Assembly: GCA_029938605.1 (NCBI GenBank)
Contig: JAOZUO010000001.1
Coordinates: forward strand, 21,905-85,904
Length of the DNA: 64,000 nucleotides
Direction: 5' to 3'
Origin: Deltaproteobacteria bacterium
Lineage (GTDB): Bacteria; Myxococcota_A; Polyangia; HGW-17; JAJRWW01
Position 1 is the first letter of the stretch. Each line of letters opens with the position of its first letter. Both the position numbers and the translations under genes were made by a program. Below, piece by piece: positions 1-64,000 of this stretch. Under the pieces are notes generated by a model, which saw nothing but the letters and a program-made list of their open reading frames with translations, made no database searches and was not told where the DNA came from.

Positions 1-1844
<1,844 letters not shown>

Positions 1845-1979
1845 GCTAGCTTCTGCCTCCTGTTGGACTCCCGACCGCGCTTAACCCGTTTTGCCTATAA
1901 TTTCCGGATCTTGAGCGTATTTCGGCCGAGGTGTTGCGCAAGATATTCGGGATCTCGTCGAAAGTCAACCGGAAACGGC

Positions 1980-2171
1980 CTAGGTCCGCGCCTTTTCCGG
2001 GCTGGATTCCATGCGCCGTCGCAGATCCGCGATCCTCTCCTCCAGATCCTCTACCTCCACGAGCTGATGTGGACGAATGGAGTGCGCGGGCAGAGCAGCC
2101 TCCCGATCCGCAAGCTCCAGCTCGAGCCGACGCAGCTCCTGTTCGAGGTCCTGAATGGGGGTTTCAGTCAT
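1980..2171 (-). CDS. small predicted coiled-coil protein
   Basis: MTETPIQDLEQELRRLELELADREAALPAHSIRPHQLVEVEDLEERI...; start overlaps the cmk stop. Confidence 0.6.
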   Translation of the reverse strand: MTETPIQDLEQELRRLELELADREAALPAHSIRPHQLVEVEDLEERIADLRRRMESSPEKART

Positions 2172-2866
2172 GTAGTACCGACGTTCAGCGCTTCCCGCAC
2201 TGTCTGAGCCATGTGGTCTACGACTTGGTCTATGTCAAGGCCTGTCGAGTCCACTTCCACCGCGTCGGGGGCCTGCCGCAGGGGGGACTCCTCGCGCTGG
2301 CTGTCGTCACGGTCGCGTTGGCGCTGGTCGGTGAGCACCTTTACGAAGGGCTGCTCGGCGCCCGCCTCGCGCAGTTCCTCCCAGCGACGGTGAGCGCGAA
2401 CCTCAGCCGAGGCCGTCAGAAAAAACTTCACCGGCGCGTCTGGGAACACGGCGGTGCCCATGTCCCTGCCCTCGGCCACCACCAACCCTTGGGCCCCCAG
2501 CCCGCGCTGGAGCGACAGCAGCGCAGCGCGCACAGGAGCGTGCTTAGACACCTGGGAAGCGCCCCGAGTGACCTCTGGGGTCCGAATTTCCGCAGTGATA
2601 TCACGGTCACCGAGCTGAACCCGCTGTCCGCCCTCCTTCGGCAGGAACCGCAAATCCAGCTCGCCGGCGACCCGTCCCAGGGAGGCGCCGTCCTCCCAGG
2701 AGATATCTCCTTCGAGCGCCACCAGCGCCACCGCGCGATAGATGGCTCCCGTGTCCAGCCGCACACCGCCCAGTCGCTCGGCGAGACGCTGGGATACGGT
2801 GGATTTGCCGGCCCCAGCGGGACCGTCCACGGCGATCACGGCGTTCAATGGCATGGGTTCAGACAT
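2168..2866 (-). CDS. cmk: cytidylate kinase
   Basis: MSEPMPLNAVIAVDGPAGAGKSTVSQRLAERLGGVRLDTGAIYRAVAL, then VVAEGRDMGTAVFPDAPVKFFLTASAEVRAHRR. Confidence 0.93.
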   Translation of the reverse strand: MSEPMPLNAVIAVDGPAGAGKSTVSQRLAERLGGVRLDTGAIYRAVALVALEGDISWEDGASLGRVAGELDLRFLPKEGGQRVQLGDRDITAEIRTPEVTRGASQVSKHAPVRAALLSLQRGLGAQGLVVAEGRDMGTAVFPDAPVKFFLTASAEVRAHRRWEELREAGAEQPFVKVLTDQRQRDRDDSQREESPLRQAPDAVEVDSTGLDIDQVVDHMAQTVREALNVGTT

Positions 2867-2945
2867 GCCCCATGAATATTCGCCCCGGAGGGGATCCGTC
2901 AAGCAGTGTCGACGCTGCGCCGAATCGGGTGTATCTTTTCAGGCA

Positions 2946-3746
2946 ATGGAGTCCATCGCCAGTCGGGTCGGCAAGCTGCCCAGCATCACCGGAATCCTCG
3001 TGGCCGGGGTCTTGGGGTTCAATGTCTGGACCACGCTGCTCATCGTTCCCATTCTCCACTCCGCATCCACCGGGGTACTGCACACCCGCACGCCTCTGTG
3101 GCTACTGGCGCTGCCCATTCCGTTCCTCGTGGCGGGTCTGTGGCGCCTGAGCCGGGTGCTGCTACTGGCGCTGTTCCCCATGTCATTGGCGGTGCTCATC
3201 GCGGTGTTTCGAGGGGTCACGGGCCAGGGCATCTTCACGGTCTGGACCTTCGCGGTGGCGGCCCTGAGCTTGCTGGGCTACCTGGTGGGCTCCACGATCA
3301 TCCTCGAGGTCCAGGCGCGCCAGGACGACGCCGTGCGATCCCGCAGCCTGCCCCTGCCCCCGCTGTCGGCCAAGTGGAGTCGGCGGCGTCGGGTCTACCG
3401 GATGCTGGCGATCTTCGCCGCGCTCATCCCCTTGGCGCTGATCTACACCATCGACTTCCACCCCTCCACAGCGAGGAACCTGCATAAGGAGTATGGTGCC
3501 GGAGCCGGGGAGATGCAGGCTCTATACGTGGTCTGCGCGCTCGGACTTTGGCTCTGGCTCTTCGCGACGTTCTTCATGACCCCCCTGGAGCAGCACCGCC
3601 GCGGCGACTCGGACGTGCGCCAAGACCTGATCCGGCTGGACAACCGGGCCCGCCAAGGGCGGCCACGGCTCGGCTTCTATCTGGTAGTGGCGGCGGCCCT
3701 GGGGCTCATGGGGCTTTTGCTCTGGATGCGACAAAGGTATGGTTGA
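2946..3746 (+). CDS. multi-pass membrane protein of unknown function
   Basis: MESIASRVGKLPSITGILVAGVLGFNVWTTLLIVPIL... several hydrophobic helices. Confidence 0.7.
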   Translation: MESIASRVGKLPSITGILVAGVLGFNVWTTLLIVPILHSASTGVLHTRTPLWLLALPIPFLVAGLWRLSRVLLLALFPMSLAVLIAVFRGVTGQGIFTVWTFAVAALSLLGYLVGSTIILEVQARQDDAVRSRSLPLPPLSAKWSRRRRVYRMLAIFAALIPLALIYTIDFHPSTARNLHKEYGAGAGEMQALYVVCALGLWLWLFATFFMTPLEQHRRGDSDVRQDLIRLDNRARQGRPRLGFYLVVAAALGLMGLLLWMRQRYG

Positions 3747-3750
3747 GTAG

Positions 3751-3939
3751 ATGAGGCGATATTTCTTTGAAATTCTCTCGGTTGTGCTGCTCGTTGGGAG
3801 CATCGTCTTTTTCCACCAGACGGTGAGCTACCTGACCCGGCGTGATTACATCGCCGGACTCATCCTTATGCTCATCGGCCTGTCAGTGATGCGGGTGGGC
3901 AGCGAAATGGCCCGCCTGGCCCTGATTGATCGCAGGTGA
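3751..3939 (+). CDS. small membrane protein
   Basis: 62-aa ORF with two hydrophobic segments, tightly spaced in the operon (stop overlaps the next ORF start). Confidence 0.5.
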   Translation: MRRYFFEILSVVLLVGSIVFFHQTVSYLTRRDYIAGLILMLIGLSVMRVGSEMARLALIDRR

Positions 3940-4946
3940 CGGATCACAGAATGTCGGCAGGTCGAACCAAGACAAGAATGTGCCGCCTCATGGCCCTGAT
4001 GCTGATCCTGGCGGCGGGGCCGGGCTGTAAGGAGAAGCGGCAGGGCCACTGCCCCAAATACATCCAGGTTCGCGCGGTGGAGCCGACACCAGGGGATGTG
4101 GTGGTGGCAGAGGTAAACGGGCGCCCCATTCTGGCCAGCGCGGTCCGTCGGCGGGCACTCCACAGCAAGGTCACGGTCCGGGAGGGACTGGCCGAGCTCA
4201 TCAACGAGGAGCTCCTCGTACAGGAGGCTGAACGACGGGGACTGCATCGGGATCCCGGAGTTGTGGAGGCAGGAAAGGCGGCGGCCATCTACCAACTCCT
4301 GGCGCACACCTTCGAAAAAGACTTCACGCCCAAGGATGTGGAGGACGCGGAGCTACGGCGGATCTACAAACGGATGAGCCGGCGCTGGTTCAACCGGCCA
4401 GAGCTACGGAACTTCGCGCACGCCTACCTGACGCGCCCGTGGTTCAAGCGGAACCGACGCTGGACCATCGACATCGAAAAGGACCGCGAGCTCAAGCAAA
4501 TACTACGGAACTTCAGACGGCTGTTGCTCCAAAAGCGTCCCAAAACCTGGGAGGCCTTCAGGGCGCTGGCATCGAACTTCGACCAAGGAGACCAGGAGCT
4601 GTCCTTTGGCAAGGGTCTCAAATCCCACAAGGACCTGCGACCTGCATTCGCCGACGTGCTCTTCGCGCTGGTTCGACCGGGCGACTTCTCCGAGGTCATC
4701 GAGACGCGCCCCTGGTACCATGTGGCGTATCTCATCGAGATCAAGCCGCGCAAATCCATCCCCTTCGCCCAGGCTCGGTCGGATATCCGAGACAAGGTAT
4801 TTCCCGGGCTCCGCAAGAAGGCTTTCACCAAGTGGGTAGACAAGATCAAACAGCAGTGCTCTATACGCGTCAAGCCGGAGAACCTGCCCGTGGGCGGGGT
4901 GGCAGTGGGCGAGCGGTCCAAGGGTGCCTCGGCAGGGGATAGGTAG
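3936..4946 (+). CDS. PpiC/SurA-like peptidylprolyl isomerase lipoprotein
   Basis: Signal and lipobox (LILAAGPGCKEK); VVVAEVNGRPILASAVRR...EGLAELINEELLVQEAERRGL resembles the SurA N-domain; LSFGKGLKSHKDLRPAFADVLFALVRPGDFSEVIETRPWYHVAYLIEIKPRK resembles parvulin. Confidence 0.75.
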   Translation: MTDHRMSAGRTKTRMCRLMALMLILAAGPGCKEKRQGHCPKYIQVRAVEPTPGDVVVAEVNGRPILASAVRRRALHSKVTVREGLAELINEELLVQEAERRGLHRDPGVVEAGKAAAIYQLLAHTFEKDFTPKDVEDAELRRIYKRMSRRWFNRPELRNFAHAYLTRPWFKRNRRWTIDIEKDRELKQILRNFRRLLLQKRPKTWEAFRALASNFDQGDQELSFGKGLKSHKDLRPAFADVLFALVRPGDFSEVIETRPWYHVAYLIEIKPRKSIPFAQARSDIRDKVFPGLRKKAFTKWVDKIKQQCSIRVKPENLPVGGVAVGERSKGASAGDR

Positions 4947-4953
4947 CCGCCCT

Positions 4954-5316
4954 ATGCCCTCGGCCTTTGCGGAGATTTTGGCGGAGTTGGTGGGAGAGAT
5001 CCCCGGCGCCCTGGGAGCGGTCTTTCTGGACTGGGATGGCGAGGCAGTGGACCAGTTCTCCCACATCCCGCTGTTTGACATCCTGCTGGTGGGGGCGCAC
5101 TGGGGCATCGTGCTGCGACACGTAAACAATCTTCTGGAGAATCACGCCTGGGGGGCGACCCAGCTCGTGGTGCTCAATGGACCCGAGACGGACATCCTCA
5201 TCAAGCCCATCACCGAGGACTACGCTGTTGTGCTGGCCATGAAGGCCGGGCACCACCTCGCCCACGCCATCAGCGCCATGGACAGCGTCACCGCAGCCAT
5301 CGAGGGAGAGATGTGA
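4954..5316 (+). CDS. Roadblock/LC7-like protein
   Basis: MPSAFAEILAELVGEIPGALGAVFLDWDGEAVDQFS... matches the Roadblock/LC7 layout. Confidence 0.65.
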   Translation: MPSAFAEILAELVGEIPGALGAVFLDWDGEAVDQFSHIPLFDILLVGAHWGIVLRHVNNLLENHAWGATQLVVLNGPETDILIKPITEDYAVVLAMKAGHHLAHAISAMDSVTAAIEGEM

Positions 5317-5858
5317 TCCGCGGGCGGCTCCCCATTGGGTCGGCCGGGCTCACGTCGGGTGGCCTCCGGACGCTGGGTCGCCTGGTCACGCTGGGCGGCC
5401 TGGTCGCGCTGGGCGGCCTGGTCGCGCTGGGCGGCCTGGTCGCCTGTGGACCGGCCTTCCTGGTGCTGGCCAAGATCGACGACGCCATCGAGGACCACAA
5501 GGACCAGCGACTACCGCCCTATCTATGTGGCAACGCCATCTGCGACCGCGGGCGCGGAGAGAGCTGCGGGAGCTGTCCGGCTGACTGCGGCCCCTGCAGC
5601 AAAGCCGCCCCGGAGCTGGTGGCCCTCTCCCCGGAGTCGGGAAAGTCCAACCGCTGGGTGTCGATATTCGGCTCGCACCTGGGCGGCGTAGAGCGCCTGT
5701 GGATAGCCAAGGGTGGCAAGCTGATCCTGCTCCGGCATCGGCAGGTGTCCACCCGGCTGGAGTTCTTCATCCCGGTCGGCTCCCCCGGCGGCACCCTACA
5801 CGTACAGGTCCACGGCAAACGCAGCCCCACCGGGCTCAGCTATGATGTTCGTCCATAG
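5313..5858 (+). CDS. lipoprotein with short Cys motif and IPT/TIG-like domain
   Basis: Lipobox-like LVACGPAF; CGNAICDRGRGESCGSCPADCGPC; PELVALSPESGKSNRWVSIFGSHLGG (TIG-like). Confidence 0.6.
   Translation: MIRGRLPIGSAGLTSGGLRTLGRLVTLGGLVALGGLVALGGLVACGPAFLVLAKIDDAIEDHKDQRLPPYLCGNAICDRGRGESCGSCPADCGPCSKAAPELVALSPESGKSNRWVSIFGSHLGGVERLWIAKGGKLILLRHRQVSTRLEFFIPVGSPGGTLHVQVHGKRSPTGLSYDVRP
5823..5854. repeat. 32-bp direct repeat, left copy (agccccaccgggctcagctatgatgttcgtcc)
   Basis: Perfect match to 7039-7070, read directly from the sequence. Confidence 0.97.
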
Positions 5859-5979
5859 CGCGCCCGCCCCATAGGGGCCGCCAAAAAAATTACTCGATCG
5901 CCCAGAACGCCGATTCAGCCCCGCTCGACACCCTGAATCGACTATTTATATTGCATCGGGCCCTTAGCCGGCCGTTGGA

Positions 5980-6150
5980 TGTTTCATTTTCCCGCCGGAT
6001 GATTTATCTCAGCCAAATCTGAAACAAAAATAGCCCTTTGGTGTTTCACATTCCCGCCAGATGACTCATCCCAGCCAAATCTGAAACAAAAATAGCCCTT
6101 TGGTGTTCCACTTTCCCGCCAGATGAATCACCTCAACCGATTCTGAAACA
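5980..6150 (+). repeat. three-unit array of 47-bp imperfect palindromes (62-bp period)
   Basis: Units 5980-6026, 6042-6088, 6104-6150; each starts TGTTYCA and ends TGAAACA; both 15-bp spacers are aaaatagccctttgg. Confidence 0.95.
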
Positions 6151-6224
6151 AATCTCCACAATCCAAGCAACCGTCACCGGGCAGCGACGATAACCCTGTT
6201 GAGACAACGAAGCAGGAGTAGCCA

Positions 6225-6977
6225 ATGCCGCCGATCGGACACCACATCATCATTCGACTCCGCTCCGACCGGGTGCTCACCCCTACCTCGGTCCAGAGGC
6301 GCATCGCAGCGCGAGTGGTCCTGGAACAAGGACGAGTGGCCAATTTGATCAACTTCTCCATTCCCGATACCCACGCCCACATTAAGGCTGCTTGCAGCGA
6401 CGCCGCGAGCCACGAAATGGCACGACGGGTCGAGCTGAGCCTGGGCCGGCGTCTGCACCTACCTGTTGGATTCGAGCGGGCCCGGGTCAAACCGATACGT
6501 GACGTCTGGCATCACTCCAGCCTGTTTACCTATGTCTTCAACCAATATCGCCATCACGGCCTCGACTGGGATCCCTACTTCGAGGCCACGAATCTGCCCG
6601 ATCTCCTTGGGATGCGCCTGATTGGAGCCTACACCAGCGACAATGTTGGAAGGGCGCTGCCCCGCATAGGGCACAAACAGCTTCTCAAGTGGTTCGGCTG
6701 TGACACGGTTCCGCCCGCGGACAGTCCCGTGGAACGCTTACTCGACGCCGCGTCAGCCGCGGCAGCGCTCCCCTCCCTACACGGCTCCAGCCGCGACGTG
6801 CTAACCGCCCGCCGCGCCGTCGTCGAAATCGCTCACGGCCAGCTCCAACAAAACGAGCTGACAGAGCTCCTACGAATATCGCGCACGTCACTGCATCGTC
6901 TGCGTCAACGCCCCGTGGACCAACGCCTTGTGGAGGCGATACGCCTACAGCTCAGCCTGAGGGCAATGCTGAAGTAA
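6225..6977 (+). CDS. RAYT/Y1 (HUH) transposase-like protein with C-terminal HTH-like tail
   Basis: Motifs LINFSIPDTHAHIKAA (HUH-like) and FERARVKPIRDVWHHSSLFTYVFNQYRHHGLDWDPYFEATNLPDLLGMR (cf. YIHxNPVxxGLVxxPxxYxWSSxxxxLG of Y1_Tnp/RAYT); C-terminal NELTELLRISRTSLHRLRQRP HTH-like. Confidence 0.65.
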   Translation: MPPIGHHIIIRLRSDRVLTPTSVQRRIAARVVLEQGRVANLINFSIPDTHAHIKAACSDAASHEMARRVELSLGRRLHLPVGFERARVKPIRDVWHHSSLFTYVFNQYRHHGLDWDPYFEATNLPDLLGMRLIGAYTSDNVGRALPRIGHKQLLKWFGCDTVPPADSPVERLLDAASAAAALPSLHGSSRDVLTARRAVVEIAHGQLQQNELTELLRISRTSLHRLRQRPVDQRLVEAIRLQLSLRAMLK

Positions 6978-7038
6978 TTCCCAGGCATCGCAGTCTAAAC
7001 AAATACCAGTGATCTCGCGCGACGATTCCGCGCTGAGA

Positions 7039-7070
7039 AGCCCCACCGGGCTCAGCTATGATGTTCGTCC
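7039..7070. repeat. 32-bp direct repeat, right copy
   Basis: Identical to 5823-5854. Confidence 0.97.
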
Positions 7071-7312
7071 TTGAGAAACAGCTTGTGATACTCGTCATCG
7101 GACAGGTGCTTGCGTAGCAGCTTGCCCGCCCAGTCCACGGTGGCGAGGATCTCCTCCTCGGATAGACGCCCCGCCAGCACCCCGATGAGGTCGTCGTCGG
7201 TGAGCTTCTGCAGATAGGCCATCAGGGAGTGCTCGTCAGTCTCCCGGTCCACCCCGAAGGCGATCATCCCCACATCATAGTCATTCACAAAATCGTGCTT
7301 GTGTTTTGTCAT
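7052..7312 (-). CDS. small acidic protein of unknown function
   Basis: MTKHKHDFVNDYDVGMIAFGVDRETDEHSLMAYLQKLTDDDLIGVLAGRLSEEEI...; its last codons lie in the 32-bp repeat. Confidence 0.6.
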   Translation of the reverse strand: MTKHKHDFVNDYDVGMIAFGVDRETDEHSLMAYLQKLTDDDLIGVLAGRLSEEEILATVDWAGKLLRKHLSDDEYHKLFLKDEHHS

Positions 7313-7354
7313 CGTCTCTTCGCTGTCGTTGTTATTGTTGTTGTTTTGTTGTTG

Positions 7355-8758
7355 TCATCGACGCCGACGCCGACGCCGACGCCGGGGGTCGGGGGCCGGG
7401 GGTCGGGGGCCGGTCCTGCCCTTTCGTAGCTCCCGGTGGACCCCTTCGTGGGTGCGGGGATTGAGCGGACAGGACGTGGAACCGAGCTTCTTGCGAAAGC
7501 GATCGTACGCCCGCAGCAGTCCCTGGGCAAGGAGACGCCCCATGAGGGCGGCTCCGTCGGGGGTGAGATGGGTGAGATCGTGCCACATGAGAGAGGGCTT
7601 GGCCCGAAACCACCGCTTGGCGGCACCGTCTCCGCCCTGGGTGGCGAGGCTGTCCCAGAACGCGCAGCCGTTGGCCAAGGCCGCCGCACGCTGCCACTGG
7701 GAAATGCGTCTCATGATGGGGCGACTCTTCTTGGAGCGGTACCAGCTATAGCCGCGATCCACCGGCCCCACCACCAGGCACGAGATGCGCGGTCGTGCTT
7801 GCCCCAGGCGATTGAGCACCTTCTTGACCCGGCGCCGGTACCACTGCTCGGTCAGCTTTCGAATATCCGAGGAGTTGGCCCCGTACTGGAAGATCACCAG
7901 GGAGACCCGACGCTGGCGCAGTTGCCGGTGCCAGTGGCGGGTGGGCAGCTTGAGCAGGTTCCCAAAGGAAGTGGAGACCATGCCCAGCCCGTCGAACACC
8001 ACGCCCGGGCCGTTGCGCTCCAACGAGAGGCCATAGAGCCTCACCACGCCCCCGCCGCCATGTACGAGCCGCAGCCTCCGGGAGGTCTCCGGGAACGCGA
8101 TGGTCTGCATCCCCCCGCGCCCGCCCATCCCGCGCGTGGAGACCCGCCCCAGCTTCACCCGCCCCGTGGACAACTCCAACCATCCGCCGCGTGCGCGCTG
8201 CTCGTAATACAACCTCACCCGCGACACGCGCCCGCCCATCTTCCCCTCCTTTCGGACTCGGAGGGTCAACAGGGCACCCGGGTTGATGGACCACGTCAGC
8301 GCGCCTCCGTAGCCATAGTGTCCATTCTTCAAGTAGCGGTACAAAAAGGACGCCAGGCGCCAGTACTTGTTCCGCCACACGCGAACGCCCTGGCGGTGGT
8401 AGTACTTCGTGGGCGAGCGCAGCAGCAGGTAGCCGTGCCCTCCGTCGCCGAACCGCGCCTGCAGCACCTGACGCGCCGCCGAGCTCACGCGGTCCCCGGC
8501 CACGATGGAGTCCCCATAATGGGCGAGTCGTACGATCTTCGGGCCTCGCCGATCCTCCAGGCAGGCCAACTGCTCGAACACCCGCCGGAGTCCCTTATGG
8601 CCCGGGTCCTCAATATCCCGCGGCGTGAACAGCGGCGTAACCCGCGGGGTGTCGCGCGCAATAGCCCGCGAGCCGTTGCCCCGAGGCGCACTCCACGCCC
8701 GGCCGGTGAAGCTTCCCAGCAACATCAGTGCGACAATGGGGATCTGGACGCGGTACAT
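7355..8758 (-). CDS. SGNH/GDSL-hydrolase-like secreted protein
   Basis: RLAHYGDSIVAGDRVSSAARQVLQARFGDGGHGYLLLRSP (block I), VSLVIFQYGANSSDIRK, DLTHLTPDGAALMGRLL (catalytic D-x-x-H block). N-terminal signal MYRVQIPIVALMLLGSFTGRAWSA. Confidence 0.75.
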   Translation of the reverse strand: MYRVQIPIVALMLLGSFTGRAWSAPRGNGSRAIARDTPRVTPLFTPRDIEDPGHKGLRRVFEQLACLEDRRGPKIVRLAHYGDSIVAGDRVSSAARQVLQARFGDGGHGYLLLRSPTKYYHRQGVRVWRNKYWRLASFLYRYLKNGHYGYGGALTWSINPGALLTLRVRKEGKMGGRVSRVRLYYEQRARGGWLELSTGRVKLGRVSTRGMGGRGGMQTIAFPETSRRLRLVHGGGGVVRLYGLSLERNGPGVVFDGLGMVSTSFGNLLKLPTRHWHRQLRQRRVSLVIFQYGANSSDIRKLTEQWYRRRVKKVLNRLGQARPRISCLVVGPVDRGYSWYRSKKSRPIMRRISQWQRAAALANGCAFWDSLATQGGDGAAKRWFRAKPSLMWHDLTHLTPDGAALMGRLLAQGLLRAYDRFRKKLGSTSCPLNPRTHEGVHRELRKGRTGPRPPAPDPRRRRRRRRR

Positions 8759-8766
8759 TCCGCGGC

Positions 8767-9420
8767 TCACTGAGCCATGCGTCGGTCGATGGTTTCGCGG
8801 ATCTTCGCGACCAGGGCGTCGGCCCGGGCCGGCCACTCAGCCAGCGCGCGCTCCACCTCATCCCGCAAATCCCCCGACCCCAGCTCGGGCAGGTTGATGC
8901 GCACATTGTAGGCGGCGCCAACAAAGCCCGTGTGGAGGGTGAGCCCGGCCACCGCCGCGTCGGAGAGGGCGTTGTCACTGCCCTCGGCTGCGACGTCCCG
9001 ACCCCGCTCCAGCCCGTCGAGGCAGAGCCGCATCACCTCCAGGGGGACCCGGGTGGCTTCCGCATAGGCCAGCGCCAATGCCCGGGCCTGCGCCTCCTCC
9101 TCGGCGTCGTCCCCCTTGGGCAGCCCGTACGCATCCATCACCACATCGAAAGCCTCGGCGTCCTCGTCCACCAGCTCCTTGAGCCGGTCCCGCAAGACCA
9201 TCAGGCCGTCTCCACGCTCGCGCATGGCGGCCTCCACGGACTGGTACTTCTTCTTGCCCACCGTGAGCCGGCAGACCATGAGCAGTAGCCCTGCGCCGAG
9301 GCTTCCGTTGAGCGCGGCCACCGCACCGCCGCCCGGGGTTGGCGCCCGAGACGCCGTCTGCTGGATAAAGCTCGCCACGGGCAGGTACGCCAGCTTGGAT
9401 GCTTTGGCTCTTTCGACCAT
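8767..9420 (-). CDS. cyclodeaminase/methenyltetrahydrofolate cyclohydrolase family protein
   Basis: FIQQTASRAPTPGGGAVAALNGSLGAGLLLMVCRLTVGKKKY. Confidence 0.88.
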   Translation of the reverse strand: MVERAKASKLAYLPVASFIQQTASRAPTPGGGAVAALNGSLGAGLLLMVCRLTVGKKKYQSVEAAMRERGDGLMVLRDRLKELVDEDAEAFDVVMDAYGLPKGDDAEEEAQARALALAYAEATRVPLEVMRLCLDGLERGRDVAAEGSDNALSDAAVAGLTLHTGFVGAAYNVRINLPELGSGDLRDEVERALAEWPARADALVAKIRETIDRRMAQ

Positions 9421-9478
9421 GGGGGTCCTCCTCGCGAACCGCTAGGCAGCTCGCTTCACGAATCACTCAACGAATCAC

Positions 9479-10555
9479 TCAACGAATCGCGTACTCGATA
9501 ATCTTCGTATGGATGTCGAAGGGGTTGAAGTCAGACAGTCCCAGGTAGTCGTGGGCCACCCGCACCAGCGCCTCCTCGGTGAGGTCCGCCGTCCGCTCGC
9601 CCCGCTCAAACAGATCGTACTCGGCGGCCATGAGCAGCGGCTCGATGGGGATGAGCCCCACCACCTCCGAGCCCGTCACGGTGATCCCCCGCTTGGCGGC
9701 CTCAAAGCGCACCTCCTCGAAGGCCACATGAGGCGCGGTGATAAGGTAGTGCGTAAGGTTCATGGAGACCTGGCACATCTTCCGCTCGGGGATGTGCACG
9801 CCGATGCCCTTGGTGAAGCGCAGCTTTCCGGGGATCATCTTCTTGCGACCACGCGCGTCCACCGCGGGCGCGCCGTCGGGCCCCAGCACCGGAGTGCCCA
9901 GCTCGCGTACGGCGTTGGCCACCTCGTTCACCGCGTCCAGATCCTCAGTGTCCAGGTCGATGTTGTAGGCCACCAGGAAGAACCGCGCCCCTGCCGCCAC
10001 GGCGCCGAACCGCGGCACAAACTCGGCGGGCCCGAAGTCCGGCGCGTACTCCGGCAACTTCAGCTTCTCGGCCAATCCCTCGTACTCACCGGCGCGCACC
10101 CTGGCCAGGTTCTTGCGCTCGGGGCGGCTGGCCGCGGACTCGTACAGATACACGGGCAGTCCCAGCTCCGAACCCACGCGCTTGCCGTAGGTCCGGGCGA
10201 GGTCCGCGCAGTCACTGAGAGTCACCCCCTTGACCGGCACGAAGGGGCAGACGTCCAGCGCACCGAACCGCGGGTGGCCGCCGGTCTGCTTCGTCATATC
10301 GATCTTCTCGGAGGCCACGGCGGTGACTCGCACGGCCGCCTCCACCACCGGCTCGGGCGCACCCACGAAGGTCACCACTACGCGGTTATACGAAGCGTCG
10401 GGCTCCAGCCCCAGAAACTCCACGCCCTCCACGGTTCGGACGGCCGCCTCGATGGCATCAAAAACCGCGGGGTCGCTTCCCTCGGAAAAGTTGGGCACAC
10501 ACTCGACGATCTGTTCCATTGGCTGTTCCATGGGCTGTTCCATTGGCTGGTCCAT
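9479..10555 (-). CDS. ftcD: glutamate formimidoyltransferase
   Basis: QIVECVPNFSEGSDPAVFDAIEAAVRTVEGVEFLGLEPDASYNRVVVTFVGAPEPVVEAA...GGHPRFGALDVCPFVP. Start ambiguous among four repeated ATGs. Confidence 0.9.
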   Translation of the reverse strand: MDQPMEQPMEQPMEQIVECVPNFSEGSDPAVFDAIEAAVRTVEGVEFLGLEPDASYNRVVVTFVGAPEPVVEAAVRVTAVASEKIDMTKQTGGHPRFGALDVCPFVPVKGVTLSDCADLARTYGKRVGSELGLPVYLYESAASRPERKNLARVRAGEYEGLAEKLKLPEYAPDFGPAEFVPRFGAVAAGARFFLVAYNIDLDTEDLDAVNEVANAVRELGTPVLGPDGAPAVDARGRKKMIPGKLRFTKGIGVHIPERKMCQVSMNLTHYLITAPHVAFEEVRFEAAKRGITVTGSEVVGLIPIEPLLMAAEYDLFERGERTADLTEEALVRVAHDYLGLSDFNPFDIHTKIIEYAIR

Positions 10556-10693
10556 TCGGCGCAGATGATAACGAAGGGCGAAGGCTTTGGGGGGAACTTT
10601 TTTCGAGCGCAAGGTGATGCGCCAAACCCTTCCCAAGCCGCAACGTCAGTGGCACTATCGACGCATCGTATAGTAAATCGAGGAGAATGACGT

Positions 10694-12739
10694 ATGAAGA
10701 GGAACCTGAGCACGATCTGCGCGGGACTGCTGGTAATAACGATGATGGTGATGACGCGGGATCGGGCGGAGGCTCGCACCGGCGTGGACAACATCGGCAT
10801 GTATGTCTTCTCCGACAACATCGCGCCCCTCGGGACCGCACCACCCACGTATGACTTCCAGGACATCGGGTCCAGCGGCACACCGTTAACGCTCGGAGAC
10901 GATGAGGGCTCGGGCTTTGTGGCCCTGGGGTTCGACTTCACGTTCTACACGTTCCCCCACGCGAGCCTGAACATCGACTCCAATGGCTACCTCTCGTTTA
11001 CGTTCACCACCAGCCGCCCCACACCCAAGCCCATCCCCGACGGCGCCCAGCCCGTGAACTTCATCGCGGGGCTCTGGGCCGACCTGGATCCGTCCCTTGG
11101 GGGTACGATTCACTACGAGACCCTGGGCACGACCCCCAACCAGGTCTTCATCGTGCAGTTCACCGACGTGCCCCTGCACGACCACTCCACCGTAACGCAG
11201 ACCTTTCAGATCAAGCTGTTCGAAACGACCAACGTCATCGAGGTCCACTACCAGTCCGTGGACGTGTCGCTGGTGGACAACACCCTGGGCATCGAAGCGA
11301 CCAACAGCTACGGCATCGAATACGAGCGCAACCTGGCCAACGCCTGGAGTGACGTGGTCGTGCGCTACTTCGTCGATTCGAACGACGGAGACAACGACGG
11401 GATCCCCGACACCGGCGACAACTGCCCGGCCGACCCCAACGCGGACCAGACCGACACCGACTCCGACGGCCTGGGCGATGCCTGTGATCTGGATGACGAC
11501 GGCGACGGCGTATTGGACGCTTCGGATCTCTGCCCGCTGGACCCGGTCGATGACAGCGACGGGGACGGCTACTGCGCGGACGTGGACAACTGCCCCGACG
11601 CCTCGAATCTGGCGCAACTGAACCAGGACCTGGACGACCTGGGGGATGCCTGTGACAACTGTCCCCTCCTGACCAATGCGCTCCAGGCCGACGCCGATGG
11701 AGACGACGTCGGGGACGGATGCGACATCTGCCCCGACGACGCGGACCCGAACCAGGAGGATCAGGACGGTGACGGTGTGGGGGACGCCTGCGACAACTGT
11801 GTCTCCATCGCAAACCCCAACCAGGAGGAGGGAGAGGTCTATCCCGGAGACGGCGTGGGCACTGTGTGCGACAACTGCCCCACGGACCTCAACCCGCAGC
11901 AGGAGGACCTGGACGCTGACGACGTCGGGGACGTGTGCGACGAGGACCGGGACGGCGACGGAACCAATAACGACGTGGACAACTGCCCCGACGCCTCAAA
12001 TCTGGATCAGGCCGACGACGACGACGACGGCATCGGGGACCTGTGCGACGCAGATGTGGACGGCGATGGGGTACCCGACGGCGTGGACAACTGCCCCGAC
12101 GTCGCCAACCCCGATCAGGACGACGCCGACGGCGATGACCTCGGAGACCTGTGCGACGACGACCGGGACGGCGACGGAACCAACAACGACGTGGACAACT
12201 GCCCCGACGTCGCCAACCCCGATCAGGACGACACCGACGACGACGACACCGGAGACCTGTGCGACGACGACCGGGACGGCGACGGAACCAACAACGACTT
12301 GGACAACTGTCCGGACATCGCCAACCCCGATCAAGTGGACTCCGACGGAGACGGTGAGGGAGACGCCTGTGACTCCAACACCGACACCGACGGTGACGGA
12401 GTCCCCGACACCGTGGACAACTGCGTCGATCTGTCCAACCCCGATCAGGCGGATCTGGACGACGACGGCCTGGGAGACGCCTGCGACGACGACGACGATG
12501 GAGACGCCACAGACGACGCGGACGACAACTGCCCCAACATCGCCAACCCCGATCAGGCCGACGCCGATGGAGACGGCCTGGGCGACGCCTGCGACGACGA
12601 CTCGGGCAACGACACGAGCCCGGCTTCGGGCTGCGGTTGCTCCACCCCCGCCTCGGGCGACCTGCCCCCGGGCGGCGCAGGGCTCGTGCTGCTGATCCTT
12701 CTATTCCTGGCGTCACGCAGACGCCGCGCCTCGAGGTAG
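10694..12739 (+). CDS. secreted thrombospondin type-3 repeat protein with MYXO-CTERM-like tail
   Basis: Many DNCPDxxNPDQxDxDxDGxGDxCDDDxDGDG repeats; C-terminus [37 protein letters not shown] (Cys + TM + Arg cluster). Confidence 0.88.
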
Positions 12740-12798
12740 ACGCTCGCCTCGAGGTAGACGCTCGCCTCGAGGTAGACGCTCGCCTCGAGGTAGGCGCT
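12727..12798 (+). repeat. four 18-bp tandem repeats (cgcctcgaggtagacgct) spanning the stop codon
   Basis: Every unit contains an in-frame TAG; the first is the gene's stop at 12737-12739. Confidence 0.95.
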
Positions 12799-12810
12799 AA
12801 CCGCTACGGA

Positions 12811-13326
12811 TCAGGGCTGCTTTTTCGCCTGAGGCTTGGACTGAGACTTGGACTGAGGCTTCGCGGGCGACTTTTGCCGGGACTGGTGGAGGCGGATGGC
12901 GGCGTGGAGATCGTCAGCCTTCAACGTTACGCTGTCGGCGCCGGACTTCACCGATACATGGGCACCCTTGGCGTTCACCCGCAGCTTCACTGAGTCGTTC
13001 TTGTCGTCCACCACGATGTTGGCGCCCAGCTTGTCAGCCTTGAGCGTGACGCTGTCTTCGCCGGACTTCACCTTAATGTGCGTGCCCGAGCCCCCGGTGT
13101 GCAGCTCCACCACGTCATCGCCGTCCACGATGGACAGGGACGTGCCGCCCTTTCCCGTATTAAACTGAAAAGATCCGTTTGTTTTTGCGCCCTTGGCCTT
13201 ACCGCTCTGGTTCCCCTTGAGGTGCGCCGCCGACCGCTTGGCCCCGTCGTCATCCTCGATCTCCACCTTGCACCCACCGACCACGAGCACCAGACCCACC
13301 ACCATCCCGAGCACTACACGTTTCAT
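12811..13326 (-). CDS. small lipoprotein with repeated GANIVV/SVTLKAD beta-type repeats
   Basis: MKRVVLGMVVGLVLVVGGCKVEIEDDDGAK... lipobox; DSVTLKADKLGANIVVDDKNDSVKLRVNAKGAHVSVKSGADSVTLKAD. Confidence 0.7.
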   Translation of the reverse strand: MKRVVLGMVVGLVLVVGGCKVEIEDDDGAKRSAAHLKGNQSGKAKGAKTNGSFQFNTGKGGTSLSIVDGDDVVELHTGGSGTHIKVKSGEDSVTLKADKLGANIVVDDKNDSVKLRVNAKGAHVSVKSGADSVTLKADDLHAAIRLHQSRQKSPAKPQSKSQSKPQAKKQP

Positions 13327-13555
13327 GTCACACCTTCTCTTTGGGTTAACCGAAAAGCAAAACCAACCGGCCGCCGCCCTGATTCCCCCAAAATGGAAGA
13401 ACGAGGAATCAACCCACTTTTGCCCCCCGTCTTTTCGATTCTCCTGAACTATGGCTGCTGAAGTGACATCGGGCTCCGTGGCAGGCGCAGGCGATTGGTG
13501 TAACCGGCAACGTCGGGGCACCGCCGGTGTTCTCTTGGTTGGGAAAGAGCGTTTT

Positions 13556-13726
13556 TGTTTCACATTTTGCTGAGATAAATCATCCGGCGACAAAGTGAAA
13601 CATCCTGGGGCCATTATTGTTTCACATTTGGCTGAGATGAGCCATCTGGCGGGAATATGAAACAATCTGGAGCCACTTCTGTTTCACATTTGGCTGAGAT
13701 GAATCACCTGGCGGAAAAGTGAAACA
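13556..13726 (-). repeat. second three-unit array of the 47-bp palindromes (62-bp period), opposite orientation
   Basis: Units 13556-13602, 13618-13664, 13680-13726; reverse complement matches the 5980-6150 units (e.g. TGTTTCATATTCCCGCCAGATGGCTCATCTCAGCCAAATGTGAAACA). Confidence 0.95.
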
Positions 13727-13758
13727 TCCTGGCGACATTTCTGGCTCGGGGAGGGGGG

Positions 13759-14514
13759 CTAGGAGCCGGTTGACGTAGGTTTCGTCATCGTCGGCGGGTT
13801 TGTGGCCTCGCGCAGGGCCGCCCGGGCCAGGATCTGGGTCGTGTCGTATAGCGGAATGGGAGATTGATCTGGCGCGACGGAGGACAGGTCCGTGCAGCCG
13901 AGGATCACTGCCTCGGACCCTTGGTTCTGAAGCTCGGTCATGAGCTCGCTCAGCCGCGCGGTGCACCGCTGCTGGGTGTAGCGCCCGGCGAGGATGTCCA
14001 TGATCAGCTCGGTCAGGCGCCGCTGCTGACGCTCGTCGGGCTCCAGCAGGTCCACGCCGCGTCGTTGGCAGGGGCGCCGGTAAATGCCCCTGTCAAGGGT
14101 CATGCCCGTACCGAGCAGCCCCACACGACGATGTCCCGCACGATGCACCGCGGCCACGGTCTCCTCCACCAGGTCCAGTACGGGGATGGACACGGCGGAG
14201 GCAAGCTCGGCGTGGAACGCGTGTACGGTGTTGCAGGCGATGACCACGAAGTCCGCGCCCGCCGACTCCAGGGTCTGCACGCCCTGCTCAAGCATCGCCA
14301 CCAACCGGGCCTCGTCGGGCAGCCGCTCCACCACCAACCGCTCCACCACGTCCGGCGCCGGAATGCTGTTGATGATCATTTGGGGATAGTCAGAGTCGTA
14401 CCGCGCGCCGTACCGCTGCTGGCACAGCGCCACGATGGCCAGGTACAGGTCCGCCGTGGCCGCAGGGCCCATGCCCCCGAGGATGCCGATGCGCTTGTAG
14501 CTCGTCGATGCCAT
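13759..14514 (-). CDS. aspartate/glutamate racemase family protein
   Basis: YKRIGILGGMGPAATADLYLAIV, VIACNTVHAF, AVILGCTDLS. Confidence 0.88.
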   Translation of the reverse strand: MASTSYKRIGILGGMGPAATADLYLAIVALCQQRYGARYDSDYPQMIINSIPAPDVVERLVVERLPDEARLVAMLEQGVQTLESAGADFVVIACNTVHAFHAELASAVSIPVLDLVEETVAAVHRAGHRRVGLLGTGMTLDRGIYRRPCQRRGVDLLEPDERQQRRLTELIMDILAGRYTQQRCTARLSELMTELQNQGSEAVILGCTDLSSVAPDQSPIPLYDTTQILARAALREATNPPTMTKPTSTGS

Positions 14515-14657
14515 GGGTACAGCATCTACACGCCATCGGCCGCCAAAGGCAAGGGTCTCGCGCTCGGATCGCACGCGTGATCGCACGCGGTTGCAAGCTC
14601 CTCTTCACATGAATACACTGTTGCCGGCACTGGAAACTAGATTTGGAGCTAGCGAAA

Positions 14658-15461
14658 ATGAACCAACCCGACGACAGAGAGCCACTGCCAGAGTCCCACC
14701 AGGTAGAGCCCGGCACGCGGGATCGCGAGCTATTACGCTGGCTGTACACGCCCTACTGCGCGGGCGTGGTCTACCCGTGGTTCATCGGCACCACGGTGAG
14801 CATGGGCATCGCCGCGGTGGCCATGACCAAGATCAGCCCACGCCTCGCCTTCCACTTTGGTACGGCCTGGGCGTGGATGATGTGCAAGGTGAACTGGAAC
14901 CGGGTGCGCGTACATGGGCGCGAAAACGCCGATCCGTCGCAGTCCTACGTCATCATGATGAACCACCAGAGCCAGTTCGACATCCTGGCGTTCTACGGAC
15001 ACTACGGCCGGCAGTTTCGGTGGGTCATGAAGGAGGAGCTGCGCAAGGTCCCGGGCATAGGCTGGTACACCAGCGCCGGCGGACATGTGTTCATCGACCG
15101 CTCCGACCGCGCCAAGGCCATCGCGAGCCTCAATGCCGCCAAGCCCCTGCTCGATGGCGGCATCAGCGTGGTGTTCTTCCCCGAAGGCACCCGCTCGAAA
15201 GACGGCCGCATGCGCCCCTTCAAAAAGGGCGGCTTCATGACGGCCCTGCAGATGGACCTGCCCATCCTGCCCGTGTCCATCTCCGGCTCCCGCCACGTGC
15301 TCCCGGCCAGCGGGTACCGCAGCCTCCCCGGCCCCATCGACATCACCTTCCAGCCGCCCATCGACACCTCCCACTACACCGAAGACACCGTCTTAGACCT
15401 CATGGCCGACACCCGCGCGGCCATCGCCTCCGGCCTCACCCCCTGGGAGCGCGGCGACTAA
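14658..15461 (+). CDS. plsC: 1-acyl-sn-glycerol-3-phosphate acyltransferase (PlsC family)
   Basis: YVIMMNHQSQFDILAFYG (HX4D-type block), FFPEGTRSKDGRMRPFKKGGFMTALQMDLPILPVSISGS. Confidence 0.88.
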   Translation: MNQPDDREPLPESHQVEPGTRDRELLRWLYTPYCAGVVYPWFIGTTVSMGIAAVAMTKISPRLAFHFGTAWAWMMCKVNWNRVRVHGRENADPSQSYVIMMNHQSQFDILAFYGHYGRQFRWVMKEELRKVPGIGWYTSAGGHVFIDRSDRAKAIASLNAAKPLLDGGISVVFFPEGTRSKDGRMRPFKKGGFMTALQMDLPILPVSISGSRHVLPASGYRSLPGPIDITFQPPIDTSHYTEDTVLDLMADTRAAIASGLTPWERGD

Positions 15462-15586
15462 GCTCCCCCAAGCCCCCCATTACTATAGAAATCCTTGGTT
15501 CAAACGTGGGAGACCAGGTATTCTTGCAGTATTGGGGCCCCAGTAGTTGCTCCGGTCAGCGACCTAAGCATAGGAGAGGTAACAAC

Positions 15587-17644
15587 ATGAAAACCAGGAC
15601 ATTTCTGGTCCTGACAATCGTATGCGGAGTAGCCATGGGAACGGCGGTTGCGTGCGGCGATGACTCCAGCTCCGGCAGCAACAACAACAGCTTCATCCCC
15701 TGCGAGGGGATCGAGGACTGCCCGCCTGGATACGAGTGTGTCTCCAACGTCTGCGTGGCCGATCCCGACGGTGGGGTCGAGCCGGACGCCTCGACGGATC
15801 CGGACATCGAGGTGGACCCCACGGAGCTGGACTTCGGCAACCCGCTGCTCAACGTGGCCGTGGAGCAGACCCTGACCATCACCAACGTCGGCGGCGCGGA
15901 CCTCACGATCTTCTCCATCGTGCTCGAGGAGGACGACGCCACCCACGAGTACGACGCCACGCCCCTGGGCAACCTGGCCCTGGTCCTGGCACCGGGGGCG
16001 TCCGTGGAGGTAGACGTCCAGCTCGTCAACATCGACGATCACGCCGACACGGGGCGACTGGTCATCAACTCCAATGACTTAGACGAGTCCATGACCACGG
16101 TGCCGCTGGTGTCCGAGCTTAAGGGCGACGGGCTGGTGGGGACCTGCGTCATGGAGACGGCGGACATGTACAACGACTGCGTCACGAACCCGGAGATCAT
16201 CGACTTCGGCCAACTGCCCTCGGACGCCACGGTCCTGCAGGACGTGAGCCTGTTCAACGCCGGCACGGGCAACACCCCCCTGGTGGTGCAAGACATCTAC
16301 GTCACCAACAACTCCGGCTACGTGAGCCAGTTCCAACTGGACGTGAAGCGATTCGTGGAGGATCCGGCCAACCCCGGGACCTACATGGAGGAGACCATCG
16401 CGGATCTGACCACCAACCCGTACCTGCTGGAGGTCAATGACGGCGAAGGCGCCCCCGAGGTGCTGCTGATTCATGTGCGCTTCGACGCCCTGGCTGCCCT
16501 GGAGGGTCAGCCCGTGCCGCCGGAGTTCCTGGTGATCCAGACCGACGACGCGTCCCACCCCAACGTCCAGATCCCCTTCGCCGGAAACATCGACTGCCCC
16601 GAGGATTGGTGGGAGCTCGACGGGGTGTCACCCTGGTGTGAGTACGAGTGTACCGTCACCAACGGCGGCATCGAGAACTGCGACAACCTCGACAACAACT
16701 GCGACGGAGTCATCGACGAGGGCTGCCCCGTCTGCGGCAACGGCGTCGTGGAGACCGGTGAGACCTGCGACGACGGAAACCACAACAACACCGACGACTG
16801 CCCCGACGGCATTGGGGGCTCCTGCGAACCGGCGGTATGCGGCGACGGCCACGTCCACGCCACGAACGAAGAGTGCGACGACGGCAACCACGACAACACC
16901 GACGGCTGTCTGGACGACACCGCCAACGGCGGCGCCTGCGAGGACGCGGTGTGCGGCGACGGCTTCGTGTTCGACGGGGTGGAGACCTGCGACGACGGAA
17001 ACCACAACAACACCGATGACTGCCCCGACGGCGTGTCCGGCACCTGCGACCCGGCCACCTGCGGCGACGGCTTCGTCCACGCGACCGCTGAGGAATGCGA
17101 TGATGGTGCAGCCAACAGCAACACAATCCCAGACGCCTGCCGACCCGTCCACTGCGTGCTGGCCAGCTGCGGCGACGGCGTAATAGACACCGACGAAGAA
17201 TGCGAGCCGCCCAACACCTCTACCTGCGACGATCAATGCCAGGACATCAGCGGTGGCCCCTTGGACCCCAATGGTTGCTACATGATCTTCCCCGCTCCAG
17301 CCCACACCTGCGCCTTTGGATATGTAGAATTCTCCTTCTCCTGCACGACCTTCACCGTGTTCGGCGGCACCAACATCACGGTGACCACCAACACCAACTC
17401 GACCCACGGCCAGCCCTGTCCCATGAGCGGCAACATCGACGCAGCAGGCGTCTTTTCCGCCACGTGCACCCTCTACGGCGACTGCGACGAAATCTACACC
17501 ATCAGCGGTACCTTCACCGACAGCGACAACTGGACGGGAACCTTCACCTCCAACTACGTTGAAAACGTGGCGGGCGGCTGCGGCGGCTGTACCTCCCCCC
17601 AGTGGAACCTGACGGGCCAAACCACCTCCTGCCCCTGCCCATAG
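15587..17644 (+). CDS. lipoprotein with Myxococcus-type Cys-rich (DUF4215) repeats
   Basis: MKTRTFLVLTIVCGVAMGTAVACGDDSSS lipobox; repeated CGNGVVETGETCDDGNHNNTDDCPDG. Confidence 0.85.
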   Translation: MKTRTFLVLTIVCGVAMGTAVACGDDSSSGSNNNSFIPCEGIEDCPPGYECVSNVCVADPDGGVEPDASTDPDIEVDPTELDFGNPLLNVAVEQTLTITNVGGADLTIFSIVLEEDDATHEYDATPLGNLALVLAPGASVEVDVQLVNIDDHADTGRLVINSNDLDESMTTVPLVSELKGDGLVGTCVMETADMYNDCVTNPEIIDFGQLPSDATVLQDVSLFNAGTGNTPLVVQDIYVTNNSGYVSQFQLDVKRFVEDPANPGTYMEETIADLTTNPYLLEVNDGEGAPEVLLIHVRFDALAALEGQPVPPEFLVIQTDDASHPNVQIPFAGNIDCPEDWWELDGVSPWCEYECTVTNGGIENCDNLDNNCDGVIDEGCPVCGNGVVETGETCDDGNHNNTDDCPDGIGGSCEPAVCGDGHVHATNEECDDGNHDNTDGCLDDTANGGACEDAVCGDGFVFDGVETCDDGNHNNTDDCPDGVSGTCDPATCGDGFVHATAEECDDGAANSNTIPDACRPVHCVLASCGDGVIDTDEECEPPNTSTCDDQCQDISGGPLDPNGCYMIFPAPAHTCAFGYVEFSFSCTTFTVFGGTNITVTTNTNSTHGQPCPMSGNIDAAGVFSATCTLYGDCDEIYTISGTFTDSDNWTGTFTSNYVENVAGGCGGCTSPQWNLTGQTTSCPCP

Positions 17645-17687
17645 CGTCCCCGCTCAGAACCGCTTCTCAAAGCACCAGAGGAAATCC

Positions 17688-18305
17688 ATGCATCCAGCGT
17701 TTTTTGATCGGGTCGAGACCATCGTCCTAAGGGATCCCCTGGCGGAGCTTCTGGGCGCCCTGGAGGGCGGGCGCATGGAGCTGCGCTACCTGGACGTAGT
17801 GCACCTGGCGGGACACTCCTGCCCCACCGTGGCCGGGGCCTTCCTCATGGCGGCCCGGGGGCTGGCGGAGCTGTACGGTGACGAGCTCCCTGTGCGGGGT
17901 GACATCGAGGTGGCGCTTGAGCATCCGCAATCGGTGGGCGTCACCGGCGTCCTGGGCAATGTCCTGGGATTCATCACCGGCGCCGCGGCCCAGGGCGGGT
18001 TCCACGGCCTCGGGGGACAGTTCGTTCGCCAAAACCTGCTCTCCTACGAGCAACCCATGGACGGTCTGGTGCGCCTCACCCGGCGAGACACCCGGGGGCG
18101 GGTGACCGTGCGCTACGATCCCACGCACATCCGGCCGGATCCCGCCATGGGAGGATTGCTCGACAGGTGCCTGGGCGGCCAAGCCACGTCCGACGAGCGA
18201 GGCCACTTCGCGCGCCTCTTCCAGGCGCGGGTGAAGACGATCCTCTGCGACCACGCGGACGATCCACGCCTCGTGGTGGTACAGCGATGCGCCCCCGAAG
18301 CGTGA
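17688..18305 (+). CDS. FmdE-like protein
   Basis: LDVVHLAGHSCPTVAGAFLMAARGLAELYG resembles the FmdE HxCP motif; VTGVLGNVLGFITGAAAQGGFHGLGG. Confidence 0.6.
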   Translation: MHPAFFDRVETIVLRDPLAELLGALEGGRMELRYLDVVHLAGHSCPTVAGAFLMAARGLAELYGDELPVRGDIEVALEHPQSVGVTGVLGNVLGFITGAAAQGGFHGLGGQFVRQNLLSYEQPMDGLVRLTRRDTRGRVTVRYDPTHIRPDPAMGGLLDRCLGGQATSDERGHFARLFQARVKTILCDHADDPRLVVVQRCAPEA

Positions 18306-18385
18306 TCGCCGCGGAGGCGTGATTGCCGCGAAGACGTGAGCACCGCGAAGACGTAAGCGCCGCGAAGACATAAGCGCCCCGCCCT
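18301..18385 (+). repeat. five 17-bp tandem repeats starting at the stop codon
   Basis: cgtgatcgccgcggagg / cgtgattgccgcgaaga / cgtgagcaccgcgaaga / cgtaagcgccgcgaaga / cataagcgccccgccct; each holds TGA or TAA. Confidence 0.9.
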
Positions 18386-18399
18386 CGGATCCGGAGAGG

Positions 18400-19467
18400 C
18401 TACATCCACATCATGTAGCAGATGGGAGGGGTGTCAGGCAGGGTGTCGGCGCACATGCCGCCCGAGCAGTCGCGGTCGCCCCGGCAGGGAACGTGGCAGG
18501 TGGGCCAGGCGCGCCCGCCAAAGTCCACGCAGGTCAGACCCGTGGGACAGTCCGCCGGGCAGGAGCAGGGGGTCCCATCGTCGCTCATGTCAAAGCTGGC
18601 CAGGCAGTACGATCCTCCGGCGGCGTCCTGGTAGCACTCGTACCCCGGCTCGCAGCCACCGACGGGGCACTGATCGACGCCCAGCATCGGCTCACACACC
18701 GCATAGGGTCCGTCGTCGGTGAACATGCACTGCTCCTGAGGTCGGCAGTCCGCGTCCACCGAGCAGGTGTGGGCACAGATGGAGAAGGGGCCGGTGAAGC
18801 CCCATTGAGCAAGGCACTCCAGGGAAGCATCGCACTCACAGTTGTACGTGCAATCCGCGCCGAAGCCACCGCCACCGGGCGGGATGGTGCTACAGAAGCA
18901 GTCCGCGTTGCCATCACAGGGGGTGACCTGGAACCCGATCTCCATGGAGGGGACGCCGCTGGTCCGCTCCACCACATGCCAGTCCCCCGAGCCCAGGCTG
19001 GGAAAGGTCAGAATCTCCTCGACGTACATCGCCATGCCGGGGCACTCCACCTGGGGCCCGGTGGTCTCCCAGATCCAGGCGGTGACGTAGATGGTGCGCT
19101 GACTCGGCTCGACGACGTAGTCCACCTGGGCCAGCCGCTGGCAACCACCGATGCGCAAGCCCACAGCTATCCGCGCGGTCTGGCCCTCGCTGATGGGCAA
19201 GTCCTGTATCGCGTACATGCTGTCCACCGACCAGGGCCGCAGCAGCTCGTACTGATCGCTTTCGCAGGTCCCGGAGCCACCGTCGGGCGGAACAATGGCC
19301 GCGTCCACCAAGACGCCGCTGTCGGGTCCCGGATCGACGTTGTTGTTGTTGTTGTCCCCGCCACCGCCACCGATGGTGCGACTACCACAGCCCAGTCCCA
19401 GCAACAGCATCAGCATCAGCCCAACGACCAACCCAAGGCCCACTTCGATCCGATGTCGCCTGAACAT
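18400..19467 (-). CDS. Cys-rich lipoprotein
   Basis: LMLMLLLGLGCGSRTIGGGGGDNNNNNVDPGPDSG lipobox and linker; Cys-rich C-terminal half. Confidence 0.75.
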   Translation of the reverse strand: MFRRHRIEVGLGLVVGLMLMLLLGLGCGSRTIGGGGGDNNNNNVDPGPDSGVLVDAAIVPPDGGSGTCESDQYELLRPWSVDSMYAIQDLPISEGQTARIAVGLRIGGCQRLAQVDYVVEPSQRTIYVTAWIWETTGPQVECPGMAMYVEEILTFPSLGSGDWHVVERTSGVPSMEIGFQVTPCDGNADCFCSTIPPGGGGFGADCTYNCECDASLECLAQWGFTGPFSICAHTCSVDADCRPQEQCMFTDDGPYAVCEPMLGVDQCPVGGCEPGYECYQDAAGGSYCLASFDMSDDGTPCSCPADCPTGLTCVDFGGRAWPTCHVPCRGDRDCSGGMCADTLPDTPPICYMMWM

Positions 19468-19655
19468 TCGCGGACTCCTTTCTGTGCGTCGCGTCTAACC
19501 GTCGCGTCTATTCGTCGGGGATCACATGCACAAAGAACGCCAGAAACGCCGCACCACAATGGAACTGCAATTTCAGTCAGTTACAGCGCCACACCTGGAG
19601 CAGACCCTCAAGAAACTGAGAGGCGACCTATTGATCCCAACGTTCTATGCCTCAA

Positions 19656-19760
19656 ATACCGCGGGAAAACAACCAACGCAGCTAACCCGCGGTTTTCATA
19701 GATACCGCGGGAAAACAACCAACGCAGCTAACCCGCGGTTTTCATAAATACCGCGGAAAA
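19656..19760 (+). repeat. 46-bp-period tandem repeats with ACCGCGGG/CCCGCGGT inverted arms (2 full units + degenerate third)
   Basis: Unit ataccgcgggaaaacaaccaacgcagctaacccgcggttttcat at 19656 and 19702; degenerate copy from 19748. Confidence 0.93.
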
Positions 19761-19799
19761 ACAATTGACGCGGTGGTTCCGCGATCCTAGACTGACACG

Positions 19800-21278
19800 A
19801 TGACGGCTGCGCGAACATTCGTGGGCAGAAAGAGTGAACTCCTCCAGCTGGAGGAGTTCGTCACCGCTCCAGGTCCTGGATTCCTGCACCTGCGAGGACG
19901 TCGCCGAATCGGCAAGTCCTGGCTGCTGACAAAGTGGCTAAGCCGAAGGAAAGGGCTCTATTTCCAGGGCGAGCAGGACAGCTCGACCAAGCAGCTACAG
20001 CAAACACTGGCACGCCTGTGGGACGATCACATCGGCCGCCTGGACCTGAGCCTCATACGCCAGCGCGATCTGAGCTGGGAGATCATTTTCAAGCACATCA
20101 CGAGAACCGCACAGCAGCACCGGGATCAGACCGTCCTGCTCGTGTTCGACGAGATACACTGGATTGCGAAGCGCAACTCCGGATTCGTCAGCAAGGTCAA
20201 GCGAGCCTGGCTTTCCTGGGAAAAGGCCGGAAACATCAAGCTGGTTATCTGCGGGTCGTCCAGCCGTTTCTTCGACGACAAAGTCTCCAAAGCGAGCAGC
20301 ATCCTCCGCGGCCTGAGAACGCAGGCGGACCTATGGGTGAAGCCGTTCAGCCTTCGAGAGGTCAAACAGCACTTCTTTCCCAAATGGACTCCCGAAGAGG
20401 TCTGTCTCCTGTACATGATGATCGGGGGCGTGCCCTACTACCTCAACCAGGTTCCGAGGACCGCAAACTTCATCAACGCCGTCAATCGGGCGTTCTTCAC
20501 CCGAACGACCATCTTTCTGGACGAACTAGACGAGCTCATCACCCTCGAATTCAACCAGACCACGAAAAGCAGGATTCGCCAGATCCTGGCGGCGCTCGGT
20601 CAGGCGGGCCGGACGGTCGCGCGCATCCACCAATCGACCCAGATCCCCGAATCATCTGTCCGGGAAGCCATCACCAAGCTCGTCGACTACGGCCTGGTCT
20701 TCGAAAAGACACCGCGGGGGGCAGGCGCCCGTAAAAACAAATCCCGAACCCAATACTACATGCGAGATTTCTATCTCAACTTCTACTTCTCGGTGCTGGC
20801 GAAACACGAGGCTAAAATCACCGAGAACGTGAAGGCCAACCTGTTCTCCAGGGTTCTCGCGTCCAAGTCCGGCTACTACATCCCCCAATTCACGGGGCTC
20901 GCTTTCGAACTGCTCATCGAGTCCATCATCAGCGGCCGGGCGAGCTCCACTCTGCAAGAGACGATCTTTAGCAAGCTCGGGATTCAGGAGACCGGCTACG
21001 AGTGGGGGCACTTCTGGCAGTGGGGCGAGACGCAGGTCGACCTGATCGTGGAGTCATCGGCCGACCGGGAGTCGCGGGTTCTCGAGGTCAAGTGGCTGAG
21101 CACCGACGCGGACGTGACGCGCGGGTACATCGAGCAGATCCAGGAAAAAGTCTACTATCCGCCCCGTGGCTATCGGATCAGCTACTACCTGGTCCTGTCA
21201 AAACCGCCAACGAGTGGACTCCGAAAAGCCGCTGACGAAAACGACGTCACTCTGATTGGCCTCGGCGATCTGTTTTGA
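19800..21278 (+). CDS. archaeal-type AAA ATPase with DUF234-like C-terminal region
   Basis: FVGRKSELLQLEEF, GRRRIGKSWLL (P-loop variant), VLLVFDEIHW (Walker B), LVICGSSSRFF, GGVPYYLNQV; C-terminal YEWGHFWQWGETQVDLIVES...RVLEVKWLS (PD-(D/E)XK-like). Confidence 0.82.
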   Translation: MTAARTFVGRKSELLQLEEFVTAPGPGFLHLRGRRRIGKSWLLTKWLSRRKGLYFQGEQDSSTKQLQQTLARLWDDHIGRLDLSLIRQRDLSWEIIFKHITRTAQQHRDQTVLLVFDEIHWIAKRNSGFVSKVKRAWLSWEKAGNIKLVICGSSSRFFDDKVSKASSILRGLRTQADLWVKPFSLREVKQHFFPKWTPEEVCLLYMMIGGVPYYLNQVPRTANFINAVNRAFFTRTTIFLDELDELITLEFNQTTKSRIRQILAALGQAGRTVARIHQSTQIPESSVREAITKLVDYGLVFEKTPRGAGARKNKSRTQYYMRDFYLNFYFSVLAKHEAKITENVKANLFSRVLASKSGYYIPQFTGLAFELLIESIISGRASSTLQETIFSKLGIQETGYEWGHFWQWGETQVDLIVESSADRESRVLEVKWLSTDADVTRGYIEQIQEKVYYPPRGYRISYYLVLSKPPTSGLRKAADENDVTLIGLGDLF

Positions 21279-22698
21279 TCTTGTACTGAACCGGTGATGC
21301 GGGACCGCACTCACCACCCGAACCGCAGTCGGCGCCCGAGGCGCCCGAGGCGCCCGAGGCGTCCGAGGCGCAGGAGGCGCAGGACGCGCAGCCAGCGCAG
21401 TCAGAACCGAACTCCGCGCCGGTCTGGCTCTCGAAGATGGCCAGTCGGTTGATCTGGTTGGTGCCCTCGTAGATCTGCGTGAGCCGCGCGTCCCGGGCTG
21501 CCTTCTCCACGCTGGCGCTGTGCACGTAGCCGTGGTCCCCCAGCAAGGTCATGGCGGTGCGGCATACCTCCCAGGAGGTGTCCGCGCAGAAGACCTTGGC
21601 GATGGCGCCGGCCGCCCCGAAGGGCAGCCGATACCGGGTGGACTGCCACACCGTGGCCCGCATGGCCGACAACTTCATGAGCATGTCCGCCAGGGTGAGC
21701 TGCACGTCCTGGTAGTCCGACAGGGGGCGGTTGGCCAGCCGCGTCTCGTTGCAGAACCGCGCCGCGTGCTCAAAGGCGCCCCGGGCGATACCCAGGGCCA
21801 TGGCGCCCACCACGGGCCGCGAGAAATTGAGCACGTTGCGGCTGATGGCCCAGCCGGCGCCCACCTCCCCCACCACGCGATCGTCGGGCACGAACACCTC
21901 GTCGAGGATCAGCTCCGAGGCGTCCGCCGCCCGCTGACCCATCTTGCGCTCGTGGCGGCCCACCTCGAAGCCCGCCATGGACTTGTCGAGCAAAAAGCAG
22001 GTCCACGTCTCCACGCCGCACCCCTTCTGGGCGGCAAAGAGCGTCACCCACCGGGCCACAGCGCCGTTGGTGATGAACACCTTGCGTCCGGAGATGCGGA
22101 ACCCGCCGGCCACACGCTCGTAAAAGCACCCCAGCCGAGCCGACCGGGCGCCCTCGGTGTCCTCCACGTCGGAGCCGGCTCCAGGCTCCGTGATGGCAAA
22201 GGCTGCCATGGCCGGCTCGCCCGCTCGGATCTCCCGGTAGATACGCCCCAGCCAATAGAAATAGGCCTTGAGGTCACCCGACACGAACAGCGGCGCGATG
22301 CCCAGCTCGTGAGCCAACAGGGCCAACCCCAGGCCACCGTCCGCCGCGCAGAGCTCCTCGGCCTTGAGGACCGACGGCAACAGCAGCCCCCGCCACACGG
22401 CGGTGATCTGCAGGGTCCCCCAGGGCGGCGGCATGAGCTCGGTCCCAAAGCCCTCCCGGGCCGCGCGCAAAAAGAGCTCAGGAATATCCACGAAGTCCGG
22501 ATCCCGGTCCGCGGCGAGCCCCTGGCACGACAGGTGGACCTCGGCGAAGTCACGGTACCGGTGGCGCAGCCGACGCAAGGGACGCGACAAAGTGTCCGTG
22601 TCATGGTCCCAGATGGGCCGCGCCTCCGTGTCAAAGAGGAGCCGCCCCAGGGGACCGAGGCGCTCCCGGGCTCCAACGGGTCTGATCCCGTCGCTCAT
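21247..22698 (-). CDS. acyl-CoA dehydrogenase with low-complexity Cys/Ala/Ser tail
   Basis: AAFAITEPGAGSDVEDTEG..., ISGRKVFITNGAVARWVTLFA, IYEGTNQINRLAIF; tail CAGCASCASCASDASGASGASGADCGSGG. Confidence 0.88.
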   Translation of the reverse strand: MSDGIRPVGARERLGPLGRLLFDTEARPIWDHDTDTLSRPLRRLRHRYRDFAEVHLSCQGLAADRDPDFVDIPELFLRAAREGFGTELMPPPWGTLQITAVWRGLLLPSVLKAEELCAADGGLGLALLAHELGIAPLFVSGDLKAYFYWLGRIYREIRAGEPAMAAFAITEPGAGSDVEDTEGARSARLGCFYERVAGGFRISGRKVFITNGAVARWVTLFAAQKGCGVETWTCFLLDKSMAGFEVGRHERKMGQRAADASELILDEVFVPDDRVVGEVGAGWAISRNVLNFSRPVVGAMALGIARGAFEHAARFCNETRLANRPLSDYQDVQLTLADMLMKLSAMRATVWQSTRYRLPFGAAGAIAKVFCADTSWEVCRTAMTLLGDHGYVHSASVEKAARDARLTQIYEGTNQINRLAIFESQTGAEFGSDCAGCASCASCASDASGASGASGADCGSGGECGPASPVQYKIKTDRRGQSE

Positions 22699-23870
22699 GA
22701 CACACCTCCAGGATTCGTCGCGCAAAGGAGCCGCAGGGTGTTGGGCTCGATGGCCATGGCCTCGAGGGTCATGGCGTCCCGGAGCCGCTTCTCCAGGCGG
22801 TACTCCTCCATGTAGCCGTAGCCGCCAAGCACCTGGAGGCTGTCGGTGACCGCCCGGCCGCACTCCGCACAGCAACGCAGCTTGGCCGCGAAGGCCCGCC
22901 ACAGTGGCGTCTGGTCCTCGCCGTCGCCGTCACCGCCGGCGTCTGGTACGACGCCCGGGGCCGCGGCCTCCCGGAGCCAGGCCGACGCGGCAGCCACCCG
23001 CGACGCGCTGTCTCCCAGCAAGAGCTGTACGGCGGGGTGATCCTCAATCTGAGCGCCGCCCTGGAACCGCTCCTCGGCGTAGCGCCGGGCCTCCCGCAAG
23101 GCGCCCCGGGCGTTGCCCACGGCCAGGGCGGCCAGGCCGAGCATCAGACGCCGCACATGCGCCTGGGGCGTGGCGGACGCGGACGCGGACGCGAGCCGCC
23201 GAGAAGGCGACACCCCCACGGCATCGAATTGCAGGTGCGCCACCGAGGCCGCGGCCAGGCCCATGCGCGACTCTACCGACGCAGTGGTCAGACCCTCAGC
23301 CTCCGCGGCCACCAGGGCCCGCTCCCAGCCGTGATCCCCCGCGGCGAAGACCACATACCGGCGCGTACCCGGCGCGCCGTACACAAAGTCGCAGGCGCCC
23401 ATGAGCCCCCCCGCGCCGAGGTGCACCGCGCCCGGAGGCGGCGTCTGGAGCCCGGACCAGGACACACGCCACCCCCGACCAAAGAGCGCCACTGCCACGG
23501 GTCCGCCAATCGATTCTTCTCCGACCAGCGCCTCACCGGCCATCTCCTCGCCGACCAGCTCCAGCGCCCCCAGTCCGGCGAAGTGCACGCAGGCCGCCAC
23601 GCCCGCGCACTCCACGGCCAGCTCCTCGAGCACCGCCACCGAGGCGGCGGCCCCCTCCTGTACGCTCGCCCTCCCCCACACACCGTACTCAAAACCCGCG
23701 CCATCCGGATCCGCCGAAGCCAGGATCCCGGCCTCGGCGGCTCGGACCAGCACCCCCTCCAGACCGCCCAGATCTCCGTCCCGCCCCTCGGTGCCCACCA
23801 GGGGCGCCACCTCCCGCCGGGCGAACCGCCGGGCTGTCTCCCGCATGGCGTTGAGCTGCTCGGTGTCCAT
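22695..23870 (-). CDS. divergent acyl-CoA dehydrogenase-like protein
   Basis: MDTEQLNAMRETARRFARREVAPLVGTEGRDG...; C-terminal LQVLGGYGYMEEYRLEKRLRDAMTLEAMAIEPNTLRLL. Confidence 0.75.
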   Translation of the reverse strand: MDTEQLNAMRETARRFARREVAPLVGTEGRDGDLGGLEGVLVRAAEAGILASADPDGAGFEYGVWGRASVQEGAAASVAVLEELAVECAGVAACVHFAGLGALELVGEEMAGEALVGEESIGGPVAVALFGRGWRVSWSGLQTPPPGAVHLGAGGLMGACDFVYGAPGTRRYVVFAAGDHGWERALVAAEAEGLTTASVESRMGLAAASVAHLQFDAVGVSPSRRLASASASATPQAHVRRLMLGLAALAVGNARGALREARRYAEERFQGGAQIEDHPAVQLLLGDSASRVAAASAWLREAAAPGVVPDAGGDGDGEDQTPLWRAFAAKLRCCAECGRAVTDSLQVLGGYGYMEEYRLEKRLRDAMTLEAMAIEPNTLRLLCATNPGGVS

Positions 23871-23894
23871 GTTTCGTCTCCCGAGTTTCACGTT

Positions 23895-24746
23895 TCAGGT
23901 GAAGGTAACCACGTGCTCCCCAACGCCGTCGACGGGGTCGCTGCCAAGGAACCCCTCCAGGGGCCGCACGTCCCGCTCCACCACCTTGCCCGACGGCAGA
24001 ATACCGCTTCGCTCCAGATAGTACCGCGTCATGAACGGACGGGGCGATACATCCAACTCCCCGATGGCGCCGGCCACCTCATGATCCCCCAGCTCCAGAA
24101 AGCTGCCCAGGGGCCACAGAGCATTTCGCACCATGCCCACCTGCGGGATCACCGTGCGGATCAGCTCACCACCGCGTACCGAGTAGGTCACCAGGGGCTT
24201 TCGATCCGGGCTCACCATGCCGCGCTTGACCACGCGCAGGGTCAGGATGTGCCGTCCGCCCTCGGCGAGCCGGCACTCATAGTGCTCGGGCGTATTGGCG
24301 AAGTGCATGTCAGCCACGAACTTGGTGTAGCCCCACTCCCCGCGCCCGGCGTCCCGGGCCACGGTCCGGGTCACCGGAAGATGCAACACCAAGTTGCCAA
24401 ACCCCGGATACCGCGCCTCCAGCAGCCCCGCCAGAACTCCCGATAGCACCGGTACGGCAGGCCGATCCCCATGCACCGTAGGCACCACCACAGCCACCTC
24501 TCCGTAGGGACCAATGGAGGTATCTACGTAGTTGAAGGCCGCCACCCCCACCATGGCTCGCCCACCGGGCAACCGCACGGGGTGCAATCGGTCCGAAGGC
24601 ATCAGCGCCCGCACCCGATCAAAGTCTGCCGTATGAAACGACACAAACACGTCGTCCCGAAAGTACAGAATCGGCAGGTCAAAGGTCGCGCCCCCCCGCA
24701 CCACCTCCATCCCCGGCCGCGTATTCGCAAAGAAGTCCGACATCAC
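23895..24746 (-). CDS. acetoacetate decarboxylase family protein
   Basis: FRDDVFVSFHTADFDRVRALMPSDRLHPVRLPGGRAMVGVAAFNYVDTSIGPYGEVAVVVPTV resembles the ADC family. Confidence 0.7.
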   Translation of the reverse strand: MMSDFFANTRPGMEVVRGGATFDLPILYFRDDVFVSFHTADFDRVRALMPSDRLHPVRLPGGRAMVGVAAFNYVDTSIGPYGEVAVVVPTVHGDRPAVPVLSGVLAGLLEARYPGFGNLVLHLPVTRTVARDAGRGEWGYTKFVADMHFANTPEHYECRLAEGGRHILTLRVVKRGMVSPDRKPLVTYSVRGGELIRTVIPQVGMVRNALWPLGSFLELGDHEVAGAIGELDVSPRPFMTRYYLERSGILPSGKVVERDVRPLEGFLGSDPVDGVGEHVVTFT

Positions 24747-24819
24747 TCACTCCATGGGCGCGTTGAACCCGCTCACAAAGTATCACAGCGTCGACAGATC
24801 CGTGTTGGGTCAGAGCCCT

Positions 24820-26001
24820 CTAATTCTCAACAATCGTCACCGGCACAGCGCTGAGCCTCGCGCCAAAGCTAATGGCGTCGGGCTCGCCGTCGCCGTCAGT
24901 GTCGATATCCGGCCGCAGCGCCGAGTTCACGAGCGCGTTGCACTTGAGCTCCGAAACCGTGATCACAGGTGGGTCCACGTCGCCTTCGCACGCGCCCTCC
25001 CCGTTGACAATGGATTCGCAGCCGGGGATGTGCTCGAGCACCACGCAGTTGCCATCAAACAGACTCACCAGAGTCCTTGATTCATCGTTGTCCGGATCGG
25101 ATGAGATGATGTGGTTGATCAACTCAGCCAACCGAGGCAGCAGCTCGTCGTACACCCGCGCATGCGAGATGCAGCCTCCCACGTCGACCTCCTGCCACCC
25201 CGCGGCGGTGACGTCCCCCTGCACGATATATTGGTGGAGTTCCACCAGGACCGTTCCGCCCACATCGGGCCAGGGTATCGGGAACCGCAGAGTACCGGAC
25301 GTGAACGGCCTGCCGTAGAGCCGCTCCGAGTCCGGGCCACACAGGCCCACGTCGACGCTTGCGTCGGGGGCCAGGCGGACCTCATCACTACCGTCGAAGA
25401 CCGGGGTGGCGTCACTCACTCCGGCGAGGAGCTGCACAAGCGACGCGGGGCCGGTATCCGCCGGATAGTCACCAAAAACTCTCGCCACCAGGAGCAGCCT
25501 ACCCGATTCGATATCCAGGGCGATCTCCTGGTCCAGGTCGTTTCGTGTGCGCTCGTTGATCGCGTGGGCTATCAGCCCCCATCTGTTGTCGATCTCGCCG
25601 TCACCATCCAGGTCCACCCCTATGTCCGGCTCCCCGGGATTATAGAAGATTGCACGATACGCGCTCACCAGGAAATCCTGGGGCGCCGAAGCTACCAAGG
25701 CCGGGTCGCAGGCGTCACTGCAATCTGAGCAGCTCCAGTAGGTCTCACAAAGCTCCGCATCGCAGACGCCGTCGACGACGCATCCCATCGGGTAGACGTC
25801 CAAATCCTCGGGCTGACGCGCGTAGCAACGATAGTCCGTCGGACAAGCAAAGGGCTTGCAGACGTACCCTTGCGGGCACGTGTCCCGGTCGCTCGGATGG
25901 CATGAGATCACTCCATCCAGGGAGCTCTCCTCACACCCCGCGGTCACCAGCACTGCACAAATCGTCAGAGAAAAGAGAGAGCCCAATCCAAGGCGCATCA
26001 T
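24820..26001 (-). CDS. lipoprotein of unknown function
   Basis: MMRLGLGSLFSLTICAVLVTAGCEESS lipobox; SCHPSDRDTCPQGYVCKPFACPTDYRCYA. Confidence 0.7.
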   Translation of the reverse strand: MMRLGLGSLFSLTICAVLVTAGCEESSLDGVISCHPSDRDTCPQGYVCKPFACPTDYRCYARQPEDLDVYPMGCVVDGVCDAELCETYWSCSDCSDACDPALVASAPQDFLVSAYRAIFYNPGEPDIGVDLDGDGEIDNRWGLIAHAINERTRNDLDQEIALDIESGRLLLVARVFGDYPADTGPASLVQLLAGVSDATPVFDGSDEVRLAPDASVDVGLCGPDSERLYGRPFTSGTLRFPIPWPDVGGTVLVELHQYIVQGDVTAAGWQEVDVGGCISHARVYDELLPRLAELINHIISSDPDNDESRTLVSLFDGNCVVLEHIPGCESIVNGEGACEGDVDPPVITVSELKCNALVNSALRPDIDTDGDGEPDAISFGARLSAVPVTIVEN

Positions 26002-26084
26002 AAGTCCTCCCCACAATGTCCATGCTCCCATTAGAGCATGTCTCTCAGTGAAGACCCAGCGAATGCGGATGCGTGGTGCAATAA

Positions 26085-27317
26085 TCAGAGGCCGAGGAGG
26101 CGGTCTTGGAGGAGCTGGCCCCAGGAGGTGGGTTCGAGGGGCATGTCGATGCCGCAGCCGCCCCAGGAGTTTTCCACCAGGAGGTTGGGGGGGCAACGTT
26201 GGTGGAAAGTCCAGGCGAGGTAGGGGATCTGCAGGGTGTCGGCGCTGTTCATGAGCGTGGTGCAATCCGCTTCGGTCATGTAGCTACTGGCGGGGCCGAA
26301 CTCGCCGATGATCACGGGTAGAGTCTCGGACGGCGTCTCGAAGAGGCTGGAGAACTCGGACGCTGGGTCGTAGACGTGGGTCTCGTACACAATGTTGTCG
26401 CCGCCGCCGGCGGTGATGGGGTGGGTGAGGTAGTAGTCCAGGTTTCGGGCCCAGGCGCGCGTTCCCTGCACAGCCACCAGGTGGTGTGGGGCGGAGGCGG
26501 CGTCCTCCACGTCGCGGATGGCCTGCACGGTGTCGTTCATGGCGGTCCAGCAGTCCGCGTCCTGGCTGCCGTCGAAGTTGTACTCGGGCTCGTTCACCAG
26601 GCCAAAGAGCACGTAGTCGTAGTTCAGGAAGGTCTGGGCGAGGGTCTGCCAGGCGGTGATGGTGGCGGCCGTGGGCCAGCCCTCCAGGCTGTGGCCGGGA
26701 TCGATCCACAGGGACACCAGAACGTAGGCTCCGGGCTTTTCGCCCACGTGGTCCACGATATCCACGATGTCAGCCAGGTAGTCCGCGTCGTCTAAGAAAG
26801 ACTGCCAGTGCACACGCCCGTCCGCCGAGGAGTAGGACTCCAGGGTGAGCCGCAAAAAATCCGCGCCCCAATCATCCACCAGGGCGTCGACGCGACGCTT
26901 CACCTCGTTGGCGTCCGGCGCGCCCCAGGTGCAGGCGTTGCACGAGCGGGTGTCATGAACGTTGGCGCCACACCCCTGCCACACGGTGCCGTCCGGGAGG
27001 TAGATGCGATTGCCACTGGTGTACAACCACCGCCCACAGGCCGCATGACCCGCGCAGTCCGCGTCGTCGCAATCCACGTCCAGGTCTCCGTCATCGTCCG
27101 CGCCGTTGTCGCAAATCTCCGTGGGAGGCTGATTGTTGGTATTGGTATTGACGTTGGCGTTAACGTTGACGTTGACGTTGGCGTTGGCATTAACGTTGGT
27201 GTTGGTGTTGACGTTGGTGTCGCCGCTATCGTCACCGCAGGCCGCTCCGAAGAGTGCCCCGAAAGCGAAGACAAACAGAAGAGCTGCTCCCAAGATCCCC
27301 CGTGAATCGTCTCTCAT
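26085..27317 (-). CDS. secreted glycoside hydrolase, GH5-like (cellulase fold)
   Basis: GCGANVHDTRSCNACTWGAPDANEVKRRVDALVDDWGADFLRLTLESY; VLFGLVNEPEYNF (NEP acid/base); PVIIGEFGPAS (nucleophile E). Lipoprotein signal plus (NTNVNAN) linker. Confidence 0.78.
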   Translation of the reverse strand: MRDDSRGILGAALLFVFAFGALFGAACGDDSGDTNVNTNTNVNANANVNVNVNANVNTNTNNQPPTEICDNGADDDGDLDVDCDDADCAGHAACGRWLYTSGNRIYLPDGTVWQGCGANVHDTRSCNACTWGAPDANEVKRRVDALVDDWGADFLRLTLESYSSADGRVHWQSFLDDADYLADIVDIVDHVGEKPGAYVLVSLWIDPGHSLEGWPTAATITAWQTLAQTFLNYDYVLFGLVNEPEYNFDGSQDADCWTAMNDTVQAIRDVEDAASAPHHLVAVQGTRAWARNLDYYLTHPITAGGGDNIVYETHVYDPASEFSSLFETPSETLPVIIGEFGPASSYMTEADCTTLMNSADTLQIPYLAWTFHQRCPPNLLVENSWGGCGIDMPLEPTSWGQLLQDRLLGL

Positions 27318-27431
27318 CCTCACCCTCCTCGGAATGTCATTGTTGCACCACCACCCAATGTTTCTGGTTTCAAAACCGTGGGAGATTCTATACGCTAAGA
27401 GAAATAGCCCGGTAATTGCAAGTCGAGGATT

Positions 27432-28886
27432 GTGATCATGACTAGACATTCTTTCAAAATTCCATTTGGTTTTCTGAGTATCGCGGTGCTGGTGGTGGGC
27501 GCTACGGGGTGTGGCTCGGTCAAACCCACCTGGGAAAATGACGGCTCCTCATCCAACACCAACTACGACTACGACGGCGCCATCATCCCCCCGGACGCGG
27601 ACTTCAGCTCCACGGGCTCTATCTCGGGCACGGTGTGGATGCCGGGCAACGGGCCGGGCCAGGTGGAGACGGACCACGAGATCCCGGTCTTCGACGCGCT
27701 GATCTACCTGAGCAACGCCAAGCCGGCGGCCATGCCCCGGGAGGTGTACTGCGAACAGTGCGTGGATCCGCCCAGCCGGTACGTGACCACGGACCACCAG
27801 GGCCAGTTCCTCATGGACAACGTCTTCGCCGGCTCCTACTGGCTCGTCATCCAGAAGGGACACTTCCGGCTGTCCCAGCAGATCACCATCACCGAGCAAC
27901 AGGATCTTGAGCTCACCATCGAGCAGTCCACCCTGCCGTCGGTGCAGGACTATGACAACGGTAAGGAGATCCCCAACATCGCCCTGGCCAGCGGCAACTA
28001 CGACCAGATGGAAGACATCCTCGGCAAGATGGGCATAGGGGCGGTGGACTCCAACGGCGCCTTTGACGGCCCCACCGCCGCGGGCAACTTCGCAGTCTAT
28101 GCCAACGGGGGCAACATCGACGGCGTGGCCCAGTCGTCCCTGGAGCAGCTCGTGGAGGACTACGACACCCTACGGCAGTACCACATCCTGTTCATCCCCT
28201 GCGCCTCCCAGACCTACGGGTCCGGTTCAGGGCTCTCAGAAGCCCCCGTCGCCGTGCTGGAGAACCTACGGCAGTTCGTTTCCGACGGCGGAAAGCTCTA
28301 CGTAACGGACTGGTCCGGGGAGTACGTGGACAACGTCTTCCCCGAGCAGATCCGCTTCGCCTCGGACCACGACACCCCGGCCAACGCCTGGGACGGCACG
28401 AGCTGGAACTCCTCCCTGTTCAGTGACTCCGACGGCTCGCCCTCCTACACGTCCGAGCACGCCCTCGCCCTGGATCCGGACATCTCCAAATGGCTGGACG
28501 GCCAATACGGCCCCATCATCGAGGGCTGGGGGACATACGGCGTGGGCACCTACGACGCCAGCGCCTTCGAGGTAGAAGGCAACTGGGACCACATCGTGGA
28601 GACCGTTCCCGTGCAGCTCGGCCTGGACTCCGAGGGCTTCCCCATCATCGACACGCCGCGCGAGTTCATCATCGGCGACGAGGCCGGCACCCCCAACACG
28701 TGCATTGGCAACGCCGGATGCACGCCCCTCACGGTGACCTTCGAGCCCGTGGGTTGCGGCCGGGTGCTATACTCCACCTACCACACCACCGAATCCGCCC
28801 ACACGGGGCTCGTACCCCAGGAGCGGATCCTGGCCTATCTCATCATGGAGATCGGTGTCTGCAAGTCCGGCCCCATCGTCCGCTGA
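27432..28886 (+). CDS. lipoprotein with carboxypeptidase-regulatory-like domain
   Basis: SIAVLVVGATGCGSVKP lipobox; GSISGTVWMPGNGP...VTTDHQGQFLMDNVFAGSYWLVIQKG. Confidence 0.7.
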   Translation: MIMTRHSFKIPFGFLSIAVLVVGATGCGSVKPTWENDGSSSNTNYDYDGAIIPPDADFSSTGSISGTVWMPGNGPGQVETDHEIPVFDALIYLSNAKPAAMPREVYCEQCVDPPSRYVTTDHQGQFLMDNVFAGSYWLVIQKGHFRLSQQITITEQQDLELTIEQSTLPSVQDYDNGKEIPNIALASGNYDQMEDILGKMGIGAVDSNGAFDGPTAAGNFAVYANGGNIDGVAQSSLEQLVEDYDTLRQYHILFIPCASQTYGSGSGLSEAPVAVLENLRQFVSDGGKLYVTDWSGEYVDNVFPEQIRFASDHDTPANAWDGTSWNSSLFSDSDGSPSYTSEHALALDPDISKWLDGQYGPIIEGWGTYGVGTYDASAFEVEGNWDHIVETVPVQLGLDSEGFPIIDTPREFIIGDEAGTPNTCIGNAGCTPLTVTFEPVGCGRVLYSTYHTTESAHTGLVPQERILAYLIMEIGVCKSGPIVR

Positions 28887-28970
28887 TCCCCTGTCGCCCG
28901 CTGATCCCCCAACTGCCCGGAAAAAAGTAGAAAACTTGCCCAATCCCCCTGCCCACCCGATGGTGGGAGG

Positions 28971-29621
28971 ATGAGTGGTGACCGGCAAGACAGCGCGCGC
29001 GCCCTGCGAGATGGAGAGCTGTTGCTCCTGTCTAACGTGTCCAACGCGGCAAGCTTGGGTCCCATGGCCCAGATGGCCCGCCCCGAGCCCATGAGCAAAC
29101 TCCTGGAAGTCTTGGAGCGCCGCAGCCAACAACAGAACCAACAACAGAAGCAGCAACAGAGTCAACACCGCCAAAGCCGGCCACGCCGTCGCAAAGACGC
29201 GAAGCAGCGCCTCGTGTCCCAGTGGAAGCAGACCCTGGCTCTCAGCTCGGTCACGGCCCGCAAGCTCGTGACCACCCCACAGCCCGCGCCCAAGGCGACG
29301 CCCCGTCGGGCCCCGCCCAGGCCGCCCAATCCCCTGCGCAGCCCCGGTCCCACGGACGTGAGCCGGATCCGCCGGGAGGATCCCAGGAAGTCCACCGCGC
29401 CAGCGCCCGCGCCCAAGCCCATTATCGCCGCCGCGCCCACGCCCGAGCCCATTGTCGCGCCCGCGCCTCCAGACCGTACGCCCACACCGTCGCGCTGGAT
29501 CCCGACCCTTCCCTCCCTGTCGACGCGCATCGCCGAGGCGGCGGTTCAGACCGCGGGCACCCTCCTGCTCGCCCTCGCCGTGAAGACCGGCACCGCGCTG
29601 GCGAACCTCGCAGCCACCTGA
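28971..29621 (+). CDS. Pro/Ala/Gln-rich hypothetical protein
   Basis: 216-aa ORF with low-complexity linker PAPAPKPIIAAAPTPEPIVAPAPPDRTPTPSRW. Confidence 0.45.
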   Translation: MSGDRQDSARALRDGELLLLSNVSNAASLGPMAQMARPEPMSKLLEVLERRSQQQNQQQKQQQSQHRQSRPRRRKDAKQRLVSQWKQTLALSSVTARKLVTTPQPAPKATPRRAPPRPPNPLRSPGPTDVSRIRREDPRKSTAPAPAPKPIIAAAPTPEPIVAPAPPDRTPTPSRWIPTLPSLSTRIAEAAVQTAGTLLLALAVKTGTALANLAAT

Positions 29622-29668
29622 TCCACTTCCGGGAGCCAACTGATCCACTTCCGGGGTGGAAACCTGTG

Positions 29669-30040
29669 CTACGGGATCCGCATCTTGTAGGTGTACTTCA
29701 TGTCGAAGGCCGAGCCAATGCAGGACCCGAGCCACTTGCCCCAGCCCAACCCGGTGGCAGCGTCCTTGACCACGAAAAAAGGCAACTGGTGCGCCGCCCG
29801 CCGGCAGTGCTTGGCCGCGTATTTGTACGTGCGGCGGCACGCCGCGGGCGTGATCTTGAACAGCTTCACCATGGCGCCGACGATGACCTTTCCGGCTCTA
29901 TTGACCTCCCCACACATCTTCCGCTCCACCACCGGGAAATAGAGCTTCTCCCAACGCTGGGTGGAGCGGCCGGGCGCTGCCTGGGTGGGCAGCACAAAGA
30001 CGACGGCGGACAGGGTGAGCGCAAAAATCGTGAGTTTCAT
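29669..30040 (-). CDS. small secreted basic protein
   Basis: MKLTIFALTLSAVVFVLPTQAAPGRSTQRW... signal peptide. Confidence 0.55.
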   Translation of the reverse strand: MKLTIFALTLSAVVFVLPTQAAPGRSTQRWEKLYFPVVERKMCGEVNRAGKVIVGAMVKLFKITPAACRRTYKYAAKHCRRAAHQLPFFVVKDAATGLGWGKWLGSCIGSAFDMKYTYKMRIP

Positions 30041-30048
30041 GGTTGACC

Positions 30049-30810
30049 TCAAATGATGTACGGGATGAACGCCCGGCGTTCTTGTGGGTAGTCGGGGAAA
30101 GTCTCGCGGTACCAGCGGTGATTGGACAGGGCCCGGGGCGCGAGGTTGGCGGCGGTCCACACGGCGAAGGCGAGGCCGGAGATGGACCAGGTGGCCACGG
30201 CCCAGCCCGTCCACTCGATGACCTCGCCGAGATAGTTGGGGCACGAGACGTACCGGTACATGCCGCCGCGCGGGATCTTGTAGCCGCTCTCTGAAGGCTT
30301 ACGGAGCGCAAACAGGACCTGGTCGGAGTGCTGGTTCATGGCAAAGCCCACGAAGAACAACGAGACCCCGATGAGGAACCGCGGATCCGAGAGCCACGCA
30401 GTGGAGTACGAGGGCCCCAGGGTGAACAGATACCGGCCGTTGATGTAGGCATTGACCCCGTTGAACAGGATCGCCATGCCAAAGATCGTCAACGGCATCT
30501 GCTTGCCCCCCCCGCGGCGCCGGAAGGGAAAGACGAAGGAGCGGTTCAGGTAGTGGAGCAGCCACATGCCCAAAAACACCAACGCCACCGGGCTGGTCGT
30601 TCGACTCCCCAACAGGAACCACATCACGAACATCAGGGGCGCGGGCGCCTCCATCACCACCCAACCCACCGTGGCGTTGATCTGCGGCCCCCAGCCCCCG
30701 CGATTGTGGCGGCCATAGGGCGCCACAATGAACAGCAGCGCCACGAAGACCACGGCCGACAAGATGAACCAACCCGAGACCAGGCCACTGAAGATTGTCT
30801 GTTCGGACAT
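30049..30810 (-). CDS. steroid 5-alpha-reductase-like membrane protein
   Basis: WVVMEAPAPLMFVMWFLLGS, LLHYLNRSFVFPFR, PRGGMYRYVSCPNYLGEVIEWTGWAVATWS, HRWYRETFPDYPQERRAFIPYII. Confidence 0.88.
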   Translation of the reverse strand: MSEQTIFSGLVSGWFILSAVVFVALLFIVAPYGRHNRGGWGPQINATVGWVVMEAPAPLMFVMWFLLGSRTTSPVALVFLGMWLLHYLNRSFVFPFRRRGGGKQMPLTIFGMAILFNGVNAYINGRYLFTLGPSYSTAWLSDPRFLIGVSLFFVGFAMNQHSDQVLFALRKPSESGYKIPRGGMYRYVSCPNYLGEVIEWTGWAVATWSISGLAFAVWTAANLAPRALSNHRWYRETFPDYPQERRAFIPYII

Positions 30811-30816
30811 AATCGC

Positions 30817-31800
30817 CTATCTGGTCAGTTCCCCGGCCTGATCGAACCAGGCGAAGGTGTCCTCGATGGTCTCTCGCAGCGGACGTGGATCAAAGCCCAG
30901 CTCCCGGGCGGCCTTGGCGTGGCTCATGCGGGTGTTCCCGCTCAGCACCGACAGTGACTCCGACGTGAACAGGGGCCGCTGTTTACGCAGCCGCGCATAC
31001 CCCATCACAAAGGGCGCGCCGATCTTGGCCAGGAACATGGGCAGGACGGTCGTCGGAGTCTTCGCACCGGTGACCTCACCGACCATCTCCGACAGCCCAA
31101 GCATGGAGATCCACTCGCCGCTCAGCAGATAGCTCTCCCCGGTCTTGCCCTTCTCCTCCACCACCATGGCGCCCTCCACCACGTCTCGCACGTCCACCCA
31201 GGTGTACCCACCCGGAACCAGCGCAGGTATCCGCCGGTGATACAGCCCCAGGAGCATCTCGCCCTGGTGAGACGGCCTGAAGTCGCAACGCCCAAGCACC
31301 GCACCGCAGTTGATGATCACCGCGTCGATCCCCCGCTCCACACCGGCCAACACCTCTCGCTGGCCGAGGGCCTTGGTGCGATCGTACAGGAGGCAGGGGC
31401 CCGTGTCGGCCAGGGGCCGGGTCTCGTCCAAGGGCTCATCCACGGGCTTCTGGGCCAGGGCGTGGATGGAGCTGAAGTGCACCAGCCGGCGCACTCCGGC
31501 GCGCTCGCAGGCGTCGAGCACGTTGCGCACGCCCTGGACGTTCACCGCGTGCACCTCGTCCTCATCCGCCGCCGAGATCACGATGCGCGCCGCCAGGTGA
31601 TAGACAACGTCCGCCCCCTCAAAGGCGCGCACCAGGCTGTCGACGTCCTTCACCGACGCCGACACCCGCTCCACATCCAGACCATCGATGGCCCGGGTGT
31701 CTTGATGCACCACCGCGCGGACGTCCCGGCCCTTCTCCATAAGCCCACGCACCAGATTGCCGCCGATGTGTCCCGACGCACCTGTAACAACTACCGTCAT
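30817..31800 (-). CDS. NAD-dependent epimerase/dehydratase (SDR, 3-beta-HSD-like)
   Basis: MTVVVTGASGHIGGNLVRGLMEKGRDVRAVVH; YDRTKALGQREVL (YxxxK). Confidence 0.88.
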   Translation of the reverse strand: MTVVVTGASGHIGGNLVRGLMEKGRDVRAVVHQDTRAIDGLDVERVSASVKDVDSLVRAFEGADVVYHLAARIVISAADEDEVHAVNVQGVRNVLDACERAGVRRLVHFSSIHALAQKPVDEPLDETRPLADTGPCLLYDRTKALGQREVLAGVERGIDAVIINCGAVLGRCDFRPSHQGEMLLGLYHRRIPALVPGGYTWVDVRDVVEGAMVVEEKGKTGESYLLSGEWISMLGLSEMVGEVTGAKTPTTVLPMFLAKIGAPFVMGYARLRKQRPLFTSESLSVLSGNTRMSHAKAARELGFDPRPLRETIEDTFAWFDQAGELTR

Positions 31801-31946
31801 CTATAAGTCTCCACTTTCTCCCGTACCCCGGGGACCATAAGTCACCCCAGGTAGCAGGCGCAAGTCGGCACCCCTCTCACGACTTCCCTAGACACCTACA
31901 TGGCCGTTGGACTATTATTGAACGGTACCGAAAGTAGTGAGGGGCA

Positions 31947-33548
31947 ATGTCTATCAGTTTCAGATACTATCGCCACCTACTCATGTGGCTTGTCATGGTG
32001 ACAGCCCTCGGCGTTACCGGGGGGTGCTCTTTCGACAAGAGCGGGTTGGCGAGACCCGGCGACGCGGGTCAGAACAACAGCGGTCCCCCGGACGCGGCGA
32101 TCGTCGCCGATGGTACCGTTTGGTTCGACGCCCAGCCCGGGTCCGACGCCCAGCCCGGATCCGACGCTGAGCCCGGATCCGATGCCCAGCCCGATGCCCA
32201 GCCCGATGCCCAGCCCGATGCGTACGTGCCGCCCTGCACGGGGGACACCTGGGAGTGTCTGCCCGACGGCACGGCGCGGGTGTGCCAAGACGATGCCTGG
32301 GTGGCCGTAGGAGCCTGCCCCCTGGGCTGTGACGTGACCGCGCGGGAGTGCAATGTACCGAGCAACGTGCCCGGAGATCTCATGGACGAAGGAACCGGAG
32401 CGCTGGAGCTGGATTCGAACGACTCCATTGTAACCATTTACACGGACACCGGTGAAATCGACGGCGCGGACGGACAGATACGTCCCCCGATGGTTGGCCT
32501 CCACGGTCCCAGCGGAATCTACTACGAGCAGCGTTCGCAGGGGCCCGGCCCCGGGTTGGGCGTCTTCGTAGTCCAAGGGCTGACCATCGACACAACCGTT
32601 GTGGTCAACGTGGTGGGCACCCGTGCACTGGTGCTGCTGGTGAACGGCGCAGCCACGATCAACGGAGTCATCAACGCTACGGCCCGTGGAAATCTCGGCG
32701 GCCCGGGCGGATTCAACGGCGGCGCTCCATCGCAGTCGGGTGACGGCTCCTGCGGCGGCTTACCGGGACTGGGAGGAGTGGGAGGGCCGACGGGACACGG
32801 TTGCATGTCCGGCAGCGGTGGCGGAGGTCACGCAGGTGCGGGCGGCAGCGGCGGCAACTCCACCTGCGGAAGCCAAGCCTCGGGCGGCGCCGGCGGAGTA
32901 AACGGCTGTGGCTATGTAGAGCTGGTGCCCCTGATGGGCGGGAGCGGCGGCGCCGGGGGCGCGCCCATCCCAATCATCAATCCCCCCGCCACCAATCCTG
33001 TCAGCCCCGGCCCGGGGGGCGGCGGCGGAGGCGCGATCCAGATCTCGGCGAGCGGCGGGATCATCGTGGGCGCCTTCGGCGGAATCAACGCCGGCGGCGA
33101 CGGTGGCCGAGAGTGCACCAGCGCCGGTGGCGCGGGCGGCGGGGCGGGCGGCGGTATCCTCCTGGAGGGGCCCACCGTTATGCTGCTGGGCGGCGGCAGG
33201 CTGGCGGCCAACGGAGGTGGAGGTGGAGGCGGTGACTGCTCGTGACAAGACTGGGATTCTGGCCAGTTTGGCCAGATTGGACAGCTAGGCAACCTCCCCG
33301 CCGATGGCGGCGACGGCCACTGGGTAACCAACGTAGCCTACGCAGGAGATGGCGGTGAAGGCGCGGCGTTATCGGGCAACTCGTACGGTTCCGTCGGGCA
33401 GTCCATCGATGACGCCGGCGGCGGCGGCGGCGGCATCGGACGCATCCGGGTGAACAGCTCCTCGACAGCGAACCTCAGCGGCACCCACAGCCCGTTCGCA
33501 TCCACCGGCCCGCTCAACGCCCTGGCTCCCCCCATCGTGGCGAACTAA
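31947..33548 (+). CDS. Gly-rich surface lipoprotein interrupted by one in-frame TGA (33243-33245)
   Basis: GVTGGCSFDKSG lipobox; GSDAQPGSDAQPDAQPDA linker; Gly-rich body. The same frame stays open from 33246 to TAA at 33546-33548 with matching composition (...GGGGGGIGRIRVNSSSTANLSG...). Confidence 0.7.
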
Positions 33549-33573
33549 AAAACGACCTACGGAACGGCCGCCT

Positions 33574-34431
33574 TTGCAGACCATTCGCATCACCACGCTG
33601 ATTGAGAACAGCCGGCTGGAGGACCGCCCCGACCTGGTGGCGGAGCACGGGGTGTCGCTTCACGTACAGTTCGATGACACCTCCCTGATCTTCGACACCG
33701 GCGCCAGTGGGGCCTTCGCCGACAACGCCGTCCGACTGGGCGTCGACCTGGGGGAGGTACACCTCGGGGCGATATCCCACCACCACTATGATCACGGCGG
33801 CGGGCTGGAGCGGTTCTTTCGGGAGAACCACCACGCTCCGGTGTACCTCGGTCGCACCGACCTGGGCGTCTGCCACGCTCGGGTCCTGGGCCTGTTGCAC
33901 CGCCACATCGGCTTCGATCGGCGTCTGCTCGACGACCACCCCGACCGGTTACTCCCCGTGGAGGGAACGCGCGAGCTGGTGCCGGGGGTCTTCGCCCTCA
34001 CCCACATCCCCACGCCCCACCCGGTGCCGCCGGGCAACCGGGTCATGTACCTGAAGCAAGGCGACACCTTCGTCCCCGACGACTTCGACCACGAGCTGCT
34101 GCTGGTGATCCGGAGAGACGACGGTCTGGTGGTGATCACCGGCTGCTCCCACCGGGGGATCCTCAACATCGTGGAGGCAGTGGTAGCCCGCTTCCCCGCG
34201 GAGCGCATCCGCGCCCTCATCGGCGGGTTCCACCTCATGGGGTTGCCCTCCCCAACCACCCAGGGCGGCAGCCGAGCAGACCTGGAGCAGTTGGCCAGGG
34301 ACCTCGGCCAACACCCCATCGACCGCGCCTACACGGGCCACTGCACCGGCGATGAGGCGTACGAGGTCCTACACTCCATCCTCGGAGACCGCCTCACCAC
34401 CTTCCCCACGGGAAGTGTAATTGAGCTCTAA
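33574..34431 (+). CDS. MBL-fold metallohydrolase
   Basis: LIFDTGASGAFADNAVRLGVDLGEVHLGAISHHHYDHGGGLERFF (HxHxDH-type); VITGCSHRGILNIVEA. Confidence 0.85.
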   Translation: MQTIRITTLIENSRLEDRPDLVAEHGVSLHVQFDDTSLIFDTGASGAFADNAVRLGVDLGEVHLGAISHHHYDHGGGLERFFRENHHAPVYLGRTDLGVCHARVLGLLHRHIGFDRRLLDDHPDRLLPVEGTRELVPGVFALTHIPTPHPVPPGNRVMYLKQGDTFVPDDFDHELLLVIRRDDGLVVITGCSHRGILNIVEAVVARFPAERIRALIGGFHLMGLPSPTTQGGSRADLEQLARDLGQHPIDRAYTGHCTGDEAYEVLHSILGDRLTTFPTGSVIEL

Positions 34432-34442
34432 CCGTCAGCCTC

Positions 34443-35678
34443 TTGACCGATAGCCCGCATCTTTGTGAAGCCACTGTGATCAACTATTGCAAAACCCTGA
34501 CCGTCATGGAGAAACTGTACCTGTGCTTCAATGCGCTCCGACCTCCCTTCTGCAATCAGTTGGTGGTGGAGGGCACCGGCAGGGTGGACGAGACCGCCCT
34601 GCGACGAGCTCTGCGGCTCACGAGCCGGGTCAATCCCGGGACGACGCTGAAGGTCGTCGGGGTTCTCGGTCGCATGCGGTGGGTGGGCGGACCTGTCCCC
34701 CGATTGACTATCGTCAAGCGCTCCTCGTGGGACGGTTTCAGCCACAGGAACGCGCCCTTCCTGCACAATACGCTGGATCCGGAGACCGGCCCGACCTGCG
34801 AGATCCAGGTTGTGGAGGGGCCGGACAAGACGTTCTTCGTGTTTCGGAGCCTGCACGCGGTGATGGACGGCGCTGGACAGCGGGCCTGGGCCAGCGACTT
34901 CTTCAGCGCGCTGAGGGGAGACCAGCCCAAGGGACATCCCGACGCGGTCTGCAGCGCCAAAGCGGCCCGGTCTCTGACCTCCGAGCACATGGAGTTTCCG
35001 CAGCCCGATGGTCTCCCCCCCTGTGGTCCGGCCGATGGGATCACCTCGGGAAACGACCACCAGTGGCGCCGCGTCACCATCGCACTCCCCAAGACCTCGG
35101 CCCTGCTCGCCGACGTCGCGATCCGACTGGGAGTAGAGGCCCGCGGACATGGGCAGGGGGTGGTGCGGCTGAACATCCCGGTGGACTTCCGCTACTTCTT
35201 CCGGGAAGTTCGCACCACGGCCAATCTGATCGGTCCGCTCTTCATGGAGATCGCCCCCACGGAGACCAGAGCGTCCTTTCTGGCGGAGATGAAACAAAAG
35301 CTCAAGCACCGAGAACACGCCCGCCGGCCGTGGGGCTACGACGCGTTCTCCTGGCTGCCGATGCCCCTGCTGACCATGGTGCTCAAGCGCGCCTTCGCCA
35401 GGGAGCACGCGAAGGGACGTTACGCCTTCTCCGCCACCCTCTCTGATGTGGGAGCCTACACCGCGCGAGACTGCTCCGCGGGCGGGTTCACAGCAAGCGC
35501 GGCGTTCGCCATTCCGCCCATGGCCGACCAGCAGTGCTTCATCTGCTTGAAGGGCTTCGAGGATCGTACCCACGTCGTGGTCGGCATGCCATCGGTGTTC
35601 TGCTCACACGGTCGCCTGGACCACCTGATGGTTTCGCTCGTAGATGCCATCACAGCGAACACCACGCCAAGGACATAG
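34443..35678 (+). CDS. standalone condensation/acyltransferase-like protein
   Basis: FFVFRSLHAVMDGAGQRAW (HxxxDG motif); VVRLNIPVDFRYFFREVRTTANLIGPLFMEI. Confidence 0.65.
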   Translation: MTDSPHLCEATVINYCKTLTVMEKLYLCFNALRPPFCNQLVVEGTGRVDETALRRALRLTSRVNPGTTLKVVGVLGRMRWVGGPVPRLTIVKRSSWDGFSHRNAPFLHNTLDPETGPTCEIQVVEGPDKTFFVFRSLHAVMDGAGQRAWASDFFSALRGDQPKGHPDAVCSAKAARSLTSEHMEFPQPDGLPPCGPADGITSGNDHQWRRVTIALPKTSALLADVAIRLGVEARGHGQGVVRLNIPVDFRYFFREVRTTANLIGPLFMEIAPTETRASFLAEMKQKLKHREHARRPWGYDAFSWLPMPLLTMVLKRAFAREHAKGRYAFSATLSDVGAYTARDCSAGGFTASAAFAIPPMADQQCFICLKGFEDRTHVVVGMPSVFCSHGRLDHLMVSLVDAITANTTPRT

Positions 35679-35774
35679 ATCTACGGTAAGGCGGGCTACC
35701 AATCTTCGTCAGAGGTGGTATGGTCTTAGGGTTAGGCTTGACCCTATTGCCATATTCGGAAGCGAGGCACGTGA

Positions 35775-36209
35775 ATGCACGACACGGTGGTGCTCTTGGT
35801 TGATGACGAAGCGGACTTCGTCGAAATCATGACAAAAAGACTGAAGAAGCGATCCTTTCATGTGGAGGTGGCCTTCAGCGGTCCCGAGGCGCTCGAGGTA
35901 CTCGAGAATACCGAAAAGGTCGACATCGTGCTGCTGGACGTGAAGATGCCCGGCATGGACGGCATCGAGGTGCTCAGCCACATCAAGGAGCACAGCCCCT
36001 TGGTGGAGGTGATCATGCTCACGGGCCACGCCACGGTGGACAGCGCCGTGGAGGGCCTCAAGCTAGGCGCCTTCGACTACCTGATGAAGCCCTGCGACAT
36101 CAAGGTCCTCATGCAAAAGCTCAACGCGGCCATGAAACGGAGACAGCAGCAAGTCGAGGAGGCCATGGAGGCCCGAACCCAGGACATCATCCTCCGACAC
36201 GGCCGCTAG
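35775..36209 (+). CDS. single-domain response regulator
   Basis: VVLLVDDEADFVEIMTKRL, DIVLLDVKMPGMDGIEVL, VIMLTGHATVDSAVEGLKLGAFDYLMKPCD. Confidence 0.92.
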   Translation: MHDTVVLLVDDEADFVEIMTKRLKKRSFHVEVAFSGPEALEVLENTEKVDIVLLDVKMPGMDGIEVLSHIKEHSPLVEVIMLTGHATVDSAVEGLKLGAFDYLMKPCDIKVLMQKLNAAMKRRQQQVEEAMEARTQDIILRHGR

Positions 36210-36242
36210 GCCCTTTTCCCCAGGGCCACCCCCGACACCCCT

Positions 36243-37592
36243 ATGCCGCGCCGCGCACCTCTCTGGTTCATCCTCGTGATTGTTGGCCAGCTACTGATGG
36301 CCACGGGAGATGCACGCGCCGACGCCGCGGACTACAGCCCCCACAACTTCGAATGGCAGGGCACTTCAAGGCTCTTTGAGCTGGCCGCCGAGCGCGGCTT
36401 CAGCATCGAGACCCGGTCCAACCTCGACTGGAAAAAGATCGAAAAACGTCACATCCTGCTCTTCCTGTATCCCACGGCGCCGATCCCGTCCGAGAAGCTC
36501 GTGGCGTACCTGCGGGGGGGCGGTCGCGTGATCCTCGCCGATGACTTCGGCTCCACCGCAGAGCTGCTCGAAAAGCTGGGCGTGCGTCGCGTCCCGGTGA
36601 ACGGCGCCCGACTCAGCCGGTTGCACGCGGAGAACCCAGCGCTGCCCATCGCCACTCCCCTCACGCCCCATCCCCTGAACAACGGTATCCCAGAGCTGGT
36701 GACCAACCACCCGGCAGCCTTCGACACGCAGCTCCCCGCCATCTTCGGCTTCGAGCCCGCCGGCGGTGCGCTGGTGGTAGCCGCCACCCTGGGTCGTGGC
36801 CGCATCGTGCTGATCTCCGACCCCTCCGTCTTCATCAACCGGATGCTCAAATTCCCCGGGAACGAGGCCTTCACCCGACGGCTCCTGGGCTATCTGGGGC
36901 GACCGGGCGAGGATAGCTATGTGGTCTTTACGCAGCACTTCACCGAGACGGGCTCTCCCAAGCCCACCGTGAAGGTGAGGGTTCCCCCTCCGCCAGGGCT
37001 GTCGGCCATCCTCGCCGACGCCAACACCCTCCTGGCGGAGTTCAACGAGTACATGCTGGACCGGGTGTGGATCATGCCCATCGCCACACTCTTCGCCGGC
37101 CTGCTCCTGGCGCTGGCAGTCTGGGTGATCCCCATGATGCGGCCCCGGTACGACGCTAGCTGGACCCGGCCTGGAGAGGGCCCACCGCCGGCGCGCTACG
37201 CACGGGATCTGGAGCCTTACATGAGCGGCAGCCCGCGCAAGATGAACTTCGCCTACCCGGCCGCGGTGTTTCGAGACGTCATGGACGTGGACCTGGAACA
37301 GACCCTCGGCGTTGCGGCGCCCCTGGCCACCATGGATGAGCCGGCCTTGCGTCGCATGGTACAGAAGCGGGCCGGCGCCGAGGCGGAGCGACTGTGTACC
37401 CTGCTCATTGGACTCACGCGCCGTATCCCCCACCGGGAGATGGTGACCCCCTTTACCCTGACTCCACGCTACAGCTTCCGCGAGCTCAAACGGCTCCAGG
37501 ACTGCGGCCGTCTCCTCCTGGAGGCCCTGCGCCCAAGCGACGGAACCCCCAATCAAACCGCAACCGACGAACGGACGACAACGAACGGATAA
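36243..37592 (+). CDS. DUF4350-like membrane protein
   Basis: LFELAAERGFSIETRSNLDWKKIEKRHILLFLYPTAPIPSEKLVAYLRGGGRVILADDFGST; C-terminal TM; next to MoxR/DUF58. Confidence 0.7.
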   Translation: MPRRAPLWFILVIVGQLLMATGDARADAADYSPHNFEWQGTSRLFELAAERGFSIETRSNLDWKKIEKRHILLFLYPTAPIPSEKLVAYLRGGGRVILADDFGSTAELLEKLGVRRVPVNGARLSRLHAENPALPIATPLTPHPLNNGIPELVTNHPAAFDTQLPAIFGFEPAGGALVVAATLGRGRIVLISDPSVFINRMLKFPGNEAFTRRLLGYLGRPGEDSYVVFTQHFTETGSPKPTVKVRVPPPPGLSAILADANTLLAEFNEYMLDRVWIMPIATLFAGLLLALAVWVIPMMRPRYDASWTRPGEGPPPARYARDLEPYMSGSPRKMNFAYPAAVFRDVMDVDLEQTLGVAAPLATMDEPALRRMVQKRAGAEAERLCTLLIGLTRRIPHREMVTPFTLTPRYSFRELKRLQDCGRLLLEALRPSDGTPNQTATDERTTTNG

Positions 37593-38567
37593 TTGATGCA
37601 ACCCACTGGCATTGAAAAGCAGCAACTGGACCAGGTGAGCCACCTGGTGTCGGCCATCCAGCAAGAGATCGCAAAGGTGTACATCGGCGATCCCACCACG
37701 GTACAGGTACTGCTCACCGCCCTGGTGGCCCGGGGCCATGTCCTGCTCGAGGGCGTCCCCGGCGTGGCAAAGACCACCCTGGTGAAGGCCTTCAGCACCA
37801 CCCTGAGCTGCAGCTTCAAGCGGATCCAGTTCACGCCGGATCTGCTCCCTTCGGACATCACCGGCACCTATATTCTGGACATGCGGGAGAACACCTTCGT
37901 GCTCCGAGAAGGGCCCATCTTCGCGCAGATCGTGCTTGGGGACGAGATCAACCGCGCACCGGCGAAGACCCAGTCGGCCCTGTTGGAGGCCATGCAGGAG
38001 CGTCAGGTCACCATTGACGGTCAGACGCGCCACCTGGAGCCGCCCTTCATGGTGCTCGCCACTCAGAACCCCATCGAGCATGACGGCACCTACCCGCTGC
38101 CCGAGGCCCAGGTGGACCGATTCATGATCAAGCTGGAGCTGGCCTATCCGCACGAGCAAGCGGAGATGCAGATGCTCGAGACCTATAACAAGCCCCTTCC
38201 CGAGCTGCACTCCCTGCTGGAGGCCGAGCAGATCGTGGCCCTGCAGGACCTGGCCGAGCAGGTGCACATCGAGCGTGAGCTGATCCAGTACGTGCTGGGG
38301 CTCGTCACCTTCACCCGGACCCACCGCCGCATCTTCCTGGGCGCCTCGCCCCGGGCCGGACTGAACCTGCTGTACGCCTCGAAGGCCTGGGCCCTGCTGC
38401 GCGGGCGGGACTACGTGCTGCCCGATGATGTGAAGGGGTTGGCGCCCCATGTGCTTTCCCACCGGATCCTCCTCACCCCCGAGGCGGAGCTGGAGGGCAT
38501 GACGCCCCGCCAAATCGTTACCGAGGCCCTGGACCGGGTGCCCTATCGGGGGTCAGCCGGCGGATGA
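37593..38567 (+). CDS. MoxR-family AAA+ ATPase
   Basis: GHVLLEGVPGVAKTTLVKAFSTTL; FTPDLLPSDITGTYILD; VLGDEINRAPAKTQSALLEAMQERQVTIDG. Confidence 0.94.
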   Translation: MMQPTGIEKQQLDQVSHLVSAIQQEIAKVYIGDPTTVQVLLTALVARGHVLLEGVPGVAKTTLVKAFSTTLSCSFKRIQFTPDLLPSDITGTYILDMRENTFVLREGPIFAQIVLGDEINRAPAKTQSALLEAMQERQVTIDGQTRHLEPPFMVLATQNPIEHDGTYPLPEAQVDRFMIKLELAYPHEQAEMQMLETYNKPLPELHSLLEAEQIVALQDLAEQVHIERELIQYVLGLVTFTRTHRRIFLGASPRAGLNLLYASKAWALLRGRDYVLPDDVKGLAPHVLSHRILLTPEAELEGMTPRQIVTEALDRVPYRGSAGG

Positions 38568-40261
38568 GACCCAGCCTCACCACAGGCGGCAAGTCCGTTC
38601 TGGCCACCGCGGGGCTCTTCATCCTGGGAGGCGTGATCGTCCGCTCCTGGCCCCTGGTGTCGTTGGGCGGCGTCGCCCTGGTCATGCTCCTGGCGGCCAT
38701 GATCCTCTTCTATCCGCGCACAATCCTCCTGGGCCGTCGCAAGCTTGAGGTGGCCTGGTGGATTCCGCCCTCGGAGATGGCGGGGGGTGCGCTCATGGTG
38801 GGCAATCCCTTCGGGCTGCAGCTCTTTGTGCGCAATCGATCCCCGTACAACCTCGGCCGGGCCGAGATCAGCGTGCTGCACTCCGAGCCCATAGAGATGC
38901 TCTCGCCCGACCCGGCCACGCTCATCGCCAAAGGCGCCGAGGTGGAGCTCGAGCTCCAGGCGCGGTGCCACTCCGCGGGCCAGTGGTTTTTCTATGGGGT
39001 GACCCTGCGGCTGGTGGGCCCCCTCGGGCTGTACCAGGTCATCGCCTACTATCCACTGCCGCTAACCACGCGCATCTTCCCGCGCTTCGCGCCGATCCGG
39101 GCGTCTGTACCCCATCGGCCCCGTACGGGCACGCCCCACGAGCGCAGCGGACGCCACCCCCTCAAGCTGCGCGGGCTAGGCGGCGACCTGCGGGAGATCC
39201 GGGACCATCAGCACGGCGACCCCTTCAAGAACATCGCCTGGAAGGCCACGGCCCGCATGCGCAAGCTGATGGTCAAGGAGTACGAGAGCGAGATCATGGT
39301 CACCCACTATGTGGTGCTCGACATCTCGTGGTCCATGCGCTCGGGCGACTTCGGCTCCTCCAAACTCGACTACGGCGTAGACCTGGCAGCATCCTTCGCG
39401 CGATGGGCCATCGAGTCGGGTGACCGTGTGGGGTTGGTGACCTTTGACAGCCGCGTCTACTCCAAGATCCGCCCCTCGGACGGCCGCCCCCACCTGGCCA
39501 AGATCATCGACCGGCTCATGGAGCTTCGCAACATCGTAGACGAGGATCTCACCAACCTGACCCAGGGGGAGCTCGTGCGAGCGGTGGCCGAGTTCATGCT
39601 CTACCAGGACGGCGTGAACGTGCGTATTCGAACCGCGCCAACGCCCCAGAGCGATCTCTGGGACCGCATCGTCACCGACCACCTGGGCAACCTCTACGAC
39701 TTCAAGGCCCTCGCCCACTGGGTGGACCAGTACCTCGACAAGCACCAGCAGGGGCGACGCGCCACCCGCTGGTGGCGCCCCGTGGTGGCCCAGACCCAGG
39801 AGCTAAGAAACCTGCGGCGGTTCTGCCAGATACGGGGCATCGACCTGCCCTATCGCAGCGGCGACGACGTGCACGGCTCCAAGGACGCCGGCCTCACCGA
39901 CGCCATCAGCCAGGTGTCCGCCTCGCGGGGCTCGCAGTTCATCCTGCTCATCTCCGACCTGGAGGGCATCACCACCGGGGGCGGCGTCATGAAGGGGCTC
40001 GCCATGGCGGTCCGCAAGCACCACCACCCTGTGCTCATCGTGCCCCACACGCCCAGATTCGGCCCAAAGCCCGTGAGCGAGGAGTCCCGGGCCGTGGCCG
40101 ACATCCTTCGAGCGGACGAAGATCGACGCACGAGCCGCCTCCGCCGGGAGGTAGCCAAGCTCGGCGTACCGGTGCTGCACGCCGCCCCCGAAGACGCCCT
40201 GATGCTGCTGCTGCGTCGCCTGGCCCGGATCCGCCGCCTCCGCTCCGGACGCGGAGCCTGA
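38564..40261 (+). CDS. DUF58 domain protein (vWA-like)
   Basis: GDLREIRDHQHGDPFKNIAWKATARMRKLMVKEYESEIMVTHYVVLDISWSMRSG. Confidence 0.88.
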   Translation: MRPSLTTGGKSVLATAGLFILGGVIVRSWPLVSLGGVALVMLLAAMILFYPRTILLGRRKLEVAWWIPPSEMAGGALMVGNPFGLQLFVRNRSPYNLGRAEISVLHSEPIEMLSPDPATLIAKGAEVELELQARCHSAGQWFFYGVTLRLVGPLGLYQVIAYYPLPLTTRIFPRFAPIRASVPHRPRTGTPHERSGRHPLKLRGLGGDLREIRDHQHGDPFKNIAWKATARMRKLMVKEYESEIMVTHYVVLDISWSMRSGDFGSSKLDYGVDLAASFARWAIESGDRVGLVTFDSRVYSKIRPSDGRPHLAKIIDRLMELRNIVDEDLTNLTQGELVRAVAEFMLYQDGVNVRIRTAPTPQSDLWDRIVTDHLGNLYDFKALAHWVDQYLDKHQQGRRATRWWRPVVAQTQELRNLRRFCQIRGIDLPYRSGDDVHGSKDAGLTDAISQVSASRGSQFILLISDLEGITTGGGVMKGLAMAVRKHHHPVLIVPHTPRFGPKPVSEESRAVADILRADEDRRTSRLRREVAKLGVPVLHAAPEDALMLLLRRLARIRRLRSGRGA

Positions 40262-40274
40262 GTGTAGCGCCCGT

Positions 40275-41504
40275 ATGTTCGACACCACATTCATCGATGC
40301 GAAGGATCACTGGACGCTGCTGGCGCTGCTCATCGTGGCCGGGGGACTGGGCCTGTGGGCAGAGAGGACGCGGTGGGGAGCACGACTCAGCGCGGTGGTG
40401 GTGACCATGGGAGTAGCCTTCGTGCTGTCGAACCTCTCGGTCATCCCATCGGCGGCGCCCGTCTACGACGTCACGTGGACCTACCTGGTGCCGCTGGCGA
40501 TCCCCCTGCTGCTGTTTCGCGCGAACCTGCGGCGAATCATCAAAGAGGCCGGGGCCACCCTGGTGGCCTTCGGCATAGGCGGTGTGGGCACGCTGCTGGG
40601 CACAGTGCTGGCATTTCACATCGTCCCCATGGGGCAGCACGCCTGGCAGCTCGCGGGCATCTTCGCGGCGACCTACGTCGGCGGCGCCCTCAACTTCGTG
40701 GCCACGGCCAAGGCCGTGGGACTCCAGTCCGGAGACCTGTTGGCCGCGTCCATGGCCGCGGACAACCTGATGATGGCGCTGTACTTCATGGTTATCTTCG
40801 CCCTGCCCGGGTTCCATTGGCTGCGACAACGCTACACGGATCGAGGCTACGACCCCGCCGTAGACGTTGCCATAGACGTTGCCAAAGACGTTGCCAAAGA
40901 CGTTACCGAAGACATTGCCAAAGACATTGAAATGACCGTCGATGAGGCGGATGACGAACCTGGCGAGGACGACGCCAGCGGACGGAACCTCCCCCTGCTC
41001 GAGCTGGGACTCGCGCTGGCGCTCTCGGCGTCCCTCTGCGCGCTGGGGTTCTGGTTGCAGCGCGTCACGGGGCTGCGGGGATCGGGGATCCTGTTCACGA
41101 CGGTCTTCATCGTGGCGCTGGCCACGCTCTTTCCAGCTCAGCTCGAGCGGTTGGTGCCGGCCGAGCGGGTGGGCGTGTTTCTGATGCAGATCTTCTTCGC
41201 GGTCATCGGCGCCAGCGCCAACGTGGCCATCGTCCTACGGGTGGGGCCCATCCTGTTCCTCTTCGCGGCGGTGATCCTCTCGGTGCACCTGCTGTTTCTA
41301 CTGGTGGCCGGGAAGCTCCTACGCCTGGACCTGGCGGAGCTGGTCATCGCCTCCAACGCCAATATGGGCGGCCCCACCACCGCCGCCGCCATGGCCACGG
41401 CGCGAGGATGGCGCCGCCTGGTGGTCCCCGCCATCCTCTGCGGCACCCTGGGCTACGCCAGCGCCACCTTCATCGGCACCGCCGTGGGCTTCTGGCTGAA
41501 ATAG
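40275..41504 (+). CDS. DUF819 family membrane protein
   Basis: IFAATYVGGALNFVATAKAVGLQSGDLLAASMAADNLMMALYF; NANMGGPTTAAAMATARGWRRLVVPAILCGTLGYASATFIGTAVGFWL. Confidence 0.83.
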   Translation: MFDTTFIDAKDHWTLLALLIVAGGLGLWAERTRWGARLSAVVVTMGVAFVLSNLSVIPSAAPVYDVTWTYLVPLAIPLLLFRANLRRIIKEAGATLVAFGIGGVGTLLGTVLAFHIVPMGQHAWQLAGIFAATYVGGALNFVATAKAVGLQSGDLLAASMAADNLMMALYFMVIFALPGFHWLRQRYTDRGYDPAVDVAIDVAKDVAKDVTEDIAKDIEMTVDEADDEPGEDDASGRNLPLLELGLALALSASLCALGFWLQRVTGLRGSGILFTTVFIVALATLFPAQLERLVPAERVGVFLMQIFFAVIGASANVAIVLRVGPILFLFAAVILSVHLLFLLVAGKLLRLDLAELVIASNANMGGPTTAAAMATARGWRRLVVPAILCGTLGYASATFIGTAVGFWLK

Positions 41505-41524
41505 AAACAGACGCGCTCGGAGAG

Positions 41525-44500
41525 CTACTTGGCCGCGGCGAGCAGGAGGGTCGAGATCAGGCCGAGCTTCGTTTCGTCTACTTTGAGCCGCAGGGCGAGC
41601 ACCTTGCCCCGGGTCTCGAAGCGGAGGCTGGTGACCAGGGACTTAAACGGGCCGGGGATCTTGGAGGAGAACATCTTCACCATCATAGGCAGCAACCTGT
41701 TCAGCTTGGTGGCCACACCGCTCGAGTTGCAGGTGGCGGCGAGGGTGAGGTCCAGCCCGCTCCCCGACGCCAGCCCGTAGAGCATGAAGTTTTCGATGGT
41801 AGCTCCCGACCCTGCCTTGAGCTGCGCCAGGAGGGAAGCTGCTTGCTTCTGCAGGTCTGGCGACAACGTCATGGCGATCAGCATGTGGGGCGTGGACGTG
41901 ACGCCCATTCCCTTGAGTAGCGCCTTGCCCCAGCCAGTATCCGCGGCGCTCTTGACCCTCTTACTGGTCATGCGGGACAGCCCGTGGCGAATGAAATCCG
42001 TGGACGAAAAGAGCACCAGCTTGTTCGACGTAAGCACCAGGTTGAGGTCGTCCTTTGCCAGGACCGTGTGACCCGCCACCTTGGTCTCCTGGATCTTCCC
42101 CTCCGCCTTTTTCAGGGCCCGGAGCAATGCCTTAGTCTTGAGATCGCCCGACACCGCGAAGATCATGACGGGCTCTTCGGTGCCACCGGCGGTCTTCTTG
42201 AACCTCAGGCCCATGGCAATCGTGCCGATTTTGGCCGGTGACAGTCCCATGGAGGCCAGGGCCTTGAAGGCATTGGCGGGAATCTTTGCCAGGAGCTGGC
42301 GACCCCAGCGGGTCTTGCGCACTGCATCCAGATCCACTTGACCCCAGAGGGGGAGCTCGGGCGGGATCACCCGGAGGGGGTTCCTCTCGGAGGCCTTGAT
42401 GCCGGCACGGCTGCGACGGCCCTTGGTGATCTTGCCAGGCGCCGGCAGCTTCTTTCCGACCCCCAGCAGAGCACCGATGCCCGACGTGGCTTTCCCGGAT
42501 CCGCTCAAGGCGGAAGACCGCCCACCCAGCACCCCGAACAACCCGCCGAGGGACGGTTTCTTTGCCGCAACACGCACGGGAGTGGGTCCCATGGGGGCCA
42601 GACGTGCAGCTACCGGGCCCATGGCCGCGGCGGATTTGCCCGCCGGGCGCATGGTCGCTGGGCGCATGGTCGCGGACCGCTTCATGTCGCCCTTGGCCAG
42701 CGTCATCCCCTGTTCGGTCTTGGTCTTGGGCCCGACCTTGGAGGACGACTTCGAGTCGCCTCCATCGCCCCCCCCGAGCACGAAGAACCACAGCCCAAAC
42801 CCCACCAGACCCAAAGCCACCAGCACGAGCACGATGATCAGCGGGAGGTTGCTCTTTTTCTGGTGCGCAGCGGAGGTGGGCAACATGGCATCGGTGCCAC
42901 TGACGGCCCCAATGGGTCGGGAGCCGGCCACCGGCACGGGCTGGGAGGGCGCTCCTGGAAGGGGCGCTTGAGGAACCGCCGTCATGGGACCGGTTCCACC
43001 GCCCACGAGCCAGCCGTTACGCGCCATCATCTGCCGGAGGTCCTCACGCAGCTCCGACACAGCGGAGTATCGGGTGTCCCGCTCCTTGGCGAGCATCTTA
43101 AGGATGATCGGGTCGAAATCCTGGGGCACCGTAGGCACCAGGGAAGAGACGGGCTGAGGAGTCTCCTTGAGCTGCCACTGGATGATGGATGCCGGCGAGT
43201 CGCTCGAAAACGGCAGCGTGCCCGTGAGCATCTGGTACGCCAACATACCCAGGGCATAGATGTCTGACCGCCCATCGAGCTGCTTCCCCATGAGCTGCTC
43301 CGGGGACATGTACTCGAGGGTCCCCAGGGTCTGGCCGGCCGCCGTGAGCTGCGGCCCCGCCGCCAGATCTCCCGCCACGATCTTGGCGATACCGAAGTCG
43401 AGGATCTTCACGAAGTCCGGGTAGTCAGGGCGGTGCTCAAGAAAGACGTTCTCGGGCTTGATGTCCCGGTGCACGATGTTCATGGAGTGCGCCTCACCCA
43501 GGGAGGTGCAGCACTGCTCGAGGATCCCGGCGGTGCGGGCCGCCGGGACGAGGGTAAGCTCCTCCATGACATCGAACAGCGTCTCTCCCTGGAGCAGCTC
43601 CATGGCGATGTAGAGCAGCCCGTTTTCAGTCTCGTCGAAGTCGTAGGTAATGATGGTGTGCGGATCCCGCAGGTTACAGGCGGACTTTGCCTCCCGTCGA
43701 AAACGCGCCACCAGGTTCTCGTCCTGGCTCATGCCCGGAGCCAGCACCTTGATGGCCACCTCGCGATCCATCTGGATCTGCCTGGCCCGGTACACGTCCC
43801 CAAAGCCCCCTTCGCCGATGTGTTGCTCCACCAGGTAGCGGCGATTCAGGGTCTTACCCGTGAGGTCATCGTCGTCAGGTCCCGGGGCCACACTCGCTCC
43901 ACCGGGTACAGGAGCAGCAACGCTCGGCGGGGCCGCCGTGGGGGGCGCAGCCATGGGGGGCGCAGCCATGGGAGGCGCAGCCATGGGAGGCGCAGCCATG
44001 GGAGGCGCAGCCCTGGGAGGCGCAGCCACGGGAGGCGCACCGGGGGCCACCCCCGGAGGCGAAATGGGGCCGGGTGCGCCAGGACCACCAACGGCGATGG
44101 TCTCCATCATCCCCGGGGACGGTTGGACGGGTGGAGCCCCGGGTGTAAGCGGGGCCGGGCGCGGCACCACCGCGCTCGGCCCGTTCCCCATGGGACCGGC
44201 TACGCTCGGTCCGTTCCCCATGGGACCGGCCACGGACCTCGCCCGAGAGGGCGGCCCCTTGGGCATGGAAGTGATCCGCGACGACGGGCCCCCGACGGGC
44301 GCTGAGGGAGTCGCCGGCGTGTACGCCGGTTGGGCGGCAGCAGGGGGAGAGTAGGCCGGCTGCACGGGTGCCTGGGGCGCGGGCGCCTGGGGCACGGGCG
44401 CCTGGGGCACGGGCGCCTGGGGTACAGGTGCCTGGGGCACGGGTGCCTGGGCTACGGGCGCCTGGGCTACGGGCGCCTGGGCTACGGGTGCCTGGGCTAC

Positions 44501-44686
44501 GGGCGCCTGGGCTACGGGCGCCTGGGGCACGGGTACCTGGGCCGAGGGAGAGCCCGAGCCCATAAACAGCGTCTGGTTGGCGGACCCCTGGTCCTGGCCG
44601 CCCGGCGTGGGCGCTCCACACCCACCGCAGAACATGGCGCCGGCCTTGTTCCGCTTCCCGCACTTCCCGCAAATATTATCGGCCAT
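41525..44686 (-). CDS. zinc-ribbon Ser/Thr protein kinase with TM helix and extracytoplasmic domain
   Basis: MADNICGKCGKRNKAGAMFCGGCGAPTPGG; LNRRYLVEQHIGEGGFGDVYRARQIQMDREVAIKVL; IVHRDIKPENVFLE; ILDFGIAKI; TM LPLIIVLVLVALGLVGFGLWFFVLGGG. Confidence 0.93.
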   Translation of the reverse strand: MADNICGKCGKRNKAGAMFCGGCGAPTPGGQDQGSANQTLFMGSGSPSAQVPVPQAPVAQAPVAQAPVAQAPVAQAPVAQAPVPQAPVPQAPVPQAPVPQAPAPQAPVQPAYSPPAAAQPAYTPATPSAPVGGPSSRITSMPKGPPSRARSVAGPMGNGPSVAGPMGNGPSAVVPRPAPLTPGAPPVQPSPGMMETIAVGGPGAPGPISPPGVAPGAPPVAAPPRAAPPMAAPPMAAPPMAAPPMAAPPTAAPPSVAAPVPGGASVAPGPDDDDLTGKTLNRRYLVEQHIGEGGFGDVYRARQIQMDREVAIKVLAPGMSQDENLVARFRREAKSACNLRDPHTIITYDFDETENGLLYIAMELLQGETLFDVMEELTLVPAARTAGILEQCCTSLGEAHSMNIVHRDIKPENVFLEHRPDYPDFVKILDFGIAKIVAGDLAAGPQLTAAGQTLGTLEYMSPEQLMGKQLDGRSDIYALGMLAYQMLTGTLPFSSDSPASIIQWQLKETPQPVSSLVPTVPQDFDPIILKMLAKERDTRYSAVSELREDLRQMMARNGWLVGGGTGPMTAVPQAPLPGAPSQPVPVAGSRPIGAVSGTDAMLPTSAAHQKKSNLPLIIVLVLVALGLVGFGLWFFVLGGGDGGDSKSSSKVGPKTKTEQGMTLAKGDMKRSATMRPATMRPAGKSAAAMGPVAARLAPMGPTPVRVAAKKPSLGGLFGVLGGRSSALSGSGKATSGIGALLGVGKKLPAPGKITKGRRSRAGIKASERNPLRVIPPELPLWGQVDLDAVRKTRWGRQLLAKIPANAFKALASMGLSPAKIGTIAMGLRFKKTAGGTEEPVMIFAVSGDLKTKALLRALKKAEGKIQETKVAGHTVLAKDDLNLVLTSNKLVLFSSTDFIRHGLSRMTSKRVKSAADTGWGKALLKGMGVTSTPHMLIAMTLSPDLQKQAASLLAQLKAGSGATIENFMLYGLASGSGLDLTLAATCNSSGVATKLNRLLPMMVKMFSSKIPGPFKSLVTSLRFETRGKVLALRLKVDETKLGLISTLLLAAAK

Positions 44687-44819
44687 GCTACTCCCTGCTC
44701 CTACTTTTGCGCCCATTTGCGCCCATTGGCACCCGCTGGCACCCGCTGGCACCCTGAATTGGGTGAACGTTATCACACCCCGTCACTCATTGAAACCAGG
44801 TGTCAGGCCAGACTCGAGG

Positions 44820-45040
44820 GCCCCAAAGGCCGATCAGACCTCTTCGAAAGGCCGATCAGACCTCTTCGAAACGTAGGAGCTGATCTCCGAGGCGGATAAA
44901 GTCTCCGGGCTGAAGCAGCCGCTCCTTGTCCACCTGAATGTAGGTACCATTGGAGCTGTTGAGGTCCACCAACCAGGCCTTGCCGCCTTCGTTACGAATG
45001 GCGGCGTGCATGCGGGACATGAAGTCGTCGTCCGAAAAGA
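44820..45040. repeat. 221-bp perfect direct duplication, left copy (3' end of the FHA gene)
   Basis: Identical by eye to 47186-47406 (offset 2366). Confidence 0.93.
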
Positions 45041-45143
45041 GGTGCTCATTCACTGTATGTGGGTAGATTCCGGTGATCCAATCCCCTCTTCTGTTCAGAA
45101 ACAATGGAATTGTTTTCGTAGAGGCTGTGAAAACAGTGGTCAA
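44856..45143 (-). pseudogene. truncated FHA-domain remnant
   Basis: SDDDFMSRMHAAIRNEGGKAWLVDLNSSNGTYIQVDKERLLQPGDFIRLGDQLLRFEEV identical to the C-terminus of the 47222-48706 protein, with unrelated N-terminus. Confidence 0.8.
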
Positions 45144-45207
45144 CCGTTCCTAGCGGTTGTCCACCGGACCGGCAGTTTCCATCAGCCTTCCCCCGGCTCG
45201 TAAATTT

Positions 45208-45360
45208 GGTCCCCATATGGGACTTAACTCGCTGGTTGACAGCTCAACCCCTGAGTTCGGTCTCTATATGGGACACAACTCGCTGGTTGACAGCTCAACC
45301 CCTGAGTTCGGTCCCTATATGGGACACAACTCGCTGGTTGACAGCTCAACCCATGAGTTC
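45208..45360 (+). repeat. three 51-bp tandem repeats, each with two hairpin-forming dyads
   Basis: Unit ggtccctatatgggacacaactcgctggttgacagctcaacccctgagttc; dyads GTCCC-tatat-GGGAC and AACTC-gct-GGTTGA-cagc-TCAACC-cct-GAGTT. Confidence 0.95.
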
Positions 45361-45645
45361 GGTCCTTATTTGGCCTGCGCGGAGCAACTTGCTCCGACCC
45401 GTCCACCCCGATGTTCACCAGCCTGTCGAGCGGGTCCTTCGGGCGGAGTCGTTCCAAAACACGCTCAAGGGACAGCGATGATCGCCGACAGAATCCCAAG
45501 GAGAAGTGCGGTCACGCGGTGCGGGCTCGGTTCAATGTCAGGTCGACACCGCCGCATCATGGCGCAGAGATCGTGAGACAGCACCGCCAGCGTCACCGGC
45601 CCCGGTGCCATTGCCGGCTGCGGTCGTCATGAACACCACCAGGTG

Positions 45646-46929
45646 CTACGGCGTTTCGTGACTGACGGCGAAGAGGCCGGATTCGTCGACGGCGTAGAGG
45701 GTGCCGTCGATGTCCATGGAGCCCAGTATAGGGGCGCGGTCGCCACTGCAACCAAACCGCCAACGCTCGGTGCCGTCGCGGTTAAGCGATAGCACGGCGC
45801 ACTGGCCATCGAGCGTGGCGCCGAGGTACAGGTTCCCGTCGGCGTCGATGATCGGCCGCCCAGAAAGCCCCTCGGCGATGGGCTTGTCCCACCTGACGGT
45901 TCCATCGGCGTTGAGCGCTTCCAGATGGGCGGTTTCGACACCGGAGACCCCTTCGACGGTTCTCGTGAAGTAGAGCCGGCCGTCCGTGTCGATGGAGGGT
46001 CCGCGCACGACCCGCGAGTCGTAGTCACGACGCCACAGCTCGGTGCCGTCGGCTCCCAAAGCGTACACGCGGTCGATATCGCCCCCGGTAACCACAATGC
46101 GGCCGATGATGTACAGAGTGTCGCGGGCATCGAAACCTCCAATGCCTGCAGTTTGGGCCTCAATGGTGGTGATCTCGGACCGGCCGCCCGCGGGGTCGAG
46201 TCGCCAGAGCACCTGCTGCGCGTACCCCTCGTCCCAGCCGGTAAAACCAATTTGCACGACGCCTCCCCCCGGACCGCGCGCGGGCGTCCAGCAGTCGATG
46301 ATATTCGGACAGGGGAGCGTCCAGAGTGGATCCCCATCAGCCGAGAGCGCCACGACCGTGCCGACACCGTCGATGGTGTAGAGGGTGTCGTCCTCGCCGA
46401 GTGAGATCATGCCAAATTGACCGACCGCCGGCTCAACCTCCCATTTGAGCTGGCCTTGGGGCGTAATCGCAAGAATATTGGCGAAGGTGTGCACGTACAA
46501 TGTACCGTCCCGGCCGATGGCGGTAGGGCCGCTGAAACCGCTGAATTCGCCTGGCAGCGGGGCGTAGCTCCAGAGCTCGTCGCCGTTCCGAGACACCGCC
46601 ACGAGCTCATCATGGTTACGGATCACGTAGAGAGCCCCGGCGGCGGAGATGAGGATTTGGCCGGTGGTATCCCCGCCGTAGGTACGCTCCCAATCCGGAC
46701 CTTCCAGGCGCCAGGCCAGCACCGGCGCGGTCGGTCCCACGGCAGGGGTGTAGCAGGCCCGGCTCGGGCAGCGGCACTCTGTTGGCCACGGGGCGTCCTG
46801 CTCATAGCCTGCCAAGGAAGTGCAGGGGTCCAGGGGCCCGACGTGGTCCATTCCAGGGCGTTTGGCACAGCCAGAACTGGCGATCGCCAGGCCAACCATA
46901 AAAAGCGTAGCGCGTGCTGAGAGTCTCAT
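45646..46929 (-). CDS. PQQ/beta-propeller-like lipoprotein
   Basis: MVGLAIASSGCAKRPG lipobox; repeated DGTLYVHTFANILAITPQGQLKWEVE / DGTLYAVDESGLFAV units. Confidence 0.82.
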   Translation of the reverse strand: MRLSARATLFMVGLAIASSGCAKRPGMDHVGPLDPCTSLAGYEQDAPWPTECRCPSRACYTPAVGPTAPVLAWRLEGPDWERTYGGDTTGQILISAAGALYVIRNHDELVAVSRNGDELWSYAPLPGEFSGFSGPTAIGRDGTLYVHTFANILAITPQGQLKWEVEPAVGQFGMISLGEDDTLYTIDGVGTVVALSADGDPLWTLPCPNIIDCWTPARGPGGGVVQIGFTGWDEGYAQQVLWRLDPAGGRSEITTIEAQTAGIGGFDARDTLYIIGRIVVTGGDIDRVYALGADGTELWRRDYDSRVVRGPSIDTDGRLYFTRTVEGVSGVETAHLEALNADGTVRWDKPIAEGLSGRPIIDADGNLYLGATLDGQCAVLSLNRDGTERWRFGCSGDRAPILGSMDIDGTLYAVDESGLFAVSHETP

Positions 46930-47185
46930 GATTCGTGCCTTGCCTCCGGTGTCTCGTGGGCCATGGGCCATCGAGACTGTCAACTATGTTGACGCAATCG
47001 ACCTCTCATTGGCAACCCGATTGCCCAAAAGGGGACAGATTCGTCGAACACTATTGTTGCGGATTGTGGCTGCAATAGGTGTACCACCCCTGCCACCCGG
47101 CCAACGAGGATTCAGGGGTCCGTAAGAAACACCATGCTGACTTTGGGACATTTGGCTAAGTATGGTGTCGGGCCGGTACTCGGAA

Positions 47186-47406
47186 GCCCCAAAGGCCGAT
47201 CAGACCTCTTCGAAAGGCCGATCAGACCTCTTCGAAACGTAGGAGCTGATCTCCGAGGCGGATAAAGTCTCCGGGCTGAAGCAGCCGCTCCTTGTCCACC
47301 TGAATGTAGGTACCATTGGAGCTGTTGAGGTCCACCAACCAGGCCTTGCCGCCTTCGTTACGAATGGCGGCGTGCATGCGGGACATGAAGTCGTCGTCCG
47401 AAAAGA
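47186..47406. repeat. 221-bp perfect direct duplication, right copy
   Basis: Identical to 44820-45040. Confidence 0.93.
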
Positions 47407-48706
47407 CGATATCTCCGGATTCACGTCCCACCACCACCTCGGCCCGATATAGATGGAACATGTCCCGGCAGATACCCGCTGTGGTCACCTGGCGAAGCCG
47501 GGCCCACGGTAGCTTGGGAGGGGTGCCAAACACCAGCACGCCGTGCTCCACGGCCGGTGCGGGGTCTCGTTCCTGCTCGGAGATGAGCTCGAAACACAGC
47601 ACCTCCATACCCACCAGGAGCCGAAGCCCGTCCCGGAGCTCCTCTTTCTGGCGGATCCGCACGTAGACGCCGTTGAGGCTGTCCAGATCCACCAGGTGAT
47701 ACTGGCCGTCGCGCCGCTCCAGGCGCACATGCCGATCGCTGAGGTAGCCGTCGTCCTCGAACAGTAGCGTACCCGTGCGACGCCCGACATCGAGACGCTC
47801 GCCTACGACCGGAAAGGTGACGCCATCGGAACCATCGCGATTCACGCTCACGAGCTTGAAGGGCGCAGCCTCGGCGGGCTGTCCCGCCGGGAAACGTCCC
47901 GGGGCCGAAGCCGAAGCCGAGCCCGAGCCCGAGCCGTTCTGGGCGATGATCCCCGCAACCGCATTCGGGACGCTCATGGGCGTGGCCCGGTCGGAGCCTG
48001 CCCGATGTCCAGCGGCCGTGAGCACGGGAGCACCAGCGACCACAGGCGTCCCGCCGCTGCCCGGAGGCCTTGGTGCCACCGGTGCGACCACCGGCGACGG
48101 GGGTGCCAGGGGGGCCACGCCCATACTCGGCGTCCGTCTCCGCCCGGTGGATCGAGGCCGATTCGTCGGGGTGGTGGGCGCCGGCGCGACCGCCGTGGAG
48201 ACGGGCATTCCGGAAGGTGGCGTGGGCGGCGCGGCGGGGACCGACAGGTCACTATCGCTCAGCTTGAATCCGCAGTGCTGACAGAAGTTGAACCCCGATG
48301 GCGTCGACCGGCCACAGCTCGGACAGGCAATGGAGGGCTGCGCCGCGGGCTCGACCTCCTCGGACAACCGCCCACCACACTGCCGGCAAAAGGTCATACC
48401 GGGTGGGTTGGTGGTGCCACAGGCTTCACACCGAGCGTCCGCCACGGTAGAGGTCGCCCCAGGCGAGGCCTCGGGCCCGGACCCGCTGTCGTGACCACCG
48501 CTGTCGTGACCACCGCTGTCGTGACCACCGCTGTCGTGGCCACCGCTGTCGTGACCACCGCTGTCGTGGCCACCGCTGTCGTGACCACCGCTGCGCGAGC
48601 TGGACTGATCGGTCTGGGCAACGGACACCAACTGTTTGCCGCAGTCCTGGCAGAAAGTCGCGACCTCTGGGTTGAGCCGCCCACAGTTACTGCATCGGGG
48701 CATCAC
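47222..48706 (-). CDS. zinc-ribbon, two-FHA-domain protein
   Basis: CSNCGRLNPEVATFCQDCG, CEACGTTNPPGMTFCRQCG, CPSCGRSTPSGFNFCQHCG; FHA DVGRRTGTLLFEDDGYLSDRHVRLERRDGQYHLVDLDSLNGVYVRI and VVVGRESGDIVFSDDDFMSRMHAAI...DLNSSNGTYIQV. Confidence 0.9.
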   Translation of the reverse strand: MMPRCSNCGRLNPEVATFCQDCGKQLVSVAQTDQSSSRSGGHDSGGHDSGGHDSGGHDSGGHDSGGHDSGGHDSGSGPEASPGATSTVADARCEACGTTNPPGMTFCRQCGGRLSEEVEPAAQPSIACPSCGRSTPSGFNFCQHCGFKLSDSDLSVPAAPPTPPSGMPVSTAVAPAPTTPTNRPRSTGRRRTPSMGVAPLAPPSPVVAPVAPRPPGSGGTPVVAGAPVLTAAGHRAGSDRATPMSVPNAVAGIIAQNGSGSGSASASAPGRFPAGQPAEAAPFKLVSVNRDGSDGVTFPVVGERLDVGRRTGTLLFEDDGYLSDRHVRLERRDGQYHLVDLDSLNGVYVRIRQKEELRDGLRLLVGMEVLCFELISEQERDPAPAVEHGVLVFGTPPKLPWARLRQVTTAGICRDMFHLYRAEVVVGRESGDIVFSDDDFMSRMHAAIRNEGGKAWLVDLNSSNGTYIQVDKERLLQPGDFIRLGDQLLRFEEV

Positions 48707-48841
48707 TTTCCTTCTTTACCGAGTCCAAGCTATGGTACAGGGGTAGGCTATCATCTCGGACCGACGGCCGGCTCTTCGGTCGGACCGATGGCCGGATCTT
48801 CGGTCGGAAAGACTCATACTATTTGATCCGGTACTCATCTC

Positions 48842-50059
48842 ATGCTGCCGATAGCACGCGAAAAACATTTACAAGCTCAACACGTTAGGATAATAGAAGC
48901 CGGCAGCTTCAAGTCAATGAAAATGCCAAAAATGTCACGTATTCGCTGGAAACAGACCCTGCTCATCGCCTTTGTGGTTGTCCTCGCCCGCTGCGCTCCG
49001 TTCGTTTACCAGGCCGGATTCTCCGAGCGATCCGACCTGGCCCGCGCGGGAAACCTGCTGGGTCCCTATACGGGGCGAGTGGTGAACAGCGGCACGGGCA
49101 AGCCCGTCGCCAAGGCCCTCGTCTACGCATCCTGGGAGATCGTACGAGGTGTGGGCTTCGTCGCGCCTGGTGGCAGCAGCGTCTACGTCACCCACACCGA
49201 CACCGACGGTCAGTACACTATCCCCAAGCTGGCCACCCTGCCGAAGGGCGCTTCGAGGGCCGTGGCCAACTTCCGGCTGGTGGTCTACTTGCGCGGGTAT
49301 GTAGCCTACCGATCGGACCGGGTCTTCCCCGGGGACGAGCGCCGGTTCGACTTTGTGCAGTTGGACAACAGGGTCAGCCTCGAGCGCTGGAACCCCAACC
49401 TGTCCCATGTGGAGCACCTCCGCTTCATTGGCGGCGGAGGAGCCTTGCGCAAGGCATCCACGTGGGAGGTGCAAGCCGCCGTGGCGCAGATCGAGGGACG
49501 CCCCCTGACGGCGGGAGATCCGGACGGTGATGCCGCAAGCAAGACCGGTCTGCTGGACGCCTCGGAGCTCCTCGACGAAGACGACATCGAGGAGGTCACC
49601 GGTTACAACGGCGGGTTCCGCGTCGCCAGACTCAAGGGCATGCCGCGCACGGCGCGCTATGACAGCCGCCACTTCCGGGCGGAGGGAAAGACCCAGCGCT
49701 TCGACGCCGCCTACCGCGTGTGGCGCCTCAAGGCCCGGGCCGCCGAGCGCCGCTACACGAAGCTGCTGGCGACCTACCCGAAGGCCCAGCCCAAGGACGA
49801 GCTTGGGGACCGGTCCTTCCGGTCACAGGACAAGGACATCGACGCTCTGGTCTGGTTGGTCAAGAAGAGCGGTGTGGTGGTGGCGCTCACCTGTGGCAGG
49901 GATCTGTGCAAGACTCCGAAGAAGCTGCTCATGGTGGCCAAAACCATCCACGACCGTCTGAACCAGCTCGATGATGACGACACCCCGGTCCCGGGAGTGA
50001 TGCCCAGGCCGGTGAACCCCTTCCAGCCCGTCCAACCGCGGAACCCGGTGCTGAAATGA
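48842..50059 (+). CDS. lipoprotein-like protein with carboxypeptidase-regulatory-like domain
   Basis: LLIAFVVVLARCAPF; YTGRVVNSGTGKPVAKALVYASWEI...THTDTDGQYTIPKLATLP. Exact start uncertain. Confidence 0.68.
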   Translation: MLPIAREKHLQAQHVRIIEAGSFKSMKMPKMSRIRWKQTLLIAFVVVLARCAPFVYQAGFSERSDLARAGNLLGPYTGRVVNSGTGKPVAKALVYASWEIVRGVGFVAPGGSSVYVTHTDTDGQYTIPKLATLPKGASRAVANFRLVVYLRGYVAYRSDRVFPGDERRFDFVQLDNRVSLERWNPNLSHVEHLRFIGGGGALRKASTWEVQAAVAQIEGRPLTAGDPDGDAASKTGLLDASELLDEDDIEEVTGYNGGFRVARLKGMPRTARYDSRHFRAEGKTQRFDAAYRVWRLKARAAERRYTKLLATYPKAQPKDELGDRSFRSQDKDIDALVWLVKKSGVVVALTCGRDLCKTPKKLLMVAKTIHDRLNQLDDDDTPVPGVMPRPVNPFQPVQPRNPVLK

Positions 50060-51594
50060 CGCGCAAGATCCCGATCAATGCCGCAGGCCGAGCCGCAGGC
50101 AGAACCACAGGCAAAGTCGCAGGACTACTCCTGGTCATGGTCTTGGCCCTGTCGACTACGCCGGCGTACGGCTACGAGGCCGCCTCCACCCACGCGGGCA
50201 TGACCGAGCGGGCGGCGCTCCACTCCAATCAGCTTCACCGGTACCTGACCTCGGTGCACGGCCTGCCACTGGGCATCTTTGAACCCGTACGTCTGGATCT
50301 CCGCCGCCTGGGGTACCTGCAACGGGATGATCTCCGGCTGGCATTCTTGTCTCTGGATCCGGTGAAGGGGTATCGGCCCAACGCCAAAAACATCAACCGC
50401 GCCCTCGCCTGGCTCACGGCCGGATCCGTCGTGGAGGAGATCCCCTTTTCCCGCGGACGTCACCACTTCTTGGACCCACGCACGGGACGCGGGCTGCACA
50501 ACGCCAAGGGGCGCTGGGGCCTCTCCATCCGCATGAGCATCCTGGACTCCATGGAGGGCGGGGGCAGCTTCGGCGGCCTCTGGACGGGCACCAACTTCAA
50601 CCTGAACGGCAAAAGCGTCCTCAAATGGGCCAGGCACAAAAATAACAATCTGAGCCTGCCCCGCCACATGGTTCATCGGCTGGCGGCGTTAACTGCCCTC
50701 ACCCGGGCCGAGCGCCACCACCACCTGGCCATGGCCCTGCTCACCGCCGGAGCCCTGCTGCACCTGCTGCAGGACATGGCGGTTCCGGCCCACGTGCGCA
50801 ACGACTTCGCGGGCACCTACCTGGCAAAGCGCAGCAACATCGACACGGACCAGTCCAGCGCCTACGAAGCTTTGGTCCGCAAGCGCTACGGACGCACGGG
50901 CATCCCCAAGGCCAGTGGGACCATCCCGAAGTTCACCCGCTTCAACGACTTCTTCAAAAACAGCAAAGCCACCGGCCTGGCCCAGCGGACCCAGCGTGGC
51001 TACTTTTCGCTCGGCACCGTGCCCAAGTCCGTCAAGCTCAACCGATCCATGACCTCCCAGGAGATGCAAGCCGCGGTTCGCCTCGCCCTGGGGATCGGGG
51101 GCCCTCCCATCAAGGGACTCAAGTTGCGCGCCGCCGGCGGCGCCGGCCTGTACTACGGGACCCGCTCCAACCCGTACCTCTTCGCCTACCGGGTCACGCC
51201 CCGGGGTCGCCTGGAGTTCACTCTGGACAATCGCTGCTACAGGGCCTCCGCCAAGCGCCTCGTGCCCGAGGCCGTGCGATACTCCACCGGAATGCTGGCC
51301 CACCTGCTGCGGGGCCGCGTGGCCCTGCGTCGGCAGGGGACCCGAATTCAGGCGCACCACAGCGGCCCAACCCTCGGCGCCGGCACCGTAGTCGTGCTGT
51401 GGGATGACGCCAAGGGAAGACGCAAACCCTTGAGCAAAACCGCCACCCGGGCGGGGATCAAGCCCGGCGCGCCGCTGACCTCAGTGGACGTTGGCAAGAT
51501 CCCCAAGCAAGCCCGCCAGGTGGTTATCGCCTGGTCCGGCGTCGACGCCCTTGGCGAGCCCATGGTCATGGGCGGGCGCTACAAGCTCCGCTAA
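50056..51594 (+). CDS. secreted phospholipase C/P1-nuclease-fold-like protein
   Basis: ASTHAGMTERAALHS; AERHHHLAMALLTAGALLHLLQDMAVPAHVRNDF (H-rich metal-binding helix pattern). Confidence 0.6.
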   Translation: MTRKIPINAAGRAAGRTTGKVAGLLLVMVLALSTTPAYGYEAASTHAGMTERAALHSNQLHRYLTSVHGLPLGIFEPVRLDLRRLGYLQRDDLRLAFLSLDPVKGYRPNAKNINRALAWLTAGSVVEEIPFSRGRHHFLDPRTGRGLHNAKGRWGLSIRMSILDSMEGGGSFGGLWTGTNFNLNGKSVLKWARHKNNNLSLPRHMVHRLAALTALTRAERHHHLAMALLTAGALLHLLQDMAVPAHVRNDFAGTYLAKRSNIDTDQSSAYEALVRKRYGRTGIPKASGTIPKFTRFNDFFKNSKATGLAQRTQRGYFSLGTVPKSVKLNRSMTSQEMQAAVRLALGIGGPPIKGLKLRAAGGAGLYYGTRSNPYLFAYRVTPRGRLEFTLDNRCYRASAKRLVPEAVRYSTGMLAHLLRGRVALRRQGTRIQAHHSGPTLGAGTVVVLWDDAKGRRKPLSKTATRAGIKPGAPLTSVDVGKIPKQARQVVIAWSGVDALGEPMVMGGRYKLR

Positions 51595-51908
51595 CCGTTT
51601 CCGCCGATCCTCGCAATCGGCCAATCCTCGCAACCGGCCAATCCCCGCAACCGGGGTACCTGTCTGATTTTCCATCAGTCGAATTTCGCGACACTTACCG
51701 GGTGTGGCTCTACTTACGCATAGATGACAGTAGGTTAGCATCTTTCCATTCGCCTATGGATGCGACACTTATCCCCTATCGACACAGACCAGAAAGTCGG
51801 AAAAACCAAGCTTAGTCCGTATGCCTCCGAATTCACGACAGAATCGGAGATACCCAATATAGGCACGGTTATTGCACCTGTTTATCAGGAAATCGCAGAC
51901 GATGAGCC

Positions 51909-52181
51909 ATGGTAGTCACTGCTAAAATAGACCTCAAACAGGCCCCCCAATCCGGGTACGCTCTCCAGCTGCGAAGCGTACTCTATCAATATCTGAGTAA
52001 AATCACTGTAGACGGCGTCCTACGACGCATATACCGGGAGGAGAAAATAGATCCGGATACCATGAGCAAACACGATCTGGAGCGCATCTACCAGAGCTCG
52101 CTGTTTCTCACCGTCCGGTTGTTCTGCGCTCCCGAAGAGCTGAGCAACGCCATGCTCGATCTGGCCGATCTCCTCGAGTAG
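51909..52181 (+). CDS. hypothetical 90-aa protein
   Basis: MVVTAKIDLKQAPQSGYALQLRSVLYQYLSKITVDGVLRRIYREEKIDPDTMSKHDLERIYQSSLFLTVRLFC... Confidence 0.5.
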   Translation: MVVTAKIDLKQAPQSGYALQLRSVLYQYLSKITVDGVLRRIYREEKIDPDTMSKHDLERIYQSSLFLTVRLFCAPEELSNAMLDLADLLE

Positions 52182-52209
52182 CTCCCAGCATGGATCCGCC
52201 TGTTGCGTG

Positions 52210-54105
52210 TCACTGTACGTTGATGAGCTTGAGATCCAGGCCGCCGGCGTAGCCGTAGGAGACGTGGGAGTCAAACCCGTAGACCACCAGGCCCACGGGC
52301 ACGTCGGCGGTGAGTACATGGTAGCCATCGTCCTGCACGCCCGGCTCCACGTTCTCGGGGTACGGCAGGCTCGTGTCCACGATGGGGAAGCTGAGCTGAC
52401 AGCGATAGATGACGTAGGCCGTAGGGTCGGGGGAATTCTGGCACACAGCCTGATCCACCTCACATTGATCCGGTAGTGGGACCGTGTCGAGCAGGACCGG
52501 CGTATTGGGCGGCGCCACCACGATGATGAAATCGAAGGCGTACTGGTTGGGCGTGAGAAAAACGTAGTTCGAGCGCCACTGCTCCACCGGCGGCAACAAA
52601 ATGAAGGAGGGGTCACCGCCGGGGATCTGGAGGTCCAGGCCCGTGGTAGCCTGACTGGCGGTGAACTGCCCCACAAAGATGGGCGCCGAGCCGTTGATCT
52701 CGAAGTCGCACCAAGCCTCGAGGGTGACGTGCTCACCGGTGTCGAGGGTAAAGCGGTCGTCGGGCGGCGGCATGGAGGTGACCACCAGGGTGTTGTCCTG
52801 GGTGGCCAGGATACGGAAGTACTCCGGCTCGTCCACCACGCTGACGTCCCCCCCCGCGGCGAGCACGGCCGGCGTCCGGTGCGGCGTGCGCGCAGCCACG
52901 TAGTGCGTTCCCGCCGTGGATACGGGGAAGAGCTGGTGCTCCAGGTGGTCGGCGCAGCAGCGGCGAGTGGACAGGTCTGGGACGTGGGGCACATCCGACG
53001 CCTCGCTGCCCGAAAAGACCACCACGTCCCTGTCCGCCACCACCCGGGAGCCCGTGAAATCGGCTCCGTAGTCCCCCGTCTCCAGGTTCAGCACATCGAA
53101 GGGGCCCAGGTTGAAGGTGCGTGTGTCGCCGGCAGCCATGGCCGGGATCTGGTCAGATCCCACCACGTCCGTGGCCACCGTCACCGTAACGTCCGTGCCC
53201 GGCTCAATGCCGACGATGGTCAGAAAGGCGCGGAGGTTGCGGTGAAAGTCCGTGGCCGGATCATCGGTGTCGGCGATGGTCTGGGGCCACCCCATAACCA
53301 GGTACTCCCGGTCGATGGCCGAGGTGGGGATAAGCAGGGACGCGTCATTGGAGAAGACGTCCACGTTGTCCAGGGGATTGAACTGGTACGCCACCAGGGG
53401 CACGTTGCTGGTGATGCGGTAGGCCCGCGAGGTGAGCGCGGAGTGGCCACCGGCGTCGAACTCCCCCTCTGGGGAGCCGTCCACCTCCCTGGCTGGCAAC
53501 GCGATGACCTCCAAGCCCTGGGGCGGGACGTCCAGCACCATGAGGGTCTCGAGCTGCAACGGCCAGCCCGGCAGCGCGTTGTTTCGCTCCACCACCACCC
53601 GGGCGACCATCTTGGACACGTTGGACACCACCACGGCGAACTGTTGAGACGCGGCGTTCTCCGTGGAGCTGATCTTGGCGTTGTCCAGATCCACGGCCCA
53701 GTACTCACAGCCCACATAGCTGCGATCCGCCAGGGACTTTTCGCAGGCCTGGATGCAGTTCCCCAGATAACAGGCCTCGCCCTCGGTGACCCGGCAGGTC
53801 GTCACCGGCGTGAAGGTGGCGCCGTCCTCACCGCAAACCACCACATCATCGTCCACGCAAAAGAGGCCGCCCGGGTGGCAGTCCAAGCAGCCCAGGCCCG
53901 GGTGGCAGACCTGGTTGACCTCCGCGCAGTTCAAATCGTCGTAGGAGGCGCCGTCCCCCAGGCAGGTCCGCGCCAGGTCGCCGTCGCAGTAGATCCGCCC
54001 GGGCTCGCATTCGGCGGCCGGCGATTCGCCAGGGCACCCGACCATGGACGCCAACGCAAACGCCACCAGCGACATCACGACGGCCATCTGCGCGGTACGC
54101 CTCAT
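52210..54105 (-). CDS. IgGFc-binding-domain-like surface lipoprotein
   Basis: LASMVGCPGESPAAECEPGRIYCDGDLARTC; CEYWAVDLDNAKISSTENAASQQFAVVVSNVSKMVARVVVERNNALPGWP. Confidence 0.75.
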   Translation of the reverse strand: MRRTAQMAVVMSLVAFALASMVGCPGESPAAECEPGRIYCDGDLARTCLGDGASYDDLNCAEVNQVCHPGLGCLDCHPGGLFCVDDDVVVCGEDGATFTPVTTCRVTEGEACYLGNCIQACEKSLADRSYVGCEYWAVDLDNAKISSTENAASQQFAVVVSNVSKMVARVVVERNNALPGWPLQLETLMVLDVPPQGLEVIALPAREVDGSPEGEFDAGGHSALTSRAYRITSNVPLVAYQFNPLDNVDVFSNDASLLIPTSAIDREYLVMGWPQTIADTDDPATDFHRNLRAFLTIVGIEPGTDVTVTVATDVVGSDQIPAMAAGDTRTFNLGPFDVLNLETGDYGADFTGSRVVADRDVVVFSGSEASDVPHVPDLSTRRCCADHLEHQLFPVSTAGTHYVAARTPHRTPAVLAAGGDVSVVDEPEYFRILATQDNTLVVTSMPPPDDRFTLDTGEHVTLEAWCDFEINGSAPIFVGQFTASQATTGLDLQIPGGDPSFILLPPVEQWRSNYVFLTPNQYAFDFIIVVAPPNTPVLLDTVPLPDQCEVDQAVCQNSPDPTAYVIYRCQLSFPIVDTSLPYPENVEPGVQDDGYHVLTADVPVGLVVYGFDSHVSYGYAGGLDLKLINVQ

Positions 54106-54203
54106 GGGAAGCAGTATAGCGCTACCGGGGCGCCGGTGTTGGGGGAACTGTCAACAGGGGGAAACGGGAGACAGGGGGAGAAAGGGGGAGCGTCTAGCGG
54201 GTG

Positions 54204-55049
54204 CTAGCGCCGGCCGCGGCGGCCGCCACCACGGGCGGGCTTGCCGGATCTGCGATTGCCGCGCTTCGGGGCGCGCCGCCGCACGTTGTTGCGACGCCGC
54301 TTCGCGCCACGCTTCACGCCGCGACGGTGCGCGCCGCGACGGTTCACGCCACGGTTCGCACCACGACGGTTCACGCCGCGATTGTGCGCGCCACGGTTCA
54401 CGCCGCGACGGTGCAAGCCGCGATTGTGCGCGCCACGGTTCACGCCGCGACGGTGCATGCCACGGTTCACGCCGCGACGGTTCATGCCACGACGGTTCAC
54501 GCCGCGATTGTGCACGCCACGATTCACGCCGCGACGGTTCACGCCGCGACGGTGCAAGCCGCGGTTGTGTACGCGACCGCGGTTCACGCCGCGACGGTGC
54601 ATGCCGCGGTTGTTGTACACGCGACCGCGGTGCACGCCGCGACGGTGCACGCCACGCCGATAGCCACGATAGCCACGATTGGTACGCCAGTTGCGGTTCC
54701 GGTAGGTCCGATAGCGGTGTCCCCGGGCGCGATACCATCGCGAGTAGTACGGACGGTAGCGCCGCCAATGGCCCACGTATCGGTTGTAGTAGGCGTAGGT
54801 GTTGGGAATGTACATCGTCGCGCCGTTCGAGTAGTAGTACGGCAAGCCGACGTTATTGTAGTAGACCACGTACCCGTTGTAATAAAGCGGGGTGTAATAG
54901 CTCGTCGCCGCGGTGGCCTGGACGGCGGGTGCAGCCGGAGCGGCATGGACCTGGGTATTTCCGTCGGACACGAAGCAACCGCTCAGGCCCGCCATAGACA
55001 GCGCCAGCACTCCGACCACCAGCACTCCACGCAATAGGTTCTTTTTCAT
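54204..55049 (-). CDS. highly basic repeat lipoprotein (RRGVN/RGVHN pentapeptide-like repeats)
   Basis: MKKNLLRGVLVVGVLALSMAGLSGCFVSDG lipobox, Tyr-rich segment, then (N/H)RRGV(N/H)RG(V/M)(H/N) repeats to the C-terminus. Confidence 0.75.
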   Translation of the reverse strand: MKKNLLRGVLVVGVLALSMAGLSGCFVSDGNTQVHAAPAAPAVQATAATSYYTPLYYNGYVVYYNNVGLPYYYSNGATMYIPNTYAYYNRYVGHWRRYRPYYSRWYRARGHRYRTYRNRNWRTNRGYRGYRRGVHRRGVHRGRVYNNRGMHRRGVNRGRVHNRGLHRRGVNRRGVNRGVHNRGVNRRGMNRRGVNRGMHRRGVNRGAHNRGLHRRGVNRGAHNRGVNRRGANRGVNRRGAHRRGVKRGAKRRRNNVRRRAPKRGNRRSGKPARGGGRRGRR

Positions 55050-55367
55050 GGTGAGATTCCTTTCGCCTGGGGATTGACTTCCCAGGGTTGGTTTTCCATC
55101 AGTCACCCTAGCACAGCAATAGACGTGCCAGCACCGGGATTTATTGAATAACCACTGCAAGACCCCACCACCGGGCCCAGAATCCACGCCAGAACCATCT
55201 GAAATAACGTGACTAATGTCACAAGTTCTTTTTGCAGATGGCCCAAGTCACAGGGAACCGAAACCTCGCCTCCTACCCGCAGATCGTGACGATCTGTTCA
55301 CACTCCCCTGTGGAGAGATATTGACAGTCCCACTCCCATTGTCCCACTGTGGCCCCAGGAGGCCCGC

Positions 55368-55724
55368 ATGTTCTGTCCCCGTTGTCACACCGAGTACCGA
55401 AAGGGTTTCGACCGCTGTGCCGACTGCGACCTCCCCCTGGTGGACACGCTGCCTCCCGAGCCCGAACCCTCACCCGCTCAACGGGCGTCGGTAGATGGCG
55501 ATTGGGTCACCGTGGCGAGCTTGACCATGCAAACCGATGTGGTCCTGCTCAAGTCCATGTTGGCTTCGGAGGGAATTGCCTACGTGGCGATGGGCGACAG
55601 CTCGGTCTTCATCATGAACGGCCCAGCGCTGGCCGTGCGCTTCATGGTCCCGCCCGTCGACGTCGACCGCGCCCGCGAAATCGTCGAGCAGTTGGCCGAG
55701 GGCTACCAAAACCCTCAGGAATAG
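55368..55724 (+). CDS. zinc-ribbon plus DUF2007-like protein
   Basis: MFCPRCHTEYRKGFDRCADCDLPLVD; DVVLLKSMLASEGIAYVAMGDSS...AVRFMVPPVDVDRAREIVEQL. Confidence 0.78.
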   Translation: MFCPRCHTEYRKGFDRCADCDLPLVDTLPPEPEPSPAQRASVDGDWVTVASLTMQTDVVLLKSMLASEGIAYVAMGDSSVFIMNGPALAVRFMVPPVDVDRAREIVEQLAEGYQNPQE

Positions 55725-58430
55725 CTACTCCTCCTCGGGGGATTCCAGGGCGGCCAATAGATCGTAGATGAGCTGGTGGGCCTGGCGAGGGGTGAGCTCG
55801 TCGGGGTTCACCGCTTCTAGCAGGCGGACCAGGGCGCTGTTCGCCGGTGGCGCGGCGGCGGTCTCGGCATCGGTCTCGGGGGCGGTCTCGCCGGCGGCGA
55901 GGGCGGCGACGTGGGCGGCGGCCATCTCGGCGAAGAGGGAGAGCTGGGGCGCGAGCAGCGGGAGGCCGGCGCCTTCGGGCACGCCGCCGTCGGCGCCGCG
56001 CTCCAGGTGGGACAGGATCTGGCGAGCCCGCTCGACCACCTCATGGGGCAGACCGGCGAGCTTGCCCACCTGGATCCCGTGGGAGCGGTTGGTGCCCCCA
56101 CCGACGAGCTTGTGCAAAAACACCACGTCGCCCTGGAACTCCCGCACGGCCACCGAGCGGTTCCGCACCCGCGGCTTGACGTCGGAGAGGCTGCAAAGCT
56201 CGTGGAAGTGCGTCGCGAACAGGGTCTTGGCGTGGATGCGATCGTGGAGGAACTCGGCCACGGCCCAGGCGATGGAGACGCCGTCGTAGGTGGAGGTTCC
56301 GCGCCCGATCTCATCGAGCACGATGAGGCTCCGGCTGGTTGCGTGACGCAGGATGTTGGCGGTCTCGCGCATCTCCACCATGAACGTGGACTGCCCCCGG
56401 GCGAGGTTGTCCGAGGCCCCCACCCGGGTGAAAATACGGTCCACCAGACCGATGGTGGCCTTGCGCGCGGGCACGAAGCAGCCCGTGTGGGCCATGAGGG
56501 TGATCAGCGCCACCTGCCGGATGATGGTGGATTTGCCCGCCATGTTGGGTCCGGTGACGATGATGATCTGCTCGTCGGCAACCGAAAGGCGCACGTCGTT
56601 GGGCACGAAGCGCCCTGCCCCCACGAGCTGCTCCACCACGGGGTGACGCCCCTCGCGGATGACGAGGCCGTCGCCGTCGTTCATCTCAGGACGGCAGAAA
56701 TCGTTTCGAGCGCTGACCTCGGCGAAGCCGGCGATCAGATCGATGTGCGCGAGGCGATCCGCCAGTCGCCCGAGCCGCTCCTCGGCCAGGGCCACCTCGG
56801 CGCGCAGCTCCAGAAAGAGCCGCTCCTCGAGCTCCACCCGCTTCTCTTCGGCGGTGAGCACCTTGACTTCGTACTCCGACAGCTCCGGCGTAATGAAGCG
56901 CTCCACATTGACCAGGGTCTGCTTACGAACATACTCCGGCGGCACGTCGCCCGCCTTGGCCCTCGAGACCTCTATGGTGTAGCCGAAGACCTTGTTGTAC
57001 TTGATGCGCAGCTTGGAGATGCCCGTGCGCTTCCGCTCCCGCTCCTCGATGGCGAGGATCTGCGCCTTGCCTCCGGCGCTGATGTCCACCAACTCGTCCA
57101 GCCCCGCATTGAACCCCGGACGGATGATGCCGCCGTCCCGGCTGTTGGGGGGCGGGTCCTCCACCAGAATGGCCGTCAACCGCTCGGCCAGATCCGACAG
57201 CAGATCCTCGGGCGGACGCAGGAGCGCGGGCAGCTCCTCCAGCACACCCTGGGCAGACTCCTCCAACAGACCCACGATGCCGGGCAGATCCGTCAACGAG
57301 TGCATGAGCTGGCCCAGATCCCGTGGCGTCGCCAGCAGGCACACCACCCGACGGTTGAGCCGCTCCAGATCGTACAGACCACGCAAGGCGTCCCGCAGCC
57401 GCTGACGTGCCTGGGCGTGGTCGAGCAGGTACTCCACCGCCTCCTGCCGCTGACGGATCTCATCGAGCTGGCCCAGAGGGAAAGCCACGCTGCGATGGAG
57501 AAGGCGACCGCCCATGGGGGTCACCGTATGATCGAGGATGGAGATCAACGACCCCTTGCGCCGCCGATCCATGAGGGTCTCGAAGATCTCCAGGTTGGCG
57601 ATGGTGGCCTCATCCAGCACCAGAAATGCGCCCGGAGCGTAGTCCACGATGCGGAAGGGAGGCAGGTCGCGCCCCGGGAAGATGGACCGCAAATACCGCA
57701 CCACCGCCGCACAGGCCCGACGCGCCGCCACCGCCCCATCGAGCCACTCGGTGTCCACCTCGGCGGTGTCCGCCAGCAGCGCCTGATCCGCCGACGCCTC
57801 GTCGAAGATCCCCTCCGGCGCCGGCTCCGTGGGCAGATGAACCAGGGCGGGAAATCGCGCCAGGAGCGCGTCGTACTCCTGAGGGGGCAGCAGCACCTGG
57901 CTCGGACGGATCCGCGCCAGCTCGTCGGCCACGGCGTCGGCCCCGTCGAGCTCCGTGGCCAGAAACTCACCGGTGGAGGCGTCCAGGAAGGCCAGCCCCA
58001 CGGGCCCCTCCTCCCCGGAGTCAACGCCGCTGGTGAGGGCGAGTAAAAAGTTGGACTGCTTCGCCTCGAGCTGAGACGCGTCGAGGATCACGCCCGGCGT
58101 CACCACCTCGGTGACCTCGCGCTTGACGATGCCCTTGACCTTCTTCGGGTCCTCCACCTGCTCGCAGATGGCGACCTTGTGGCCCTGCTCCACCAGCCGC
58201 GACACATAACCGCGCAAGGCGTGGTGGGGGAACCCGCACATGGGCACCGGGTCCGGCTTGTTCTTGTCCCGGGTGGTGAGCACCAGGTCCAGGGCTCCGG
58301 AGGCCACCACGGCGTCCTCGAAGAACATCTCGTAGAAGTCCCCCAGCCGGAAAAAGAGAATGGCGTCCGGATACTCCGCCTTGGCGGTGAGGAACTGCCT
58401 CATGACCGGGGTGTCGTTTCGCGTAGGCAT
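55725..58430 (-). CDS. mutS: DNA mismatch repair protein MutS
   Basis: TPVMRQFLTAKAEYPDAILFFRLGDFYEMFFEDA; IVTGPNMAGKSTIIRQVALI; LIVLDEIGRGTSTYDGVSIAWAV. Confidence 0.97.
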   Translation of the reverse strand: MPTRNDTPVMRQFLTAKAEYPDAILFFRLGDFYEMFFEDAVVASGALDLVLTTRDKNKPDPVPMCGFPHHALRGYVSRLVEQGHKVAICEQVEDPKKVKGIVKREVTEVVTPGVILDASQLEAKQSNFLLALTSGVDSGEEGPVGLAFLDASTGEFLATELDGADAVADELARIRPSQVLLPPQEYDALLARFPALVHLPTEPAPEGIFDEASADQALLADTAEVDTEWLDGAVAARRACAAVVRYLRSIFPGRDLPPFRIVDYAPGAFLVLDEATIANLEIFETLMDRRRKGSLISILDHTVTPMGGRLLHRSVAFPLGQLDEIRQRQEAVEYLLDHAQARQRLRDALRGLYDLERLNRRVVCLLATPRDLGQLMHSLTDLPGIVGLLEESAQGVLEELPALLRPPEDLLSDLAERLTAILVEDPPPNSRDGGIIRPGFNAGLDELVDISAGGKAQILAIEERERKRTGISKLRIKYNKVFGYTIEVSRAKAGDVPPEYVRKQTLVNVERFITPELSEYEVKVLTAEEKRVELEERLFLELRAEVALAEERLGRLADRLAHIDLIAGFAEVSARNDFCRPEMNDGDGLVIREGRHPVVEQLVGAGRFVPNDVRLSVADEQIIIVTGPNMAGKSTIIRQVALITLMAHTGCFVPARKATIGLVDRIFTRVGASDNLARGQSTFMVEMRETANILRHATSRSLIVLDEIGRGTSTYDGVSIAWAVAEFLHDRIHAKTLFATHFHELCSLSDVKPRVRNRSVAVREFQGDVVFLHKLVGGGTNRSHGIQVGKLAGLPHEVVERARQILSHLERGADGGVPEGAGLPLLAPQLSLFAEMAAAHVAALAAGETAPETDAETAAAPPANSALVRLLEAVNPDELTPRQAHQLIYDLLAALESPEEE

Positions 58431-58550
58431 CGTGGCTCGAAATATGAGTAACCTGGCCTGGTCCCCCTGTAAAGCAACGGATGGTTTGCAACGGATGTCT
58501 AAGCAACGGGTCGACGACGCTCAGCCGAGGCGGTACTCTTCGGATCACTC

Positions 58551-60569
58551 ATGCCGGCAATACTCTTACTATTCGCGCTGATGACCGTCATCGTCGTCGT
58601 TGTCGGCTGGGCGTTCTCCTGGCGAAGCAAGAAGGCGAACGCGTGGAGGCGCTTCGCCGCCGATCACGGTCTGCGGATACGGGAATCCACCTGGACCGAT
58701 CCGCCCGTCATCAGCGGAACTTTTAATTCCACGGCGGTGGTCATCACCATCGAGTACCGGGGCAGCGGCAACAGCCGCAAAGCCTACACCAAGGCCTCCG
58801 CCCTCTTCACCACTGGGCTCCCCCGAGGCTTGAAGCTGGGCCGAGAGGGGTTCGGCACCTCCCTGGCCAAGATCTTCGGAGGGCAGGACATCCAGGTCGG
58901 CGTCCCCAAGGTGGACGACGCCCTACGCATCCAGGGTGAGGACGCGGCCTCCATCGCGAAGCTCTTGCAAAACGAGGTAGTGGCCAAAACCGTGGTCGCG
59001 TTCATCAACGGCGGGGACGAGGCGATGATCACCGAGACCGAAGCCATCATCCTGATGTCGGGCCACGCCTCGCGCACGGATCAACTGCAGTACCTCACAG
59101 ACCGCGCGAACCACGCCGTACGGGGTGTGGAACACGCCCTACGCTGGGACCCGGGACAGGCCGGCGACCATGTGCCCACCGGGCGCCACGAGCCCGATGT
59201 ACGCCGGCGAACGGAGCCGCCCGCCAAACCCGAGCCGAAGGCCGCCTCCGGAAACACCGGCAGTGAGGAATCCCTGGCCGACCAGATGATCGCCGGGCTG
59301 GCCGCAGACGGTGTGGCCGACTCCCAGGGCAAGTTCACCCTCGACCGGGATGTGGCCCGCAAGAAAATGCGGGAATTTCAACTCGCCGATCGGGCCGCCT
59401 ACGTATTGGAGCTCGTACAGGCGGCGGTGCTCAAGGGCGCCGAGCACCTCGATTTCCGCATCGACAGCGACGACATGCGCCTGTGGTTCGACGGCCGTCC
59501 CTTCACCGAGCCGGACTTCGACCACCTCTACTCCTCGCTGTTCACCTCCGAAAGCGACCCCGACACCCGCGCCCGACAGCGGCTGGCCATCGGCGTGAAC
59601 GCGGTCCTGGGCGCAGGCCCAAAATTCATCCACGTCTCGTCTGGGGACGGCGACGGGGGCGCCCGCATGGTGCTCTCCCCCAAGCAAGAAGAGCGCATCG
59701 AGTCCCTTTCACCCGAAGATCTCGATTTCGAACCGGGCACGCAGGTCCACGTAAAATCCCGCCTGGGCCAGCGCCTTTCCGGAGACAACACCAAGATCAT
59801 CGAAAAGATCGAGACCGCCTGCCGCTACGCCGACGCAGCCATCATCCTCAACGAAAAACGCATCTCTGGTGGCGCGATCCTGGACGGCGCCTACGGTGTC
59901 GTGGAACTGGAGGGTGATGGGATCTCGGGGGAGTGCGGCTTCACCCACCGGCTGGGGAATCGGGCCGAGGTGCGCCTGATCGTAGACGGCGTGTGGATCT
60001 CCAGCTACAACCTCCCCGACTCCCTGCCAGGGCTATTGGCCGTAGTGAAGGCCGGACACCTCCGAAAGGATCTGTCCCAGTCCGAGATCGTACGGGATGA
60101 CGCCTGGCAAGAGACCATGGAAGCGGTCTACGCCGCCGAGGGGCGAGCCGTGACCACCTTCGTCCAGCAGCTCCCCAGGCTCCTTTCCGGGCGCAAGTTC
60201 CCCGCGGACTGGGCACTGGATCTGCTCCGTTCCCGATGCCGTTCCTATTCATCCATGGAGGACTTCCGACCGGGCGGCGCAGCCGAAGGGCTCGCCAAGG
60301 CCCCCCTCTGGCCCACCGTGGCCGGAACTCTCGTCTCCCTTCACAGCCTCGGGGCCCAGCTCGATAAGACCGGCCATGTGGACTACGCCGACTCCTCGAT
60401 CACCGCGCTACACCTGAGCGTAGACGCCCTCGCCCAGGCCGGTTTTCGGGGCCACGAGGTGCTGCTGCTCCACTGGCTCACCGACTCTCGAGACGGCGCC
60501 TTCCTGGCGCACCTGTTCGATGGCCGACTCCGGTCTGTCACCGATCGTCTGCTCCAGTATCTCGGCTAA
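58551..60569 (+). CDS. membrane-anchored protein, possibly GHKL-ATPase-like
   Basis: N-terminal TM; REFQLADRAAYVLELVQAAVLKGAEHLDFRIDSDDMRLWFDGRPFTEPDFDHLYSSLF resembles a GHKL N-box-like helix followed by strands. Confidence 0.5.
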   Translation: MPAILLLFALMTVIVVVVGWAFSWRSKKANAWRRFAADHGLRIRESTWTDPPVISGTFNSTAVVITIEYRGSGNSRKAYTKASALFTTGLPRGLKLGREGFGTSLAKIFGGQDIQVGVPKVDDALRIQGEDAASIAKLLQNEVVAKTVVAFINGGDEAMITETEAIILMSGHASRTDQLQYLTDRANHAVRGVEHALRWDPGQAGDHVPTGRHEPDVRRRTEPPAKPEPKAASGNTGSEESLADQMIAGLAADGVADSQGKFTLDRDVARKKMREFQLADRAAYVLELVQAAVLKGAEHLDFRIDSDDMRLWFDGRPFTEPDFDHLYSSLFTSESDPDTRARQRLAIGVNAVLGAGPKFIHVSSGDGDGGARMVLSPKQEERIESLSPEDLDFEPGTQVHVKSRLGQRLSGDNTKIIEKIETACRYADAAIILNEKRISGGAILDGAYGVVELEGDGISGECGFTHRLGNRAEVRLIVDGVWISSYNLPDSLPGLLAVVKAGHLRKDLSQSEIVRDDAWQETMEAVYAAEGRAVTTFVQQLPRLLSGRKFPADWALDLLRSRCRSYSSMEDFRPGGAAEGLAKAPLWPTVAGTLVSLHSLGAQLDKTGHVDYADSSITALHLSVDALAQAGFRGHEVLLLHWLTDSRDGAFLAHLFDGRLRSVTDRLLQYLG

Positions 60570-60570
60570 A

Positions 60571-61140
60571 TCAGGTGGGCTCGGGGAGGTCCTTGTCCCA
60601 GGGGACGTCGCCGTCGCCCAGGGTTGCGTTGGCGTACCGGGCGGCGGCGAAGAGTACATCCGAGGCGCGGTTGATGAACATCAGGACCTGGGGGTCCACC
60701 TCCTCGGCGCCACCCAGGGCCATGAGCCGCCGCTCGGCCCGCCGACAGACCGTGCGGGCCACGTGGAGTCGCCCCGCCTCCTCGGTGCCGCCGGGCAGCA
60801 CGAAGCACTTCATGGGTCCGCTTCGCTGCTCGAAGCGATCGATGCACGCCTCGAGGTAGGCCACATCCTCGGCCGAGATCTTCGTGGGCACCACACCGTC
60901 GGCGCCGGGGGGCACCGCCACATTGGAGGAGCAGTTGTACAGTCGGTGCTGCAAAAACGTGAGCGGCGAGCACAACACCGGATCCGCCACTCCCGCCAGG
61001 GCGCGCCCCACCCAGGAGTTGGCCTCGTCGATGGTGCCGTAGGCCTCCACCCGCAAGGAGTCCTTCGCCACCCGGCTACCGTCCACCAGGGACGTGGTCC
61101 CCTTGTCACCCGTACGGGTGTAAATCGTCGATTTGCTCAT
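60571..61140 (-). CDS. PduO-type cob(I)yrinic acid a,c-diamide adenosyltransferase
   Basis: IYTRTGDKGTTSLVDGSRVAKDSLRVEAYGTIDEANSWVG; FVLPGGTEEAGRLHVARTVCRRAERR. Confidence 0.95.
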   Translation of the reverse strand: MSKSTIYTRTGDKGTTSLVDGSRVAKDSLRVEAYGTIDEANSWVGRALAGVADPVLCSPLTFLQHRLYNCSSNVAVPPGADGVVPTKISAEDVAYLEACIDRFEQRSGPMKCFVLPGGTEEAGRLHVARTVCRRAERRLMALGGAEEVDPQVLMFINRASDVLFAAARYANATLGDGDVPWDKDLPEPT

Positions 61141-61306
61141 AGGCTACGGGAATACCATAGATCGTCCGGCCCACGCCTCACTCAAATCCGGGCCTGTCAG
61201 GCGCACAAATCCGGGCCTTGACCCCCCCAGAGACCACAGCCGATACTCTCCATCGACGTCCCCATTGTGGCATTGGCGTTTCTTCCACGCAAAAAGGAAC
61301 AGACAA

Positions 61307-62590
61307 GTGAACCGCAACTTCTCCCTGAGCCTATCCATTCTGCTGGTGACCTGTTTGGGGTCGGCTTCCTGCGACAGGTCCCAGCCAGGTTCCAACAATG
61401 ACAACACTGACGCCGGTCCCGACACAGGCGCCGATGCGGCCGGTGACGCGGTGGCTGACGCGGTGGCTGACGCGGCCGGTGACGCGATCGCTGATGCAGA
61501 CACAGACGCCGACGCCCAGAGCCCCTGCTATCCCTCTGAAGAGACCTGGACGGGTGAAACCCCCCAGGCCACCATCGACGCGCCCCTGATTCTGAACACG
61601 ATCGTCGACCCGGTGTTTGGCAATGAGGTGACGAGAATCACCCAGGACGGTCTCTATCATCACTATTCGAAAACGCAGCCCTGGAACAGTAACTCCACCT
61701 ACGTGGCGACGGCCAATGGTGGGTATTTCATCCTCGATGCCACCACCTGGGCGGTGCTGGGCAACAGTCACGTCCCTGACGGCGAGAAGAGATGGTCCAC
61801 CCTCGATCCCGACAAGATGTTCCACCTCGTCTCCACCCAACTACTGTCCTACAGCGTAAGTAACGACCAAAGCACCTTGATCCGCGACTTCTCCGCCAGT
61901 GGCTGCACCACACTTCGCCTCGGCCCCTGGGAGGGAAACCTGTCCATCGATGACAACCGCGTGGCCTTCGCCTGCCAGGTCGGAAGCGACCTTCATTTCC
62001 TCCTCTACGACATCGGCGCGGACACCATCATGGCCAGCCGGGTCTTTTCCGGTTCCTGGGGAGATGACTATCTGGACTGGGTCTCGGTCTCCCAGTCGGG
62101 AAACTATGTTGTGGCCAATTGGCGCGACTCCGCTACCGTCCGCTCCTACGACACGTCCCTGAACCAACTTCATGTCCTGAGTGAGGGTTCCGAGCATGGA
62201 GACCTCTGCTATGACACCGCGGGAAACGAAGTCTACGTGCAGGTGATCTGCGGTGGACATCCGGACAGAGGCGACGCGGGGATCATGGCGTATCGTCTGG
62301 ACACAGGTGAAAAGACGGTGATCTTGCCGCCCGATGACTTTACCTGCACGGGCCACATCTCCTGTCGCAACTTTCACAGACCCGGGTGGGCCTATGTTTC
62401 CTCCACCACACACCACGAGGTGTTCGCGGTGAAGCTCGATGGAAGTCACACGGTCGAGCACGTGGCTCACATGCACAACACGGACAACTCACCCCGGGCG
62501 GCGCCGAGTCCAGACGGTTGTATGGTCATGTGGGCCAGTGACTGGGCAGGGCCGATCGCAGCCTATGTGGCGAGCCACCCAAGCGACTGA
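61307..62590 (+). CDS. beta-propeller-like lipoprotein (GTG start)
   Basis: V/MNRNFSLSLSILLVTCLGSASCDRS lipobox; DAVADAVADAAGDAIADADTDADA linker; oligogalacturonide-lyase-like propeller repeats. Confidence 0.65.
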   Translation: MNRNFSLSLSILLVTCLGSASCDRSQPGSNNDNTDAGPDTGADAAGDAVADAVADAAGDAIADADTDADAQSPCYPSEETWTGETPQATIDAPLILNTIVDPVFGNEVTRITQDGLYHHYSKTQPWNSNSTYVATANGGYFILDATTWAVLGNSHVPDGEKRWSTLDPDKMFHLVSTQLLSYSVSNDQSTLIRDFSASGCTTLRLGPWEGNLSIDDNRVAFACQVGSDLHFLLYDIGADTIMASRVFSGSWGDDYLDWVSVSQSGNYVVANWRDSATVRSYDTSLNQLHVLSEGSEHGDLCYDTAGNEVYVQVICGGHPDRGDAGIMAYRLDTGEKTVILPPDDFTCTGHISCRNFHRPGWAYVSSTTHHEVFAVKLDGSHTVEHVAHMHNTDNSPRAAPSPDGCMVMWASDWAGPIAAYVASHPSD

Positions 62591-62882
62591 CGCGTAAGGC
62601 CCCGGTCAGCAATATATTGGTCAGATCGGGGAGCCCCTCGAATTCTTGAGGGTCCTGGGACACCGTTGTCGCAGCCCACGATGCCAAACCGCCCCCCGGA
62701 GACTGCCCCGATCGCTGTCGGGCGACCCCGCCCACTGCCAGAAACATCTCGTCCACCGGCCCGATATCTCAGAGGATCCGCTGACGGATTCAGATCCGGG
62801 TCACCGAGGCTGGCACGACAAATGCAATCGCGGTCTGGCATCGCGGTTAGAAAAACTGGATTTCGTTGCTACGAGGTACACC

Positions 62883-64000
62883 ATGAAACGAACGAGCCTG
62901 ACTGTGTGGTCGCTCGCCCTGTCGGCGGCATTCTTGCTAACCCTGGCCTGCGGAGGCGACAACCCCACACCGACTGGAGTGTCCAAGCTGGACCTACACC
63001 AGGCCCAGACCGGCGGGGTGGATATCTGCGCCACCTACGAGCTGGGAAGCGATTGCGATCCCTGCGCTGAGCTGGGCTTCTACGAAGATGGCCTGTGCGA
63101 CGCCGACCTGATTCAGCACGGCATCTGTCCGGGTCCGGATCCCGACTGTGCCGGCGGTGGCTGCGTCCAGAACGCCGACTGCGACCTGGGCGCGCTGTGC
63201 GTGGTGGCCTGTGTCCCGGGCGGAGACTGCTCCGGGACCTGCGTGCAGGTAGAAGTGGGCTGCATCTCCGACGCGGACTGCGGCAGCGGTATGCGGTGCC
63301 AGGTGTCGGCGGATCTGGCGGTGGGGACCTGCGTCGCGGACGTGACCGGCTGCGCGGCGGACAGCGAGTGCGCTGCCGGCGAGCGGTGTGAGATCTACTG
63401 TGGCAACGGCTGGTGCGACGGCGTCTGCCTGCCGGAGATCCCCGGGTGCGCCGCCAACGAGGACTGCGCCGCCGGCGAACAGTGCCAGGTGTACTGCGGC
63501 AACGGCTGGTGCGAGGGGGTCTGCGTCCAGAGCCAGGCCGGGTGCCAGTCCGACGGAGACTGCCTCGAGGGCCAACACTGCGTGGTGACCCCCGACGAGG
63601 GCGTGGGGGTCTGCGTGGACGACTACTACGAGTGCGACGTGGACGAGGACTGCGGCGAAGGGTTCCACTGCGAAATCTACTGCGGCAACGGCTGGTGCCA
63701 GGGAGTCTGCCAAATAGACGACCCGGGCTGCTCCGCCGACAGCGACTGCGCCCCCACCGAGCAGTGCCGGGTGTACTGCGGCAACGGCTTCTGCCAGGGC
63801 GACTGCGTCACCACCGACGGCGGCTGCCAGGGCGACGAGGAATGCGCCGCCGACGAGCACTGCTTGGTGTACTACGACTACGATGGCCTCACAGGTCACT
63901 GCATGGCCGAAGCCGAATGCGACGTAGACGCGGACTGCGACAGCTACGAGGTCTGCGAGGTCCACTGCGCAGACGGCTGGTGCGCCGGCATCTGCGCCGC
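62883..64000 (+). CDS. Cys-rich repeat lipoprotein, truncated by the right edge
   Basis: MKRTSLTVWSLALSAAFLLTLACGGDNPTPTG, then repeated CAAGEQCQVYCGNGWCEGVC units; open to window end. Confidence 0.85.
   Translation, partial: MKRTSLTVWSLALSAAFLLTLACGGDNPTPTGVSKLDLHQAQTGGVDICATYELGSDCDPCAELGFYEDGLCDADLIQHGICPGPDPDCAGGGCVQNADCDLGALCVVACVPGGDCSGTCVQVEVGCISDADCGSGMRCQVSADLAVGTCVADVTGCAADSECAAGERCEIYCGNGWCDGVCLPEIPGCAANEDCAAGEQCQVYCGNGWCEGVCVQSQAGCQSDGDCLEGQHCVVTPDEGVGVCVDDYYECDVDEDCGEGFHCEIYCGNGWCQGVCQIDDPGCSADSDCAPTEQCRVYCGNGFCQGDCVTTDGGCQGDEECAADEHCLVYYDYDGLTGHCMAEAECDVDADCDSYEVCEVHCADGWCAGICA

Follow-up and report, generated by a model that had tools for sequence, protein, structure and literature searches.

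REP hairpins and the transposases that accompany them are widespread, and how such repeats spread is poorly understood. Among the described Y1 enzymes, RAYTs (TnpA-REP, class 2) are defined by a Y---NP motif (PMC6006769), and members of TnpA_Y1 subclass 1.2 measure ~148 aa, are reported mainly from Cyanobacteria and Bacteroidetes and have no associated hairpins or HTH (PMC6006769). TIRYTs (TnpA_Y1 subclass 2.1) show Y---NP together with flanking inverted repeats that carry GGGGWSAS (PMC3733652, PMC6006769). The locus described here lies in a 64-kb stretch of a Deltaproteobacteria bacterium genome (the window, to whose numbering unlabelled coordinates refer) and is probably explained as a copy of a family in which an HUH/Y1 single-stranded DNA (ssDNA) transposase gene moves with its own array of three hairpins, much like a REPtron. 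The family is an independent arrangement - many divergent gene-array pairs in one genome, a countable array of three units and an added DNA-binding domain - and invites the questions of how proteins pair with hairpins and why the units come in threes. The window itself preserves a rare and well-marked event, i.e. a transposase-array copy in a gene overlap with what reads as its target duplication still intact.

The insert and its 32-bp direct repeats

The features of the locus, followed by two further arrays from the same window, are these:

5313..5858, plus strand: lipoprotein gene (181 aa), 3' end of which received the insertion
5823..5854, plus strand: left 32-bp direct repeat, coding for the lipoprotein C-terminal end (SPTGLSYDVR-)
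5855..7038, no strand assigned: inserted segment between the repeats, 1184 bp
5870..5966, no strand assigned: truncated remnant of another, second hairpin element that is dispersed as well (~180 bp when full-length, with AGGGCCCG...CGGGCCCT ends)
5980..6026, plus strand: hairpin unit 1 (TGTTTCA...TGAAACA)
6042..6088, plus strand: hairpin unit 2, 62 bp on
6104..6150, plus strand: hairpin unit 3, 62 bp on
6225..6977, plus strand: gene for an HUH/Y1 nuclease-like protein of 250 aa with a C-terminal helix-turn-helix (H50xH52, Y103xxxQ107)
7039..7070, no strand assigned: right 32-bp direct repeat, in which the small minus-strand gene ends (final codons and stop)
7052..7312, minus strand: small conserved gene (86 aa), orthologue in the same-genus genome G001 72% identical
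13556..13726, minus strand: solo three-hairpin array of the window type, no transposase gene, intergenic
45219..45365, plus strand: solo array of three units with a period of 51 bp, of the kind attached to the L043 homologue, intergenic

The two copies of AGCCCCACCGGGCTCAGCTATGATGTTCGTCC (5823-5854 and 7039-7070) are 100% identical. The initial annotation, which had noticed perfect 32-bp repeats around a 1.2-kb insert and had assigned the left copy to the lipoprotein end and the right copy to the end of the gene finishing in KDEHHS*, proved correct on each count, its coordinates being exact. The three hairpins and the remnant of the second hairpin element are additions to it. No further match to the 32-mer occurs inside the window with up to 3 mismatches allowed (shuffles expect 0), the whole 8.56-Mb genome matches it at these two places only, and its 18-bp core was seen, among the fetched loci, only in four that cover this same place; the worry that it might be a dispersed motif can thus be laid aside. 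When the insert and one copy are removed in silico, the lipoprotein still ends in ...SPTGLSYDVRP* at an unchanged 181 aa and the small protein in ...KDEHHS*, and the two genes overlap tail-to-tail by 23 bp. Hence, the expectation that a one-copy joint would keep the RP* ending and yield overlapping 3' ends holds and, with both reading frames complete across the joined flanks, so does the idea of a clean insertion that spared both genes.

Each copy of the repeat belongs to the gene it adjoins. The C-terminal domain of the lipoprotein has paralogues in this genome, in G001 (the only same-genus genome and our sole close relative for comparison) and elsewhere in the order, and because these paralogous domains finish in the same strand (GKRSPTGLSYDV here, GKRFRSAFTYTV in one example, with further ends that resemble ERRKTTSFAYIV or GKRFRSAFTYTV), the left copy is lipoprotein sequence by origin. 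At its 3' end the small gene has CTCAAGGAGGGCCTCGACGACTGAGCCCTGG in G001 and CTCAAGGACGAACATCATAGCTGAGCCCGG in our genome, and CTGAGCCC is conserved in register at its stop codon in G001; therefore, the right copy is the small gene's own. Judged from these sequence comparisons, one 32-bp stretch would have served both gene ends before the insertion, and since the genes would then have overlapped, the repeat is best read as a target duplication, neither an att core nor a dispersed motif.

G001 lacks both the insert and the lipoprotein, and there the small gene and its upstream neighbour (961-1326 in L059) are directly convergent. This arrangement agrees with an insertion in our genome and is not the exact empty allele: of the proposal to look for an empty site in relatives, the part predicting convergent neighbours without the insert was realised, while the lipoprotein is missing as well and no site with a single 32-bp copy was found in the data, which cover one close relative. 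Two details of this neighbourhood may be added. Upstream, the lipoprotein gene overlaps its neighbour in a GTGA, its start lying on that neighbour's stop codon, and in G001 a remnant of the lipoprotein's overlapping end, GGGCTCAG, seems to survive.

Since the perfect 32-bp repeats adjoin the 3' end of a gene and both genes are preserved, they could also be att-type sites, as the initial annotation had suggested; a small circular element would then have integrated by site-specific recombination at the gene end and could excise. We regard this as very improbable given that the 32-mer belongs to the target genes and not to the element, that neither it nor a comparable non-array repeat flanks any of the other copies and that the insert encodes no tyrosine or serine recombinase nor any other site-specific recombinase gene. 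An integrative element with an att core was rejected, its core not being constant between insertions and a recombinase gene being absent. Least credible of all is an assembly artefact: the draft genome comes in 359 contigs and multicopy sequence lies inside the contig, but the closest other copy of the element is only 83-86% identical, so that reads could hardly have been confused, both junctions fit intact reading frames and the 32-bp repeat has no match elsewhere in the genome.

The 250-aa protein and its three-hairpin array

H50xH52, Y103 and Q107 of the encoded protein are invariant in an alignment of 15 homologues, throughout which Y---Q is kept (the tyrosine motif being YVFNQYRHHG here and YxLxQxxHHG as family consensus); in a wider set of 31, H52 is invariant and H50 and Y103 are nearly so. 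The AlphaFold2 model is confident (pLDDT 95.8), and its best PDB match by Foldseek is 4er8, the E. coli RAYT bound to a REP hairpin (E 1.2e-3, probability 1.00, TM 0.56 by target length), followed, among other matches, by the IS608, ISDra2 and IS200 transposases. While 4er8, 2vjv and 2xm3 all reach probabilities of ~1.00 and TM values of 0.56-0.59 by target, no E-value falls below 1e-3. Thg1-like proteins are also in the Foldseek list, with lower TM by target and without the catalytic motif, which only the Y1 matches share. By sequence, the C-terminal HTH is weakly recognisable in the homologues; Pfam, NCBIfam and PHROGs gave nothing beyond a weak HTH (no Pfam or NCBIfam transposase model matched), the PDB gave weak HTH matches only and a search of viral structures gave no convincing match. 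Membership in the Y1 family, for which we go by motif and predicted fold, is probable: the protein has the HUH motif, the single tyrosine with a downstream metal ligand and, in the model, the Y1 fold of the HUH/Y1 superfamily. Its closest copy in the genome (L002) has a gene 83% identical, and since the differences fall mainly at third codon positions (27/16/54; dN 0.092, dS 0.303), the protein is under purifying selection.

Upstream of the gene stand exactly three imperfect 47-bp palindromes with dyad symmetry, at a period of exactly 62 bp. Array and gene are the only part of the insert in common with the sister copy L002; common ends are absent, and a terminal inverted repeat of the insert was looked for and not found. 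The feet of the three units and the intervening spacers contain neither GTAG nor GTGG, and no known RNA family in Rfam matched. Most shuffles fold less well than the hairpins (16 units, z -1.6 to -6.65), and base-pair covariation within one array family is modest, its score being reached by 6/500 shuffles.

With RAYTs and their repeats (REPtrons, REPINs, BIMEs) the pair shares the Y1 HUH fold, 4er8 being the best PDB match, a gene flanked by its own hairpin family, low-copy divergent genes and gene-free repeats dispersed between genes, so that here, too, a gene-specific palindrome family is spread through the genome. It differs in having Y---Q instead of the Y---NP of class 2, no GT[AG]G foot, hairpins of ~47 nt with an internal loop that form head-to-tail trimers rather than inverted pairs, and an extra HTH. 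IS200/IS605 transposases (TnpA_Y1 subclass 1.1) likewise combine HxH with Y---Q and have hairpins associated with the gene. They are, however, ~150 aa long as opposed to 250 aa with an HTH, the insert lacks a TnpB gene, the copies here are at most 83% and mostly 40-47% identical instead of near-identical and no IS with hairpins marking both ends was seen. The Y---Q--HH signature of subclass 1.2 is present in YVFNQYRHHG, yet the greater length, the HTH and the hairpin arrays set our protein apart from it. TIRYTs resemble it as Y1 proteins of ~240 aa with a C-terminal helix-turn-helix; Y---Q, the hairpin trimers and the absence of a terminal inverted repeat distinguish the insert from subclass 2.1. 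By defining motifs the pair is neither RAYT nor typical IS200/IS605 nor subclass 1.2 or 2.1 as published. By analogy it may work like a RAYT/REP pair; it is best called a variant of the Y1 ssDNA transposases, and most likely a new one, with hairpin trimers as its presumed cargo. The hairpin-and-transposase family is apparently undescribed; in the open-access literature we found no description of hairpin trimers with a Y1-HTH protein.

Gene-array pairs and solo arrays

About ten divergent homologues occur in this genome. A profile search detected homologues in 19 of 189 sampled Myxococcota genomes, each with 1-13 divergent copies, and 39 loci came from scanning named genomes, almost all of them metagenome-assembled Myxococcota or Deltaproteobacteria. 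Many of these loci have about three head-to-tail repeats of their own, with periods of 51 to 93 bp, and the arrays differ in sequence from locus to locus, most sharing one plan (outer stem, internal loop, apical stem with a short loop). Trimers lie within 500 bp of the gene in 20 of 84 locus windows, whereas 7 of 321 local control windows contain one (p 8e-10), and they recur near the gene in ~12 further loci; near about half or more of the homologues a clear trimer was not seen. The array mostly sits just upstream of the gene, in several loci downstream or on both sides, and at L043, L076, L197, L215 and L217 similar arrays flank the gene on both sides in direct orientation.

Solo arrays without a gene total ~50 in this genome and are of several types. 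All three arrays of the 64-kb window are intergenic. Solo arrays of the window type stand at 12 sites, each with exactly three units spaced by exactly 62 bp, and two more sites hold a single unit; arrays of this type were looked for in five relatives and not found. Arrays of the L004 and L044 types are dispersed (~17 and ~15 copies), those of the L043, L005 and L007 types are few, and the L003 array finds only partial matches elsewhere in the genome. Most solo arrays have exactly three units, unrelated flanks and no gene remnant.

A position mostly just upstream of the gene, together with the dyad symmetry of the units, would also suit a mainly regulatory site (operator or attenuator) bound by the HTH, in which case the solo arrays would be decayed gene copies with no present mobilisation; those at L013-L015, which retain fragments resembling the 3' part of the gene, would fit such decay. 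We consider this quite unlikely, however, because arrays also occur downstream or on both sides, most solo arrays are remnant-free trimers in unrelated flanks, the catalytic residues are conserved and the two closest copies are under purifying selection.

Some arrays lie inside larger repeated elements with ends of their own, one of them bounded by the terminal inverted repeats GGTGTGATCGCTG; not all copies, then, moved independently. The solo arrays at L012 and L016 have 532 bp in common and therefore a longer element was copied. An element of ~700 bp at L021, L022 and L032, with terminal inverted repeats GGTGTGATCGCTG/CAGCGATCACACC, bears an array, of which L032 has one unit and L021 and L022 have three, as though a precise loss had removed two repeats. 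A repeated segment, M (L014:1740-2090 and relatives), adjoins arrays of two hairpin families and also occurs without them; it is a candidate end of solo elements.

Proposed movement of the array and the length of the duplication

If the transposase works as its motifs predict, the Y1 domain would bind its hairpins in single-stranded form, e.g. on the lagging-strand template, and would cut and rejoin single strands adjoining them, with the fused HTH domain probably helping to hold the array. Arrays copied or moved to new sites in this manner could have given rise to the solo arrays, the gene itself moving now and then. Here, the element would have entered at the point where two convergent genes overlapped by 23 bp, and 32 bp of target were duplicated, probably by fill-in of offset single-strand breaks during repair, and the event may have survived as the duplication spans nearly all of the overlap, leaving each gene with a complete end. 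Since an insertion into an overlap would spoil one of the two genes if the overlap stayed single-copy, survivors are expected only among insertions with a long duplication, and we think the 32-bp length reflects selection for keeping both genes, acting on a repair-type event with offset breaks.

Y1 transposases are not known to make target duplications, and since the other copies have none either, the 32-bp repeat is not a signature of the enzyme. Known Y1 chemistry does not account for the duplication, which accords with the early remark that one of this length is atypical of such enzymes. Among 84 loci checked (some of them duplicates), only this one has a long gene-derived, non-array direct repeat, and on that count a general tendency of the family to duplicate long stretches of target finds no support.

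That no other copy has a target duplication might also mean that the direct repeat is unrelated to the transposase, i.e. that a break in the overlap was repaired by capturing repeat-rich, gene-bearing DNA, with local duplication through template switching or end joining. Capture of this kind would suit an insert that also contains the remnant of an unrelated hairpin element and has only its array and gene region in common with L002. Array and gene are, however, intact and spaced as usual, and they are members of a multicopy family, as expected of a transposition product, and we hold such repair to be unlikely though by no means far-fetched. Returning to the transposase with its own array, it is quite possible, if still tentative, that the proteins form a distinct Y1 branch, patchy in Myxococcota, whose mobile unit is a head-to-tail trimer of double-stem hairpins bound by the HUH and fused HTH domains and which is capable of long target duplication.

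As for the second hairpin element, full copies of ~180 bp are present at L024-L036, L165 and L166. The bases adjoining its ends covary on both arms, e.g. GTCCAGAAATAA/TTATTTCTGGAC and GTCTCAAAATAA/TTATTTTGAGAC, and L166 and L160 look like a pair of occupied and empty sites. Finally, at L156:130-600 an IS110-like gene (DEDD_Tnp_IS110, weak match) starts just past the cut-off of a three-hairpin array, as if inserted in the third unit; IS110 elements that target REP sequences exist, and L156 is reminiscent of them.
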